From Skermanella rosea (GTDB lineage: Bacteria; Pseudomonadota; Alphaproteobacteria; Azospirillales; Azospirillaceae), in NCBI RefSeq assembly GCF_016806835.2, contig NZ_CP086116.1, positions 1-53,768 on the forward strand: DNA of 53,768 nucleotides. Reading direction: 5' to 3'. Position 1 is the first letter of the stretch; every line of letters begins with the position of its first letter. Of the stretch, positions 1 to 53,768 are shown piece after piece. A program made the translations under genes and the position numbers. The notes beneath the pieces are model-generated. The model was not told the origin of the DNA. It saw nothing but the letters and a program-made list of their open reading frames with translations, and ran no database searches.

Positions 1-38
1 CCGCCCTTCGTGCCGGCAACGGAAATCACCCGGGCCAT
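1..38 (-). CDS. parA: ParA partition ATPase, N-terminal part (continues at the window end)
   Basis: These bases encode the first 12 residues and part of the 13th of ParA (MARVISVAGTKG). The remainder lies at 53768 down to 53129, because the plasmid circle was opened here. The start is chosen at 38, not at the in-frame ATG at 44: the Shine-Dalgarno AAGGAGA at 45-51 directly abuts ATG-44 but is 6 nt from ATG-38. Joining both ends gives the deviant Walker A motif KGGVGKSTT, with K11 and K16 as the two conserved lysines. Confidence 0.93.
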   Translation of the reverse strand, partial: MARVISVAGTKG

Positions 39-60
39 GAACATTCTCCTTACGTTCTTG

Positions 61-110
61 CATGGTTACGTGTAATATAGGAACCGTGATAACGCTCTTA
101 TGCGTTTTCT
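61..110. promoter_or_regulatory. Candidate par operator/centromere upstream of parA
   Basis: The decamer TTACGTGTAA at 66-75 lies just upstream of the parA ribosome binding site. Its exact reverse complement lies in the parA-parB gap (53106-53115). The segment is AT-rich, with a second related element (TAACGCTCTTATGCG) nearby. In type Ib partition systems the small ParB/ParG-like protein binds short repeats upstream of parA, both as centromere and as operator. That role here is inference from position and repetition. Confidence 0.4.
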
Positions 111-167
111 CTGAAACAAGGAACAAGGTCAAGGCTCATGACCACGTTCGGATGTCGAGGAATTCTG

Positions 168-632
168 ATGAGTGCCATCCTGCTGCCCGACACCATCCCG
201 GCCGGAGAGTTCCGCATCACGGTCCGGTGGGGCGGTGCGCTGTTCCTGGTTGGTATTCCAACGAACGAGGTTCTGAGGACCATTCTGGAGTTCGAGGAGT
301 TCGTCGGGCCCGCGCTGAACCTTCGGGACCTGCGGGGCGACGTTCTGGGTGCCGACGGCTGCAGGATGGCGGCTAGGGTTGCGGCTGGCGCCGCTGACGG
401 GGTGACGGTGGCGGCGGCGGCCTTGTGGTTGTTCCTCTACGAGCCGGGCGCCAGAGCCGAGGGGCGGCTCATAGAGTTGGGGCACTTGGTTGCCCCCGGG
501 GGGTCGGCTTGGCTTAAGGCCGAGACCGATCCGAAGGGCGCAGAGTGGTCGTTCACGCTGGCGGCCGGCGACGCCTGGAGTACGGACGATTTCGACCGTC
601 CCTCGCCCCAAGATAATCCCTGGGGGCTATAA
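168..632 (+). CDS. Hypothetical protein, 154 aa
   Basis: I do not recognise the family. The ATG at 168 is preceded by GAGG with 7-nt spacing, so it is preferred to the upstream in-frame ATG at 138. The protein begins MSAILLPDTIPAGEF and has an alanine/glycine-rich middle part and an acidic C-terminus. No signal peptide or confident membrane segment is seen. Its stop codon overlaps the start of the next gene (TAATG), so the two are probably translationally coupled and act together. The pair diverges from parA, and promoters for both must lie in the 39-167 gap. Confidence 0.6.
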   Translation: MSAILLPDTIPAGEFRITVRWGGALFLVGIPTNEVLRTILEFEEFVGPALNLRDLRGDVLGADGCRMAARVAAGAADGVTVAAAALWLFLYEPGARAEGRLIELGHLVAPGGSAWLKAETDPKGAEWSFTLAAGDAWSTDDFDRPSPQDNPWGL

Positions 633-1021
633 TGGGCACGCTGCAGCAAGCCCTCGACGATAAGGACACCCTCGTCCTCGACATCGAGTTCGCCGACGGC
701 GACCGTCAGACCCGGTGCCCAGCCTCGATCTTCTGGCTGGGGACCTCGCTCCTGTGGGCTGATCCAGGCTGGCCAACAACGCCATCCCATGCCTTCCACC
801 TGGTGCCCGGCGAGCTAGAAGGGGAGGGGCCCTGGATACTCACCCCGGCCGACGCCGAGATGCTCGCCCGGATCACCGTCCGCGAGCTGGTGCCGGGCGA
901 GCAGCCGGCGACCGAGGAATTCCTCGTCTGGGAGACCTACCGCGCATCGCCGGAGGGCCGGCCGTTCACCAGCGCTGCGGCGCTTGAGGCGGCGGCGGCT
1001 TTTTTCAGCCTGGATGTTTGA
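632..1021 (+). CDS. Hypothetical protein, 129 aa, coupled to the upstream gene
   Basis: This gene starts on the last base of the preceding stop codon (taATGg), a typical coupled arrangement. The product is acidic (DDKDTLVLDIEFADGD near the N-terminus) and soluble. It has no motif I recognise and no signal peptide. Base composition matches the GC-rich backbone, so it is probably a resident plasmid gene. The function is unknown. It might be the partner of the 154-residue protein. Confidence 0.55.
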   Translation: MGTLQQALDDKDTLVLDIEFADGDRQTRCPASIFWLGTSLLWADPGWPTTPSHAFHLVPGELEGEGPWILTPADAEMLARITVRELVPGEQPATEEFLVWETYRASPEGRPFTSAAALEAAAAFFSLDV

Positions 1022-1426
1022 CTGTCTCACCCGGCGTTGCCGTACCCTGATCCGATCAATCGGGTATTTCGAGTTCCCAGATGGCGGGTATATGCGCCTG
1101 GATGGCGCGTTCATCCAAGAATGGAAGGGTGCCGGTATCAGGGTTCGAGTAGCAGCGGAACAGGAAGTCCGACTGGCGCCGTCAGCCGCGCCACTTTCCG
1201 TAACGCCCGTTCCGCGACATACAATTCGAAGCGAACAGCATTCCAGAACTTGAAATTTTCCGGGCAATCGTGCCGCGGCTGGTGGACGCGCCCTTTCGTG
1301 GCCGTCCTGGGGCGCCGATTTTCAGGCGGGCGGCGGATGTTCGGGTATTCGATCCGCCATGCCCGACCGTAGAGCAAGCGCACAATGGATTTGTGCGCTA
1401 TCCAGTACCGGAACGAAGCGGACCGC
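1022..1426. other. Intergenic stretch with no convincing gene
   Basis: About 400 bases with several short overlapping ORFs on both strands and no good ribosome binding site. The best candidate is a minus-strand ORF at 1138-1383 (81 aa, containing NFKFWNAVRFELYV). It has no recognisable family and may be debris of an older gene. No repeat or terminator was recognised. Confidence 0.3.
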
Positions 1427-1771
1427 CTACTGTTTGAACATATTATTTAGACAGTATTCATTTGCTCCCTGTTTCATAGCATTTACAAATTCCTGACGCT
1501 TAACTATTGTCGAACCGCGGACTGCCATATAAGCTGAATCAATCAGTTTGTCCACAAATTGCATCGTCTCGTAATCCTGATCGTATCCTTCTTCCAAGAA
1601 AGCCTGATGAAAAAGGCTTCGCACTTCATCACGAGGCATCCCGTTTTGCCTGGCAATCATTATTTTCTCCGCCATGCTTGCAACAACTTTGCAATCGGTC
1701 TGGCTTGCGTGAGAAGGCATTGCTGTAGCTACAATAAAGAAAATTGCTGCTGTGGCCGCCAATTTACACAT
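1427..1771 (-). CDS. Small exported protein, 114 aa
   Basis: The N-terminus (MCKLAATAAIFFIVATAMPSHA) is a good Sec signal peptide with likely cleavage after SHA near residue 22. The mature part, about 92 residues, is mostly helical in character and contains two cysteines (DCKVV and EYCLNN) that could form a disulfide. Only a weak ribosome binding site (GGCGG) precedes the start. It lies downstream of another leftward gene and may be cotranscribed with it. Base composition is more AT-rich than the backbone, which suggests acquisition. A periplasmic role is inferred; the exact function is unknown. Confidence 0.6.
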   Translation of the reverse strand: MCKLAATAAIFFIVATAMPSHASQTDCKVVASMAEKIMIARQNGMPRDEVRSLFHQAFLEEGYDQDYETMQFVDKLIDSAYMAVRGSTIVKRQEFVNAMKQGANEYCLNNMFKQ

Positions 1772-1821
1772 TTAACGTTTCCGCCCGTGAAGATTGTCCA
1801 TCATTTCGCTGAAAATGAGCT

Positions 1822-2163
1822 CTAAATCCTGACATAAACGTCGTCCGGCCATGGTGTAGCCTCTATGTCCCCGTATTCCCCCTTCTGGATTGAGCGGATA
1901 TGATCGAAAAACTCGATCACGAAGGCACCACAGTCGTCCCTGTCCTGGAATTCCAACATAGTAGGCTCCGAGACGATGAGACAGTCTTGTGATGTCTCCC
2001 AACCCAGCCTCTGTAAGTTTGCGTTGTAGGCGGTAGCCCGTTCGAGACTAGGGTCCCGCTCGCGCATCAATTTGACCATTTCTGCCCAGACCCCGCGTTT
2101 CCTGAGGACGCTCAGGTTCATTCCGGGCTCTTTGTGGAAATGCACCCTGAAAACCAGAATCAT
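1822..2163 (-). CDS. Hypothetical protein, 113 aa
   Basis: Minus-strand gene with GGAG about 8 nt before the ATG at 2163. An internal ATG at 2121 (MNLSVLRKRG) is an alternative start. The product is soluble, rich in charged residues, and ends YGDIEATPWPDDVYVRI. No family is recognised. A competing 76-residue frame at 1772-2002 overlaps it, but its composition (arginine/glycine-rich) looks like a shadow. It is followed by the exported protein gene on the same strand, so the two may form a small operon. Confidence 0.5.
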   Translation of the reverse strand: MILVFRVHFHKEPGMNLSVLRKRGVWAEMVKLMRERDPSLERATAYNANLQRLGWETSQDCLIVSEPTMLEFQDRDDCGAFVIEFFDHIRSIQKGEYGDIEATPWPDDVYVRI

Positions 2164-2387
2164 GGTACGGGCTCCGATTCCTGATCAGTGGCACGACGGC
2201 TCTGCGCATGCCGCGCCAGTGGAAAAACAGTCTACACATAATCTGCCACCGAGCATATCCGGCTCACAAGTCAATTCCGCTGCGGCGGCTGCTACCCGAA
2301 GGGCCGCTCTACTGACCATGACTGCGGCTGATGATGAGGCTCTGGATCTCGATTTCCAGGGACTGCGGAGGCCCTCTCCAGATGTGA

Positions 2388-2678
2388 TTGCTCACGGGGT
2401 TGGCGGTCGGTAAGCGGTCAGGCAACGACGAAGGTGCCGTCGATCAGGTCGCGGAGGCGGTCCAGGCGGATTGGCCTTGGCGGCGCAGCGCGGCCGAAGA
2501 TGCCCGTGCCGATGCCGAACTGAAGCGTGAGGAAGCCGAGCGGGAACGGAATGCGGTGTTCCAGCGCCACATCGAGGCGGAACGGATGCGCGCAGTGGCC
2601 GACGAGCAGCGTCAACTCCTGGAGGAGATGCGGGAAACCGTTCGGCAGTACGAGGCTCTTTTGGCTCGGAACGGATAA
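2388..2678 (+). CDS. Possible small coiled-coil protein, 96 aa
   Basis: This ORF opens with TTG and has no clear ribosome binding site. The second half (AELKREEAERERNAVFQR onward) is highly charged and heptad-like, predicting one long helix or coiled coil. It may be the 3' remnant of a longer gene whose start was lost. The 2679-2920 stretch that follows holds no gene I can support and leads into the IS630 element. I keep this as a low-confidence call. Confidence 0.3.
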   Translation: MLTGLAVGKRSGNDEGAVDQVAEAVQADWPWRRSAAEDARADAELKREEAERERNAVFQRHIEAERMRAVADEQRQLLEEMRETVRQYEALLARNG

Positions 2679-2922
2679 AGGGTTTCTTCGCGTTCTGGTA
2701 GGTGCCGGAAGGCCCGTCTTGCGCATATGGATGTTAGGAAAACCTGCCGAGAGTGATCCTGCCAGTCAACTCCTAGTAGGTGTCTTGGTTCCCCAATCGG
2801 ACTTCCTGTTCCGCTGCTGCTCGGACCCCGTATCGTCCGCCATGACCAGCTAAACAGGCTAGCAGCGCTAGGATTGTGGAATTCTACTTAAGGAAGTGAA
2901 CGGCGAGGGATAACGCTTAATA

Positions 2923-4119
2923 CCGCATTCAGTAAATGCTGACTCTTGAAGAGGGCGCACCGTCCTGGCGAGAGGCTTCTACCGGGGCTTGTGGGATCGG
3001 GCAGTTTGTGATTCGGTTTCACCGCATTGATCTGCGGAGGGACATGATGGTGGCTGTTGCGATCCGACGAGACATCGAGGCCAGTGAGTTGCGGCGCCTT
3101 GCCCGTCTGGAGCGGGATGGTCGGGTATCCAGCCGGCTTCTGGCGCTGGCGGCGGTGCTCGATGGTGTCAGCCGCGAACAGGCCGCTCGCATCGGGGGAA
3201 TGGATCGGCAGACCCTGCGCGACTGGGTTCACCGCTTCAACGAAGCGGGTGTTGCGGGCCTGCGCGACCGTGCCCGGCCTGGGCGGCCCTGCCTGCTGGC
3301 CGAGGAACTGCTCCCGGAACTGGCCGCCCTGATCGCGGACGGTCCGCAGGTCGAGCGCGACGGTGTGGTCGAGTTCCGGCTGTCCCATATCCGCGCGTTG
3401 TCGCTGCGGCACTTCGGCGCCGACTACAGCCAGGGCGGCATGCACGCCGTGCTGCGCCGGATGGGCTTTTCCTGGCTGAAGCCCCGGCCGATCCACCCCA
3501 GGACCGACCTTGCGGCCCAGGAGACATTTAAAAAAACTTCGGCCAGACGCTGGCATGCATCCGTGATCAGCATCCCGAAGTCGAGCGGGTGGAGGTCTGG
3601 TTCCAGGACGAAGCCAGGGTCGGCCAGAAAGGCTCGCTGACCCACCTGTGGGCACCGACCGGCACGCGGCCTCGAGCGGTGCGCGACCATCGCTTCAAAT
3701 CCGCCTACATCTTCGGCGCGGTTTGTCCGGAGCGCGACACCGGGGTGGCGCTGGTGGTCAGCCGGGTCAGCACCGAGGCGATGAACCTCATGCTCGCCGA
3801 GATCAGCCAGGCCGTCGGCAAGGCCGCACACGCCGCCGTGCTGATCGACGGCGCCGGCTGGCACGTCGCAAACGATCTCGAGGTGCCGGCCAACATCACC
3901 TTGGTCCCGCTGCCGCCCTACAGCCCGGAACTCAATGCCATCGAGCGTCTGTGGCAAGTCATGCGCGACACCTTGCTCTCACACCGCCTCTTCACCGATC
4001 TCAACCACATCATCGAGGTCTGCTGCACAACTTGGAATACTCTGATCAGCCAGCCCGGACGGATCCAGTCCACATGCGGTTACCCCTGGGCCCTACCAGT
4101 CAGAACTTCCTGAATTTAG
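2923..4119 (+). mobile_element. IS630-family insertion sequence, 1197 bp
   Basis: The ends were placed from TA dinucleotides at 2921-2922 and 4120-4121 (IS630 elements duplicate TA) and from matching imperfect terminal repeats. The left end reads CCGCATTCAGTAAATGCTGA, and the right end read inward is CTAAATTCAGGAAGTTCTGA. The element contains one transposase gene in two frames. It sits at the 3' end of the minus-strand membrane gene at 4100-4678 and supplies that gene's present stop codon. The boundaries are inferred from imperfect repeats. Confidence 0.75.
3047..4113 (+). CDS. IS630-family transposase, made by -1 frameshift
   Basis: DDE transposase in two overlapping frames. The first part (about 3047-3535) carries an N-terminal helix-turn-helix (ERDGRVSSRLLALAAVLDG, EQAARIGGMDRQTLRDWVHR). 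The second (to 4113) carries the catalytic core, with FQDEARVGQKG, VLIDGAGWH and the terminal PYSPELNAIERLW block. The frames join at a run of seven A after TTT (3528-3537). Slipping back one base gives ...TFKKNFGQTLACIRDQHPEV and a 355-residue product. Slippery A runs of this kind are used for programmed frameshifting in several IS630 elements, so this is probably functional rather than a mutation. GGAGG 6 nt upstream supports the ATG at 3047. Confidence 0.8.
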
Positions 4120-4678
4120 TATAATCCGTCTTTTTCGTCTCTACAGCCAACTTTGCCCGATTCCGGCAGAAAATTTTCTGATAGTATTTTTTATACTTAC
4201 GCAAAATAAATCTTTGGATTTTTGATATTGTTGCAAATATTCCAGACCTTTTTGTAAATTCGATATCCATCTGATTTCGAACTTTCAAAGTAATAAACCT
4301 AAGTTTTTTGATATACAAATCATTATTTTTGGAGCTATTTTCTTGCGATCCTAATGAAACATATATAGTATCTCTCATTTTGAATATATTATCTGACACC
4401 TGTCTACTAAACAATGCAGGAGTCTGCAGCACAATATCGTCAACGTCTTGCAACTCTGAAAAACTGAAATCTATATTACTTCTTTGTTCTGCATTACTAA
4501 ATTTAATGTACAATTTATTTACCTTATCGTATAGCTTCTTTCTCTCTGAATAGAGATCATGATTCATTTTCTTGTGTTCTAGCGCAAATGCTCTCCAGCT
4601 CAAGATGATGGCGATAACGCCCGTGGTGCATGTACCAACCGCGGACGCGATATCAGCCCAATTGGGTCCGTCAGCCAT
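4100..4678 (-). CDS. AT-rich membrane-anchored coiled-coil protein, 192 aa, C-terminus altered by IS630
   Basis: Start at 4678 after a strong GGGAGAGGGA site. Residues about 8-32 (IASAVGTCTTGVIAIILSW) form one transmembrane helix. The rest is long, lysine-rich and helical, probably cytoplasmic. The gene is far more AT-rich than its neighbours, a sign of transfer. Its last codons lie inside the IS630 right end: with the IS it ends ...KKTDYTKFRKF, while without it the reading would be ...KKTDY followed by TAA. The protein may therefore still work with a six-residue tail. I do not recognise the family; small TM-plus-helix proteins of this type often accompany defence genes, but that is speculation here. 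Confidence 0.65.
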   Translation of the reverse strand: MADGPNWADIASAVGTCTTGVIAIILSWRAFALEHKKMNHDLYSERKKLYDKVNKLYIKFSNAEQRSNIDFSFSELQDVDDIVLQTPALFSRQVSDNIFKMRDTIYVSLGSQENSSKNNDLYIKKLRFITLKVRNQMDIEFTKRSGIFATISKIQRFILRKYKKYYQKIFCRNRAKLAVETKKTDYTKFRKF

Positions 4679-4782
4679 ATTCCCTCTCCCCCCGACCGAC
4701 CGGCTTATAGACGTCCAAACTTGTCCGATAAACATGTTTGTGAAAAGTGGGGTTTGGCCTTCCTTAGCGTATAATCCTCTCT

Positions 4783-4824
4783 GGGGTGACAACACGGAAG
4801 TGATCAGATTGTCCGGTTCGTAAG
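4783..4824 (+). repeat. Left terminal inverted repeat of the SIR2 element
   Basis: 42 bp starting GGGGTGACAACACGGAAGTG and ending TAAG, facing inward. The central 22 bases (4800-4821, approximately) are identical to the right copy. The target duplication TCTCT precedes it. Confidence 0.85.
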
Positions 4825-4841
4825 AACGTAGACGGAACTCG

Positions 4842-5404
4842 TCAGGTCGGGTGATCGGAAGCGTCCGAGATACCTTCGCCGAGCGCGGCATACAGTGCGG
4901 TCTTTCCCACCTTGATCCGTGCCACAGCCTCCCGAACCGTGAGGCCCTGGGCAATGAGCACCCTGGCCCGACGGAGCTTCTCTTCCGTCACCACTGGCCT
5001 GCGGCCGCCCCGGCGACCGCGAGCGGTGGCGGCGTCGAGCCCGGCGCGTGTGCGTTCCCGGATGAGGTCGCGCTCGAACTGCCCGAGAGCGCCGAAGATA
5101 TGGAAGATCAATCGGCCGCCGGACGTTGTGGTGTCGGTCGCTTCCGTCAGGGAGCGGAAGCCGACGCGTTCACAGTCTCAATCAGGTGCGGCAGCGAGCG
5201 GCCGAGACGGTCCAATTTCCAGACCACCAGCACGTCACCGTCCCGCATGAAGGCCAAGGCGGCCATCAACCCCGGACGGTCGGTCCTGGCGCCGGACGCC
5301 CTGTCCTCGAACACCCGGACGCAGCTGGCTCTGGCAAGGGCGTCGAGTTGCAATGCCAAGTCCTGGTCGGCCGTTGAGACCCGCGCGTAGCCGATCGCCA
5401 CCAT
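4842..5404 (-). pseudogene. Serine resolvase (TnpR-type), frameshifted
   Basis: The N-terminal part (MVAIGYARVSTADQDLALQL, catalytic serine in the RVST motif, then VVWKLDRLGRSLPHLIETV) and the C-terminal part (GFRSLTEATDTT, IFGALGQFERDLIRERTRAG, and a terminal helix-turn-helix LTVREAVARIKVGKTALYAAL) are both present. They lie in different frames. A short deletion near 5147-5180 removed several codons of the usual N(A/E)LxxRGVGF segment and changed the frame. All catalytic and DNA-binding parts remain, so the break is probably recent, but an active resolvase is unlikely. It is divergent from the SIR2 gene, with a res-like dyad between them. Confidence 0.85.
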
Positions 5405-5446
5405 GCCGCCCCGCCTTCTGTCTGCAAACCCGTCCGGCAAACTAGG

Positions 5447-5483
5447 TGTCCGGAAAGGCATCGTCAATGCGGGTTGACGGACA
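5447..5483. promoter_or_regulatory. res-like dyad between the resolvase remnant and the SIR2 gene
   Basis: TGTCCGGAAA at 5447 and TTGACGGACA ending at 5483 form an imperfect inverted pair, similar to resolvase subsites. The 5405-5645 interval also holds the promoters for the divergent resolvase and SIR2 genes. A second dyad of the same style (TGTCCGTC...AACGGACA, 8132-8159) lies just inside the right end of the element. Confidence 0.5.
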
Positions 5484-5645
5484 GATGGGCGGTTGGCCGG
5501 CAAACGGCTGTTTCGCGGACGGCGGGGCGTCTGCCTTGGGCCGGAAATGGACGGGCAGCTTATAGATCTAAAAATTGCAAAAACTGCCGTTGAAGATTGC
5601 GATCTCGAGAGACGTGTCACACTATCGCGTAAAATGGAGGTGTTA

Positions 5646-8018
5646 ATGGCGCACGATACTGACCGAATCGAGGAGTTCGACCCTGAATCCTCAATCCTCT
5701 TCCTTGGGTCCGGGTTCAGTCTCGGAGCGACCAATATCTCGAACGACAGTCCACCGAACGGCAAGGGGCTGCGGCGCCATTTCATTCAACAACTCAAGCT
5801 CCCGGCGGATACGGACTATGATCTGCAGGTTCTCAGCGAGGAGTTCGCCGAGGATAACCCCCGGAAGCTTCGTGACGAACTCTACAGGATTTTTCGGCTG
5901 ACCGCATTAACTGCGGGACAAACGGCCGTGCTCGACGAGCCATGGCGACGCATCTACTCAACTAACTACGATGATGCAGTAGAATTGCATCGGTTGAGCA
6001 AGAAAGCACCGCCGAACGCGTTCGATGTTTCCGAGCCGGTTCCGAACAAATTGCCTCATGGAGCAGTCGTGCATCTCCACGGCAGCATCCGGCTGATCAC
6101 GCCGGAGAACGTGAAGGAGAGTCTCGTCCTCGGCGAGGGTTCCTACGTGAACCAGTACGTCATCCGCTCGCCGTGGTACGACCAATTTCAGCGCGATCTC
6201 GCCTTCGCTAGCGCCCTTTACGTCGTCGGCTATAGCCTCGCCGACTACCATATCGCTGGCCTGTTGATGGCCAATCCGAAGCTCGCCGAGCGAACCTTCT
6301 TCATCCAAGGACCCACCCCAGATCAGACTTTCGTGCGCCGCACCGCGCAGTACGGGCGCACGATGTTCATAGGCACCGACGGTTTCGCCAAGGCGCTCGC
6401 GTGCATTCCGCGCCCAGCCGCCCCAGCACTCGAGAGCCTGCGGGCGTTCCGCTTGTTGACGCCAACGCGGGACAATAAGGCAGGCGCCCGTCCGACCGCT
6501 CCGGAGGTGTTCGATCTGCTAGTCTATGGGGATTTCGATGCCAGCCGTCTTGCTCGTTCGCAACCCAGTGAAGATTACGCGATCGCGCGGGCGGATGCGG
6601 TGCATGCGGCGGCAGACGCCGTTGAGTCAAAACGATCGCTTGTTGTCGATGGCCGCCTCGGTAACGGCAAGTCAATCTTCCTTCACCTGCTTGCATTCGA
6701 ACTTACGTCGAGAGGCTGGACCTGTCTTCTGCTCCGGCCAGGCCATCCGGACCTCCAACGCGAGATAGCGACGCTAGCCAGCATCGACCGCGTTGTTGTG
6801 TTCATCGATCAATATTCTGCCGCCCAGGACAGTTTGCGCGGTCTTCGCGAGGCGCTCCCAAATGCTAAACTCGTACTGGAGGTTCGCACAGGGACGTTCG
6901 AGGTCCGGTTTCACGAACTCGCCCAGCTTCTGCCCAAGCCGTTCGATCGGGTGAGCCTTAACGTGCTCACGCGCGCTGAGGTGATAGCCTTAGGCCGATT
7001 GTGCGAGCGTGTCGGGCTCCGCGCGCCCGCCAAGGATAGCCGGGGGGACTTCCGTGATTTGCTGCTTGAACTGTTCAAGAACACGGCGATCCGCGACCGT
7101 GTTCGGGCAGCCTTGGCGCCCCTCTTCGAGAAGCGAGCCACGCGGCGCATCCTGACCATGACGATGTTGATCGCCACGCATCAGGGGGCAGTCGGTGCTG
7201 CCTTCGTGCGATCAGTGGTGGGAGAGGATCCGTTCGTGGCGCTCAAGCCACTTGAGGATTTGTCACATGAGATCTTCGAGACATCATCCGATAACTTCAA
7301 GGCCCGCTCGTCAATCTTCTCGTCATTCGTGATCGACGCTTTCATTGAGCCGGACGAGATCGCCGACGCCGTAGTCGAGGTGACGCTGGCCGCAGCCCGG
7401 CGGCGGATTGAGCGGCCGTACCGCATCCTTATGTCGAACATGATGGCCTATTCGAGCCTGCGAAGAACTCTGCGGGGCAAGGTAGATCCAGAAGCGATCA
7501 TCATCGGCATCTACGAACGTCTTCGTTACGACGAACGTGTAAACGCAGAACCGTTATTCTGGCTTCAGTATGCTATCGCGATGGCCGAGACGACACGGCT
7601 CGACACGGCCGACGAGTATATTGGCACGGCGTACCGGAAGGCGCAGGACCTCCCAGGCTTTCAAACCTACCAGATCGATACTCAGGCTTTCCGCATCGCG
7701 TTGTTGCGCGCGACACAGCAAAACCGAGGGCAGCCGATCTTCAACATTGACGTGATCCTTGAGGGGATCGAGCGAATTGATGCTATGCTCGGCGACGAGA
7801 GCCATAGGTCTTATGCCGTGAAGGTACTCGATTACTTGCAGCCTTTTGTGGCGGCACGAATCAGCGATCTCGCAGCCGGTGAGCGTACCGCACTACAATT
7901 CTGGCTACTGAAGGTAGCGAAGTCTCTCGCCTCGCTGCCGGAAGATTTCAGGGCTACAGCGGGGTCTGAGGCAGTCCAAAAGCGCGTCGAAGCGGCCGCC
8001 GCGAGTTTTATCAACTGA
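5646..8018 (+). CDS. SIR2-domain / STAND-like NTPase, predicted antiphage protein, 790 aa
   Basis: The ATG at 5646 has GGAGG 5 nt upstream; the open frame extends further 5' but without a start signal. The N-terminal SIR2-like domain (about 1-260) shows the nucleotide-binding loop ILFLGSGFS (G21-S25), the TNYD motif with the catalytic-type Asn near 107, HLHGS with His near 145, and VVGYSLADYHIAGLL. A P-loop NTPase follows: Walker A GRLGNGKS (336-343) and Walker B VVVFIDQY (about 383-390). The C-terminal 400 residues are helical and sensor-like. SIR2-STAND proteins (for example the AVAST type V class) deplete NAD+ when a phage component is sensed; that function is inferred from domains here. 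It is the only cargo gene of the Tn3-like element. Confidence 0.82.
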   Translation: MAHDTDRIEEFDPESSILFLGSGFSLGATNISNDSPPNGKGLRRHFIQQLKLPADTDYDLQVLSEEFAEDNPRKLRDELYRIFRLTALTAGQTAVLDEPWRRIYSTNYDDAVELHRLSKKAPPNAFDVSEPVPNKLPHGAVVHLHGSIRLITPENVKESLVLGEGSYVNQYVIRSPWYDQFQRDLAFASALYVVGYSLADYHIAGLLMANPKLAERTFFIQGPTPDQTFVRRTAQYGRTMFIGTDGFAKALACIPRPAAPALESLRAFRLLTPTRDNKAGARPTAPEVFDLLVYGDFDASRLARSQPSEDYAIARADAVHAAADAVESKRSLVVDGRLGNGKSIFLHLLAFELTSRGWTCLLLRPGHPDLQREIATLASIDRVVVFIDQYSAAQDSLRGLREALPNAKLVLEVRTGTFEVRFHELAQLLPKPFDRVSLNVLTRAEVIALGRLCERVGLRAPAKDSRGDFRDLLLELFKNTAIRDRVRAALAPLFEKRATRRILTMTMLIATHQGAVGAAFVRSVVGEDPFVALKPLEDLSHEIFETSSDNFKARSSIFSSFVIDAFIEPDEIADAVVEVTLAAARRRIERPYRILMSNMMAYSSLRRTLRGKVDPEAIIIGIYERLRYDERVNAEPLFWLQYAIAMAETTRLDTADEYIGTAYRKAQDLPGFQTYQIDTQAFRIALLRATQQNRGQPIFNIDVILEGIERIDAMLGDESHRSYAVKVLDYLQPFVAARISDLAAGERTALQFWLLKVAKSLASLPEDFRATAGSEAVQKRVEAAAASFIN

Positions 8019-8187
8019 CGGGAGTTAATATTTTTTGATGGGACTATCGAACGCGAATGGGACAGCAGCATTTAGAATCAGGTGTTCCGACCATAAACGG
8101 CAAACTTGGGCGCAAAGCTGATATTTGCCCCTGTCCGTCAAAGGGAGGGAAAACGGACAGGCAGTCGGCACACGTTCGACTCATGTT

Positions 8188-8229
8188 CTCGCGAACCGGA
8201 CAATCTGATCACTCCCGTGTCTTCATCCC
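8188..8229 (-). repeat. Right terminal inverted repeat of the SIR2 element
   Basis: Read inward on the minus strand it begins GGGATGAAGACACGGGAGTG and matches the left end at 36 of 42 positions. It is followed at 8230-8234 by TCTCT, identical to the pentamer before the left end. A res-like dyad lies about 30 bp further inside. Confidence 0.85.
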
Positions 8230-8484
8230 TCTCTGTTCTATGATGTCACTCCAAGCAGGATCATGGGGTAAACTGATGCGTCTGCCCAGCACGCCTGCAT
8301 CAAGCTAGGGGCGCCGCTGGCTGAAACCGGTGACCTGGATCAGCATCAGAATATCGCAGCTGATGGCACCAGCCTTGATCATGCTTGCGCCGGGGATCGC
8401 TCCCAGGCCCGCGCAGGATCGTGTAGCGCGTGCCTGCGTAGCGCTATCGGCTACCATACCGGCCGACGCGGCACCGGTCCCCTC

Positions 8485-8751
8485 TTAGCCATCCGGCGTG
8501 GACTTGTTCGGATCGCCTGCCTTGTCCATGTTCTCACCGAGGGTCGCTCCCTGTCTGATCCGGGACCGTGTAGGATCCGGCAGCGTAGCACCGTCGGCTA
8601 CCGTACCGGCCGCGGGCGCATCGGCCCTCGCTTCCGCCGCTGCCATTCCCATATCCCTGACGTCGCGAAACGTTCCGGGCGTTTGAGCGGGGGACCTGTC
8701 GGCGCCGGCAGGGGCATCTGGCGTCGCGATCCTTTCCGGCAGCGGGGGCAT
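8485..8751 (-). CDS. Hypothetical protein, 88 aa, Ala/Pro/Asp-rich
   Basis: Low-complexity product (MPPLPERIATPDAPAGADRSPAQ), apparently disordered, with no recognisable family. It lies 40 nt downstream of the HGGxTP-motif gene on the same strand and could be its operon partner. Its start codon lies inside a strong stem-loop (8738-8785) that could block initiation. Part of its coding sequence has a degraded echo downstream (around 8410-8470), which suggests an old duplication. 8235-8484 holds no other gene that I can support. Confidence 0.35.
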   Translation of the reverse strand: MPPLPERIATPDAPAGADRSPAQTPGTFRDVRDMGMAAAEARADAPAAGTVADGATLPDPTRSRIRQGATLGENMDKAGDPNKSTPDG

Positions 8752-8785
8752 GGACCTGCATCAGCCAATCCATGCCCCCGCTGCC
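8738..8785. promoter_or_regulatory. Perfect 16-bp stem-loop between two leftward genes
   Basis: GGCAGCGGGGGCATGG (8738-8753) and its exact reverse complement (8770-8785) are separated by 16 nt. No T run follows on either strand, so it is not a standard terminator. On the minus strand the stem contains the ATG (8751) of the downstream ORF, so it could control that ORF's translation or stabilise the upstream message. Confidence 0.6.
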
Positions 8786-8791
8786 GACGCG

Positions 8792-9352
8792 TCAACCTTC
8801 GCCGTGGTCGACGACCTCCATGGCTTGTAGGGCGTCCGCGATCCGTCGGGCCGTGTCGGTCGGGTTGTCGCCCTGCTTCGAGGCGATCAGTTCGGCGCGG
8901 AGCTTCGTCAACTGCCCGATCCGGCCGAGCAGCCGGTCCTGCCGAGCAGCCAGGTCGGGGCGCTTCGACACCGCGTCCGTGCTGATCCCGAAATCTCCGC
9001 TCGAACGCCGAAGCTCGGTCAGCTCAAGGCCGGCCCGATGGTGCAGCGAGTTCGGCGACCTGGCGATCTCGGCTTCCAGGTTGACCGCCCGGCGGAGCTG
9101 GATATGGCAGAGCCGCAGGGCGTCATCCACGCTGTTGAGGTCGATGCCATCCCATATCGCCTGCTCCTCCGGGCTGAGCGTCGAGCTGTATAGCCCGTGT
9201 TTGTGGTTCTCGTTCAGGTGGCCTCCGTTGCGCCCCTTCGGCGTCTTGCCCCCATGCAGACGGCACCGCTCGCGCCCTTTCATCGGAGGGACCTTGCAGG
9301 GTTCGCCGCGCCGGTTCAATGCGCCGCACTGGCGCTTAACGGGGGTGTTCAT
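8792..9352 (-). CDS. HGGxTP-motif protein, phage-type, 186 aa
   Basis: The N-terminus carries a compact Cys/His module (CGALNRRGEPCK...RCRLHGGKTPKGRNGG) characteristic of a family common in prophages and mobile elements, often near terminase genes. The rest is helical and charged (YSSTLSPEEQAIWDGI, a heptad-rich central part, then TDTARRIADALQAMEVV). The module is probably a small zinc-binding fold. No terminase or other packaging gene is nearby, so it is an isolated phage-derived gene here. No convincing ribosome binding site was found, and an internal start is possible. Confidence 0.65.
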   Translation of the reverse strand: MNTPVKRQCGALNRRGEPCKVPPMKGRERCRLHGGKTPKGRNGGHLNENHKHGLYSSTLSPEEQAIWDGIDLNSVDDALRLCHIQLRRAVNLEAEIARSPNSLHHRAGLELTELRRSSGDFGISTDAVSKRPDLAARQDRLLGRIGQLTKLRAELIASKQGDNPTDTARRIADALQAMEVVDHGEG

Positions 9353-9889
9353 GGGGTCGATCGCGAAATGGGTGGTGAACGAAGCGCATCGGGTTGCTCA
9401 ATCGAACGGACAGCATTGCTCATAATATGGATATTTTCTTATCGAAGGTAAAGCGTTGGGAATGAGGACTGATGACGGCGGCGGCTTTACGTACGTATGT
9501 AAGTATTCACTTAGAGAATTAGAATGATCATATGTATTCAGAAGAAGGAGTAGAAATTGACGGTTGAGTTTCGTGGGGTTGGTATGGTAATTCGATTGAG
9601 CCATCATCTTGCTATCTCCGAGATGTGGCGTGGTCTCTCATTGCCATGATGCAGACCCACGGCGCTCAGGCGCTCGAGCCCTGCAGGTGCCATCACCGCC
9701 TGCAGGGCTTTGTGCATCAGGGGGCTGCATGCGGAAGACTCCTGCCTAACCGCAATTATGCACCAAGCCGGACAGTACTCTGACGTTCTCTGATATTTTT
9801 CAATTTTTGATTGTGCAAACATGGGCTGGCCGTAGCGCCGATTAGACGGAGCTGCGATGATGAAGGGCCTTGAGGTTGGCGGGTTAGGC
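9353..9889. other. Gene-free stretch before the IS1380 remnant
   Basis: Short ORFs here (for example 9398-9607 and 9604-9822, both minus) lack ribosome binding sites and recognisable motifs. Base composition is mixed, with AT-rich patches around 9420-9600. A short inverted pair, CCTGCAGG-like (around 9680-9705), is present. I see no gene to support. Confidence 0.3.
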
Positions 9890-10550
9890 GGGATCGGGGC
9901 AGTCTGCCCCAGCGTTCAGGTGACGAGGCGGGGGGATCGCTCCAGGAGCAGGCGCAGTGTGTCGAATTGGGTAACCCGCCAGTGCGACCGGCGCGGCATT
10001 AGGGCGCGCGTCGACCATAGCAGCCAGTAGGCGCCGGCATGCAGGAATAGCCGGAACTGGTTGGCGGCGGCTTTGTGGCAAGAGGTGCGATCGGCGGCGA
10101 GGAGCGCCTTCCAGCTTTTGATGTAATTTTCCGCCTGGCCGCGGGCGTAATAGAGTTCCTCATAGAGCCCCGTCCTCAGCCGTGGCGCAGGATGGTGACG
10201 ATGAAATGGGTGTCCGGACCCTACAGCCCGACCTCGACCCGGGCGGCGATCCGCTTCAGCACCTGCCGGAACCCGGCGCAGTAAAGATCGACCAGGGCGC
10301 GGGCATCGGGCAGGTTCTCCAGGTGCGAGATGGTGGACTGCGAGCACAGGCCGGCACTGTCCGGCAGGCGGTCGAGCGCCAGCTTGAACGCCGGATCCCG
10401 GCGCAGGTTGTCGGCGTCGTTGCCGTCCTCATAGCCGGCCGCAATCATGAGCAGGCGGAAGTGGATGATCTCCGCCAGTCCATGAACGACCCGCCCGGGC
10501 GTCCGGGGGTCTTCCGGACACCCTGCAAGCCGGGCGGCAAAGGGGTAAGT
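9890..10550 (-). pseudogene. IS1380-family transposase remnant (middle and C-terminal parts)
   Basis: Minus-strand fragments match the known IS1380 transposase pattern. They are PGRVVHGLAEIIHFRLLMIAAGYEDGNDADNLRRDPAFKLALDRL (about 10500-10360), then VDLYCAGF, and in another frame LYEELYYARGQAENYIKSWK with HAGAYWLLWSTRALMPRRS and QFDTLRLLL (about 10170-9930). The catalytic middle is deleted and the frame is broken, so it is dead. No intact ends were found. An N-terminal piece of the same family lies at about 11970-12100 in the opposite orientation. Confidence 0.75.
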
Positions 10551-10840
10551 TCAACTGTGGCGGGCATGGCGGTCCGGCTTCGGTGGGATTGGTGTCAGCA
10601 GCCGAATCCTAAAACGGATCAGGGCTTTACGCTATGCCTGCCAGCCTTCGTGCATAATCACGGTTAGTTCTGTCAGATCATGAAGTGGCCGGGGGGGGGC
10701 GCTGATGCACACTCTGTTACCCCCATAGTAATAGATACAGGTCTCCAAAGCTGTACATAAGAGGAATTTGCTACGTGTTGACTATTTTTTTGGGAGGAAT
10801 ATTGTACATATTAGATGCACAATGAGAGGTAGAGGTAGAA

Positions 10841-11209
10841 ATGCCTGACAAGTTCGAACCTGTTTGGGTGGACTCGCTCAAGGTTGCAGCACAAGGTACT
10901 AGTGGTCAGACTGCTCATAGAGTGATTGAAATTGACGCAGGTCCTGACAGAGTGTTTGAACCTCAATCAATCAGATTCGAAGAGCATTCTCGCAGCGGGG
11001 GCGGCGCCATTTGGCATAAATTTCTTAAAGATCAGTATGTAATGGTGGATGTTCCTACTATTGTTGCTGGTCGTGAATATATTATAAAAATGCCAAGGAA
11101 AATAAAAATTGAGCTACATGCTGAAACTGGATCTGGCCCAGGGAACTACAATCGGGGTGCTTGGTTAAACGGCTATGTACAAGCGGAAACGCTAGAGTAT
11201 GATCGATAG
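10841..11209 (+). CDS. AT-rich hypothetical protein, 122 aa
   Basis: A purine-rich leader (GAGAGGTAGAGGTAGAA) precedes the ATG at 10841. The product is soluble with alternating hydrophobic residues (DQYVMVDVPTIVAGREYIIKMP) suggesting a mostly beta fold, and has no signal peptide. No family is recognised. Composition is markedly more AT-rich than the plasmid backbone and is shared with the exported protein gene downstream, so both probably arrived together. A stem-loop at 11292-11322 follows and may end its transcript. Confidence 0.55.
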   Translation: MPDKFEPVWVDSLKVAAQGTSGQTAHRVIEIDAGPDRVFEPQSIRFEEHSRSGGGAIWHKFLKDQYVMVDVPTIVAGREYIIKMPRKIKIELHAETGSGPGNYNRGAWLNGYVQAETLEYDR

Positions 11210-11291
11210 TCAGTAGAATATTCACTACGCTGAGATTTTATTGCCTGAGTACTTTGCTAATGGCATGCGTCTAATGGATCGTTCGACATTT

Positions 11292-11322
11292 AACTCATGA
11301 AGCCTGATTTCAGGCATGAGTT
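11292..11322 (+). terminator. Stem-loop after the 122-aa gene
   Basis: AACTCATG...CCTGA and TCAGG.CATGAGTT pair with a small internal bulge and a short loop. No long T run follows, so terminator function is tentative. The rest of 11210-11512 is AT-rich with no gene; it must hold the promoter of the next gene. Confidence 0.45.
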
Positions 11323-11512
11323 CTTAAACGAAACATTATACGCATACCATTAACCTTTTTATTATTTGCATTACATGCATGGAAAAAACGAGTGCATGTG
11401 AGTTAAATAAAATAAAAAGACCCTGAGGGATGTATTAGTGGTATTTGGTTTAAAGTAAAATATATCTAGATTTTATCAGTTTGTCCTGTATAATTAAATA
11501 AAAGGAGAAAAA

Positions 11513-11842
11513 ATGCGTAAGATCGTATTGATAATTCACTGTTCATGCTATTTGATGCCAGTATTAGCATTTGCTGGTCCTGGTGTTACGAACACTTGGT
11601 CATCAACAAATCTATCGCAGTCTGATTGTATGGTTCGCGCTGAAACTGTCATAAAAAGTATGAAACCAGATTCTACTGAAATTTCTAATCAAACTACTAT
11701 TGGTTCTGGTGATGGGTCAGATGGATATACGTATTTTGTTCGGTGCGTAACAGAAAAGCAAATTGTTTTCTTTGGTGCTGCAGGGCCTTCATTAGATAAT
11801 ACTAAATTATTAGTTGTAACTCTCCGCGATAGATTCAGATAG
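11513..11842 (+). CDS. Small exported protein, 109 aa
   Basis: A strong AGGAG lies 5 nt before the ATG. The N-terminus (MRKIVLIIHCSCYLMPVLAFA) is a signal peptide with probable cleavage after AFA. The mature part contains two further cysteines (SDCMVRAE and FVRCVTE) and ends in a basic tail. The pattern of short beta strands (TYFVRCVTEKQIVFFG) resembles small periplasmic proteins of unknown role. AT-rich like its upstream neighbour, it was probably acquired. It lies between two IS1380 fragments. Confidence 0.65.
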   Translation: MRKIVLIIHCSCYLMPVLAFAGPGVTNTWSSTNLSQSDCMVRAETVIKSMKPDSTEISNQTTIGSGDGSDGYTYFVRCVTEKQIVFFGAAGPSLDNTKLLVVTLRDRFR

Positions 11843-11969
11843 TTTTCTGTATTGGGCCCAAACTTGCCCGGATAATTCATGAGGGTCTGGCGGGAGCAAG
11901 TCAAAAGAGCGCAGCGGGGACGTCCAAAGGATTGATTTGGTGTAGGATTTCGGTGTTCAGACAAGATCT

Positions 11970-12100
11970 ACACGAACCCCGGAGGCGTCCCCGCCGTAAC
12001 CAACACTACAGGGTTCCTACCCGTCTTGTCACCGATGTGTGGCAAACCGGTGGTTGCTAAATTTGACGCAGGAAGGCTGTCCTCGGACAGCGGCGTCCTA
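11970..12100 (+). pseudogene. IS1380-family transposase, N-terminal fragment
   Basis: The frame reads ...SPMCGKPVVAKFDAGRLSSDSGVL, the conserved N-terminus of IS1380-family transposases (KPVxARFDGGRLSSDGG). It then stops matching. This is a truncated piece in the opposite orientation to the remnant at 9890-10550. The two may come from one element rearranged around the AT-rich genes between them, or from two copies. Confidence 0.65.
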
Positions 12101-12138
12101 CGAGCCAGCGTTCTATACATGGGGCGGAGTCGCCGTCT

Positions 12139-12465
12139 TCAGCCTTCTGCTTGCCCTTGCCCTGCTGGAGCGCCGCCGAAATACAGGTCGAGGGCGGCCA
12201 GGATTATCGGCGTTCGCCGCAGCCCGGTCACGGCGCTGATCCGGTCGATCGCTTCGACCGTTTCTGGTGTCAGCCAGAGCTTCTTGGACACCCCCACCTT
12301 AAGCGTCGGCCGGTAATTGATATCCCGGCCGACGCTCCGTGCCTTGACCAGCATCGGGATGGCCTTCTCGACGATGGCTCCCGGCTGATCCTTGATCCTG
12401 TCCCAGCAGTCCGGCGAGATCCTTCCGAAGTGAATGCCGACTTCCCTCTCGCCGCGCTGGGGCAT
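12139..12465 (-). CDS. Ribbon-helix-helix-like protein at the end of the transfer operon, 108 aa
   Basis: Start at 12465 (MPQRGEREVGIHFGRI), whose ribosome binding site GGGAG lies in the last codons of virB10. The C-terminal part (LTPETVEAIDRISAVTGLRRTPIILAALDLYF) fits a ribbon-helix-helix pattern. It overlaps no other gene and is the last gene of the leftward transfer operon. A role as operon regulator or relaxosome accessory is inferred from position and fold only. Confidence 0.55.
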   Translation of the reverse strand: MPQRGEREVGIHFGRISPDCWDRIKDQPGAIVEKAIPMLVKARSVGRDINYRPTLKVGVSKKLWLTPETVEAIDRISAVTGLRRTPIILAALDLYFGGAPAGQGQAEG

Positions 12466-12472
12466 TTTCTGA

Positions 12473-13555
12473 CTATCTCCCGGTCCTGAACTCATCCATC
12501 GGCACGTGCTGCGCGAGAACGATGCTGATCTCACGTGGCGGTACCTGTATCACCGGAGGGATGTCTAACTGCCGTCGTGCCCACTCGTCTATAGGACTCG
12601 CTGCACGGTTAGCAAAAATGCCCGCGATTGCGGCACCGACGCCACCTTCACCGCTGGCCTGGATGGACGTGCGGCCGATGTCCAGGAGGCTCGCCGCGGC
12701 CACGTAGCCGAGCTTGTGCCAGAAGAAACCGTTGACCTCGCCGCTGACGCCGGCCGTGCCGTCCGGATCGCCGGCCACGGTTTCGTTCAGGTCTATGGTG
12801 TCGCCCCGCGGCGGCGGCCGGGTCAGGCCGGTCCAGATGATTCCAAGCCGGGCCTGCCCCTCGTTCACTTGGGTCTGGTAGCGGCCGATGAACCGGGTGC
12901 CGCGCGGGATCGCCAGGCATTGCTTGTCGGCTGACCAGATATCCCGGGTCACCACCGCCGACACTGTGCCCGGCGACTCGCTGGTGATGCGCTGCTCCGT
13001 CATGGCGGCGATGTTGGTGCCGGCGTTCACCTGGCACTCGTAAGGGGCGACCAGGGAATGCCGGCTGTAGAGCTTGCTTGTCGGTGCGGCGCCGCCCGAT
13101 CCGCCGGCAGCGGCCTGCTCGATCGCCACGTTGCCGCCCGACGTGATCGTGATCGGCTTCAGCGGTGAGCGCATCGCCTCCCTCAGCAGCTCGGCCTTGG
13201 TCGGCCCTCTCGGACTACCGCCGCTCACGGCTCGAGCAACCGGCGCCGGAGCGGGTGCTGCCACGGGGGCAGGGGCGGGCATCGGGGCAGGGACCTCCGG
13301 TTCCGGCGGCTGCTTGACCTGGCTGTAATCCGTCGGCATGCCGTGCAGCGGGCGGGGTGTGCTCATCCTGGGTTCCGGGTCCGCCCGCTTCGGTTCGGGT
13401 TCGTCCCGGAACAGGGCAGGGCCGATGGTGATGCCCGCCAGCAGGGCGATCATCGCTGTGCCGCCCAGGGCGATCGGCCATTTCAGCATGGTGTGGATCG
13501 GTGGCCTGGGATCGTTCACCGACCGCGGGGGCTCGACGTGCTCGACCTGGGTCAT
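12473..13555 (-). CDS. virB10: VirB10-like T4SS inner/outer membrane channel protein, 360 aa
   Basis: VirB10 spans the envelope and forms the outer channel cap of the type IV secretion system. The start (MTQVEHVEPPRSV) overlaps the virB9 stop by 4 nt (ATGA); the longer upstream frame is a shadow of virB9. One transmembrane helix lies at about 30-50 (WPIALGGTAMIALLAGITIG). It is followed by a proline-rich periplasmic linker (EPEVPAPMPAPAPVAAPAPA) and the conserved beta-barrel domain (YSRHSLVAPYECQVNAGT, CLAIPRGTRFIGRY, IIWTGLTRPPPRGDTIDLN). Length is close to the family norm. Confidence 0.93.
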   Translation of the reverse strand: MTQVEHVEPPRSVNDPRPPIHTMLKWPIALGGTAMIALLAGITIGPALFRDEPEPKRADPEPRMSTPRPLHGMPTDYSQVKQPPEPEVPAPMPAPAPVAAPAPAPVARAVSGGSPRGPTKAELLREAMRSPLKPITITSGGNVAIEQAAAGGSGGAAPTSKLYSRHSLVAPYECQVNAGTNIAAMTEQRITSESPGTVSAVVTRDIWSADKQCLAIPRGTRFIGRYQTQVNEGQARLGIIWTGLTRPPPRGDTIDLNETVAGDPDGTAGVSGEVNGFFWHKLGYVAAASLLDIGRTSIQASGEGGVGAAIAGIFANRAASPIDEWARRQLDIPPVIQVPPREISIVLAQHVPMDEFRTGR

Positions 13556-14424
13556 GGCGCTGCTCTCTCGATGCGAAGGGTGGCGTTGTCGGTGCGCAAC
13601 TCCATGACGCGAGGAACCCCGTCGATCATGTAGGCGCCGTTGATCATGGTCGGGCTCGCGGGGCGCTCCTGGTCGCCCTCGATCAGCCAGACGGAAGGAA
13701 GGTCGAAGCCTGCGGACTGCGGGAACCGCAGGCAGGTATGCCGGCCGTCGTTGGAGACGTCGCCCGGCCGCAGGCCGAAGGCGCCGGGATCGCCGGACAG
13801 GGCGTAGTTGATGTCGGCCTGGGCGCACAGCTCGGGCGATTCGGGATCGGCCTCGGACAACACGCCATAGGGGTCCGACCAGCGGACCTTGGCGGTGTGA
13901 GTGCTCTTGGTGCCCTGGATGTAGACCGAGTAAATGCCGCGGGTGGTCAGCACCGTGCAGTCCTGGCGCGGGAACGACGGCTCCATCGTCACCTTGATCT
14001 GGAAGACCCACTTCTTTCCGACGCCGACGCCCATGCTCGACCAGCTCGGCGCGATGATGTTGCCGCTGCTGTCGCTGCACGTCGCGTCCTGCGGCTTCTC
14101 GCCGGGGCTGAACTCGAAGGTCGTTGAGAGGCCGTAGGGGATGTAGACCAGGTACCCATGGTTCGGGTGATAGGGCGGCATGTAGGTCAGCCCCTTGAAC
14201 CACTCCCGGTGCGGCTTCACCAAGCCGTCGCGCGTGGCAATAGCCACGGCCTTGGCCGGATCTTCCGCCGGCAGCTTCGGCAGGGTGTCCGGCAGCGGCG
14301 GCCGGGCTGGCGCCCTCGGCGCTTGAAGGGACGCCGAGGGGAGGGTGGGCAGGGGCGGCTCGTACTGGGACGACGCGCACCCTGCCAGGAGTGGGAAGAG
14401 TAGGAGAGCGGCGGAACGTCTCAT
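13552..14424 (-). CDS. virB9: VirB9/TrbG-like T4SS outer-membrane-complex protein with a lipobox, 290 aa
   Basis: The start at 14424 has AGGGA about 9 nt upstream. The N-terminus MRRSAALLLFPLLAGC is a lipoprotein signal with Cys16 as the lipidation site, unusual for VirB9, which is normally anchored through a separate VirB7. A proline-rich spacer follows, then the VirB9/TrbG core (TYMPPYHPNHGYLVYIPYGLSTTFEF, GIYSVYIQGTKSTHTAKVRWSDPYG) and a C-terminal beta domain (LPSVWLIEGDQERP, YMIDGVPRVMELRTDNATLRIER). It overlaps virB10 by 4 nt. Confidence 0.88.
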   Translation of the reverse strand: MRRSAALLLFPLLAGCASSQYEPPLPTLPSASLQAPRAPARPPLPDTLPKLPAEDPAKAVAIATRDGLVKPHREWFKGLTYMPPYHPNHGYLVYIPYGLSTTFEFSPGEKPQDATCSDSSGNIIAPSWSSMGVGVGKKWVFQIKVTMEPSFPRQDCTVLTTRGIYSVYIQGTKSTHTAKVRWSDPYGVLSEADPESPELCAQADINYALSGDPGAFGLRPGDVSNDGRHTCLRFPQSAGFDLPSVWLIEGDQERPASPTMINGAYMIDGVPRVMELRTDNATLRIERAAP

Positions 14425-14490
14425 TCGATGCGATCCCTGATCCAACATGACTTCAGCAGTATAGTAGTCATGGACACACGGAAAAAGCCG

Positions 14491-15171
14491 TCAGGCCCCG
14501 GGGGGAGGTGTCCAGTAGAAGCCTTTCACGATGAAACCGAACAGGTTGGCCTCGGCCTCCGCGTCGGTGCGGGGCGTGTGCTGCTCGAGATCCAGGTCGG
14601 CCGTCATTGGCGTTTGGCTGACCAGCTGGCTGTTTCGGTAGACGCTCTCGATCCAGTCCACCCGGTAGCGGGTGCCGTTGCCGGCCGGTGTTACGTTCGT
14701 CACCCGCGCCATGCGGGCATGGCCGGAGCGGATGAAGCTGTTGACCGGGTTCTCGTTCATGTAGGCCGCGACCGAGTGATAGACCGGGTCGGCCATGTAG
14801 ACCTGGGCGGCCAGGTACGAGCGGTTATAGGCCACGGCATCGGCCGGCACGTTGCGCCACAGCTCGACCCACCAGCGCACGAACTGCCGGCGCTTGGTTT
14901 CGTCGGCCATCAGCTCGCCGGTCACCTTGGACACGCTGACGACTTCGCCGGTGGTCCGGTTGCTTTCGATCGCAACGAACTGCAGGTCGTCCAGCTTGGC
15001 GAACTGGTGCTTATCGTAGGTCTGGATCCCAGCGAATACCGTGACGGCGATCAGCCCGGCGCCCAGGAACCAGGCCGCCTTGGTAGCGCCGGCCCCCTGG
15101 CCCTCATAAGCCCATCGGGCCTTCTTGTACTCATCGTCTTCCTTCCAACGGCCGCGGTTGATTCCGAACAT
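14491..15171 (-). CDS. virB8: VirB8-like T4SS assembly protein, 226 aa
   Basis: Bitopic inner-membrane assembly factor. The short cytoplasmic N-terminus (MFGINRGRWKEDDEYKKAR) is followed by one transmembrane helix (about 31-48, AAWFLGAGLIAVTVFAGI) and a periplasmic domain of the NTF2-like VirB8/TrbF fold (LMADETKRRQFVRWWVELWRNVP, MNENPVNSFIRSGHARMARV, YRVDWIES). Its length is typical. It lies between virB6 and virB9, with a 66-nt gap before virB9. Confidence 0.88.
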   Translation of the reverse strand: MFGINRGRWKEDDEYKKARWAYEGQGAGATKAAWFLGAGLIAVTVFAGIQTYDKHQFAKLDDLQFVAIESNRTTGEVVSVSKVTGELMADETKRRQFVRWWVELWRNVPADAVAYNRSYLAAQVYMADPVYHSVAAYMNENPVNSFIRSGHARMARVTNVTPAGNGTRYRVDWIESVYRNSQLVSQTPMTADLDLEQHTPRTDAEAEANLFGFIVKGFYWTPPPGA

Positions 15172-15194
15172 GGGGGACTCCTATCGGGGAATGG

Positions 15195-16337
15195 TCAGAA
15201 ACGGGGCGGGGGTAGCTGTCGCGGTGGCGGCAAGGTCTTCTGGCCCTGGCCAAGCATCCGCTGGACCGAGGCCGGGGCAAGGTCCCGGGCCTCCGTCCAG
15301 GTCGCGTCGATCGGCGGCTTGTTGAGCATGCGGGTGACGGACGGGGGCGGGCTGCCGATGGCACCGGCCGAACCGCCGGCAGCACCGGAGCCGGTCATGG
15401 CGTGGGGCGCACTGGCCGACCGGGAGATCGCGGCGGCGCGAGACATGGCCAGGGCGCCCAGCCCCACGGTGCCGATGGTGCCGACCGCCGAGGCTGCGGC
15501 GCCGGCCAGCTGACCGACAGTCCTGCCGACGTCATGCAGGCCCAGGGTCGGCATGCCGCTGATCTGCTCGCGGGCGATGTCGGTGGTGTACTTGAACAGC
15601 AGGGCGAAGAAGAACATGACGACCAGCAGCGACAGCGACTGGCCGACGTGGAGCTGCCCGCTCAGGTCCAGGGCTTCCAGCACCATGAAGAACAGGCCGG
15701 TGGCAAGGCCAAGCACCAGCATCTGGACACCATAGGCCAGGATGCGCGCGAGACCGGGCGCCGCCATGAACCGAGTCCCGTCGAACATCATGAACGCCAG
15801 GAAGACGAGCGCCACCACGGTGGCGAGCTTGAACACCACGAAGAATAGCATGATCCAGGCCGCCATGAACACTGACAGCAGGATCGTGCCCAGGCACCCG
15901 ATCAGCAGCAGCAGGTGTGCGACCGTGTCCTGGGTGCTGCCGAAGATCACCCGCATCCACGAGACGTTTTCGGTGTACATCCGGCCCGCCAGCTCCAGCG
16001 CGCGGACAATCACCGTGCCGGGCGCCAGCTGCAGGATGTCGAACCCCGCGGCATTGGCCCCGAAGCTGCCCATCTGGTTGACGTAACTGTCGGTCAGCGG
16101 CATCCACTGGCTCGACACCAGGATCAGGATCATCAGCTGGATGTATCGGATCACGAACGCGGCCAGCGGCGCCAGGTCGCGCTGCCACATGAACTTGGTC
16201 AACGCGATCACGAACAGCAGCGTGCCGGTGATCAGGTACACTGGCTGCAACGCCCCGTCGATGGTGGACCCGGTCGCCGTGACCCGGGCCAGCATCTCGG
16301 TGATGGCGGCGTTCAGATAGGCGTAGTCAGCGTCCAT
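15195..16337 (-). CDS. virB6: VirB6/TrbL-like T4SS inner-membrane channel protein, 380 aa
   Basis: Polytopic protein with about six transmembrane helices (for example LITGTLLFVIALTKF, FVIRYIQLMILILVSS, LLIGCLGTILLSVFMAAWIMLFFVVFK, LLVVMFFFALLFKY) and a long Gly/Ala/Pro-rich cytoplasmic tail (from about 270). GGAGG 8 nt upstream favours the ATG at 16337 over the GTG at 16340. Its first codons overlap the end of the small lipoprotein gene, so the two are coupled. Confidence 0.9.
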   Translation of the reverse strand: MDADYAYLNAAITEMLARVTATGSTIDGALQPVYLITGTLLFVIALTKFMWQRDLAPLAAFVIRYIQLMILILVSSQWMPLTDSYVNQMGSFGANAAGFDILQLAPGTVIVRALELAGRMYTENVSWMRVIFGSTQDTVAHLLLLIGCLGTILLSVFMAAWIMLFFVVFKLATVVALVFLAFMMFDGTRFMAAPGLARILAYGVQMLVLGLATGLFFMVLEALDLSGQLHVGQSLSLLVVMFFFALLFKYTTDIAREQISGMPTLGLHDVGRTVGQLAGAAASAVGTIGTVGLGALAMSRAAAISRSASAPHAMTGSGAAGGSAGAIGSPPPSVTRMLNKPPIDATWTEARDLAPASVQRMLGQGQKTLPPPRQLPPPRF

Positions 16338-16497
16338 CACCCTCGTCCTCCGCGCCCCCCAGGAAGGGCTTGGTGATCTTGCAGTTGTCGCATTTCGTCA
16401 GGTTGGACATGAACTCGTCCGACTTCTTCTTCTGCTCCGCATCCCAGCAGCCGGACAGGGCAACAAGCAGGACCGAGGCGGTTATCAGAATTTTCAT
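16327..16497 (-). CDS. VirB7-like small lipoprotein, 56 aa
   Basis: Short gene with GGAGG upstream of the ATG at 16497. It encodes MKILITASVLLVALSGCW, a lipoprotein signal with Cys17, then a charged 40-residue mature part. The position between the VirB5-like gene and virB6, the length, and the lipobox fit VirB7 or an entry-exclusion-type lipoprotein. Residues about 29-48 (FMSNLTKCDNCKITKPFLG) are closely similar to the extreme C-terminus of the neighbouring beta-helix protein (FMSTLTTCSNCTITRPFLG), including both cysteines. That shared tail suggests a common binding partner or disulfide pairing of the two proteins. Confidence 0.8.
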   Translation of the reverse strand: MKILITASVLLVALSGCWDAEQKKKSDEFMSNLTKCDNCKITKPFLGGAEDEGDGR

Positions 16498-16509
16498 TTC
16501 AGTATCCTC

Positions 16510-18435
16510 CTAGTTGCCCAAGAATGGGCGGGTGATAGTGCAGTTAGAGCAAGTGGTCAGGGTGGACATGAACTCTTCAGCCGTCGCATCGGCTGCGGCT
16601 TTCCTTGAGTCATTCCGCAATTGTACCTCGGCCGCGGCACGCTGATTAGCCACCGTAGCCGCCGTCAGGCTGTTTATTGCCGCGATCTGCTCGCCCCCGA
16701 TGGCGTTCATGGCTTGAAGCTCGGAGCGGATACCGTTACCGGCCCTGCCGGCGGCTGCATGGTCGCGCGCGCGCTCCAGGGTGTCGGCCTGCTCCTGGAC
16801 AGCCCGGTTCTGCACCGCGAAGCTGTTCAGGTATGCCGCGCGCTCGTGGTCCTGCATGGACTGGTTAACGGCAACCAGGTCGTCGGGAAGCATCGGCGGG
16901 AAGGCATCGGGATAGACCTCGCCGTACTGGCTCGTGATGGCCTGCTCGGACGACAGAAACCCGCCCCGGGCCAGCCCCGGCATGGTGCGCGTCATCATGC
17001 CGTTCAGGCCGGCGGCATTGTTCGCCGTGCCGTGGGCATTGTCCCGCTTGGCAAGCTCGACAAGGCGCTGCTGGGCGGCCAGCTGCTTGCCCATGCAGAG
17101 GTTGCCGGCGATCATCGTCATCTGCTGGGAGATCTGCCCGGCCAGCGTCGCCCGGCCTCCCGTGAAGATACCGTTGATCACCGACGCGGCGCCGCCGATG
17201 ACGGCCCCGCCGATGTTGCACTTCACGGTTTCGACTGCGCTGTCGATGTAGTCCTCGACCGGCTGCAGCACGGTATCGACAGCATCGCCGATGGCGTTGC
17301 CGACCGCGCTGGTGACCTGGCCGGTGGCCCGGTTGATGATCTGGTTGCCCTCGCGGACGATGATGCCGCCGGAGACCAGGTCGTTCAGCCGGCGCAGGGC
17401 GCCCGCCTCGCCCCGCTCCACGGCACCCCAGAACGCCTCGTCGGTGTTGTAGAAGTTGTTCGCCAGACCATCGACGTTCCGCTCGAACTGGGTGTCGGTG
17501 CTGCCGTCCCAGGCACCCGCTCCTGTCCCGCCCGACACCCGGTTGTTGGTGATAGTGTTGTTCCGGCTGGTGATCGAGCCGGGCATGTGGGAATTCTGGC
17601 CGTTGCTGATCGAGCCGGTGATGTTGTTGCTCTCGATCCGGTTGTTCTCGGCCGAGATCACCCGCACATCGCCTCGGATGTCGTTGCCGGTGACGACGCT
17701 GTTCTCGGCCTCGTTGTCCTGGAACTCGTCGGGGAACTGGTCCATCCGGTCCAGACGGCTGTTACCGTAACCGCCGACCGACACCGCCGTGTCCGCGTCG
17801 ATGTCCACGGTGTTGTTGACGAACTGCACTCCGTCGCTGCCGGCCTTCCAGGTGATGCCGGCGAAGCCAGCCTTGCCCTTGATGGTGTTTCCCTCGTAGC
17901 GCACGTTCCGGACGGACACGTTGTCGATCGCCTCCTGACGCCAGTTGCCGTCGATGGTGTTGCCGGCGACCACGACGCCGCCATTGCCAGACGGCGGCAT
18001 GTTGAAGATCTTGATGCCGTCCTGCCCCACGCCGGTCACCCGGTTGTTGACGATCCGGACGTTGTCGAACTTCTCGTAAGAGCCCCAGAATTTGATCCCG
18101 CCGACGTCGCCGCCTGGGGCGTTGGCCTCCAGGTGAAGGCCCTCGATGTTGATGTTGCTCAGGCGATTGGCCTGGAGCACGGCCTGGTTCCGGGACCCTA
18201 CGATCCGGGCAGACCCCGGCGCCGCGGCCGACTTGAGCGTGATCCCGCTCCTGCCGGACAGATCGACCGACCCGTTGTAGGTGCCGGGGTTCAGGACGAT
18301 GGTCGAGCCCTCCCCGGCCCGGTCCACCGCGGCCTGGATGTTGTCGCCCGGGGTGAGCGTGATGGTCTGCCCCCAGGCCGGCGAGGACAGCATGGTGCCG
18401 GCCAGCAGCAGCCCGGCGAGGATGGATCGGTGCAT
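16510..18435 (-). CDS. VirB5/TrbJ-like T4SS protein fused to an exported right-handed beta-helix, 641 aa
   Basis: The start at 18435 is chosen because AGGAG (end of virB4) is 6 nt away. A signal peptide (about 1-23, ending SPAWG) precedes roughly 290 residues of parallel beta-helix (GDNIQAAVDRAGEGSTIVLNPGTYNG, then repeated strands such as VRIVNNRVTGVGQDGIKIFN, VVVAGNTIDGN, VQFVNNTVDI, NNRIESNNITGS). The C-terminal half resembles TrbJ/VirB5 minor pilins (SQYGEVYPDAFPPMLPDDL, AVQNRAVQEQADTLERA, LQAMNAIGGEQIAAINSLT). VirB5 sits at the pilus tip. The added beta-helix, a fold of adhesins and polysaccharide lyases, may bind the recipient surface; this is inference. It occupies the virB5 position between virB4 and virB6. 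Confidence 0.8.
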   Translation of the reverse strand: MHRSILAGLLLAGTMLSSPAWGQTITLTPGDNIQAAVDRAGEGSTIVLNPGTYNGSVDLSGRSGITLKSAAAPGSARIVGSRNQAVLQANRLSNINIEGLHLEANAPGGDVGGIKFWGSYEKFDNVRIVNNRVTGVGQDGIKIFNMPPSGNGGVVVAGNTIDGNWRQEAIDNVSVRNVRYEGNTIKGKAGFAGITWKAGSDGVQFVNNTVDIDADTAVSVGGYGNSRLDRMDQFPDEFQDNEAENSVVTGNDIRGDVRVISAENNRIESNNITGSISNGQNSHMPGSITSRNNTITNNRVSGGTGAGAWDGSTDTQFERNVDGLANNFYNTDEAFWGAVERGEAGALRRLNDLVSGGIIVREGNQIINRATGQVTSAVGNAIGDAVDTVLQPVEDYIDSAVETVKCNIGGAVIGGAASVINGIFTGGRATLAGQISQQMTMIAGNLCMGKQLAAQQRLVELAKRDNAHGTANNAAGLNGMMTRTMPGLARGGFLSSEQAITSQYGEVYPDAFPPMLPDDLVAVNQSMQDHERAAYLNSFAVQNRAVQEQADTLERARDHAAAGRAGNGIRSELQAMNAIGGEQIAAINSLTAATVANQRAAAEVQLRNDSRKAAADATAEEFMSTLTTCSNCTITRPFLGN

Positions 18436-18444
18436 GGTCATCTC

Positions 18445-20955
18445 CTACTCGGCAGCGGCGGCCAGCTCGAGCGGCCGACGCCCGCCCTCGTGCCGGACGT
18501 ATTCGGCGGCCCAGCCCACGCCCTTGGCGTCGAGGAAGTGTTCGGCGAACTGGTCGGCGGGATGATCGGCCAGGATGCGATGGGCCAGCCCGAGGTCCAG
18601 CTTGGTGTCGGTGGACGCGCACAGCGCCCGGCCCAGCGGTCCGAGGTTCAGGTCGAACAGCCGGGCACCGTCGGGGCAGGTGAAGTAGTAGTGGCGCTTC
18701 GGCATCGCCCCGGCGACGATCTCGATGTCGCGCTCATGGAAGCCCAGCTGCTCGTAAGGTTTCCGGCCCTTCTCGCTGCGGGCGCGGTGGTTGGGCAGCA
18801 GCACGATGTTCGGCACGTTCTCGGCATCGGCCAGCACCTTGCCGATGGTGCTGTCGAAGGCGTCCTTCATGTTCTGGGTCGCGAACACCACGACGACGTT
18901 CCGGCTTCGGGCCGCCCGCAGCCATTCATCGAACTTCGCCGCGAACCGGCCATCGCCCAGGAAGAGCCAAGCCTCGTCCACCACCAGCAACACTGGGTCG
19001 CCGGTGAAGACGCGGCGCTCGACGTAGCGGAACAGGTGCGCCAGGACATGCGGGGCGACGTCGGTTTTCTTGAGCAGGTGCGTCATGTCCAGGCTGAGGA
19101 CATCCGACAGCTCGATCCGGTCCTGGTCGTCGTCCAGCAGCCGGCCATAGGTGTCGCCGGCCAGGGCGTAGTGCCGGATCGCCCGCTTCAGCCCCTCAGT
19201 GGTCAGGTATCCCGACAGGTGGGTCAGGGTGCGCCGCTCCGGCGGGTTCTGGGCGATCAGGTCCAGGGCGCCAGCCGTCTCCTCTTTCACCTCGGCATTG
19301 CCGGTGTCGATCCCCTGGGCGCGCATCAGGCCCAGCACCCACTCCAGAAGCTCGATGCGCTCGTTGGGCTCGTCGGCGTAGCGCAGCGGCTGGAATCCGA
19401 GGGCGCCGTCACCCACGACGCCCACGTCATATGAGACGCCGCCCAGCAGCCGTGTCACGACCTCGCCACCGCCCTTGATCGTGAAGATGCAGACCTTGGA
19501 ACCCGGGATGCGCCGCCACCCGGTGATCAGGGCGTTCATCAGGGTCGTCTTGCCGTTGCCCGACGGCCCGAAGATCAGGGTATGGCCCAGGTCGCCGCGG
19601 TGCAGGTTCAGCCGGAACGGCGTCGAACCATCCGTCGTGGCGATCAGCAGCGGCGGAATGTCCTGGCCGAACCGCCTGGTCAGGTGCTCGTTGCGCGTCT
19701 CGCCCGACCACACCGAGGAATAGGGCGCGAAGTGCGCCAGGTTCACGCTGGTGCGAATCGGCCGGCGCAGGTCGGCGAAGATATGGCCGGGCAGGGTGCC
19801 GAGCCACGTGTCGAGCGGCGCCACCGTGTAACTGGTGACGTTGAGCTGCTGGCGCCGCAGCACGTCCTCGACCAGCTTCACCTTGTCTTCCAACCCCTCC
19901 TCGGTCCGATCCCAGACGACGACGTTGATGTTGACCTGGCCTATGGTCAGGTCGTCCCGGCGCACGGCATAGATCGCCTCCTGGGCGTCCTCGGCCATGG
20001 CGTTGGCCGCCTCGTTCTCCTTCTGCTTGTTGCTCTTGAGCATGTACGAGATCAGCATCGGGATCATGGCGATGCCGAGCATCCGCCAGTCCCGCACCTG
20101 CTGCTCAATGCGGCGCAGCCCTTCGGCGTGCTCCATGCCCATCCACCGGATCTCGTACCGGTACTCGCACCGCAGGGTGTCCAGGGCAGCCAGCGCCGCG
20201 GGGATGGTGTCGGGCGAATTCTTGACGCTGATCGTCCGCATGTGGCACGGACCGAGCATCGGGTCGGCGCCGCCGACCACCCGGCAGTCGGCCACGTCGT
20301 AATCGATCCGGGCCTTGCCGTAGGACGGCTTCACGCGGTGCCGATGGACGCTGACCGTCTTGTGCAGGAAGTCGAAGGTGTCATCGTCGTCCAGCCAAGC
20401 GCAGTCCTTCATGACGCCGTCCAGCATGCCCTTCACGGCGCTGCTGGCCTGCACGAACTCGTTCAGCTCGGCGCTGCCGGCCTTGCCCTGGCGCTTCTTG
20501 CCACTCATGAACATCGACCGTGCCCGGCGGGTGGAGGCCCGCGAGCAGCGCCAGACGAAGGTGATGTAGCGGTCGGTTTCGAACTGGGCGCCGGCCCGGT
20601 CGTAGGCGGCGCGTCGTTCTTCATCGAACAGGAACGACACAGGGTCCGGCCACAGGCCGCGGCGCTCCTGGTCGGCCAGCTCGGCGCCGGGGTAGGGCGA
20701 CGCCGGCCGGCGCTGCGCCTCGATGTGCAGGCTCATCTGCCCGCGCACCCGGCGAAGGGCGTCATGCAGCCGGCGCATCGTGGCGTCGAGGTCGGCATCG
20801 CTCATGCTATCAGCATCGCCGCCGCGGAACCGCAGGGTGCGCATGAAGCCGCCGAACTTCAGGAACACGATGCCCTGCTCGGCGAAATACGCCCACGGCA
20901 GCTTGGCCGTCAGGGGGACGGCAGCCGCCCCCCTGTTCGCTCCGATCCTAAACAT
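18445..20955 (-). CDS. virB4: VirB4-like T4SS ATPase, 836 aa
   Basis: Essential energiser of pilus assembly and transfer. The start MFRIGANRGAAAVPL at 20955 overlaps the virB3 end by 8 nt; the longer frame upstream is not used. The N-terminal domain runs to about 430. The ATPase has Walker A GPSGNGKTTLMNALI and Walker B PVLLVVDEAWLFLGD, followed by the RSRNVVVVFATQN and AMPKRHYYFTCPDGARLF blocks typical of VirB4/TrbE. Length is normal and the gene looks intact. Confidence 0.95.
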   Translation of the reverse strand: MFRIGANRGAAAVPLTAKLPWAYFAEQGIVFLKFGGFMRTLRFRGGDADSMSDADLDATMRRLHDALRRVRGQMSLHIEAQRRPASPYPGAELADQERRGLWPDPVSFLFDEERRAAYDRAGAQFETDRYITFVWRCSRASTRRARSMFMSGKKRQGKAGSAELNEFVQASSAVKGMLDGVMKDCAWLDDDDTFDFLHKTVSVHRHRVKPSYGKARIDYDVADCRVVGGADPMLGPCHMRTISVKNSPDTIPAALAALDTLRCEYRYEIRWMGMEHAEGLRRIEQQVRDWRMLGIAMIPMLISYMLKSNKQKENEAANAMAEDAQEAIYAVRRDDLTIGQVNINVVVWDRTEEGLEDKVKLVEDVLRRQQLNVTSYTVAPLDTWLGTLPGHIFADLRRPIRTSVNLAHFAPYSSVWSGETRNEHLTRRFGQDIPPLLIATTDGSTPFRLNLHRGDLGHTLIFGPSGNGKTTLMNALITGWRRIPGSKVCIFTIKGGGEVVTRLLGGVSYDVGVVGDGALGFQPLRYADEPNERIELLEWVLGLMRAQGIDTGNAEVKEETAGALDLIAQNPPERRTLTHLSGYLTTEGLKRAIRHYALAGDTYGRLLDDDQDRIELSDVLSLDMTHLLKKTDVAPHVLAHLFRYVERRVFTGDPVLLVVDEAWLFLGDGRFAAKFDEWLRAARSRNVVVVFATQNMKDAFDSTIGKVLADAENVPNIVLLPNHRARSEKGRKPYEQLGFHERDIEIVAGAMPKRHYYFTCPDGARLFDLNLGPLGRALCASTDTKLDLGLAHRILADHPADQFAEHFLDAKGVGWAAEYVRHEGGRRPLELAAAAE

Positions 20956-21223
20956 CGAGATAGTGCTCCTCGTCCAGGAGGTGTCGCTGCCCGCCCTCGA
21001 CCCAGTAGGGGTCTTCCTTCCCGAACCAGGCGCCCAGCGAGAACACGGTCGCGGAAAGGCTAAGGGCGGACAGCACAAGCAGCAGGGCCGTCAGCCAGCC
21101 CAGGAACAGGAAGCCCAGCAGGGCCGCCACCGGCATCAAGATGGCGATCAGCGCGACATGGATGTGACAGCCGAAGTAGTTCGGGGGCACTTCCAGGCTC
21201 TTGTACGTCCGCCCGGCCTCCAT
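20948..21223 (-). CDS. virB3: VirB3-like T4SS membrane protein, 91 aa
   Basis: Small inner-membrane protein with one or two hydrophobic stretches (HVALIAILMPVAALLGFLFL and WLTALLLVLSALSLSATVF) and the conserved N-terminal pattern YKSLEVPPNYFGC. It starts on the last base of the virB2 stop (TGATG) and overlaps virB4 by 8 nt, the standard virB2-B3-B4 order. Confidence 0.9.
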   Translation of the reverse strand: MEAGRTYKSLEVPPNYFGCHIHVALIAILMPVAALLGFLFLGWLTALLLVLSALSLSATVFSLGAWFGKEDPYWVEGGQRHLLDEEHYLDV

Positions 21224-21531
21224 CAGAACTGGCTCGTCAGGCCGGTGAGACCCTGCACGATGGTGGCCGCATTGGCCATCAGCGCGCCGCCGATCAGAAC
21301 GCCTAGCACGCCGCCAGCGAAGCCGATCAGGTTCCGCATGAAGAGGAAGACGCAGGCCAGGATGAAGCTGAACAGCGCCACCGCGATACCCGCGACGAAG
21401 GCCCAGTTCAGAACCGTGCTCATGCCCTGCTGGAAGGGCACGTCACCGCCACCGTTGAACTGCGCCAGGGCTGGGTCGGCGGCCAGGACGGCGATCAGCG
21501 CGAACGCGACGGACGCATAGACGTTTCGCAT
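21223..21531 (-). CDS. virB2: VirB2-like major pilin, 102 aa
   Basis: Start at 21531 with GAGGAG 8 nt upstream. A signal peptide (MRNVYASVAFALIAVLAADPALA) is removed to leave a mature pilin of about 79 residues. This has two transmembrane helices (LNWAFVAGIAVALFSFILACVFLF and AGGVLGVLIGGALMANAATIV) around a short basic loop, the standard VirB2/TrbC plan. It is preceded by a 76-nt gap, the largest in the upstream half of the operon, which may hold an internal promoter. Confidence 0.9.
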   Translation of the reverse strand: MRNVYASVAFALIAVLAADPALAQFNGGGDVPFQQGMSTVLNWAFVAGIAVALFSFILACVFLFMRNLIGFAGGVLGVLIGGALMANAATIVQGLTGLTSQF

Positions 21532-21607
21532 CGTTCTACTCCTCAAGTTTTGGACTATTGTTCTACTGTAGTCACTATTGCAGATTGCCCTCTGTCCGGC
21601 AATCCCG

Positions 21608-22570
21608 TCAGGCAGTTACCGTCTCGTATCGCTCGCCGTCATGGCCGGTGGGCCGGACGATCTCTACCAGACGTCGCGTTCCGTCCGGCTCCCGGCGAAT
21701 GAAGGCCACCAGGTCGACCGCCTCGATGATGTCGGCGTGGGGCACGTTCACCGCGACTTGGCCGATCAGCCGCGAGATGCGCGACAGGCCATGGGCGGCC
21801 GAGTTGGCATGGACCGTCGAGAGCCCGCCGGGGTGGCCGGTGTTGCTGGCCCCGATCCATTCCAAGGCCGTTTCGCCGTCGCGGATCTCACCGATGACGA
21901 TGCGGTCCGGCTTGTGGCGCAGGGCCTCGCGGACCAGCTCGCGCGCATTCATCTGGCCGGTGAACGCGCGGACCACGTTGGGGCCGCTCACCCTTAGCTC
22001 GTCCTGGTCCTGGATGATGAAGACCCGGCTGGACCTGAACGGCGCCTCGGACAGCAGGGCATTGCCCAGCGTCGTCTTTCCAGCCCCGGTGCCGCCGGCC
22101 ACCAGGATGTTTTTTCGGTCGGCCACGGCCGCGCGCAGCACGTCGGCCTGGGCCTCCGTCATGATGCCGGCGGCCACGTAGTCGTTCACCGTGAAGATCC
22201 GCCCCGGCGGCAGCCGGATGGAGAAGGTGATCCGGCGCACCGTGTGAGGCAGCAGGGCCGCGAACCGCTCGCCGGTCGGCAGGTTGGCAGACAGCGCCGC
22301 CTTGTCGATTGCGTGATTGTCGATGTCCGAGACCAGGTTGACGATCCGGCGCGAGGCGTGGTCGGTCAGGTGCTGGCCGGTCGCCCGGTCCTGCCCGCCG
22401 ACCGTCAGCCAGATCATGCCGTCCTCGTTCACCATGATGTCGGTACAGCCCGGCGTGCGCTTGGCCTTCTGGATGGTCGGGCCGTAGGCATCCTCCAGGT
22501 CGTCCAGAAGGCGCTTCATGCCCTCGGTCCGGTTCGCGGTCAGGTTCGCCCCGTTCAGCTCAAGCGACAT
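21608..22570 (-). CDS. virB11: VirB11-like T4SS hexameric ATPase, 320 aa
   Basis: Traffic ATPase at the base of the channel. It contains Walker A GGTGAGKTTLGNALL, the Asp box FIIQDQDELRV, Walker B DRIVIGEIRDGET and the His box GHPGGLSTVHANSA. The start MSLELNGANLT at 22570 overlaps the end of the upstream small gene by 11 nt. Here virB11 precedes virB2, as in Trb-type systems, rather than closing the operon as in the Agrobacterium virB operon. Confidence 0.94.
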   Translation of the reverse strand: MSLELNGANLTANRTEGMKRLLDDLEDAYGPTIQKAKRTPGCTDIMVNEDGMIWLTVGGQDRATGQHLTDHASRRIVNLVSDIDNHAIDKAALSANLPTGERFAALLPHTVRRITFSIRLPPGRIFTVNDYVAAGIMTEAQADVLRAAVADRKNILVAGGTGAGKTTLGNALLSEAPFRSSRVFIIQDQDELRVSGPNVVRAFTGQMNARELVREALRHKPDRIVIGEIRDGETALEWIGASNTGHPGGLSTVHANSAAHGLSRISRLIGQVAVNVPHADIIEAVDLVAFIRREPDGTRRLVEIVRPTGHDGERYETVTA

Positions 22571-22886
22571 TGGCAGAGTCCTCGCATTCGATGGTTTCCA
22601 CCGCCTTGCGCACCTCGGCGATATCGCCATCGGCCAGGGTCAGCAGGATCGAGCGGAGCAGCCGGTCCTGCCGGGCCGACTGGTCGATCAGCTTGGCGAT
22701 GCCGGTCTCGACCCGGTTGACCACCTGGGCCTCCCGGCGCCACATGCGGAACCCGTCCTCGATCAGCTGCTCCAGAACCTCGTTGCGGCTGACCCTCCGG
22801 CCGGCGCTGCGGAACTGCGCCGTCGTCTCGGTCACCTGGGCGGCCAAGTCGGGCTCCAGGTACAGCTTCAATTCAACCTTCGTCAT
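22560..22886 (-). CDS. Ribbon-helix-helix / coiled-coil transfer accessory protein, 108 aa
   Basis: The N-terminal half (VELKLYLEPDLAAQVTETTAQF...VSRNEVLEQLIEDGFRMW) reads like a ribbon-helix-helix domain (strand, two helices). The C-terminal half is helical (VNRVETGIAKLIDQSARQDRLLRSILLTLADGD). It overlaps virD4 upstream (ATGA) and virB11 downstream. Such proteins between the coupling protein and virB11 are common in Trb-like operons (TraJ/CopG-like), probably linking oriT DNA to the coupling protein. The function is inferred. Confidence 0.6.
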   Translation of the reverse strand: MTKVELKLYLEPDLAAQVTETTAQFRSAGRRVSRNEVLEQLIEDGFRMWRREAQVVNRVETGIAKLIDQSARQDRLLRSILLTLADGDIAEVRKAVETIECEDSANVA

Positions 22887-24625
22887 TCGTCGTCACCTTC
22901 GGGGGCAGTGATGAGCTTGCGCTTGCGCGGGGCCTTGGGTTTCGGGGGAGATGGAGCGGGCGCCGGCTCCTCGGCCGGCGGGTCGGCGGGCGCGGGGCTG
23001 GCCGTCATGACACCGGCCCAGGCGCTCGGCCGCTGCGGGTGCGGCAGGTCGGGATAGGTGCCGTCGGCGCCCCGCATCGGCACCGGCTTCAGCATGCGCG
23101 ACTTCAGGACGCGGTCTTTGTAGTCCCGCAGCTTGCGGGCCAGGATCGGCGGGTGTCCGGTGACCAGCACCAGCTCCAGGTGATCGGGCAGGCAACGGAC
23201 GGCGCCGGGATCGATGACGGGCCGGTCGTACTGGCTTTCCGTCTCGGTTCGCCCGCCGTCACCCCATGGCCGGCGGCTGACGCTCTTGCGCTGCTCGGGG
23301 ACCTGCCCGGCCGACTGGGAGATTTCCCGCTGGGTGGTCGCGTCGTTGGCCGCGAAGGCGACATGCACACGGATGTTGTCCCGGAACTGGTTGTTCGGCC
23401 CGTAGGGCATCTCCTTCAGGGCGTTGAGGGACTGGGCGCCGAGCAGGAACGTGCAGCCATATCCCAGGATCTTGGTCATGGCGGTTTCGATCAGCTTCAG
23501 CCGCAGCGACGGAAACTCATCGATCACCAGAAGCAGCTTCGCCGGGTACTTCTTCCGGCCATCCGGCGCCAAGTGCCGGTCGGCCAGGATGGCGTCTATC
23601 AGCATGCCGAGGAACAGCGCGACGACAGGCTTGAGGCGCGCATCCTCCGAGGCCGGCGTCGTCAGGTACAAGGTCACCGGCCTGCCGGTGTGGCCCGGGC
23701 AGAAGATGTCGGCCAGGCGGAAGTCCGACCGGCCGGTAACGTCGGCCACCGCCGGATCCTCGAACACCGACAGCCTGACCAGGGCGTCGTTGTAGATCAG
23801 CTGGCGGTACTTCGCCCCATCCTTCGCATCCTCCACCAGGGGATCGCAGCCGAACAGCCCGCGAGCGCGATCGACCGCAACCGGGTGGGCGGCCCTGGCG
23901 ATGATGCGCTTTCCGCCGTCGTCGCCTTGGGCGATCAGCCGGACCACGCCCCGCATGTTCTTCTCGGCGTCGGGCTCGCCGTGCAGGACATGTAGGATGC
24001 AGGCGCTGATGTAGCGGTTCGCCGCCGCCTCGAAATGACCGTCGCCGCCGGGCGAGGGGATCTGGGTCACCAGGTTGTCGGTGTCGCGGACGGCATGGTC
24101 AGGCCGGATCTCGTCCAGGAAGTTGAACCGGGCGCCGACCGGCGACGCGAAGTTCAGGTTGATGACGTGGCTGAAACGGCCGCGCCACCCGCTGGTGTCA
24201 TCGAACAGCTCGCCCTTGCCGCCGTCGTAGGCGACCACCGGCCCGCCGTAGGTCAGCATCGTCGGACGGATCACGCCGACACCCTTGCCCGACCTGGTGC
24301 CGCCGGTCACCAGCACCGGCTCCTGCCCGGTCCAGGTCAGCCGCTTCCGGCCGATCCGCCCCAGCACCACGCCGCTGAACTTCAGGTCCGGGTTCTTGAG
24401 CAGCTCGGCCGCCCTCGCCTGGCGCTTGCCGCCGAAGCCGGCGGCCAGGCGCTTGCGCGCCCGCATGCGATCCATGACAGCGCCGAACCCGAACCCCGCT
24501 GCGCCCGCTACGGTCAGGGCACCGACCGCACAGCCGGCCAGCAGCATGGCATTGGCCTCGATCCAGGCCCGAGACGCCTGCACGAACGGCTCCGGGTTGG
24601 TGATAATCTGCCCGAGGTCAATCAC
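22883..24625 (-). CDS. virD4: VirD4/TraG-type coupling protein, 580 aa
   Basis: Brings the relaxase-DNA complex to the T4SS. A GTG start at 24625 is chosen because GGGGAGGA lies 9 nt upstream; the frame runs further 5' into that site. N-terminal transmembrane segments (about 30-50, MLLAGCAVGALTVAGAAGFGFG) are followed by the NTPase: Walker A GGTRSGKGVGVIRPT, Walker B KLLLVIDEFPSL, and the YGCTFLLGAQSLNALKEMYG-like region. The C-terminal tail is Pro/Lys-rich. It overlaps the relaxase stop by 8 nt. Confidence 0.93.
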   Translation of the reverse strand: MIDLGQIITNPEPFVQASRAWIEANAMLLAGCAVGALTVAGAAGFGFGAVMDRMRARKRLAAGFGGKRQARAAELLKNPDLKFSGVVLGRIGRKRLTWTGQEPVLVTGGTRSGKGVGVIRPTMLTYGGPVVAYDGGKGELFDDTSGWRGRFSHVINLNFASPVGARFNFLDEIRPDHAVRDTDNLVTQIPSPGGDGHFEAAANRYISACILHVLHGEPDAEKNMRGVVRLIAQGDDGGKRIIARAAHPVAVDRARGLFGCDPLVEDAKDGAKYRQLIYNDALVRLSVFEDPAVADVTGRSDFRLADIFCPGHTGRPVTLYLTTPASEDARLKPVVALFLGMLIDAILADRHLAPDGRKKYPAKLLLVIDEFPSLRLKLIETAMTKILGYGCTFLLGAQSLNALKEMPYGPNNQFRDNIRVHVAFAANDATTQREISQSAGQVPEQRKSVSRRPWGDGGRTETESQYDRPVIDPGAVRCLPDHLELVLVTGHPPILARKLRDYKDRVLKSRMLKPVPMRGADGTYPDLPHPQRPSAWAGVMTASPAPADPPAEEPAPAPSPPKPKAPRKRKLITAPEGDDE

Positions 24626-25388
24626 GGTCCCGGTCCTCCCCACGGGTGGGCCGGCGGCCGGCGTTGTAGTTCCGCTCGCCGTCGCGCAGCCGTTCGGCCT
24701 GGCGATGCATGAAGCGGTCCATCTCCCGCTGGCTCATCTGGCCCAGGTGCCGGGTCGCCAGATCCTCAGCGATGCGGCGCATTTCGAACCGAATAAATTC
24801 CCTGTCCATTACCAGGTCGGTGCCGTCTTGGGCGATGCCCCGGAGGATGACGTGGGCATGCCGGTTCATGGCGTGCGTCGCGTCCGGCTTCTCGTGAACG
24901 CCGGCCATCCACTCCAGCCGGGTGCCCAGCCGGCGCTCCAGCTCGGCCATGTACTCCCGCGTATACGCCGCCATGTCGAGGGCATGGCCGTCGTTCGGCG
25001 CCAGGATGATCCGGAAGTGATGCCGGTCGTCCCGCCACCCCTGGACGGCCGAATGGCCCATGACGCCGTCGCCGTCCCGGTCGATCAGCGACGGCGTCAC
25101 CGCCCGCTCGCCGGCCCCAGGGCGCTCCACATACCGGATGTGGCTGTGCAACTTGGAGTATCCCGCACCGGCCATGCGGTAATGGTAGGAAATCACCACC
25201 ACGCGCCGCCGGTACGCCGACCCACCCCCGGCACCAAGCCGGGCAGTACCCCGAGACACCGCCTTCGGTTTTCCAAGGTCGGGCAGGTAAACCCGCCCGG
25301 GAGACACCCCGCTGGCCTTCGGTGCAAGCCGCAGCCACCGTTCGATCAGCGCGTCTTTCGACCTCGCCAGAGGCACCCGTCCTGCCAC
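24618..25388 (-). CDS. VirD2-type (DUF3363-family) conjugative relaxase, short form, 256 aa
   Basis: Nicks oriT and pilots the strand. A GTG start at 25388 has GGAGG 7-8 nt upstream. Motifs: the candidate active tyrosines in VVVISYHYR; DDRHHFRIILAP; and a His-rich motif (HEKPDATHAMNRHAHVIL) where the family usually has WNTDNPHVHLLVRG, so a short insertion separates the histidines. The C-terminal part seen in the usual 550-650-residue relatives is missing, leaving only the nuclease domain. A candidate oriT lies directly upstream. It is probably functional because the whole operon follows. Confidence 0.85.
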   Translation of the reverse strand: MAGRVPLARSKDALIERWLRLAPKASGVSPGRVYLPDLGKPKAVSRGTARLGAGGGSAYRRRVVVISYHYRMAGAGYSKLHSHIRYVERPGAGERAVTPSLIDRDGDGVMGHSAVQGWRDDRHHFRIILAPNDGHALDMAAYTREYMAELERRLGTRLEWMAGVHEKPDATHAMNRHAHVILRGIAQDGTDLVMDREFIRFEMRRIAEDLATRHLGQMSQREMDRFMHRQAERLRDGERNYNAGRRPTRGEDRDRD

Positions 25389-25439
25389 TTCCCAACCCTC
25401 CCGCGGAAGACTACCATTCCGCTGAAGTCTACCCTACGT

Positions 25440-25540
25440 TAGGGACACGCGATAGCGGCTAGGGACAAGAAAACGGCGGAAAGAGGGGGGATTGCAGGCG
25501 GTCAAGGGACACGCCTTTTTTCTTGCAATACCCCCTCTCC
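25440..25540. other. Candidate oriT upstream of the relaxase gene
   Basis: GAGGGGGGATTGCA (25483-25496) and TGCAATACCCCCTC (25524-25537) form a 14-bp inverted repeat with one mismatch. AGGGACA occurs three times (25441, 25461, 25505). The segment lies between the divergent relaxase and small membrane protein genes, where oriT normally sits in VirD2-type systems. The exact nic site cannot be named from sequence alone. Confidence 0.55.
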
Positions 25541-25604
25541 CCAATCTCAGTTTTCCCTTCCGCAAATCCCTCTCACGCCGTCCACAGCATGAAAGGTGAA
25601 TTTG

Positions 25605-25823
25605 ATGCAGTTGCTAAGGAAAGCCGCCGACACTCCTCCGGTCTGGGATCTCGGCCTCGCCACGATGTCGCCCGCGGTGATCGTCCTGATCGCCTGCAGC
25701 ACCCAACCCAGCACGATGACACCAGCCGGCTACCTGGTCATGTCGGCTCTATGCGGAGCGCTGCTGGTCGCCTTCGCCCGGTCCGTCAGTCGCATTCTCA
25801 GCAGGATCGACACCACGCGATAG
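25605..25823 (+). CDS. Small membrane protein next to oriT, 72 aa
   Basis: The ATG at 25605 has AAGGTG 6 nt upstream. Two hydrophobic segments (VIVLIACST and AGYLVMSALCGALLVAFAR) suggest an inner-membrane protein with a basic C-terminus (SVSRILSRIDTTR). It is divergent from the transfer operon and probably among the first genes to enter a recipient. Leading-region genes near oriT are often anti-defence or entry-exclusion factors; there is no motif evidence for either here. Confidence 0.5.
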   Translation: MQLLRKAADTPPVWDLGLATMSPAVIVLIACSTQPSTMTPAGYLVMSALCGALLVAFARSVSRILSRIDTTR

Positions 25824-25880
25824 CACTTCGGTAATGCTGGCGGTTTGGTGGCTGCCAGCATCATCCCCATATTTCCAATA

Positions 25881-26261
25881 ATGAATTGTAAAAACTGCAC
25901 ACAGGACCGGCACGTGATCATCACCACCCACGCAGGCGACCGCCTCGACCTCTCGGACCACATCCACCAGCTCGCCCGGCTCGGTGAGGAGGACTTCCGG
26001 TCAGCCGAGAACGAGGCGTTCATCTACCGCCTCGGTCAGTGCATCTCGCTCGCTGCCGGAGCCAACGCGCCACATGCCGTGCTGGTCCGTCTGCGGGATC
26101 AGATGACGCCGGAGCTATGGAGCCACGTCGGCTTCGTCTGGGCTGAGGCGGCAGAGCGGCCCTATGTCGATCAGGACGGCAATCCCACGTATCGCCAGCA
26201 TAGTGCTGCTGAATGCGACAGTCCTCACAACATTTTCGACCGCTCTAGACTGCCCTGCTGA
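25881..26261 (+). CDS. Hypothetical protein, 126 aa
   Basis: It begins MNCKNCTQDRHVIITTHAGDRLDLSDHIHQLARLGEEDF. An N-terminal CxxC could bind metal. The centre is helical and acidic (SLAAGANAPHAVLVRLRDQMTPELWSHVGFVWAEAAERP). No clear ribosome binding site precedes the ATG, so the start is tentative. It follows the small membrane gene and may belong to the leading-region transcript. No family is recognised. Confidence 0.45.
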   Translation: MNCKNCTQDRHVIITTHAGDRLDLSDHIHQLARLGEEDFRSAENEAFIYRLGQCISLAAGANAPHAVLVRLRDQMTPELWSHVGFVWAEAAERPYVDQDGNPTYRQHSAAECDSPHNIFDRSRLPC

Positions 26262-26368
26262 AGGAGGATATACGTCCAGAGATCCTTGGCCGGAGACGTG
26301 GGAGCGCAATTCGATTGGGTCGACATCGGCATGAGCCGGTTCGCCTGATCCCGGTCAAGGAATATCAG

Positions 26369-26710
26369 ATGACAGGCAATTCGGACACATCTCAGAACAA
26401 GTTCATCACCTACGGCGACGAGTCCTACAGCACAAGAGCTTGGGCGAAGCGGCGAGGTATGCCGCACATGACGCTCGTCAGTCGTCTCAAGCGAGGGTGG
26501 TCTGTCGGTGAAGCTCTGGGGTTTGAAGAACGCCCACTGAAGCCATCCGAGCAGGAGATGGACCCGATGCAGGAGGCACTAAGGTGGATCCAGGACGAAT
26601 GCACCCGCACCAAAAACGAACATGATCGACTTCGCAAAGAACGGGACAGCGCTATGTCTGCGCTGCAATCCATAGCCGAGATCGTCCAAGGTGTCATCGC
26701 GAAGAGATAG
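26369..26710 (+). CDS. Small HTH-type DNA-binding protein with coiled coil, 113 aa
   Basis: The segment YSTRAWAKRRGMPHMTLVSRLKRGWSVGEALGF (about 20-50) is the helix-turn-helix module often found at the C-terminus of HNH homing endonucleases and in phage regulators. Here it stands without a nuclease. The C-terminal half (LRWIQDECTRTKNEHDRLRKERDSAM) is a charged helix. GGA precedes the ATG at 26369. A role as a regulator of neighbouring genes is inferred. Confidence 0.55.
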   Translation: MTGNSDTSQNKFITYGDESYSTRAWAKRRGMPHMTLVSRLKRGWSVGEALGFEERPLKPSEQEMDPMQEALRWIQDECTRTKNEHDRLRKERDSAMSALQSIAEIVQGVIAKR

Positions 26711-26713
26711 AGC

Positions 26714-26748
26714 CGTCTCCCTGGTCGATCCCATTGACCGGGGAGACG
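26714..26748. terminator. Stem-loop between convergent genes
   Basis: CGTCTCCCTGGTC and GACCGGGGAGACG pair over 13 bp (one G-T) with a 9-nt loop, between the convergent genes ending at 26710 (+) and 26766 (-). There is no long T run, but the position suits a bidirectional terminator. Confidence 0.6.
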
Positions 26749-26765
26749 CCCCTCGCCGAGAGTAT

Positions 26766-27269
26766 TTAACCAATCTTCTCGACTATGCTAAGTAGATCGA
26801 CGCCAGCAAGCTTCAGTATGAGAGCCAAAGCGATAAGCAATAAGGTATAACCGAAAGCTCCAACAGCTCCTGCTGTAAATTGATGGCGCCATCGGCCTTG
26901 TTTTTTTACCGTCTGAAGTGTTTTTGTAGCCTCATCCAACACATGGTTATTTATTGCACTTTCTCTTATAGCTGGAGTCTCTTGATCAACCACATAATAA
27001 GCGTAAGCGGAAAGCATTGACTCCGCTTGAGATCTAAGCCTCTTGATTTCATACTGAGTTTGCGACCTGACATATGCGTCAACATCACTCTGACTGGGTC
27101 TTACCCCATGTTCTCTTTCAAAGCTTACAAGCCATTCTCGCTTGGACTGCTTGTAAAGAGCATAAGCAATCATTCCCACAAGGTCATCGTCGCCAGTTTC
27201 CGGGACAAGACTCTCGTAGATACGGTTATATCGCGTCGGAGCGGCAGGTGGATTGTCTATGTCAGCCAA
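26766..27269 (-). CDS. Tail-anchored membrane protein, 167 aa
   Basis: The N-terminal region (RYNRIYESLV...DDDLVGMIAYALYKQSKREWLVSFEREHG) has a pattern I associate with a family of small uncharacterised bacterial membrane proteins, often in accessory islands. It is followed by a helical middle and one C-terminal transmembrane helix (GAFGYTLLLIALALILKLAGV). It starts inside the end of the upstream gene (8-nt overlap), so the two form an operon. More AT-rich than the backbone. Function unknown; an accessory membrane partner or effector is possible. Confidence 0.6.
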   Translation of the reverse strand: MADIDNPPAAPTRYNRIYESLVPETGDDDLVGMIAYALYKQSKREWLVSFEREHGVRPSQSDVDAYVRSQTQYEIKRLRSQAESMLSAYAYYVVDQETPAIRESAINNHVLDEATKTLQTVKKQGRWRHQFTAGAVGAFGYTLLLIALALILKLAGVDLLSIVEKIG

Positions 27270-27468
27270 AATGCTTTATTTTTGTTTTCTTCAGGGCAGT
27301 GCTGGCCGCACGGAGAGCCTTATTGTGGACATCTCGGTCAAGAACGCGGACGACTGATCCATTAGGGAGCAGTTTAGCTGTGTACACATGCTCACTCCTA
27401 CCCGGCTCCGCTCCTTCAAGCGACACCAGATAGCTACGACGGTCCTTACTCAGCTTCGTCCACACCAT
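27262..27468 (-). CDS. Small basic protein, 68 aa, operon partner of the tail-anchored protein
   Basis: MVWTKLSKDRRSYLVSLEGAEPGRSEHVYTAKLLPNG is followed by a lysine-rich C-terminus (ALKKTKIKHFG). It is probably a small beta-rich nucleic-acid- or protein-binding domain; no family is recognised. The 8-nt overlap with the next gene suggests coupled expression. Confidence 0.45.
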   Translation of the reverse strand: MVWTKLSKDRRSYLVSLEGAEPGRSEHVYTAKLLPNGSVVRVLDRDVHNKALRAASTALKKTKIKHFG

Positions 27469-27540
27469 CATCCACCCCCAATCAAAAAGGTAATTGGACT
27501 CAAGCTACTATGCAATAACATCTCAGGTCGCCATTTAGCA

Positions 27541-27801
27541 TTAGCTAACATCGCTTGTACCCCCCATTTTGCCGGCGGCGGCCGTCGCCTCATCCATCTG
27601 CCGGCGCCGTTCCCTCACCACGGGCTCGTCCTTCACCTGCGCCCTGCGGTCATTCGCCAGCTCCCATGCACAGGCCGCCTCCAGCAGGCGCGCGTCTTCC
27701 GGATCTGCTTCGCGCCAGGTCTTGCAGGCTTGCGGGGTCCATTGACCCGGATTGCGTGCGCCACCGGCATTCGCCGCGGTAAGTATCTCTTCGAACGTCA
27801 T
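27541..27801 (-). CDS. Hypothetical protein, 86 aa, coupled to the recombinase
   Basis: MTFEEILTAANAGGARNPGQWTPQACKTWREADPEDARLLEAACAWELAND is a soluble, helical product with no known motif. Its start overlaps the recombinase stop (ATGA), so the two genes are translated together. It might be an accessory or directionality factor; that is inference from coupling only. Confidence 0.55.
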   Translation of the reverse strand: MTFEEILTAANAGGARNPGQWTPQACKTWREADPEDARLLEAACAWELANDRRAQVKDEPVVRERRRQMDEATAAAGKMGGTSDVS

Positions 27802-28490
27802 TCCACTGCCTCCATCACCTGGTCAGCAGTAGCACGTCGGAGGACGGCTGACACCTGAGATGCCGTCCACTGGCCTCCGGTCACGGTGGTGAACCCACGC
27901 CGAGCAAGTTCCCTGGCGGTGGCGCGGAGCGACAGCCCGGAACGCTGCATCTCTTGAACCGCAGGCAGCACCATGGCGGCGTGCGCTGCTGCCTTCTTTG
28001 ACCAGGCCGCGGCGGCTTTCGCTGCACGTTGCCGATCAGCGGGGCGAAGACTGGCCCGGTTCCCGAGCGGAAGACCGCGCGCCTTCCTGGCCGCCAGCGC
28101 TGCCTTCGTCCTGGCACTGATAGCCTTGGCCTCCTCCTCCGCGACCAGGGCCATGATGCCGATCGTCAGCCGGTTCGCGAACGGCATGTCGGCCGCCACG
28201 AACTCGATCCCCGACTTCTCCAGACCCAGGAGAAAGTGCGCGTCACGGGCCAGCCGGTCGAGCTTGGCGATTAGAAGGACGCTGCCCGTCATCCGACACA
28301 TCAGCATCGCCGCGGCGAGCTGCTGGCGGTCGGACTTCCGGCCGGACTCGATCTCCCGGTACTCACCGATCACCTGGGCATCCCGGCCGGCGAGGAACGC
28401 CGTCACCGCAGCCTGCTGCGCCTCCAGGCCGAGGCCCGATCGTCCCTGCCGCTGCGTGCTGACCCGGTAATATGTGACGAACCGCTGCAC
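27798..28490 (-). CDS. Serine recombinase (resolvase/invertase family), 230 aa
   Basis: The GTG start at 28490 has GGAG 9 nt upstream. The catalytic domain shows YYRVSTQRQGRSGLGLEAQ (active Ser in RVST), LLIAKLDRLARDAHFLL and the long E helix, followed by AKAISARTKAALAARKARG. The C-terminus carries a recombinase-type helix-turn-helix (LSLRATARELARRGFTTVTGGQWTASQVSAVL). It is not part of a transposon here, so plasmid multimer resolution is the likely role. A perfect palindrome (28506-28537) lies 15 bp upstream and may be its site. Confidence 0.85.
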   Translation of the reverse strand: MQRFVTYYRVSTQRQGRSGLGLEAQQAAVTAFLAGRDAQVIGEYREIESGRKSDRQQLAAAMLMCRMTGSVLLIAKLDRLARDAHFLLGLEKSGIEFVAADMPFANRLTIGIMALVAEEEAKAISARTKAALAARKARGLPLGNRASLRPADRQRAAKAAAAWSKKAAAHAAMVLPAVQEMQRSGLSLRATARELARRGFTTVTGGQWTASQVSAVLRRATADQVMEAVE

Positions 28491-28505
28491 TGGTCATACT
28501 CCGTC

Positions 28506-28537
28506 TGATTCCGTGGAACGTGCGTTCCACGGAATCA
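28506..28537. promoter_or_regulatory. Perfect 32-bp palindrome with a 2-bp centre upstream of the recombinase
   Basis: Two 15-bp arms (core ATTCCGTGGAACG and CGTTCCACGGAAT) flank the dinucleotide TG. Serine recombinases cut with a 2-base stagger at the centre of a dyad, so this fits a crossover site. It is equally well placed to be an operator. Confidence 0.7.
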
Positions 28538-28689
28538 TACAGACATGGTGACTCAGCCCAAAGGGCGATTTCTACCCTGATCGGAATATCTCAAGAAAAT
28601 TCACACACCCGTATTATGGTTAATAGATTTGAAAGGATTCTAAGTCACAACTACGTGCACGCATTTGCATGCGTTTCCTCCCTAAACTC

Positions 28690-28730
28690 GGCCCCGCGCG
28701 TTCCCCGCTGCGGGGTCTTCTTTTTTCCCA
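28690..28730 (+). terminator. Rho-independent terminator
   Basis: CCCCGC...GCGGGG stem with a short loop, followed by TCTTCTTTTTT. No plus-strand gene immediately upstream is recognised, so it may end a small unannotated RNA or shield the recombinase region from readthrough. Confidence 0.55.
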
Positions 28731-28743
28731 TATCCAAGCGGGA

Positions 28744-28875
28744 CAGAACCTCACGGCGCCGTGAGGTTTCGCACACCGTTTCTGAAACTTGATTTCGGAC
28801 ACGGGTTATGCACATCGGAATCCGCCATTCCAGCGATGCCGGGCGAGAGTGTTCAGAACCCACCGTTTTCGGACA
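28744..28875 (+). repeat. 132-bp repeat, copy 1
   Basis: It begins CAGAACCTC and ends CCACCGTTTTCGGACA. A 22-bp perfect palindrome (28747-28768, core CCTCACGGCGCCGTGAGG) forms its left part. The last 66 bases are identical to copy 2 at 30871-31002, which has the same length and orientation. It contains CACACCGTTTCTGAAAC and two TTTCGGACA motifs. It bounds the left side of the block holding the membrane pentapeptide gene and the 197-aa gene. Confidence 0.85.
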
Positions 28876-28920
28876 GGTTGTGAACGCCAGCCCAACAGCC
28901 ACGGGAATTTCGGAAGCCTA

Positions 28921-29865
28921 CTATTCTGGGCAGAGGGGTACTGTCAGACCGGGCGGCGGCTTGGTTTCAGCATCACCGCAAGCTTGGCTCAGTTGATCTT
29001 GGGTGAGATAGCGGGCATCGATCAGGTCGGCCCCGCTCAGGTCGGCTCTGATCAGGTTGGCCCCGCTCAGGGTGGCCAGACTCAGGTCGGCCCTGCTCAG
29101 TTTGGCCGCAAGCAGGATAGCCCCGCTCAGGTTGGCTCCGCCCAGCTTGGCCCCGCTCAGGTTAGCCCCAAGCAGGTCGGCCTCGCTCAGGTTAGCCGCG
29201 CTCAGGTTGGCCCCACTCAGGTTTGTCCCGAGCAGCTTGGCTTTCCCTCTTAGTTCGGCCTCGCTCAGGTCAGCGTCGCTCAGGGTGGCCCCGCTTAGGT
29301 TGGCCCCGCTTAGGTCAGCACCAGCTAATTTGACACGAAACAAATAAGCCTTCGGTACCTGCAACTGACTCATGTCGATCTCTCGTGCATGGAGAGTTTC
29401 CAGGGCTTCAATCAAGCCGACATTCCCCTCAACCTCCTTTGCCGCCGCAACCAAGGACCATGCCCGGTTGATCCGGTCCTCCTCGCGGCTTTGCAAATCC
29501 ATCCAAAAGCCAATAAGTGCGATCACAATCGCCACACCCGCAATGAATTCAGCCAAGAAGCGTACCGTAGCCGACTGGTGAAGCAGTGCCGATGGACGGG
29601 AGAACAGCCAGTCCAGCCAAGCTCCAACCCAACGACTCAGCGGAACATGCCCATCGGCATAAGGGGTTCCCATGCGCGCCGCCAGTCGGATCACCGACCA
29701 CGGTGGCGGCACTTGCGTGATCGTCGGCATAGCCTCGCCGGTAGTCCGGAAAGCACTACGCCGCCGTCGCCAGTGCTGCGCGGCAACGGACCACCGCTGG
29801 GCCTGTCGTCTTTTGCGGTGTGAGGGAAGCCAGAACGGCGGCTGGATGATACGGTCGGGAGCCAT
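28921..29865 (-). CDS. Membrane-anchored pentapeptide-repeat protein, up to 314 aa
   Basis: A transmembrane helix ([22 protein letters not shown]) is followed by a helical segment ([37 protein letters not shown]). About 23 pentapeptide units (A-D/N-L-S-x, for example [19 protein letters not shown]) then form a right-handed quadrilateral beta-helix, and a short tail follows. The start is uncertain: ATG-29865 lacks a good ribosome binding site, while ATG-29730 ([14 protein letters not shown], 269 aa) has a weak GAGG. Such TM-pentapeptide proteins are widespread and uncharacterised. It lies between the two 132-bp repeats and near the pentapeptide-TIR gene, so a shared defence role is possible. 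Confidence 0.75.
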
Positions 29866-30203
29866 GCCGAATTGTACATCGCGACCGTCTTGGCGGTGAC
29901 TTCCCTGCAGAACAGCCGACCCTGCCTTTCGAACAGGTGCAGAGCATACCGGTATGGCATTGGCCGGAAACTCACCGTTTTCCAACAGGCCAGAGGAGAT
30001 TGTCTCGGCGCTGAGACAGTTCCAACTGTACCGCATAAATCTAGACCTTCAGGAAAAATGCCTCCCGAATAGCGGCGCCGACCCTAACGGGACGCACAGC
30101 GCCTGGATCTGGCTGTCTCACGAAGCGGCCTTGGTTGGGTATACTCAATTGACACAAACGAGTATCTTCGTCGCGATAGGGAAGAAGGCATAAGGAGCAA
30201 TCA

Positions 30204-30797
30204 ATGACACCGGTCAGAACGATTGAAACAATTCACAACAACCAAAATCTCATTCATGAGAATGTTCGCAGACGTATAAGAAGCATCAATATATATGTAA
30301 CAATTCAGGAGATGGCTTTAAAATCAGATGATTTGAGTACTGATAAATTATTCCAAACAGCGTTCAATGGTTTTTATAGATTTAGGAGGAATATTTATCA
30401 GAGGTGTATATTTTACTCTATTATGGAGAGGGAGCGCAATAATAAGGACAATATTTCATCATTTGGCCAACTATTAAATGAGGTTGCTGACCGTTCAGGA
30501 TGGATCGAAGTCTCGTTCGTATCAAAGATGATGGCAACCTTAGATGATCGTATTGCACCATATGATAAATTAGTTTGCGACCACCTTTGTCTTAAATCTT
30601 TGCCCTATAGTCGTTCGAAAAAGGATCGCATCGCAAGAGGCATTGAGAATTTTAACTCAGTACAAGAGCATCTCAACCGCATATTGGAACTTCCACAGAC
30701 ACATGATGTGCTAATGTCTTGGAACGAGGCATTTCCAGTCTTTGCTGATTTTCGAGACATCAAGAAACTCGACCTAATGCTCTGGCTGATGCGGTAG
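30204..30797 (+). CDS. AT-rich hypothetical protein, 197 aa
   Basis: A strong AGGAG lies 6 nt before the ATG. The product is soluble and mostly helical. Segments such as NGFYRFRRNIYQRCIFYSIMERERNNKD and RSGWIEVSFVSKMMATLDDRIAPYDKLVCDHLCLKSLP resemble a family of uncharacterised proteins (FYRxRRN...E.SF.SK..AT....P..D..V) that I have seen only as hypothetical entries. Its low GC compared with neighbours marks it as acquired. It lies in the same repeat-bounded block as the pentapeptide membrane protein but on the opposite strand. Confidence 0.6.
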   Translation: MTPVRTIETIHNNQNLIHENVRRRIRSINIYVTIQEMALKSDDLSTDKLFQTAFNGFYRFRRNIYQRCIFYSIMERERNNKDNISSFGQLLNEVADRSGWIEVSFVSKMMATLDDRIAPYDKLVCDHLCLKSLPYSRSKKDRIARGIENFNSVQEHLNRILELPQTHDVLMSWNEAFPVFADFRDIKKLDLMLWLMR

Positions 30798-30870
30798 GAT
30801 TTTCATGGTACAGCTTTCGAAACTTCCTCGTAGCAGAACCTGCTGTTGGCGGGAGGTTTCAATCCAGCAC

Positions 30871-31002
30871 CAGAACCTCGCGCCAGCGCGAGGCTTCGTA
30901 CACCGTTTCTGGAACTTAAATTCGGACACGGGTTCTGCACATCGGAATCCGCCATTCCAGCGATGCCGGGCGAGAGTGTTCAGAACCCACCGTTTTCGGA
31001 CA
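30871..31002 (+). repeat. 132-bp repeat, copy 2
   Basis: Same length and orientation as copy 1. Its hairpin arms differ (CCTCGCGC and GCGCGAGG) but remain complementary, that is, the changes are compensatory. The 66-base right part is identical to copy 1. It separates the 197-aa gene from the pentapeptide-TIR gene, which begins 75 bp later. Confidence 0.85.
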
Positions 31003-31447
31003 TGGTCACAAGTGCACATTGACCAGCCAATTAGCTCCGGCGATGATGAATGCCATTCCGGCAATCGGGGTGCTACATGGCCAACGCTGAACACGTCGCC
31101 TTGCTCAAGCAGGGGGTGGAGGTGTGGAACGAGTGGCGGGAGAAGACCCCTGGTACTAAGGCGAACTTATACAAGGCGGACCTGAGCGGAGCGTACCTGA
31201 GCGGAGCGGACTTGAGCGGAGCGGACCTGACTAGGGCGGACCTGAACGGGGCCAACCTATACAGCGCCAACCTAAGCTGGGCGATCCTAACTGAGGCGGA
31301 CCTGACGTGGGTTGGCCTACGCGGAGCAACCTTGATCGGGACGGACCTGCGCGGGGCGAACCTAGGCGAGGCAGATCTAAGCCAGGCGAACCTGAGCGGG
31401 GCGGATTTAAGCGAGGCAATCCTCTACGAAACCTTGTTTGTAAACAA

Positions 31448-32768
31448 GAGAGTGTCAGGAATTTCGTGTGAGGGCGGGCGGTTTCGCATGATCAGGCGAA
31501 TGCCTTTGTGAAGCGCTCACCGAAGAGGACGGCGAACTGAGCCTTTGCCATGGCCCATTCGCGTGCCGGCATGGTCCACTGTTTCTCGGTCCTGTGCAAG
31601 ACCAGGAAGATCAGCTTCAGGGCGGCATCGTCAGTCGGGAAGTGGCCTCGGGCGCGAACGGCGCGGCGGAGCTTGGCATTCAAGGATTCGATGGCGTTGG
31701 TGGTGTACAGGATGCGCCGGACCTCGGCCGGGAAGGCGTAGAACGGCACCACCTCGTTCCAGGCGCGGCGCCAGCACGGGCCGATGGCCGGATACTTGCG
31801 TCCCCAGGCGCTGTCCTCGAAGGCTTCCAGCGCGGCCTCGGCGGCCGTGGCGTCGATCGCCCGGTAGATGTCCTTCAGGGCGGCTGCGACGGCCCGGCGG
31901 TCCTTCCAGGAGACGAACTCCAGGCTGTTGCGCAGCAGGTGCACGATGCAGGTCTGGACCATGGCCTGCGGGAACACCGCCTGGATGGCGTCGGGAAAGC
32001 CCTTCAGCCCGTCGACCACGGCGATCAGGATGTCCTCCACGCCGCGGTTGCGCAGCTCGTTCAGGACACGCAGCCAGAACTTGGCGCCCTCGTTCTGCTC
32101 CAGCCACAGGCCGAGGATCTCCTTGGTGCCGTCGGCCCGCACACCGAGGGCCACGTGGACGGCCTTGTTGCGCACAACCCCCTCGTCGCGGACCTTGACC
32201 CGCAGGGCGTCGAAGAACACCAGCGGGTAGACCGGCTCCAGCGGCCGGGCCTGCCAGGTGGCGATCTCGTCCAGCACGGCGTCGGTCACGGCGCTGATCA
32301 GGTCGGGCGAGACCTCCACGCCGTAGAGTTCGCGCAGGTGCCCGACGATCTCCCGGACGCTCATGCCGCGGGCATACATCGATACGATCTTGTCGTCGAA
32401 GCCGGGAAAGCGCCGCTGGTACTTGGCGATGAGCTGCGGATCGAAGGTCGCCCGCCGATCGCGCGGGATCTCCAGTTCCAGCTTGCCGGTGTCGGTCAGC
32501 ACCGTCTTGCGGCCGTAGCCGTTCCGGCCGTTGCCGGCCTCGTCCTCGCCGGCGAGATGATGGTCCATCTCGGCATTCAGCGCCCGCTCCGCCAGCGCCT
32601 TCTTCAGGCCGTCCAGAAGGCCGTTCGGATCGAACGCGCTCTTCGCGTCGGACCCGGCAAGAAGTTGGTCGAGCAGGGCGTCAGGGATGACGGGTGGTTT
32701 GCGACGAGCCATGCGGGATCTCCTTTCTCCCAGTATGCCCGCCCTCACACGAAATTCCTGACACTCTC
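31448..32768 (-). mobile_element. IS256-family element A, 1321 bp
   Basis: Perfect terminal inverted repeats of about 32 bp beginning GAGAGTGTCAGGAATTTCGT are flanked by the 9-bp duplication TGTAAACAA (31439-31447 and 32769-32777). IS256-family elements make 8-9-bp duplications. It contains one intact transposase and was inserted into the pentapeptide part of the TIR gene. Confidence 0.95.
31492..32712 (-). CDS. IS256-family (MULE-type) transposase, 406 aa
   Basis: DDE transposase. The start MARRKPPVIPDALLDQLL at 32712 has AGGAGA 7 nt upstream; the longer frame includes part of the terminal repeat. The N-terminal DNA-binding region (NAEMDHHLAGEDEAGNGRNGYGRK) is followed by catalytic blocks (VYPLVFFDALRVKVRD, ILIAVVDGLKGFPDAI, TCIVHLLRNSLEFV) and the terminal YTTNAIESLNAKLRR motif. 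Full length for the family and apparently active. Confidence 0.94.
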   Translation of the reverse strand: MARRKPPVIPDALLDQLLAGSDAKSAFDPNGLLDGLKKALAERALNAEMDHHLAGEDEAGNGRNGYGRKTVLTDTGKLELEIPRDRRATFDPQLIAKYQRRFPGFDDKIVSMYARGMSVREIVGHLRELYGVEVSPDLISAVTDAVLDEIATWQARPLEPVYPLVFFDALRVKVRDEGVVRNKAVHVALGVRADGTKEILGLWLEQNEGAKFWLRVLNELRNRGVEDILIAVVDGLKGFPDAIQAVFPQAMVQTCIVHLLRNSLEFVSWKDRRAVAAALKDIYRAIDATAAEAALEAFEDSAWGRKYPAIGPCWRRAWNEVVPFYAFPAEVRRILYTTNAIESLNAKLRRAVRARGHFPTDDAALKLIFLVLHRTEKQWTMPAREWAMAKAQFAVLFGERFTKAFA

Positions 32769-32835
32769 TGTAAACAACGACTTAAGTGCAGTAAATGGTC
32801 TGGACAGTTGCATACACAATGGCCCAAGCACCATC

Positions 32836-34222
32836 GGTCGTGTCCGAAGGTTGGTAGGAAATTGTCTGGCGGCGTAATCTCCTGAAGGTGAAGAACCCAC
32901 ACCGGCGGTCTGGCCACCGCCGCAGGAGATCACGCCATGGAGAAGACTACATCCAACGACGCCGCGGTTCCATTGCTGGGCGACGACTGGTTCGATCCGT
33001 TGGAAGCCGGTGTGCGCCAGCGGATCCGCTCGTTCATCGAGGCGATGCTGGAGAGCGAGCTGGACGCGGCGCTGAACCGCGGGCGTTATGAGCGCGCCGG
33101 GCCACGCCAGGGGCATCGCCACGGCCATCGTGACCGACAGGTCCTCGGCACATTCGGCCCGACCACCGTGTCGGTTCCGCGCGCCCGGTTGGCCGGGGCC
33201 GACGGCACGACCCGGGAATGGCGCAACCGGACGCTGCCGGCCTACAAGCGACTGACCAGGCAGGCCGAGGCGCTGATCGCCGGGACCTACCTGGCGGGCA
33301 CCAACACCCGCCGGGTCCGCCGCGCCCTGGGAGCGCTGTTCGGCGGGGCGGTCGGCAAGGACACCGTCAGCCGGGCCTGGCGCAAGGTCCAGGGCGACTG
33401 GGAAGCCTGGCAGAAGCGGGATCTGTCGCAGGACGACATCGTGCGCATCATACTGGATGGCACCGTGGTCAAGGTCCGGCTGGACAAACGGGCCACCGGC
33501 ATCTCGGTGCTGGTGGCACTCGGTGTCCGGCGCGACGGCCAGAAGGTGCTTCTCGGCCTGCGCAATATGGGCGGCGAGAGCGAAGCCGCGTGGCGGGCCT
33601 TCCTGGATGATCTGGTCGCCCGCAAGCTCGCCACGCCGGACCTGCTGATCATCGACGGCGCCCCGGGCCTGGAGGCGGCCCTGAGCGCCCTCTGGCCGGA
33701 CGTGCCGCGGCAACGCTGCACAGTCCACAAGCATAGGAATCTCGTGGCCCACGCGCCCAAGAAGCTGCACGAAGAGATCAGCACCGACTACACCGACATG
33801 ATCTACGCCAGGACGGTGAAGGATGTCGAAGCCCGGCGGAAGGCGTTCGTGCGAAAGTGGCGGCTGAAGTGCCCAGCGGTCGCCGCCAGCCTTGAGGAGG
33901 CAGGTGCCAACCTGTTCACCTTCCTGCTCTACCCGCCCGACCAGTGGAAGTCGATCCGGACGACCAACGCCATCGAGCGGTTGCACGAGGAGTTCAAGCG
34001 CCGGATCAAGACGCAGTGCCTGCTGCCGTGTGCCGAGACCGCCTGCATGCTGTTCTGGGCCCTGCTCGCCAGCGGCCAGATCACCCTACGCCGCGTTGAC
34101 GGTTGGGACACCCTGCACGTCGCTCCCGCCGACCAGCCGCTTGACCTCGCCGCATGATCCGACGACCCTGAAGCTCAGGAGAATGCGCCCTCAGCAATTC
34201 CTACCAACCTTCGGACACGACC
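32836..34222 (+). mobile_element. IS256-family element B, 1387 bp
   Basis: Terminal inverted repeats begin GGTCGTGTCCGAAGGTTGGT, with the exact complement at the right end. They are flanked by the 8-bp duplication GCACCATC (32828-32835 and 34223-34230). It is oriented opposite to element A and lies 59 bp of host gene sequence away. The different ends and transposase show that it is a separate insertion. Confidence 0.95.
32937..34157 (+). CDS. IS256-family transposase, 406 aa
   Basis: Same family as element A but a different subgroup. The N-terminal region ([32 protein letters not shown]) is rich in Arg and His. The DDE core has [36 protein letters not shown] and [16 protein letters not shown], with the terminal [19 protein letters not shown] motif. 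It is intact. The two transposases share plan but not close sequence, so cross-mobilisation is unlikely. Confidence 0.94.
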
Positions 34223-34865
34223 GCACCATCGACCACCGAACCCTAAAGCGCTCTGGCTCGCTGTCCCTATCCTTCCTGCGCGGCGTTGGCCTGCCGAATA
34301 GCCTGATAGACTACCTGCCCTCGCTGCTGAACCAAACTATCCAGTTCTACTCGGTCTTCATCAGCTACAGCCATGCCGACAAGTCGTTCGCACGACGGCT
34401 GTACAATGAACTCCAAGGACACGGCATTCGCTGCTGGCTCGATGAGCACCAGATGCTCCCCGGCGACGACATGTATGAGCGGATCGATCACGGTATCCGC
34501 CTATGGGACAAAATCCTGCTGTGCTGTTCCAGAAATTCATTGACGAGCTGGTGGGTGGACAACGAGATCGACAGCGCTTTCGAAAAGGAGCGTCAACTCA
34601 TGAAGGAGCGAGGCCGAAAAGTGCTTGCTGTGATCCCGCTCAATCTCGACGGCTTCTTATTCGACCAGGAATGGAAGAGTAGCAAGGCACGACAACTCCG
34701 GACTCGGTTGGCCGGTGATTTCACCGGCTGGGAAAAGGACAACGCCAAGTTCGAGGTCGAATTTGAGAAGGTCTTTCGGGCGCTGCGGGCCGACGAAGGA
34801 GGACGGGAGACGCCGCCACCTTCCAGGCTGTGAAATCCGTCGAATACCCGACGTAACCCCGACCA

Positions 34866-34896
34866 CCTGTCCGAAATCCACCGTGTTTCGGACAGG
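34866..34896. repeat. Dyad related to the end of the 132-bp repeats
   Basis: CCTGTCCGAAA and TTTCGGACAGG (11-bp arms, 9-nt spacer). Its spacer and right arm read CCACCGTGTTTCGGACA, almost the terminal motif of both 132-bp repeats (CCACCGTTTTCGGACA). It lies 33 bp after the TIR gene, closing the third boundary of the island. 34897-35074 holds the leader of the next gene and nothing else I can support. Confidence 0.6.
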
Positions 34897-35074
34897 GCTG
34901 ATCAGAGTGGTCCGGTAACGACGATGTTGTGCAATCTCGCCAAATTTGCCGCGCGCCGCCCCCTTTGGAACCGCCACCGTCCCATCCTCAAGCACAGTGC
35001 GCCACAGCGCACGCCCGGACGTGCAATTGGTCCGCCATACTGAGCGTCGGATTAGACATCCGCGGAGGCGAACC

Positions 35075-36187
35075 ATGCGGCGACATCACCTGATCCTCCT
35101 AGGCACCCTCGCCCTCGTTCCTGGCACGGCGCTCGCCGTCCCGGCCTATACCATCACCGACCTCGGCACTCTCGGCGGGGACTTCAGCTCCGGCTCTGAT
35201 ATCAATGCCAACGGCCAAGTGACGGGAGACAGCGGCACCGCAGACGGCGTCCCCCATGCGTTCCTTTGGGATCCCGTGACGGGCATGCGCGGCCTCGGCA
35301 CGCTCGGGGAAAATTACAGCTCGGGCACTGGCATCAACGCCAGAGGGCAGGTGACGGGGGGAAGCACGGTCGCGGACGGCACCAACCACGCATTCCTGTG
35401 GGACCCAGTGAACGGAATGCAAGACCTCGGTACTCTTGGCGGGGCAGGCAGTACAGCCGCCGACATCAACGACATCGGACAAGTGACGGGACAGAGTCAG
35501 AACTCGAACGACCTGTCCGTCACATTCCTGTGGGCCCCGGAAGCCGGAATGCAGGATCTCGGCACACTCGGCGGGGGATACAGCTTCGGCTCGGCAATCA
35601 ATCCCGAGGGCTTGATCACCGGGTCGAGCGAAACCTCGGACGGCGTCCTTCCCCATGCATTCCTGTGGAGCCCGGACAACGGCATGCGGGACCTCGGTAC
35701 GCTTGCGCCCTTTCCGTCCTCCAGCACCGGCTACGGCATCAATGCCATCGGTCAGGTAACGGGAGAAACCGAAACGGTCGAGGTTCCGCGCAGGGCCTTT
35801 CTCTGGGATCAGGTCAGCGGCATGAGAGAACTCGGCACGCTCGGCGGCCGAGAGAGTGCTGGTTTCGACATCAACGCCGCCGGCCAGATCACGGGCACCA
35901 GCGACCCAGCGGACGGAACTACGCGTGCCTTCCTGTGGGATCCGGTGTTCGGCATGCTCGATCTGAACGATCTTATTCTACCGGGTCTGGGATGGGACGT
36001 TCTGGAAGAGGCACGCGCGATCAACGATGCCGGGCAGATCACCGGCTATGGCTTCATCGGCGGTCAACAGCATGCCTTCCTGCTCACGCCGGTCACGGTC
36101 GCGGAAATCCCGGAACCGGAGACGCTGGCACTGATCGTCGTCGGTGGCATTGTGCTGGGCTTGGGACGGCATCGCAGACGCCAATAG
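35075..36187 (+). CDS. Exported HAF-repeat PEP-CTERM protein, 370 aa
   Basis: GGAGG 6 nt before the ATG at 35075 decides the start. A signal peptide (MRRHHLILLGTLALVPGTALA) precedes six to seven repeats built on DLGTLGG...INA.GQVTG...HAFLWDP..GM (HAF repeats), probably a beta-propeller. The C-terminus is a sorting signal: EIPEPETLALIVVGGIVLGLGRHRRRQ (PEP motif, membrane helix, Arg cluster), which is normally processed by an exosortase encoded on the chromosome. It is presumably a cell-surface or exopolysaccharide-associated protein. No exosortase is on this plasmid. A terminator follows at 36306. Confidence 0.9.
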   Translation: MRRHHLILLGTLALVPGTALAVPAYTITDLGTLGGDFSSGSDINANGQVTGDSGTADGVPHAFLWDPVTGMRGLGTLGENYSSGTGINARGQVTGGSTVADGTNHAFLWDPVNGMQDLGTLGGAGSTAADINDIGQVTGQSQNSNDLSVTFLWAPEAGMQDLGTLGGGYSFGSAINPEGLITGSSETSDGVLPHAFLWSPDNGMRDLGTLAPFPSSSTGYGINAIGQVTGETETVEVPRRAFLWDQVSGMRELGTLGGRESAGFDINAAGQITGTSDPADGTTRAFLWDPVFGMLDLNDLILPGLGWDVLEEARAINDAGQITGYGFIGGQQHAFLLTPVTVAEIPEPETLALIVVGGIVLGLGRHRRRQ

Positions 36188-36305
36188 GACGTAGTTGCCC
36201 ATAGGGACGGCAGGGCTTAAGAAAATGCCACTACCCGACAAGGAGATTGACGGCATGAGCAGGTAGGTGTTATTTGACACCTTGGGCGCGAGATGCGCCT
36301 TTTCG

Positions 36306-36340
36306 AAACCGCCCGGTGAAGCCGCGGCGGTTTTTTTATT
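36306..36340 (+). terminator. Rho-independent terminator after the PEP-CTERM gene
   Basis: AAACCGCC (36306-36313) pairs with GGCGGTTT (36326-36333) over a 12-nt loop and runs into seven T. It separates the HAF-repeat gene from the replication region. Confidence 0.85.
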
Positions 36341-36362
36341 GCCGATCTCTCTGGAGTCAAAA

Positions 36363-36608
36363 ATGACCGAGCCATTCACGATCGGGTGCCGCCCGGTCGA
36401 CCCCGACTTGATCGCGCCGGCCGCCGTCGCGGTCATTCTCGGCATCAGCACCACGGCGCTTACGAAGCTGGTCAACCGCGGCGAGGTCCCGCCGCCTTTC
36501 AAGTACGGCGCCCGGTGCGTCTTATGGAGCCGGCGCGAGATCCAACTGCTCGCCTATGAACGCGAGGCGGCGGCTCGGCGGACGAGCCGGATCCAGCCGG
36601 CGGCCTGA
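36363..36608 (+). CDS. AlpA/excisionase-type helix-turn-helix protein, 81 aa
   Basis: The ATG at 36363 has TGGAG 7 nt upstream. The protein contains the winged-HTH pattern IAPAAVAVILGISTTALTKLVNRGEVPPPFKYGARCVLWSRREIQLL, typical of AlpA/HTH_17 regulators and small excisionases (aromatic and Arg contacts before the final helix). It is the first gene of the replication cluster and probably regulates it. Confidence 0.75.
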   Translation: MTEPFTIGCRPVDPDLIAPAAVAVILGISTTALTKLVNRGEVPPPFKYGARCVLWSRREIQLLAYEREAAARRTSRIQPAA

Positions 36609-36616
36609 GGCTCGTT

Positions 36617-36979
36617 ATGCCGCTCGACCGCGCGAACTCCGACCGGCTGGTCAAGCTGCTCGGCATGCTCGGCTCAGACCATGCCGGCGAGGTGGCGAAC
36701 GCCGGCGCTGCGGCTCACCGCCTCCTCCAGTCCGCCGGCCTGACCTGGGCAGAGGTCATCGTTCGCCCGGTCGAGTCGGGGCCGAAAACCTGGCGTGAGC
36801 CAGCTGACTGGCGTGGCGCCGTCAGCATCTGCCTGGGGATGCCCGGCGCGCCCCTGTCAGAATGGGATCGGAGCTTTCTCTTTGAGATCGCCGGCTGGAC
36901 AGCGATTTCGGCCAGGCAGAAGGCTCAGGTCGATCGCATCGTCACGGCGTGCCGCCTGCACGCGCGCATGGCCGCATGA
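36617..36979 (+). CDS. Hypothetical replication-cluster protein, 120 aa
   Basis: MPLDRANSDRLVKLLGMLGSDHAGEVANAGAAAHRLLQSAGLTWAEVI matches a pattern often seen in alphaproteobacterial phages and plasmids (helical, about 120 residues, LGMLGSDHAGE..NA..AA), with no known activity. It follows the HTH gene by 8 nt, so the two form an operon. The stretch 36980-37294 after it has no gene; it holds AT/GC-mixed sequence that could contain a promoter for the primase operon. Confidence 0.6.
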   Translation: MPLDRANSDRLVKLLGMLGSDHAGEVANAGAAAHRLLQSAGLTWAEVIVRPVESGPKTWREPADWRGAVSICLGMPGAPLSEWDRSFLFEIAGWTAISARQKAQVDRIVTACRLHARMAA

Positions 36980-37294
36980 GGCCCGCGACTTGGCTCTGGC
37001 GTCAATTTTTCTCTCGATCCGTGAAAACGCTTGCGCGAAATCCGTCGATAACTCAAACTCGGAAATGAGAAAGGGGCCAAGGACGCCACATCCTCGACCC
37101 CTCCCTTCAACCCGCTGCCGGTCCCCCCAGTTCATCACACCAAAGGACCGTCAGCATACAAGCCGTTCGCAGGATGTCCCGCTTCACCCGGCACGACGTA
37201 AATGTAACCTTGACCGACTCCAAAATCAATCGGATTGGTCTTTTTTGCGTTGGGGGAAATGGGGCACACGGCGAAACGGCGGAGGTCCATTGCT

Positions 37295-37606
37295 ATGCCG
37301 CTGGTCGATGTCGTTCTCGACGCCGCCGCTGACACCCGGATTCCATCCACGGGTATCAACTCCCTCGCACTCCTTGCACAGTATGCTGATGCCAACGGCA
37401 TCGTCGGCCCCGACGAAGAGGGGCGATCCCTGGCCGATCCGCGCAACGTCGCGGCCCATCTCGGAGCAGGTGCATCGACCGTGACGCGGGCGTTCGGCAT
37501 GCTCGAGCAGCTCGGCTACATCCGTTGGACGAGATCCTGGAAATCTGGTCCGCATAATCGACCGGGCTCCGTCCAGATAATTCAATCGCGCTCAGTCGCC
37601 GCCTAG
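37295..37606 (+). CDS. Winged-helix DNA-binding protein, 103 aa
   Basis: The core (INSLALLAQYADANGIVGPDEEGRSLADPRNVAAHLGAGASTVTRAFGMLEQLGYIRWTR) is a MarR/GntR-style winged helix, with the recognition helix at ASTVTRAFGMLEQLG. GGAGG lies 11 nt upstream of ATG-37295, a long spacing. It lies 12 nt before the primase gene, in the place of a replication regulator or origin-binding accessory protein. The role is inferred. Confidence 0.7.
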   Translation: MPLVDVVLDAAADTRIPSTGINSLALLAQYADANGIVGPDEEGRSLADPRNVAAHLGAGASTVTRAFGMLEQLGYIRWTRSWKSGPHNRPGSVQIIQSRSVAA

Positions 37607-37618
37607 CGCGAGCGCCAC

Positions 37619-40600
37619 ATGGAGCCCACCACAAACCGCCGCCCGAATGGGCGGGCGGGCAGCGGACACGCGCGCGTAGACCAACCGCCCGACTCCGTGA
37701 CCGTCCTGCGGACCTTCGGGCCGTTGGCGACTAAGCGCATCCGGTTCAACAAACCAACCGGGAGCTACAAGTTCGAGAACTACGGCCGCGCCGCCAAGTT
37801 CTCGATTGCCGAGCACCCTGTCGCGGACATCCATGACCTGGCGCAGCTACTGGAAGCGACCGCCCAGGACCCCCAGTCCTTCGTGGTTCGCGGCAAGCCG
37901 GCCGAAGGGATCGATCGCCAGTGCGCCCAGCGCCGGCTGTATCCTCGGAAGAACAAGGCCACAGGCGAGATCGAGCCGGCGACGCTGGAGCCCGCCGACC
38001 GGCATTGGCTGTTGCTCGACGTGGACGGCATCCCCTGCCCCGACACCATCGACCCGATCCATGAACCCGAGGCTGTGGTCGAGCATGTCGTCAGCCTGCT
38101 GCCGCCGGAGTTCGACGGCGTCACGTGCTGGTGGGCTTTCACCTCTGGCCACGGCATCAAGCCGGGCATCCGCCTGCGCCTGGGGTTCTGGTCGAGCCGC
38201 AAGCTCGGCACCGAGCAGCTGAAAGCCTGGCTGGGCGAGATGGTCACTGCCGAGGACGGCAGCACCGTGAAACGCTGGCCGGTGGACTGCTCCATCTTCG
38301 TCCCGACCCAGCCGAACTACATCGCCAAGCCGATCTTCGAAGGCGCCTACGACCCCGTGCCCCACAGGTCCGGCCTGTGGGTTGGCCACTCCAACGAGTT
38401 CGACCCGCCCCAGATCAACCTTTCCAAGCCGGTCATCGCCCGGTCGGCCGCCCCTCAGATGGCCGGGCTCGGGTATGACAGCTACCGCACCCTGATCGGT
38501 GACCATAGCGGCATGGGCTTCTATGAGCCGATCAAGAAGGCCGTAGCCGCCTACATCCGCCGGCATGGCTCGGCCGCCGACACGACCTGGCTGCGCGCCG
38601 ACCTGGAAGCTGTGATCCGTGATCGCGGCCATACCCGCGACCACCAGTACGTCGAGGACAGGGTCCGCGACCTGGACGGCCTGATCGAACGCATCCGCGG
38701 TTTCCAGGCGGCCGACGAAGCGCGCCAGAAAGAGGTTGCCCCTTTCGCCTTGCCGCGCGGAGCCATAGCCGACGTTGAGCCGTACTGGGTGACCGATCCG
38801 CGCTCCGTCAGCGACGTCCGCAAGTCCCTGAACGACGTCATCCGCGAGAAGGGACATATTGCTGTCAAGCTCACCCCCGGCACCGGCAAGTCCACCGCCG
38901 AGGGTGAGCTGGCCATGCAGGCCGAGGAAGGCTGGACCCTCCACATGTACCCCAACCACGAAGTCGCCGCCGCGTTCGTGACGGAGATCCAGGCGAAGGG
39001 CGGCGTCGCCTTCCACCTGACCGGCCGCGGGTACGAGGACGCCAAAGGCCTGATGTGCGTCGAGAACACGCTAGCCGAACTGGCGCACAAGGCCCGGTTG
39101 AATGTCAGAGAGGAGGTCTGCGCCTACTGCCCCAAGGCGTTCGGCTGCCGGTACCTGGGCCTGCTGATGGATGTCGAGTCGGCCCTGGCGACCGCCCCGA
39201 CCGGCGTCCTGGTCGCCGTCCACAACTACTTCTCCCAGAGCATGGCCCGTGAGGTCGATAGCTCCAAGTTCCACCGCGTCGTGGTGGACGAGCGGATCGA
39301 CATCGGGTTCGACCTGCCGGTGCCGCTGGATCGGTTGGAAGAGGAAATGGCCGACGCCATCACCGCCCGGCGGATTAAGGAAGCGTTCAACAGCGAAGGC
39401 TGGCTCGACCTGACCGGGTTCGATGCCGACGACCTGGAAGAGCGGGCCGAGGTCGAAGGGCGCAGCGCCAAGCTGGTGATGAACCCGGAATGGAGCTGGC
39501 CGCAGCGGATCGAGGCGATCCGCCAGCACGCAGAGCGCCGGGGTGCTGACCTGCGCTGGAAGTTCCAGAAGCTGCTCGAAACCATGGCTTGGGAAATACG
39601 CCAGGGCCGGAAGTTCTCCAACCAGATTGTGCTGACTCATGCCGAGAAGCAGCGGGACGGCACCCATCGCGCCGTGACTCACGTCTTTGGCAAGAAGGAG
39701 ATCGCCGCGAAGCTGGCCGGGCTCGATGTCCACTACCTTGACGGCACCATGGACGAGTTGCAGGCCCGCGCGCTGCTGGGCGCCCAGGCCCGGTACTTCG
39801 CCTTGGACGCGGAGCGGAATCTGCACGTCACCCAGGTGACCGACGCCAAGTTCTCGAAGAACCACCTTCTACACCGGCCGGAAGCGGAGCAGAACCGTCA
39901 TAAGGTCTACCAGTTCCTGGAAGCCCTCAGCCGAAATCATCGCCGCATCCTGGTCGGCCTGCCCAAGGAATGCCGCGACGTGATGGAAGACGAGTGGCTG
40001 ACCCTGGTCGACACCATGGACCGCCCGCCGATCGTCCGGTTCATGCACTTCAACAAGTCGCGCAGCTCGAACCGCTTCAAGAGCTTCGATGCCGTGGTGG
40101 TGGTCGGCCGCGAGGAACCGGCCGTTCGCGCCGTCGAGGCCGTGGCCCGCAAGCTGTTTCCCGACCAGCCCATCATCCCCATCGCCTCGACGGAGAAGGA
40201 CGGCGAGTTCGGCCCACAGTGGCCGAGCAGGGCGCAGGGCTACACGATGCGCGACGGGCGCCGGGTCGGCGTCGAGGTCAACTACCACCCCTGCCCGCTG
40301 TGCCAGTCCGTCCTTCAGCAGATCCGGGAAGGCGAGATCGTCCAGCTGGTAGACCGGCTTCGGCCGGTGAACCGGGCCGACCAGCCGGCCGCCTACCTGC
40401 TGACCAACATTCCCACCGAACTGGTGGTCGATCGCCTGGTGGCCTGGCGCGACCTGGTCGCAGAGACGTGCGAGCTGACCTGGTGGCAGAAGGCCCTGAC
40501 CGCCGGCCATGGCGTGGCCCCCCTGACGCCGGGGTGGTTGGTTGGCGCCGGCATCTTCGCGAACGCGGAGGCAGCAAAAAAGGCGGTAGCCAGGCTGCTG

Positions 40601-41113
40601 GAAAAAACGGGACACCAGCCATTGAAGAATAATTCTTATATGGCTGGTGTCCCCTTTTTCAAAACCACCCCTTACCGGCGGCAGGGCCAGCGCGGGCATG
40701 CCAGCATGGCCCTGGTTGCCCCCGGGGTTGCCAACCCCGCTGACCTCCTGGCACGGCATGTAGGGCCGCTGAAGCTGTTCGATGGGCTGGAGGTTCTGGA
40801 TCCGAAAGTTCAGACGGCGGCAGTGATCGAAATCGATCCTGCAGCCTTTGAACCCGACGAACCTGCTCTCGCGGAATTGGCCGCCGCCGGCCAGCCGGTC
40901 AAGCTGGACACGGAAGCTGGAGTAACCGCGCTGCGCGAACGCTTAACCTGGATCGAGGCCATCAACGCAGCGACGGGCGGAAGACTTCCTGGCGCTTTCT
41001 GGTCATCTTTCGCCGACGATGTCACGGCGACAAACGTTCAGAGGAGAAAATTAGAAGAGTATGATAAAGTAATACGAACAAAAAACTTACATTATCAGGA
41101 GTCATCGCTATGA
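37619..41113 (+). CDS. AEP-type primase / P-loop helicase-like replication protein, 1164 aa
   Basis: Probable plasmid replication protein. The N-terminal third shows the archaeo-eukaryotic primase signature: LLLDVDG (D134, D136), SGH (S176, H178) and PVDCS (D223), followed by PNYIAKPIFEGAYDPVPHRSGL. A P-loop domain follows (LTPGTGKSTAEGE, K424), then a Cys cluster (CAYCPKAFGCRYL, possible metal site), a Walker B-like VVVDERID and a helicase-like VVVVGREEP block. The fused primase plus NTPase layout is common in plasmid and phage replication proteins. A strong hairpin (40601-40660) lies in the coding sequence, and the last 25 codons are AT-rich. Its stop overlaps the next gene (ATGA). Confidence 0.8.
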   Translation: MEPTTNRRPNGRAGSGHARVDQPPDSVTVLRTFGPLATKRIRFNKPTGSYKFENYGRAAKFSIAEHPVADIHDLAQLLEATAQDPQSFVVRGKPAEGIDRQCAQRRLYPRKNKATGEIEPATLEPADRHWLLLDVDGIPCPDTIDPIHEPEAVVEHVVSLLPPEFDGVTCWWAFTSGHGIKPGIRLRLGFWSSRKLGTEQLKAWLGEMVTAEDGSTVKRWPVDCSIFVPTQPNYIAKPIFEGAYDPVPHRSGLWVGHSNEFDPPQINLSKPVIARSAAPQMAGLGYDSYRTLIGDHSGMGFYEPIKKAVAAYIRRHGSAADTTWLRADLEAVIRDRGHTRDHQYVEDRVRDLDGLIERIRGFQAADEARQKEVAPFALPRGAIADVEPYWVTDPRSVSDVRKSLNDVIREKGHIAVKLTPGTGKSTAEGELAMQAEEGWTLHMYPNHEVAAAFVTEIQAKGGVAFHLTGRGYEDAKGLMCVENTLAELAHKARLNVREEVCAYCPKAFGCRYLGLLMDVESALATAPTGVLVAVHNYFSQSMAREVDSSKFHRVVVDERIDIGFDLPVPLDRLEEEMADAITARRIKEAFNSEGWLDLTGFDADDLEERAEVEGRSAKLVMNPEWSWPQRIEAIRQHAERRGADLRWKFQKLLETMAWEIRQGRKFSNQIVLTHAEKQRDGTHRAVTHVFGKKEIAAKLAGLDVHYLDGTMDELQARALLGAQARYFALDAERNLHVTQVTDAKFSKNHLLHRPEAEQNRHKVYQFLEALSRNHRRILVGLPKECRDVMEDEWLTLVDTMDRPPIVRFMHFNKSRSSNRFKSFDAVVVVGREEPAVRAVEAVARKLFPDQPIIPIASTEKDGEFGPQWPSRAQGYTMRDGRRVGVEVNYHPCPLCQSVLQQIREGEIVQLVDRLRPVNRADQPAAYLLTNIPTELVVDRLVAWRDLVAETCELTWWQKALTAGHGVAPLTPGWLVGAGIFANAEAAKKAVARLLEKTGHQPLKNNSYMAGVPFFKTTPYRRQGQRGHASMALVAPGVANPADLLARHVGPLKLFDGLEVLDPKVQTAAVIEIDPAAFEPDEPALAELAAAGQPVKLDTEAGVTALRERLTWIEAINAATGGRLPGAFWSSFADDVTATNVQRRKLEEYDKVIRTKNLHYQESSL
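40601..40660. other. Large palindrome inside the primase gene
   Basis: Arms GGGACACCAGCCAT (40609-40622) and ATGGCTGGTGTCCC (40640-40653) are perfect. Inside, AAGAAT and ATTCTT pair around a single base, and outside A6 faces T5. The resulting near-perfect hairpin of about 60 bases ends in a T run on both strands, so it could terminate transcription in either direction. It may instead serve as a single-strand initiation site for the primase encoded around it. Confidence 0.8.
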
Positions 41114-41346
41114 AAGGTCTTATATTATCGGATGAAGATGCGTCGAATAATCTTGATTATACTTCTCTGTCGCCCGAGGAGTATATGAACAAGCAGTTCG
41201 GGCGAGGGGCCTGGGCTTATGACCCGCTGGACGATCTTTTTATCGTGCCCGATCCCGATTACGCCGGGCCGGGCCGCGGCTTCGTGCTGGTCGACCGCGC
41301 CCGCCAGCGGAAGACGGCGAAGATCCCAACGAATTTCATCAACTAG
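41110..41346 (+). CDS. Small protein coupled to the primase, 78 aa
   Basis: It overlaps the primase stop by 4 nt and has AGGAG 8 nt upstream. It begins MKGLILSDEDASNNLDYTSLSPEEYMNKQFGRGAWAYDPLDDLFIVPDPDYAGPGRG and is acidic and tyrosine-rich; no family is recognised. Tight coupling suggests a replication accessory or copy-control role, which is inference. Confidence 0.6.
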   Translation: MKGLILSDEDASNNLDYTSLSPEEYMNKQFGRGAWAYDPLDDLFIVPDPDYAGPGRGFVLVDRARQRKTAKIPTNFIN

Positions 41347-41398
41347 TCCGGCCTCCCGCCGGCTCATCGCGGTTCATCACCACTTGAAAGAATAGATA

Positions 41399-41878
41399 AT
41401 GCCGAAAATGCGGCCAATGCTGAGCCCTGCCGATCTCCATCCTGCAAACAGGACGCCCCCGCACCTGCTGGCCAAAGCGTGGGAAGTCAAATGGCAGATG
41501 GTTGGGCCGGGTGATGATCTGCCTCCTGCGCCGGTCAACAGCGCCGCTGTGCTGATTGCGGCCGATGATCCGCAGGGTCTGGGTCACGGAACCGGCCCTG
41601 GTGGCTTTTCCGAGGAGCTGATCGGCTACGTTAGGTCCGCGGTCATGATCATCGTCGTGTCCGGTCCCGGGAGCGGTTTTTTTCACACCTCCTTGATCGC
41701 TAAAGCCCGGAAGTACAAACGGTGCGCCATCCTGATCTCCTCGAACGTTCGATACCATAACGAGTGGTCTGACATCGTGCGTCGTGAAGCGCCCAACGCC
41801 TTAATCGCCGAACACGATCCAATCCGTAATTTTTGGATCGTGAACGAACCTCAGGCCCTGCCGGAATCCGAATGGTAG
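41399..41878 (+). CDS. Hypothetical protein, 159 aa
   Basis: Begins MPKMRPMLSPADLHPANRTPPHLL. The central part alternates hydrophobic strands with a DPQGLGHGTGPGGFSEEL loop, then VRSAVMIIVVSGPGSGFFHTSLIAKARKYKRCAILISSN, which looks like a Rossmann-type or P-loop-like alpha/beta domain without a proper GKS/T. The ribosome binding site is weak. It follows the replication genes on the same strand. The family is not recognised. Confidence 0.5.
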   Translation: MPKMRPMLSPADLHPANRTPPHLLAKAWEVKWQMVGPGDDLPPAPVNSAAVLIAADDPQGLGHGTGPGGFSEELIGYVRSAVMIIVVSGPGSGFFHTSLIAKARKYKRCAILISSNVRYHNEWSDIVRREAPNALIAEHDPIRNFWIVNEPQALPESEW

Positions 41879-41939
41879 CGCGGCACGGCTCTGACATGAC
41901 GGTGGCACCAACCAGCCCTTGGCTTCCTTCCCCGAAATC

Positions 41940-42051
41940 TATGTAAACAGAAAGTTTGCATAAACTAGGTATATAAGTGTATATATAGATTATTGATCTG
42001 ATTTTCATCCCATGATAAAGATCATTTCTACGGAATTATAAAGGTGTCGCT
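41940..42051. other. AT-rich island between the replication and phage-type genes
   Basis: ATGTAAACAGAAAGTTTGCA and the alternating TATATAAGTGTATATATAG tract make this about the most AT-rich stretch on the plasmid. It holds no gene and may be a promoter region or the DNA-unwinding element of the replication origin. No DnaA box or iteron array was recognised. Confidence 0.35.
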
Positions 42052-42258
42052 ATGGTCGATACTTTATCCTTGACGGATTTACCGCATGCACTGCGTAAAA
42101 TTACTGCTAAGTGCGCGCCTTATCACCTACTCTACCGCATAGCCCTGAACGGAGACTTTCCAACGGAGCGCACGGCGACCGGCCGGTGGCGTATCCGGTG
42201 TGAGGACGTGCCGGGCATCGCGGCGAAGTTGGCCATCAATAGCGGGGAACGGAAATGA
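42052..42258 (+). CDS. Excisionase/AlpA-like small DNA-binding protein, 68 aa
   Basis: The segment APYHLLYRIALNGDFPTERTATGRWRIRCEDVPGIAAKLAI has the helix, wing and final helix pattern of MerR-like/excisionase HTH proteins. AAGGTG precedes the ATG. It overlaps the scaffold-like gene (ATGA), so both are transcribed together. Probable regulator; the role is inferred. Confidence 0.6.
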   Translation: MVDTLSLTDLPHALRKITAKCAPYHLLYRIALNGDFPTERTATGRWRIRCEDVPGIAAKLAINSGERK

Positions 42259-42842
42259 GCGACGGTCAAATCGAGCGGCTTCAGGAAGAAAATTCGGCTC
42301 TGAGGGCGGAAAACAATGGTCTGCGCGGGCAACTGGCCCAGGTCGAGGCTCGCGCTGAGACGGTCGAGAAATCGAACAAGAAGCTCGTTTCCGAGCGGGA
42401 CGAGGCGATCACAAAATACCGACGGGGTATCGCGCACAACGAATTCAGTCGCCTCGCGCTGGCTGCCGGTATTGTTCCCGACGCCCTGGGTGACTTCCTC
42501 GCCCGGGTCGACGCGGCCGGGTGGACCGTGGACGAAGTAGACGATCTGGCGCTGGTAGACTCCAAGACCGGAAAGAGCAGACGAAGCGACTACGGCGGCG
42601 CCACGACGCCCACAGAATGGGTCGAAGAGCTGAAGCGGACGACCGGTCGGCACCTTTTCCAGGGGACCGGCGTCCGGACCAACACTGGCGGCGGTTTCGA
42701 ATCTTCAACCGGTCGTAACCCCTGGGCAAAAGAGACGTGGGACGACACCGCGCAGGCCCTCGCCTACCGTGCCGACCCCGCGAAGGCCGAGGCAATGGCG
42801 AAGGTCGCAGGGTCCCGCATTGGCGCGCTGAAGCCGGCATAG
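42255..42842 (+). CDS. Phage scaffold/structural-type coiled-coil protein, 195 aa
   Basis: The N-terminal 55 residues are a long heptad-rich coiled coil (IERLQEENSALRAENNGLRGQLAQVEARAETVEKSNKKL). A central helical domain (LALAAGIVPDALGDFLARVDAAGW) and a C-terminal block (GRNPWAKETWDDTAQALAYRADPAKAEAMAKVAG) follow. The latter resembles the NP(F/W)xKxTWNLTxQ motif in proteins encoded before phage major capsid genes. No capsid gene follows; the gene appears to be a phage relic retained on the plasmid. Confidence 0.6.
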   Translation: MSDGQIERLQEENSALRAENNGLRGQLAQVEARAETVEKSNKKLVSERDEAITKYRRGIAHNEFSRLALAAGIVPDALGDFLARVDAAGWTVDEVDDLALVDSKTGKSRRSDYGGATTPTEWVEELKRTTGRHLFQGTGVRTNTGGGFESSTGRNPWAKETWDDTAQALAYRADPAKAEAMAKVAGSRIGALKPA

Positions 42843-43400
42843 GCCGAAAGACCCTTCATGGATAACCATTGGCAATTCTGGTCGGCCGAGGACGAGCCGC
42901 TCCCGGCGGCTGTCGCCGACTGGCAGTTCGATGCGGCCCTCCCGCAGCCGTGGCCCCTCAGAAGCCCCGGCGCATTCGACCGCGGCCCCGACGGGCGCTG
43001 GACCTCCTACCCGGCCAACACGCCGCGCCCGTACCACGCTCCCGTCACGCGCGTGCTACGGGGAATCCTGGTAGAGCCCGCCCGGTTCCAGCTCGTCTAC
43101 AACAGCCGGCCCTTCGCGCCGACCAGCCTGTTCGCTGCCCCGATTGTCGCCGACAGCACCGTCCAGACGCCCTTCGGGATCGGCGCCGTCCTGCTCCGCG
43201 CCGACAACACGGCCGCGACGCACGGGTAGGCCTTTCCGTAACCTGCGTGCCAAAAGTGCCGATCTGGAAAGCGTTAGATTTCAATGGGTTGCGCCAGACC
43301 TGTTCGTGTAACCCTATGATATCATGAGAGATTCAGCTTTTTCATTTGATCGTGAGGCCCCGGGGCGGCCATTCCATCGCTGAGAATTCGGCGCAGTGGC

Positions 43401-43985
43401 TCAGGGATCGGATTTTGCGTCCGGTGGAGTGCCCCGTGCCGCGGAGGCAATCCGGCTGATGGTGGCTCGATGGACCCGGAAGAGGCGGGCGACATCGGCT
43501 CCGGTGCGACCGGCGGCGAGCATCCCGAGAATCTCGGTCTTTTGGTGTGCCAGGAGCTTCGGACGCCGTCCGCCCTTTCGGCCGCGCTCGCGGGCCGCCC
43601 TCAGACCGGCGCGGGTTCGCTCCCGGACCATGGCACGCTCGAACTCGGCGAAGGACCCAAGCATCTGCATCATCATGCGTCCGGCCGGACCGGTGGTGTC
43701 GACCGCTTCTGTCAAGGAGCGGAAGGTGGCACCCGCCGCGTCGATCTTCTCCAGGATATGCAGCAGATCCTTGAGCGAGCGTGACAGGCGGTCGAGTTTC
43801 CAGACGACGAGAGCATCGCCGTCGCGCAAATGGTCGAGGAGGCGATGTAACTCGGGCCGATTCCACCGGCCGCCGGAGGCTGTCTCCTCGTAGACGCGCG
43901 TGCAGCCGGCCGCCTTCAGGGCACTGACCTGGGCGGCGGTGTCCTGATCGTCGGCCTTCGACACGCGGGCATAGCCAAGCAGCAT
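43401..43985 (-). CDS. tnpR: Tn3-family resolvase TnpR, 194 aa
   Basis: Serine recombinase with LLGYARVSKADDQDTAAQV (active Ser), ALVVWKLDRLSRSLKDLL and GSFAEFERAMVRERTRAGL, and a C-terminal helix-turn-helix (AGRTGADVARLFRVHRATISRI). The start at 43985 (MLLGYARV) is the normal family start; the frame continues upstream without need. It is intact, unlike the resolvase at 4842. It resolves cointegrates at the res region between it and tnpA. Confidence 0.94.
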   Translation of the reverse strand: MLLGYARVSKADDQDTAAQVSALKAAGCTRVYEETASGGRWNRPELHRLLDHLRDGDALVVWKLDRLSRSLKDLLHILEKIDAAGATFRSLTEAVDTTGPAGRMMMQMLGSFAEFERAMVRERTRAGLRAARERGRKGGRRPKLLAHQKTEILGMLAAGRTGADVARLFRVHRATISRIASAARGTPPDAKSDP

Positions 43986-44197
43986 GGCAGGTGTCGCAAA
44001 ATCCTGTTGCCTTTGACTGCGATTTGGCAACAGGATTCCGCACAGCACAAGCCCTTGTTTCTGCTTGTCCCGGGTTTCCGCTGCGCAGACGATCGTTTGT
44101 GAATCATCGGGAATGGCAATATCGACGACAGTCGTCTGGCCGGCGGTGACACTCTGATCAGGGGGACGCAGCGATTCCGGATCCTGTCGCCAGCCCG
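43986..44197. promoter_or_regulatory. res region and divergent promoters of the Tn3-family element
   Basis: A 12-bp inverted repeat (AATCCTGTTGCC at 44000-44011 and GGCAACAGGATT at 44026-44037) lies next to tnpR. The following 150 bases, up to tnpA, contain shorter dyads. This is the usual place of the resolution site. Confidence 0.65.
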
Positions 44198-44212
44198 ATG
44201 AAGAAGGGTCCG

Positions 44213-47143
44213 ATGAGTCGGTGGGAACATCGATATCTCGGTGAGGACAGGTTTCCCGCGACGCTGTCGGCGCTCGAGATCGAGCATTTCTTCACTCTCG
44301 ACGAGGGCGAGCTGGCTTCGGTTCGAGAGCGCCGGGGACCCTTGAACCGGCTGGCGCTCGCCCTCCAGGTCGGCTTCCTCAAGATGACCGGCCGTACCCT
44401 CAACTCCGTTGAGCTCATTCCCTCGGGGATCCTCGATCATCTCGGCCGGCACCTCCATTGCGTGCCGCCGCGGATCGCCTCGGTCCGGGCGTTCTATCGC
44501 CGGCGCCCCCGGACCTTGTTCGAGCATCATGAAGCAGCGCTCCGGCTGCTCGGACGTACCGTGCTCACCCCTCATGCCGGGCGCGGGCTCGTGGCCTATC
44601 TTCGCCGGGAAGCGGCAGTGGTGTTCGACCATGACGACCTGATGGCACGGGCCCGCATCTGGCTGGTCGAGCATCATTATCTCCTGCTCCGTGAGCGGGA
44701 CATCCGGCGGCAGGTGATCGCCGCGCGGCGGCACCACGAGCAGGCTCTGTTCAAGACCATCGCTGCGGCGGTACCGGCGGCCGAGCGCGAGACCTGGGTG
44801 TCGCGGCTGCTCGCGCCCGTCGAGGGCGGTGAGATCGGCCACGTCGAATGGCTGGGTGCCGTGCCGTCGAGCAAGGGCGCCAAAGGCCTCGAGGAGCAGA
44901 TCGAGAAAGTCGGTTTCCTCAAGGAATTGGCCGCGAACCGGCTCGTCCTCCCCGATCTGCCGCTCGCAGGGCTGGAGCATTTCGCCAAACGGCTGATGTC
45001 GCGCAAGCCCGCGGCGTTGGCGCGGATCAAGGACCCGCATCGAACAATCGAGGTCGCCTGCTTCCTGCGCCTCACCCTGCTGCGTGTGACGGACGCAAGC
45101 CTGACGCTTCTCGATCACCGGATCGCAGCGCTGTGGCGCGACGCTCGGGAACGCGCCGCGGAAGCGCGGGCGAGCCGATTGCGACGGTTCCGTCAACTGC
45201 TCGGCGATCTCGCGGGGCTGGCGGGTGACGAAACGCTCGAGGTCGCCGAATTGCGGTCGCGGCTGCGCGGCCTGATCGCGCCCTTCGAACCGGAGCGCGC
45301 GGCGACCCAGGTCGACGCCGTGCGCCAGGAACTGGGGCGCAAGTCCCAGCAGCTGGCCCGGCTCCTCAAGACGGCGCGTGCGGCGGAATTCGTGATCCCC
45401 GCCGACCACCGGCTCGCCGCCGCTCTTGCGACGCTCGATTCTGTCGCCGCGTCGTCCGCCACCACCTTGCCAGGCGGGATCTCCCAGCCGTTCGGTCCGT
45501 CCTGGCAGGGTCTGATCAATCAGCCGGATCGGGTGGCCGCACTCGGTTGCTTTCGCGCGGCAACCGTGATGGCCCTGAAGCGGGCGGTTCGAAACCGGTC
45601 GGTCTCGGTCGATCACAGCCTGTCCCATCGGGCTCCCGAGGACAAGCTGATCCCCCTGAAACTCTGGCAGCGCGACCGGGCGCGCTTCATCCGTGACCTC
45701 AACCTGCCGGACAGCGCAGAGAAATATCTTCAGCGTCTGGAAGCGGGCCTGGCCGCTGGACTTGCCGCCTTGGCCGAGGCTGTCGAGGCTGGCACCGTCG
45801 CCATTGAGGGCGACGAACTCCGGGTCCCCCGGCGCAAGCCGCAGCCAAAGGATCCGCGCGTCGAAACGGCGCGCCGGGTGCTCGGGCGTGCCGTCGGTGA
45901 CGCCCAGCTTCCGGAAGTCCTGATCGAGATCGACGGCCTGACCCGGTTCTCCTGGGTCCTGCTCGGGCGTCCGGCCCGGTCGGAGCAGGAGTTGGTGACG
46001 CTCTATGCCAGCCTGCTCGGGCTGGGCTCCGACCTTTCCAGGGCCGAACTCGTGCGCATGGTGCCGTCAGTCGCGGCCGACAGCCTCGCCCAGATGGTGG
46101 TGAGGATCGAAGCGGAGGGAAGGTTTCGCGCGGCCAATGACGCGGTGCTGCGCTTCATGCGTCAGCATCACATCGCCACCCTGTGGGGACGCGGCCTGTT
46201 TGCGTCCGCAGACATGATGAGTCTCGAGGCGACGCGCTATCTCTGGTCGGCCCGGCTCGACCCGCGACGGCGAACCTATGCGGTCGGAATCTATGCCCAT
46301 GTGCTCGACCAGTGGGGCATTCTTTATGATCAACCGATCGTCCTGAACCGCCGGCAAGCGGGCGCCGCCATCGAAGGCGCGTTGCGCCAGCGGCAGGTCG
46401 ATCAGCTCAAGCGCGTTGCGGTCGACACCCATGGCTTCACGCATTTTGCGATGACGCTCGCCAAGGTGGTGCAATTCGATCTATGCCCGCGACTGGCCGG
46501 GCTGAAAAAGCGACGGCTCTATCTGCCCAAGGGGCTCACAGTTCCGGAGATCCTGCGGCCGATCGTGGCCGAGACCGTTTCCCGCCGCGCGATCAGCCGG
46601 GGTTGGGATGGCTTGCTCCGGCTCGGAGCCTCCGTCAAGCACGGCTGGTACCCGGCGACCGAGGCGCTCGACCGCTTCGGCTCGGCCGCCGCCGGCGATC
46701 CTGTTTACGAAGCCGGTGACGCCCTGGGAAAGCTGCTGCGCACCCTCTATCTCTGCGACTATCTCAGCAACCCGGTATTCCGGACGGAAATCCTCGATCT
46801 GCTCAACCAGGGCGAGGCCGTCCACAGCCTGCAGCGCGCCATCCATAACGGCATGATCCCGGCGAAACACGGCCGCACGACCGAACAGCTCGGCGCCATC
46901 TCGGGGGCGCTCACCTTGCTCGCGAACATCGTCATGGCCTGGAATACCCATCGCCTCCAGGCGGCGATCGACCTGGCCCCGGGCGACCATGCCGACGATG
47001 TGTTGAGCCGTCTCGCACCGATCGGACACAAGCACATCAACATGCGCGGCATCCTGACGTTCGATCTCACCCGGTACGGATCGAGCCTGCTTCGCCAGAC
47101 GCCACAGGCCGCCCAGGACCGTTCATCGAGCGAAAAAAGCTGA
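44213..47143 (+). CDS. tnpA: Tn3-family transposase TnpA, 976 aa
   Basis: DDE transposase of normal length. GAAGG 6 nt before ATG-44213 is better than anything upstream of ATG-44198. The N-terminal DNA-binding domain (SRWEHRYLGEDRFPATLSALEIEHFFTL) is followed by the C-terminal core with VAVDTHGFTHFAMTLAKVV, LPKGLTVPEILRPIV and ILDLLNQGEAVHSLQRAIHNG. The final segment ILTFDLTRYGSSLL runs into the right terminal repeat. It looks intact, so the element should be active. Confidence 0.94.
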   Translation: MSRWEHRYLGEDRFPATLSALEIEHFFTLDEGELASVRERRGPLNRLALALQVGFLKMTGRTLNSVELIPSGILDHLGRHLHCVPPRIASVRAFYRRRPRTLFEHHEAALRLLGRTVLTPHAGRGLVAYLRREAAVVFDHDDLMARARIWLVEHHYLLLRERDIRRQVIAARRHHEQALFKTIAAAVPAAERETWVSRLLAPVEGGEIGHVEWLGAVPSSKGAKGLEEQIEKVGFLKELAANRLVLPDLPLAGLEHFAKRLMSRKPAALARIKDPHRTIEVACFLRLTLLRVTDASLTLLDHRIAALWRDARERAAEARASRLRRFRQLLGDLAGLAGDETLEVAELRSRLRGLIAPFEPERAATQVDAVRQELGRKSQQLARLLKTARAAEFVIPADHRLAAALATLDSVAASSATTLPGGISQPFGPSWQGLINQPDRVAALGCFRAATVMALKRAVRNRSVSVDHSLSHRAPEDKLIPLKLWQRDRARFIRDLNLPDSAEKYLQRLEAGLAAGLAALAEAVEAGTVAIEGDELRVPRRKPQPKDPRVETARRVLGRAVGDAQLPEVLIEIDGLTRFSWVLLGRPARSEQELVTLYASLLGLGSDLSRAELVRMVPSVAADSLAQMVVRIEAEGRFRAANDAVLRFMRQHHIATLWGRGLFASADMMSLEATRYLWSARLDPRRRTYAVGIYAHVLDQWGILYDQPIVLNRRQAGAAIEGALRQRQVDQLKRVAVDTHGFTHFAMTLAKVVQFDLCPRLAGLKKRRLYLPKGLTVPEILRPIVAETVSRRAISRGWDGLLRLGASVKHGWYPATEALDRFGSAAAGDPVYEAGDALGKLLRTLYLCDYLSNPVFRTEILDLLNQGEAVHSLQRAIHNGMIPAKHGRTTEQLGAISGALTLLANIVMAWNTHRLQAAIDLAPGDHADDVLSRLAPIGHKHINMRGILTFDLTRYGSSLLRQTPQAAQDRSSSEKS

Positions 47144-47376
47144 ATCTCTCATGATATCATAGGGTTACACGAACAGACCCGGCGCAACCCGTTGAAATCA
47201 AACGCTTTCCAGATCGGCACTTTTGGCACGCAGGTTACGGAAAGGCCGGGTACACCACCGAAGTCCGCGCATGGCTCGAGGAGTTCCTCAAGCGCGTCCA
47301 GTACGATTGATCACGGCCACCCGCCGAAGCTCGACGTCAGGGTGTGGAATGGGACTGGCCGACGAGATGTCTGCTG

Positions 47377-47550
47377 TCACTCCAGATATCCCTTCTCCCG
47401 AAGATAGGCGATGGTCGCGATCTCCACGAGAGACGACGCCGACCGCTTGTCATCCCGCGCTGCCTTCTCGACGGCGGCCTTCACCTCCGGGTCGAACCGG
47501 ATGCTAAGGCTCGGGAGGGATCGCTTGGTCGGGGGTGCGGTCATGATCAT
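47377..47550 (-). CDS. Ribbon-helix-helix (CopG/Arc-type) protein, 57 aa
   Basis: MIMTAPPTKRSLPSLSIRFDPEVKAAVEKAARDDKRSASSLVEIATIAYLREKGYLE fits the family: a beta strand (SLSIRF), then two helices around DDKRSASSLV. AAGG precedes the start. No toxin gene is adjacent, so it is an orphan regulator or antitoxin-like protein. Two copies of a GTGTTTCA-type dyad lie directly upstream and may be its operators. Confidence 0.75.
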   Translation of the reverse strand: MIMTAPPTKRSLPSLSIRFDPEVKAAVEKAARDDKRSASSLVEIATIAYLREKGYLE

Positions 47551-47565
47551 GCCTTCATGGATCAT

Positions 47566-47608
47566 AGTGTTTCATTATCCTCTTGCGTGACTCACGGTGT
47601 TTCACTAA
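47566..47608. promoter_or_regulatory. Two operator-like sites between divergent genes
   Basis: TAGTGTTTCATTA (47566-47578) and CGGTGTTTCACTAA (47595-47608) are near-copies in the same orientation, about 30 bp apart (three helical turns). Each has a short AGTG...CACT symmetry. Their position upstream of the ribbon-helix-helix gene suggests autoregulation and control of the rightward operon starting at 47658. Confidence 0.55.
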
Positions 47609-47657
47609 GATACACCCATGGAGCAGTGAGTTCCATAATTTGGTCACGGAGACGAAA

Positions 47658-48020
47658 ATGCAGTGCATCTCCTCCGCAGTCAACAAACCGTCCACCAGGG
47701 ACGTGATCGCCCGCCAGGGCTCTGACACCATCTTCGTCGAGTACCGCGCGCAGCCTTTCGGTCAGCTCGTTCTGCTGATCGCAGAGCTGGTCGGTTGCCT
47801 CCCGATCAGCCAGGCCACCACGCGATACGAAATTGGCCGCAAAATCGTCGGGGAAGAGGACGCGGTCAACGCGGCCTGCGATCTCGAATGGGACGCCGCC
47901 GATGAGCTGGAAAGCCTCCTCGGCCATCGCGGCACCAAGGACGCCGGGATCGGCTTCGCCGAGGCCGTGGAGCTTCTGTTGGACGCTCGCGCGGCCGCTC
48001 TCGCCACCGCGGCGGAGTAG
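47658..48020 (+). CDS. Hypothetical protein, 120 aa
   Basis: GGAG 7 nt before the ATG decides this start. It begins MQCISSAVNKPSTRDVIARQGSDTIFVEYRAQPFGQLVLL, with an acidic helical C-terminal half (CDLEWDAADELESLLGHRG...ELLLDARAAALATAAE). No family is recognised. It is the first gene of a rightward run of small, closely packed genes of plasmid/phage type reaching to 49813. Confidence 0.5.
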   Translation: MQCISSAVNKPSTRDVIARQGSDTIFVEYRAQPFGQLVLLIAELVGCLPISQATTRYEIGRKIVGEEDAVNAACDLEWDAADELESLLGHRGTKDAGIGFAEAVELLLDARAAALATAAE

Positions 48021-48025
48021 AGGCC

Positions 48026-48229
48026 ATGCCTCAAGAAATCGCCCTCGGTCGGACCGGCACCGCGACTTACGTTCTCCGCGGCGCATGGGTTTACAGGCAA
48101 GCCGGAATGGTAACCTCTCGCTACGACATGCTCCCCGACTTCGTTGCCGAAATGATGACCGGCGCGCTTGGCGGATCCTGGCGCGAGACGCCTGAAGGCT
48201 CCTGCATTATCGACCGTTTCCTGAACTGA
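48026..48229 (+). CDS. Hypothetical protein, 67 aa
   Basis: Follows the previous gene by 5 nt. The product (MPQEIALGRTGTATYVLRGAWVYRQAGMVTSRYDMLPDFVAEMM) is small, soluble and without recognisable motif. A hairpin-like GCCGGGAGTGG...CACCCCCGGC stands just downstream (about 48242-48270), without a T run. Confidence 0.4.
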   Translation: MPQEIALGRTGTATYVLRGAWVYRQAGMVTSRYDMLPDFVAEMMTGALGGSWRETPEGSCIIDRFLN

Positions 48230-48295
48230 TCAACCGCCCGGCGCCGGGAGTGGTGCAAACACCCCCGGCATCCGGCTTTCACCGGAGTGTCAGAA

Positions 48296-48481
48296 ATGCG
48301 AACCCCCGACACCACAATAGTGTACCTGCCCCAAGACGGCGGCGCCAGCGACCGGTGGGCGACCGTCGCCGCCGCTCTCCGCGCCGCCGGCATCTCCGAC
48401 ATCCGGCCGGCCCCCATGCTCGCTCAGGAGTTCCAGCCGCGCGCCGCGCACCCCGCTCTCCTCCGCCGGGTGGAGGTCTAA
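48296..48481 (+). CDS. Hypothetical protein, 61 aa
   Basis: CGGAG about 9 nt before the ATG. MRTPDTTIVYLPQDGGASDRWATVAAALRAAGISDIRP suggests a small alpha/beta fold, but no family is recognised. Its stop is 1 nt before the next start, so it is coupled. Confidence 0.4.
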   Translation: MRTPDTTIVYLPQDGGASDRWATVAAALRAAGISDIRPAPMLAQEFQPRAAHPALLRRVEV

Positions 48482-48482
48482 G

Positions 48483-48710
48483 ATGTCAGAACTCCTGCTC
48501 GCGATAGCCGAGTTGCGCCGGTGCTCCGACGCCACCGCAGCGTCGGCCGAGGCTGAATCTATCGCCCTGAACGCCGTGATCGACCAAGTGCCGGCGGATA
48601 CTGCCGAGCTGGCCGCGCTGATCGATGCCGTCGTCGACGACGACTTCACCAGGATAATCCTCAGCGTTGTGGTCGAGAACGCCCGCGCGCTGTCCGGAGA
48701 GCGGTCCTGA
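48483..48710 (+). CDS. Hypothetical acidic helical protein, 75 aa
   Basis: MSELLLAIAELRRCSDATAASAEAESIALNAVIDQVPADTAELAALIDAVVDDDF is mostly helical, Ala-rich and acidic, with one Cys. Its stop overlaps the next start (TGATG). The function is unknown. Confidence 0.4.
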   Translation: MSELLLAIAELRRCSDATAASAEAESIALNAVIDQVPADTAELAALIDAVVDDDFTRIILSVVVENARALSGERS

Positions 48711-49072
48711 TGGCCTTCGCTCGCCGCAACTTCATCAACGGCCTGGTCGGAGTAATCGCCATGCCCATCACCTCCGCTGCTGCCAGCCCCAACACCGTGT
48801 CATTGCGGATGGCGGGACTGATCGCCAAGTTCGTCGAAACGAGTGCTGCTCTGGAAGCAATTGATTGCGACGAGTCCCCAATGGCCTGGGAGGCGGCTGC
48901 CAAAGCAAGCGAAGCCGCTTTTAATTCCTTGGTCTACGAACACCCGGCCTCGCTCGCCGATTTCGCGGCCAAAATGGATGCTTTGGCGAAGCTCATGTCG
49001 GAAGAAGACTCCGAGCTTCACGTCTTCCGCCAACTCGCCGAGGACGCGCGTTTGCTGGCGGAGGCCGGCTGA
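48710..49072 (+). CDS. Possible Tat-exported small protein, 120 aa
   Basis: The N-terminus MAFARRNFINGLVGVIAMPITSAAA has a twin-arginine (RRNFI), a hydrophobic stretch and an Ala-rich cleavage site, a good Tat signal candidate. The mature part is helical and acidic (MAWEAAAKASEAAFNSLVYEHPASLADFAAKMDALAKLMSEEDSEL). It is coupled to the neighbours on both sides by 1-nt overlaps. No family is recognised. Confidence 0.5.
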   Translation: MAFARRNFINGLVGVIAMPITSAAASPNTVSLRMAGLIAKFVETSAALEAIDCDESPMAWEAAAKASEAAFNSLVYEHPASLADFAAKMDALAKLMSEEDSELHVFRQLAEDARLLAEAG

Positions 49073-49290
49073 TGAAACACCAGCAGCTCAGCTTCGGCCT
49101 GGTCATCACCGATCCCGCTGAACACCGCCGCCGCCTCCTGACCAAGCCGCGGCGGTGCCTCTCCTGTGACCGGACCTTCGCATCGTGCGGACCGGGCAAT
49201 CGGATCTGTACAGCCTGCAAGGGGCGCGAGGCGTGGAGCGGTCCCGCCGATTTCGCTGTCGTCTCAACCGCCTCGACCGCTGGATTTTGA
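49072..49290 (+). CDS. Small zinc-ribbon-like protein, 72 aa
   Basis: Four cysteines in CLSCDRTFASCGPGNRICTACKG form a probable zinc-binding knuckle pair. The motif (FxSxGPGNRxCxxCK) is a common one in small proteins of alphaproteobacterial phages and plasmids. It is coupled to the preceding gene by TGATG. A nucleic-acid-binding or adaptor role is inferred. Confidence 0.6.
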   Translation: MKHQQLSFGLVITDPAEHRRRLLTKPRRCLSCDRTFASCGPGNRICTACKGREAWSGPADFAVVSTASTAGF

Positions 49291-49300
49291 GGAGCTAACC

Positions 49301-49813
49301 ATGTCCATTCGCATCACCTCCTCGCAGCGCTGTGTTCTGGCGGATTGCGTCCGGCTTGCCCTGGTTGGCTGGATCATCACCGATCCCACCGTCGGCCAGC
49401 GCGCACGACGTCTGGAGCACAAGGCGACGACCATCCTGGGTTTCGGCTTCAGCCGGTTCGCGACGATGGCTCAGAACGAATTCGGCGCCGACTACCGGCC
49501 GGGAAGTCCCGTCTCGAACATTCGGTTCCCGCTTTCGATCGCCGAGGCCGCCGCGCTCGCGAACGACATCGAACTGGAGCTGGCGACCGACGCCCAGCTC
49601 CTCGCCGCCGGCATCCTCGCCGCCCATTCGCCGTACGGCCAGCCTGAAGTCTGCTCGCGAGACTGGAGGGCCTACGTTGGCGTCCTGGCGGCCCTGGGGC
49701 TGTCGATCGATGACGACCGGCCTGCGTGGCGGGACGAGGTCCGGAGCGGCCTGGAACCCTTCCGCCGGGCTGTTGCGGCGGTATCGGCTGCCCTGCCCGT
49801 CGCCGCGGAGTGA
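49301..49813 (+). CDS. Hypothetical protein, 170 aa
   Basis: GGAG precedes the ATG at 49301. The product (SSQRCVLADCVRLALVGWIITDPTVGQRARRLEHKATTILGFGFSRFATMAQNEFG) is soluble with an Ala-rich helical C-terminal half. No family is recognised. It is the last gene of the compact small-gene run. A short terminator-like stem with a TTTTTT-free tail lies around 49855-49900 (AAGGCGGC...GCCGCCTT), before the HNH gene. Confidence 0.45.
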   Translation: MSIRITSSQRCVLADCVRLALVGWIITDPTVGQRARRLEHKATTILGFGFSRFATMAQNEFGADYRPGSPVSNIRFPLSIAEAAALANDIELELATDAQLLAAGILAAHSPYGQPEVCSRDWRAYVGVLAALGLSIDDDRPAWRDEVRSGLEPFRRAVAAVSAALPVAAE

Positions 49814-49932
49814 GGCTATCGGCGGCGACGGCCTGGCCTCAAAAAACATGATCGAAAAGGCGGCGCGGATCTTGAATGGTCCAAGCCGCCTTTTCTGTGA
49901 TCTCCCAAATCACGGAAAGAGGAATAAAGAAA

Positions 49933-50508
49933 ATGCTGTACAAACAGAGAATCTGCGCCGAATGTGGGAAAGAATTTCAGGTAAAAATCAGGAATCCGAC
50001 CAAATTTTGCTCGCAGCTCTGTTATTTTCTGTCGAGGCTGGACAGGTCCGGCGGAGACGACTCCTGCTGGCTCTGGAAAGGCTACATCAATCCCCAGACC
50101 GGCTATGGTGTCGCGCACGGTTCGCCGCTGCGGAACCGGATGATGAGCGCGCACAGGCTCTCTTACCACCTGCATCACGGCAAGGATCCCGGCCGCCTTT
50201 TCGTCCTACACCGTTGCGACGTACGTACTTGCGTAAACCCTCGGCACCTGTTCCTGGGAACGGCGCGGCAGAACTGGGAAGACTCTATCGCGAAAGGGCG
50301 CCAGGTGGCCGTCCGGATCGGAGAGGCCAACAGCCGCTCCAAGCTGACCACCGAGAAGGTTCGGGAAATCCGCCGATCGACGGCAACCAGCGCGGAGCTG
50401 GCAAGGCGGTTCGGCGTCTCGAGTGTTGCGGTCGGGCTGATCCGGCGCGGCCGATCGTGGGCGCATGTACAAGACGATCTGCCGACCGTCGATGATCGCT
50501 CGCACTGA
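49933..50508 (+). CDS. HNH homing-endonuclease-like protein, 191 aa
   Basis: An N-terminal zinc finger (CAECGKEFQVKIRNPTKFCSQLC) is followed by an HNH_3 nuclease domain (DSCWLWKGYINPQTGYG, AHRLSYHLHHG, VLHRCDVRTCVNPRHLFLGTARQN) and a C-terminal helix-turn-helix (KVREIRRSTATSAELARRFGVSSVAVGLIRRGRSW). AGGA precedes the ATG at 49933. All key His/Asn positions are present. Such free-standing HNH genes are selfish elements of phages and plasmids. It is convergent with the next small membrane gene. Confidence 0.85.
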   Translation: MLYKQRICAECGKEFQVKIRNPTKFCSQLCYFLSRLDRSGGDDSCWLWKGYINPQTGYGVAHGSPLRNRMMSAHRLSYHLHHGKDPGRLFVLHRCDVRTCVNPRHLFLGTARQNWEDSIAKGRQVAVRIGEANSRSKLTTEKVREIRRSTATSAELARRFGVSSVAVGLIRRGRSWAHVQDDLPTVDDRSH

Positions 50509-50511
50509 ATT

Positions 50512-50694
50512 TCAGTCCAGTCCGACGAAATGCCGGGCCTTCGCTCCAACGCCAGCGCCGATCAGGCCGGCCCCGATCGCGGCCAGGATGCTCCCACCAA
50601 GTGGCCATCCCAGTGCCACCGCGGCGGCCAGGGGGATGGACGCGCAGGCCAGCGCGGCGGCGGCCGTCAGCAGGAAAACGAAGCGGTGTCCCAT
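50512..50694 (-). CDS. Small two-helix membrane protein, 60 aa
   Basis: MGHRFVFLLTAAAALACASIPLAAAVALGWPLGGSILAAIGAGLIGAGVGAKARHFVGLD has two hydrophobic helices joined by a short turn. It is convergent with the HNH gene, whose stop is only 3 nt away. The longer frame upstream lacks a start signal. Function unknown. Confidence 0.5.
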   Translation of the reverse strand: MGHRFVFLLTAAAALACASIPLAAAVALGWPLGGSILAAIGAGLIGAGVGAKARHFVGLD

Positions 50695-50902
50695 GTGGAT
50701 TCCAAACTCTCCGAAGGGTGAACAGCTGCACCGTCCATTGTCCGCCATCCGTGAATTTTGCGGACCGGATCGCGATCCTGATTTTGCAAAAATCCTGGCT
50801 CTATTTTGGCTACCGCCCCGTCGGGCACTAGGCACCAGGCCTTGTCGGCTTAGAATGGTTGCGCCGACAACTAAAACGTCAACATAAGCGGGAATCTACA
50901 AT

Positions 50903-51853
50903 ATGTCCGTAATCTACGGAAAAGGCAGCGGAACGGCCTGGGGCACTCGCTGGGCTGACACGATTTACGTGAGGGGCGCCGCCGCCGGCTATGGCCAAGG
51001 CGGAGACGACACGCTCTATGGCGATGCGTCGGCGAACAAGCTGGTGGGGCAGGACGGCAATGACACGGCGCACGGTGGCGCAGGGAACGACGCCCTGTTC
51101 GGCGGCAACGGTTCGGACCGACTGTTCGGCGACGCCGGCGCGGACATGATCTGGGGCGACGCCGGGAACGACTGGCTTGACGGAGGCTCCGGCAACGACA
51201 AGCTCCGCGGTGGGGACGGCGATGATGTGCTGGTCCATCGCGCCCATACGACGGGGCTGCTCCCAGCCGGATCCGACGACTTCCAGGGCGGCAGCGGGAA
51301 TGACACGCTGCTTATCAGCGTAACCGGCGAAACGCCGACCTATGGCGGCGCTGGGCCGATCATTCGCGTCGATGATCAGGGCAACGGCGTCCTGGGCTAC
51401 GGCCAGAACGAGATGGAGTCCGACTTCGTGAAGGCGGGGACCTTCAGCAGCGTCGAGACGTTCAAGCTTGCCGACGATAGTGCGGGCCTCGTCTTCGAAG
51501 GTGGCGCGCTGAACGCGACCGTGATCGGCGGTGCGGGTTATGACGTCATCCAGGGGGGCTCTGGCGACGAGACCTTCTACGGCGGCGGCGGTGGGGATCA
51601 GTTCCAGCTTCTCTGGCGGCCTGGTTGGGATCTCGGGCACGATAAGATTATCGGCTTCGACGTCGCGGCCGGCGACACGATTACGAAGAACACGGCCTTC
51701 GATGACGCCCCAGATCAATTCGGGATCTCGACCGTCGAGCAAGCCGGGCACACTGTTTTCACCTTCACCGACACGGCGTCGGGCGAGGTCGTGGGCACGT
51801 TGGACGTGGACGCCGTCGGCCTGCCGCCGATCTACGACTTCATCCTGGGCTGA
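50903..51853 (+). CDS. RTX-type calcium-binding secreted protein, 316 aa
   Basis: Residues about 28-110 contain tandem GGxGxDxLx nonapeptide repeats (GQGGDDTLYGDASANKLVGQ, GGAGNDALFGGNGSDRLFGDAGAD, GGSGNDKLRGGDGDDVL) that bind Ca2+ and fold into a beta-roll. A second short set lies near 210-235 (GGAGYDVIQGGSGDETFYGGGGGD). The C-terminus (FDVAAGDTITKNTAFDDAPDQF...YDFILG) resembles the uncleaved type I secretion signal. No hlyB/D-type exporter is on the plasmid, so a host exporter is needed. No catalytic domain is visible; a surface or biofilm role is inferred. Confidence 0.88.
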   Translation: MSVIYGKGSGTAWGTRWADTIYVRGAAAGYGQGGDDTLYGDASANKLVGQDGNDTAHGGAGNDALFGGNGSDRLFGDAGADMIWGDAGNDWLDGGSGNDKLRGGDGDDVLVHRAHTTGLLPAGSDDFQGGSGNDTLLISVTGETPTYGGAGPIIRVDDQGNGVLGYGQNEMESDFVKAGTFSSVETFKLADDSAGLVFEGGALNATVIGGAGYDVIQGGSGDETFYGGGGGDQFQLLWRPGWDLGHDKIIGFDVAAGDTITKNTAFDDAPDQFGISTVEQAGHTVFTFTDTASGEVVGTLDVDAVGLPPIYDFILG

Positions 51854-51880
51854 TCCCCTGCCCTATCAGCCGATGCCTGA

Positions 51881-52105
51881 TCATCGCGTGCGCAGGTCGG
51901 GGTACAGGGCGTGGCATGGATCGGATGCATTGCCTCGCCTTGGGCATCCTACGATAAGCCCCAGCGCGTCAGGCATAGGAAGATCCGGTCCGAACCGGTC
52001 GAGCAGCGTGGCGCGATGGTACTGGCCTGCCCGGCCGCATCGATCGCAGGCGATGCGGACCAGGTCGAGCGGGTAAGTGCGGATAGTGAGTGCGCCGTTG
52101 TTCAT
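51881..52105 (-). CDS. Small zinc-finger protein, 74 aa
   Basis: The pattern IACDRCGRAGQYHRATLLDRFGPDLPMPDALGLIVGCPRRGNASDPCHALYPDL has a CxxC and two further cysteines. It is a recurrent alphaproteobacterial mobile-element protein, probably zinc-binding. It lies 3 nt after the membrane gene upstream and is cotranscribed with it. Confidence 0.65.
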   Translation of the reverse strand: MNNGALTIRTYPLDLVRIACDRCGRAGQYHRATLLDRFGPDLPMPDALGLIVGCPRRGNASDPCHALYPDLRTR

Positions 52106-52108
52106 TGC

Positions 52109-52405
52109 CTACATGGAGTTCCAGGACTTTCCATAACCGGGCTGTGGCTGCTCGGAGCGCCACACCGGCTCCGGCTCCACTCTCATGCTACCTTTACCGA
52201 GATGACTTGAATCGAGAAGTTCGCTGGTAGCGGGCATATTTCTGCGAGAAATCGCGCAAATTGCCACGAGCGCAAACAAGCTGAACATCAGCCCCAGCAG
52301 GAACCAGCCGAAATTGCTTCGGTTCTTGTCGTGCGCGATCACCGCGCAGGTGCCGGCACATGTCAGCCAAATGCCAACGGCGACGAAGGTGTAGTTGATA
52401 ACCAT
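52109..52405 (-). CDS. Small membrane protein, 98 aa
   Basis: Two transmembrane helices (YTFVAVGIWLTCAGTCAVIA and FGWFLLGLMFSLFALVAICAI) precede a polar cytoplasmic tail. The start at 52405 is preceded by a purine-rich GGAAGACGG. The long upstream frame is not used. Forms an operon with the zinc-finger gene. Function unknown. Confidence 0.6.
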   Translation of the reverse strand: MVINYTFVAVGIWLTCAGTCAVIAHDKNRSNFGWFLLGLMFSLFALVAICAISRRNMPATSELLDSSHLGKGSMRVEPEPVWRSEQPQPGYGKSWNSM

Positions 52406-52535
52406 GGTCCGTCTTCCACGAAAATGTACTCTTCTCGGATCATTGTACTTCGCAGTTCTGTATTTTTTCTGAAGGCAGAGAGGCTGACGGTCGAGGCTGC
52501 CAACGAGCGGCCGACCATCTCCAGCACGTTGGACG

Positions 52536-52654
52536 TCAACACCCTTCGCGGGGACCCGTCCACGCGCAGCGTAGCGAGCATGGATGGGCGGAAGGGTGTT
52601 GATGCCCACAGATCTTGCATCCTTGCCCTGCCCTGTTTGCTCCAGCAAACGGGG
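52536..52654. ncRNA. Structured non-coding segment downstream of the partition operon
   Basis: Two strong hairpins follow each other. TCAACACCCTTC (52536-52547) pairs with GAAGGGTGTTGA (52591-52602), with further pairing inside (CCCGTCCACG with CATGGATGGG, two wobble pairs). CCCTGTTTGC (52631-52640) pairs with GCAAACGGGG (52645-52654). Neither lies in a convincing gene. Candidate roles are the parAB terminator region, an antisense copy-control RNA, or a cis-acting incompatibility element. Transcription is not shown by sequence alone. Confidence 0.45.
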
Positions 52655-52714
52655 CTGCCCTCCTGGCGAAGGATCTTTCTCCCTCTTTTCCGTGTAATCA
52701 CGTAAGAACGATTC

Positions 52715-53071
52715 CTACCTTCCACGTCTTCGTTTATCCGCGAGAAATTCGGGGGGGACCGGATAGCCGCTGTCATGCAGCGCGCGGAGCACCAAGGCTT
52801 TGACCGACGTCTTCTCCTTCAAAGCCCGGAAGCGCAGAGCATCGAGCAGTTCTTCGGGGAGATCCGCCTGGAAACTCCCGAGCCCCTGCCCTCGCTGTAG
52901 TTTCACCTCCTTCGGAGCAGCCACGGCTGTCGTCTGTTCCGTAGTGCGGCTGGACACTCCGTCAGGTGCTGTCGGTATCCCCAAGCCCTCGCTCTCGGCG
53001 AGCGCTCGGGCGGCCTCCGGGTCGATCCCGCGCCGGCTGGGCGGTTTGATCGGCGGCAGCTTCGTTACCAT
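52715..53071 (-). CDS. parB: Small ParB/ParG-like partition protein, 118 aa
   Basis: ATG-53071 has GGAG 6 nt upstream; a TTG 15 nt earlier has none. The N-terminal 70 residues are charged and disordered (KLPPIKPPSRRGIDPEAAR...). The C-terminal part (LGSFQADLPEELLDALRFRALKEKTSVKALVLRALHDSGYPV) reads as a ribbon-helix-helix DNA-binding fold, as in ParG-type centromere-binding proteins. It follows parA by 57 nt on the same strand. Binding to the TTACGTGTAA-type sites is inferred. Confidence 0.75.
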   Translation of the reverse strand: MVTKLPPIKPPSRRGIDPEAARALAESEGLGIPTAPDGVSSRTTEQTTAVAAPKEVKLQRGQGLGSFQADLPEELLDALRFRALKEKTSVKALVLRALHDSGYPVPPEFLADKRRRGR

Positions 53072-53105
53072 GTTCACTCCGTTCAACGCATTATAGTAAA
53101 CGTTT

Positions 53106-53115
53106 TTACACGTAA
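53106..53115. promoter_or_regulatory. Inverted copy of the parA-upstream decamer
   Basis: TTACACGTAA is the exact reverse complement of the site at 66-75. It lies in the parA-parB gap beside GTAAACG and GCGTAAACGC motifs. The region may be a second binding site of the partition system. Confidence 0.4.
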
Positions 53116-53128
53116 CAGCGTAAACGCT

Positions 53129-53768
53129 CTACGATGAAACCGTGTTATCCTCAAGTACGCTCAAGATTTCCGTCACGATCTCACCGATGTTGGCGACCGC
53201 CTCGCGATCCGACCTGGTCGCCCTCCCTCCGCTGGCGCTCGGCAGCAATCCGGTATAAGTCATTTCCTTAAAATGCTTTCTTTCGTAGAGCTTCGTCGTC
53301 ATGACGGGTGCGCCGTGCTCGGCGATCTGGGCGTAGGCGTGCGTGTCGACCCCGGTGGTGTAGCTGGGCGAGATGCGGGTGAACAGCAATCGCACCTTGG
53401 CGTTCTGGATTGTCTTGCGGTTCCGCTCGATCATGTGGACCAAGCCGAGTGCCTGCTCCACGTCGGACCGGCTCGTCTGGGTGGGGATCACGATCAGGTC
53501 GGAAAGTCCGAAGGCGAACACCTGGACCATGCCCCGCATGCCCGGCAGGTCGATGATGATGAAGTCGGCGCCGGCGTCCTCCAGCTTCGCGACCTCGTCT
53601 CCGATATTCTGCTCGGTGATGTTGCTGGCGACGGTGATCCCCTTGATCTCCCCGACCGCGTGCCAGTCGCCGACGGCATGGTTGGGATCGGCATCAAGCA
53701 GGCCGACCTGGTGCCCCATTTCGGCCAGGCGGCCGGCCAGAATGTATGCCGTCGTGGACTTGCCGACA
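53129..53768 (-). CDS. parA: ParA-type partition ATPase, main part (N-terminus at 1-38), 225 aa in total
   Basis: Deviant Walker A ATPase that segregates plasmid copies. Across the junction the protein reads MARVISVAGTKGG then VGKSTTAYILAGRLAE, MGHQVGLLDADPNHAVGDW, and the Walker B-like DFIIIDLPGMRGM, with the switch region LSDLIVIPTQTSRSDVEQALG. The C-terminus (LYERKHFKEMTYTGLLPSA) is typical of small ParA/ParF/MinD relatives. At 225 residues without an N-terminal HTH it is the short type Ib form, and the downstream small parB agrees with that. The frame is continuous, so the plasmid sequence is complete and circular. Confidence 0.94.
   Translation of the reverse strand, partial: VGKSTTAYILAGRLAEMGHQVGLLDADPNHAVGDWHAVGEIKGITVASNITEQNIGDEVAKLEDAGADFIIIDLPGMRGMVQVFAFGLSDLIVIPTQTSRSDVEQALGLVHMIERNRKTIQNAKVRLLFTRISPSYTTGVDTHAYAQIAEHGAPVMTTKLYERKHFKEMTYTGLLPSASGGRATRSDREAVANIGEIVTEILSVLEDNTVSS

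Follow-up and report, generated by a model that had tools for sequence, protein, structure and literature searches.

A transposase-less element with Tn3-type ends carries an Avs5-like SIR2-STAND gene in Skermanella rosea

Introduction

The plasmid-like contig NZ_CP086116.1 of Skermanella rosea holds a SIR2-STAND gene between two Tn3-type ends that enclose no transposase, which raises the question of how the gene came to lie there and what moved it. The unit occupies positions 4783-8229 of the window, by which we mean the whole stretch of 53,768 nt that was analysed.

Results

The left boundary of the unit is a Tn3-type inverted repeat of 45 nt (4783..4827, + strand; GGGG...TAAG), whose end type matches that of transposase-bearing Tn3 elements. 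The right boundary (8185..8229, - strand, 45 nt) pairs with it, and its homology to the ends of another unit, L050, reaches 77 bp inward. The two repeats are 87% complementary over 45 nt, and their terminal 42 bases match at 36 positions, an agreement for which the chance in one random repeat pair is about 8e-16 (binomial). The right end begins with GGGA rather than the GGGG of the left end, i.e. it has drifted. Directly outside the repeats lie two copies of TCTCT (4778..4782 and 8230..8234), read as a target duplication. Both the repeats (36/42) and the exact flanking duplication of the original prediction were thus recovered. At up to 3 mismatches, a 21-base core common to both ends was found at two places in the window and in 0 of 100 shuffles. 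When a 118-base query from the left end was run against the organism's own genome (7 contigs, 7.76 Mb), it matched at the two ends of the element only; the 21-base core with 3 mismatches adds one weak chromosomal match, which scores -0.8 bits and is no end.

Between the ends, a serine resolvase gene, tnpR (4842..5404, - strand; PF00239 in both pieces), is frameshifted at about 5165-5168, as predicted: residues 4-79 and 86-189 of a relative match in two different frames by tblastn. At the protein level it shares about 83% identity with the resolvase that an Azospirillum ramasamyi Tn3 element carries, and bases 95-731 of the element are homologous in DNA to Azospirillum tnpR regions, the homology extending to about 5513. 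On this basis the region upstream of tnpR (5405..5513) is a putative res site. The predicted absence of tnpA held, since a tblastn search (E 1e-10) that used two Tn3 transposases as queries found none between the ends. The only apparently intact gene encodes a protein of 790 residues (5646..8018, + strand), in agreement with the view that a SIR2/P-loop protein is the sole cargo.

An empty site with a single TCTCT, which the original prediction had proposed to look for, was not found in plasmids. Among the 15 of 20 plasmid records listed, the left flank gave IS630 matches only, none of which covers 80% of the query, and the right flank gave no match. The part of the left flank outside the IS matched only its own genome among 82 genomes of the same family (probably Azospirillaceae), and the right flank was searched in its own genome, also with no empty site found. 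Because the unit is known in one copy and no empty site was found in these searches, its movement rests on a single 5-bp duplication.

The 790-residue protein contains PF13289 (SIR2_2) and PF25199 (nSTAND) domains, and its ATPase is nearer to nSTAND5 than to nSTAND3 in Pfam. It carries the motifs GSGFS (21-25), STNYD (105-109), HG (145-146) and Walker A GRLGNGKS (336-343). The catalytic motifs, which in Avs5 include Walker A, are invariant in an alignment of 10 sequences, except for the last S/T of Walker A. The sirtuin motifs named for Avs5 in PMC12931631 (GxGxS, TNxD, H/N-G) match those seen here, the HG of our protein standing against NG in PaAvs5-1. A profile search matched residues 14-694 to PDB 9JAP, 'Helical structure of EfAvs5(SIR2-STAND)', with an E value of 5.1e-64, and the order of parts is the same as in EfAvs5 (PDB 9JAP) and PaAvs5 (PMC12931631): SIR2 at the N-terminus, the STAND P-loop in the middle and helical repeats at the C-terminus. 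The AlphaFold2 model, built from 10 close sequences, is poor (mean pLDDT 55), with an unreliable SIR2 part and a confident helical C-terminus, and the fold match therefore leans on the sequence profile. With 15.2 bits, the protein stays below the cut-off of 1000 of the NCBIfam equivalog Avs5 (NF041814), and PADLOC gave no Avs5 match for it; we therefore call it Avs5-like, as it is not Avs5 by those models. The gene is under purifying selection (dN/dS 0.076-0.101 against four relatives; in three of these pairs dS exceeds 1). Among INPHARED phages the protein had no match. Judging from its sequence, this is probably an anti-phage gene, and by analogy with Avs5 the protein would be expected to confer phage protection accompanied by NAD+ loss.

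The end type of the element was present, at up to 2 mismatches, in 37 of the 82 same-family genomes (its own included), in which a reversed control pattern gave 0 matches. At the same threshold it was absent from the other 4 genomes of the genus, where one 3-mismatch core match scores -3.1 bits and is no end. Out of 72,556 plasmid records (E up to 1), 6 contain the end type, all from Azospirillum, and 2 of these matches span at least 80% of the query. We surveyed 40 stretches, a subset of the match places in the 82 genomes, and tested end pairs up to 20 kb apart by script. Besides the window there were 14 such pairs: 8 with a 5/5 duplication (in 3 of them only when one end is moved by one base), 1 with 4/5 and 5 without. 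The units so bracketed with exact duplications range from 241 bp to 11.3 kb. Outside the scripted test, one end pair 68 kb apart is visibly flanked by CTGGG on both sides.

Among the 9 pairs with at least a 4/5 duplication, tnpA is present in 2 and absent in 7. The tnpA-less cousins with 5/5 duplications are L045, L047, L056 and L103, together with L050 and L113 after a one-base shift. Copies with the same ends and different cargo, which the original prediction had suggested seeking, do exist, including L050 with its restriction-modification-like cargo set. A full Tn3 transposon, suggested there as a further target, was found as well: L044 (8431 bp) has the same ends, an ACCTC duplication and, adjoining one end, a tnpA with a PF01526 match of E 4e-145. 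L046 likewise has the same ends, a tnpA adjoining one of them, which matches in two pieces and is possibly frameshifted, and a TCCTA duplication after a one-base shift. In L044, L046 and L053, all from the same bacterial family, the ends are of the type GGGGTCACTACACGAAAGTGATCAGATTGTCCGG, like those of the element, and tnpA reads into one end; L044 and L046 share with the element the 5-bp duplications, and L053 ends at contig edges. All three differ from the element in having tnpA and other cargo, and the bases just inside the ends are GGATCTGAGAACA in L044 versus GGTTCGTAAGAACG in the element. In L044 the match of tnpR is split into two pieces that lie far apart.

In another part of the window there is a Tn3 transposase (44198-47143), the sole one of its genome. 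It lies inside a unit (43229-47247) with 114-bp repeats, and this unit recurs in another contig at 100% identity over 4019 bp. We rejected it as the cognate transposase: it shares 24-25% identity with the transposases of the cousins, and neither copy has element-type ends. No transposase with matching ends was found in the assembly (completeness 98.9%). Both of the identical copies of the genome's own Tn3 transposase lie between unrelated ends, so the assembly does not contain the mover of the element.

Relatives of the cargo protein at 79-86% identity occur in Devosia, Aurantimonas, Pseudomonas, Halomonas, Salinicola and one viral contig. In a scan of 13 loci for spanning inverted repeats (24 nt or more, 75%, up to 6 kb), two loci (L079 and L080) run into a contig edge, and 0 of the 11 with usable flanks had such repeats, although those of the window were detected as a control. 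Nor did 15 relative and 3 distant loci show element-type ends, the window's own locus scoring as expected. A Tn3 vehicle for these relatives was thus rejected. The DNA homology between relatives is confined to the gene, ending about 120 bases or less outside it; L072 and L076 also share one unrelated match of 618 bases, kilobases from the gene. The settings of similar copies comprise a Tn3-ended unit, a neighbouring phage tail gene, a nearby MobA gene and adjoining integrase/recombinase genes, so that outside this locus the gene is borne by vehicles of quite other kinds. The original prediction's view of the element as the mechanism by which the gene spreads is therefore only partly right, and is not supported as it was stated. 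Relatives without the repeats in a conserved context would have spoken against the element as vehicle: the repeats are indeed absent, but so is any shared context.

Discussion

We consider it quite probable that this unit is a mosaic non-autonomous Tn3-family element, carrying a captured Avs5-like defence gene and moved by an Azospirillum-type transposase. Two Tn3-type ends would bracket a decayed tnpR/res module and the captured SIR2-STAND gene; an Azospirillum-type Tn3 transposase, in trans (an action we infer) or in an earlier host, would bind both ends, and pasting of the unit into the plasmid-like contig would generate the TCTCT duplication. The element most likely arrived by a relative's transposase, and may no longer be mobile, because its right end has drifted and its tnpR is broken. 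The cargo protein would stay switched off until a phage product is recognised by its C-terminal repeats, whereupon the STAND ATPase would drive assembly and the SIR2 domain would hydrolyse NAD+, stopping the infection; this scheme is based on full-length homology to EfAvs5 and on published Avs5 work.

The decayed state of tnpR and of the right end could also have arisen if an autonomous Tn3 transposon with the SIR2 gene had inserted and lost tnpA in place, the tnpA-less form never having moved; indeed, the A. ramasamyi order (IR, tnpR, cargo, tnpA, IR) gives the observed layout once its tnpA side is lost. We regard this as rather unlikely, given that the cargo gene stops about 166 bp short of the right repeat with no tnpA remnant detected by tblastn, that both repeats and the duplication have been retained, and that the tnpA-less cousins with exact duplications indicate that such units exist as separate elements. 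It is also unlikely that the SIR2 gene entered an old, empty Tn3-derived miniature element at a later time, e.g. by a different recombinase or homologous recombination. Small elements with these ends do exist (241 to 1353 bp) and the gene is found alone in many contexts without these repeats, but inspection by eye of 5520-5645 and 8019-8184 revealed no junctions that would mark a second mobile element. It is extremely improbable that the repeats and TCTCT arose by chance or for structural reasons, with no link to transposition; TCTCT is a simple low-complexity word, but the 36/42 match and the exact duplications around units with the same ends in other genomes both argue against coincidence.

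The preferred reading, a mosaic non-autonomous element, places the unit beside the Tn3-derived miniature elements (TIME-like), described in PMC4133298 and PMC13367494 as having imperfect Tn3-type repeats of about 40 bp, a 5-bp duplication and no tnpA. The element shares all of these. Ends of this kind measure about 38-45 bp, start with GGGG and are related to those of the Tn3 family, and its own 45-nt repeats agree with this apart from the GGGA on the right; it differs in its end sequence, which is of the Azospirillum type. In TIME-RES, according to the same sources, the tnpR/res module is taken from another Tn3 element, and here too tnpR is akin to that of a Tn3 line with ends unlike those of the element; compared with the working tnpR and res of TIME-RES, its tnpR is frameshifted and the res-like DNA conserved. 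The TIME-like cargoes named there are replication, resolvase or antibiotic-resistance genes, whereas this element carries a SIR2-STAND gene and a broken resolvase.

Tn7-like elements encode the functions for their own transposition and are, as a rule, far larger. Those with defence cargo offer another case of transposon-borne anti-phage genes (PMC8649781), and where passages of that article mention Tn3, it is on account of its resolvase, as a nested element, or within the title of a cited work. In line with the original prediction, our literature search found no Tn3-derived non-autonomous element with defence cargo. Tn3-derived non-autonomous elements are already known, and defence cargo on one is a new variant.

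A broader reading, which we put forward tentatively and with less than even confidence, is that Azospirillum and its kin harbour a pool of tnpA-less Tn3-ended cassettes which resident Tn3 elements mobilise in trans, and which would serve as a general shuttle for single-gene or single-operon anti-phage systems. If so, the SIR2-STAND cassette and L050 would be two independent examples, comparable to integron cassettes or Tn7 cargo. Transposase-less elements are easily overlooked in annotation, as PMC13367494 notes for miniature elements; should anti-phage genes be a regular cargo of theirs, some of the spread of bacterial immunity would be hidden, and the SIR2-STAND family is a good test case for how a defence gene switches vehicles.

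Structure of the element

The element at window positions 4783-8229 is real. The terminal inverted repeats are 45 nt each and 87% complementary, with 36/42 matches over the outer 42 positions, and the target duplication TCTCT lies directly outside both of them, exact on either side. The 21-base core common to the two ends occurs at no third place in the window and was absent from 100 of 100 shuffles (≤3 mismatches in both searches), and a 118-base left-end query run against the whole genome matched itself and the right end only. The left part of the element carries, on the minus strand, a serine resolvase split by a frameshift at ~5165-5168, the two pieces of which align with residues 86-189 and 4-79 of a Tn3 resolvase from Azospirillum ramasamyi (83% each). 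Upstream of the resolvase, to ~5513, the DNA of a res-like region is still conserved. The sole intact gene inside the element is the 790-aa cargo gene (5646-8018), which ends ~166 bp from the right repeat. Between the element ends there is no gene for a Tn3 transposase; the frameshifted resolvase and the lack of tnpA are as originally noted.

The 53,768-bp contig is probably a conjugative plasmid, since it encodes a secretion ATPase (PF00437) and a conjugative coupling protein (PF02534). Its IS630, 99.6% identical to an IS630 of a Skermanella mucosa plasmid, points to Skermanella as the probable host. Immediately to the left of the element, an AT-rich ORF (4100-4678, minus strand, 37% GC) encodes a small protein with no Pfam match and, by eye, a likely membrane helix; the element lies ~100 bp upstream of its likely start. 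Elsewhere on the contig, an ORF at 33892-34833 (plus strand) encodes a TIR domain (PF13676 TIR_2, E 8.5e-25) with a weaker match to Thoeris ThsB. It adjoins two ORFs that resemble insertion-sequence transposases by eye, its listed start overlaps the preceding ORF, and it is a possible second NAD+-linked defence gene.

The cargo is an Avs5-like protein

Pfam places SIR2_2 (3e-10) and nSTAND5 (5e-9) in the cargo protein. A profile of 10 close relatives matches one solved protein, 9JAP (5e-64, residues 14-694), named "Helical structure of EfAvs5(SIR2-STAND)" in the Foldseek listing. A Foldseek search with a predicted model, itself weak (mean pLDDT 55), also ranked 9JAP first (5.6e-18), followed by the AVAST5 filament 9NC9. 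The motifs GSGFS, TNYD, and HG and the Walker A motif are invariant in 10 aligned sequences, apart from the final S/T of the latter. GSGFS, TNYD, and HG have their counterparts in the GAGXS, TTNXD, and HG given for Avs5 in PMC12931631, which also describes NAD+ hydrolysis by the Avs5 SIR2 domain upon jumbo-phage infection. Judged by sequence, the protein is Avs5-like; we prefer this label to Avs5 because the cut-off of the NCBIfam Avs5 equivalog model was missed (15 vs 1000 bits). The dN/dS values against four relatives (0.076-0.101, with dS >1 in three of the four) indicate constraint on the SIR2-STAND protein family. The same genome has, on its chromosome, a distant SIR2-STAND paralogue of 25% identity, with an 839-aa open frame (G000:C1:505628-507745).

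Related elements and the source of the transposase

A 24-base end core (≤2 mismatches) is present in 37 of 82 same-family genomes, our own included, whereas its reversed control pattern matched 0/82; among the five genomes of the genus, it occurs in the window's own only. The 48-base left end matched 6 of 72,556 plasmid records, all from Azospirillum. We fetched 40 stretches around end-core matches and considered pairs of ends within 20 kb of each other, the window excluded (n=14). A 5-bp duplication is exact in 8 of these pairs (3 only once one end is moved by a single base), four of five bases are duplicated in 1, and 5 show no duplication. In two stretches, L044 and L046, a Tn3 transposase reads into one of the ends (that of L044 matches PF01526 at 4e-145; the L046 match falls in two pieces), and 7 of the 9 elements with at least four of five bases duplicated have no match to either query transposase. 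Because duplications flank elements with and without transposase, both forms appear to have moved. Same-end copies with a transposase and with different cargo, for which a search was proposed originally, are among these elements.

The same end type is found in 241-bp miniature elements of two genomes (L103:9286-9526, with an exact ACATT duplication, and L104:3794-4034, with none). A further pair of such ends spans 68 kb (G039:C10:211428-279411) and is flanked on either side by CTGGG; an interrupted tnpA lies close to its left end, and the pair may mark a very large Tn3 element.

Among three stretches compared base by base with the window element (L044, L049, and L050), L050 has the nearest ends, 89% identical to the left end over 47 bases and 79% to the right end over 77 bases. 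Its transposase-less, Tn3-ended element (L050:1085-5034, 3949 bp) has 201-bp inverted repeats (96%) and, once its left end is shifted by one base, CTCAT on both sides. One of its proteins (766 aa) combines an N6 methylase domain with a type I specificity-like part; another, of 98 aa, is an HTH protein with R-M control proteins among its PADLOC matches; and a third, of 310 aa, has no Pfam or PADLOC match, and in it we see by eye what we take to be a PD-(D/E)XK-like stretch. Because of these three proteins we call the set R-M-like, and L050 is a second transposase-less unit, its cargo likely being defence. In the tested subset of cargo proteins, the others were not defence genes: CheC/CheX (L045), a GGDEF sensor (L109), and a response regulator (L113).

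Matches to a Tn3 transposase occur twice in the genome, at 44-47 kb of the window and on contig C7. The former belongs to a Tn3-family transposon (43229-47247) with unusually long, 96% matched 114-bp inverted repeats; its C7 copy is 100% identical over 4019 bp, which suggests recent movement. Neither copy has an end of the element's type, and the transposase is 24-25% identical to those of the related elements. Tn3 transposases are specific for their own ends, so action of this resident transposase on foreign ends is unlikely. Unless it did so act, either the element was inserted by a transposase absent from this assembly or it lost its tnpA later.

Tn3-derived non-autonomous elements are established, one with a tnpR/res module (PMC4133298); composite ones carry resistance genes (PMC13367494, the main text of which lacks the words defence and defense), and Tn7-like transposons carry defence genes (PMC8649781). 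Compared with the tnpR/res type, as described there, the present element has a frameshifted resolvase and conserved res-like DNA. Searches of the open-licence literature listed no title or abstract beginning that describes an anti-phage gene on a Tn3 element lacking its transposase. That the element is a variant of the established kind, with probable anti-phage cargo, is well supported.

Spread of the gene

Relatives of the gene were taken from 13 loci of one genome scan and 1 of a viral-contig scan; nine full copies are 67-86% identical to the window protein. In a 12-row tree, the window and Devosia copies form a pair (support 96/98), and those of Pseudomonas, Halomonas, and Salinicola group together. 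A broken copy on a Zymomonas plasmid is, at the DNA level, 85-87% identical to that of Pseudomonas yangonensis vs 72-76% to the window. Around the gene, DNA homology extends at most ~120 bases beyond it, in some locus pairs, and two loci have in common one unrelated match far from it. Among the genes near it are those for a phage tail tube protein (L083), MobA (L070), an integrase (L074), and an MmeI-like enzyme (L075); by our reading of the ORFs, the L075 copy also adjoins a serine recombinase. The original proposal that the element explains the spread of the gene holds in so far as the Tn3-ended unit is one vehicle; however, spanning inverted repeats were found in none of the 11 relative loci with usable flanks. 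As read from these comparisons, this is a lone gene that passes between vehicles, the Tn3-ended unit among them.
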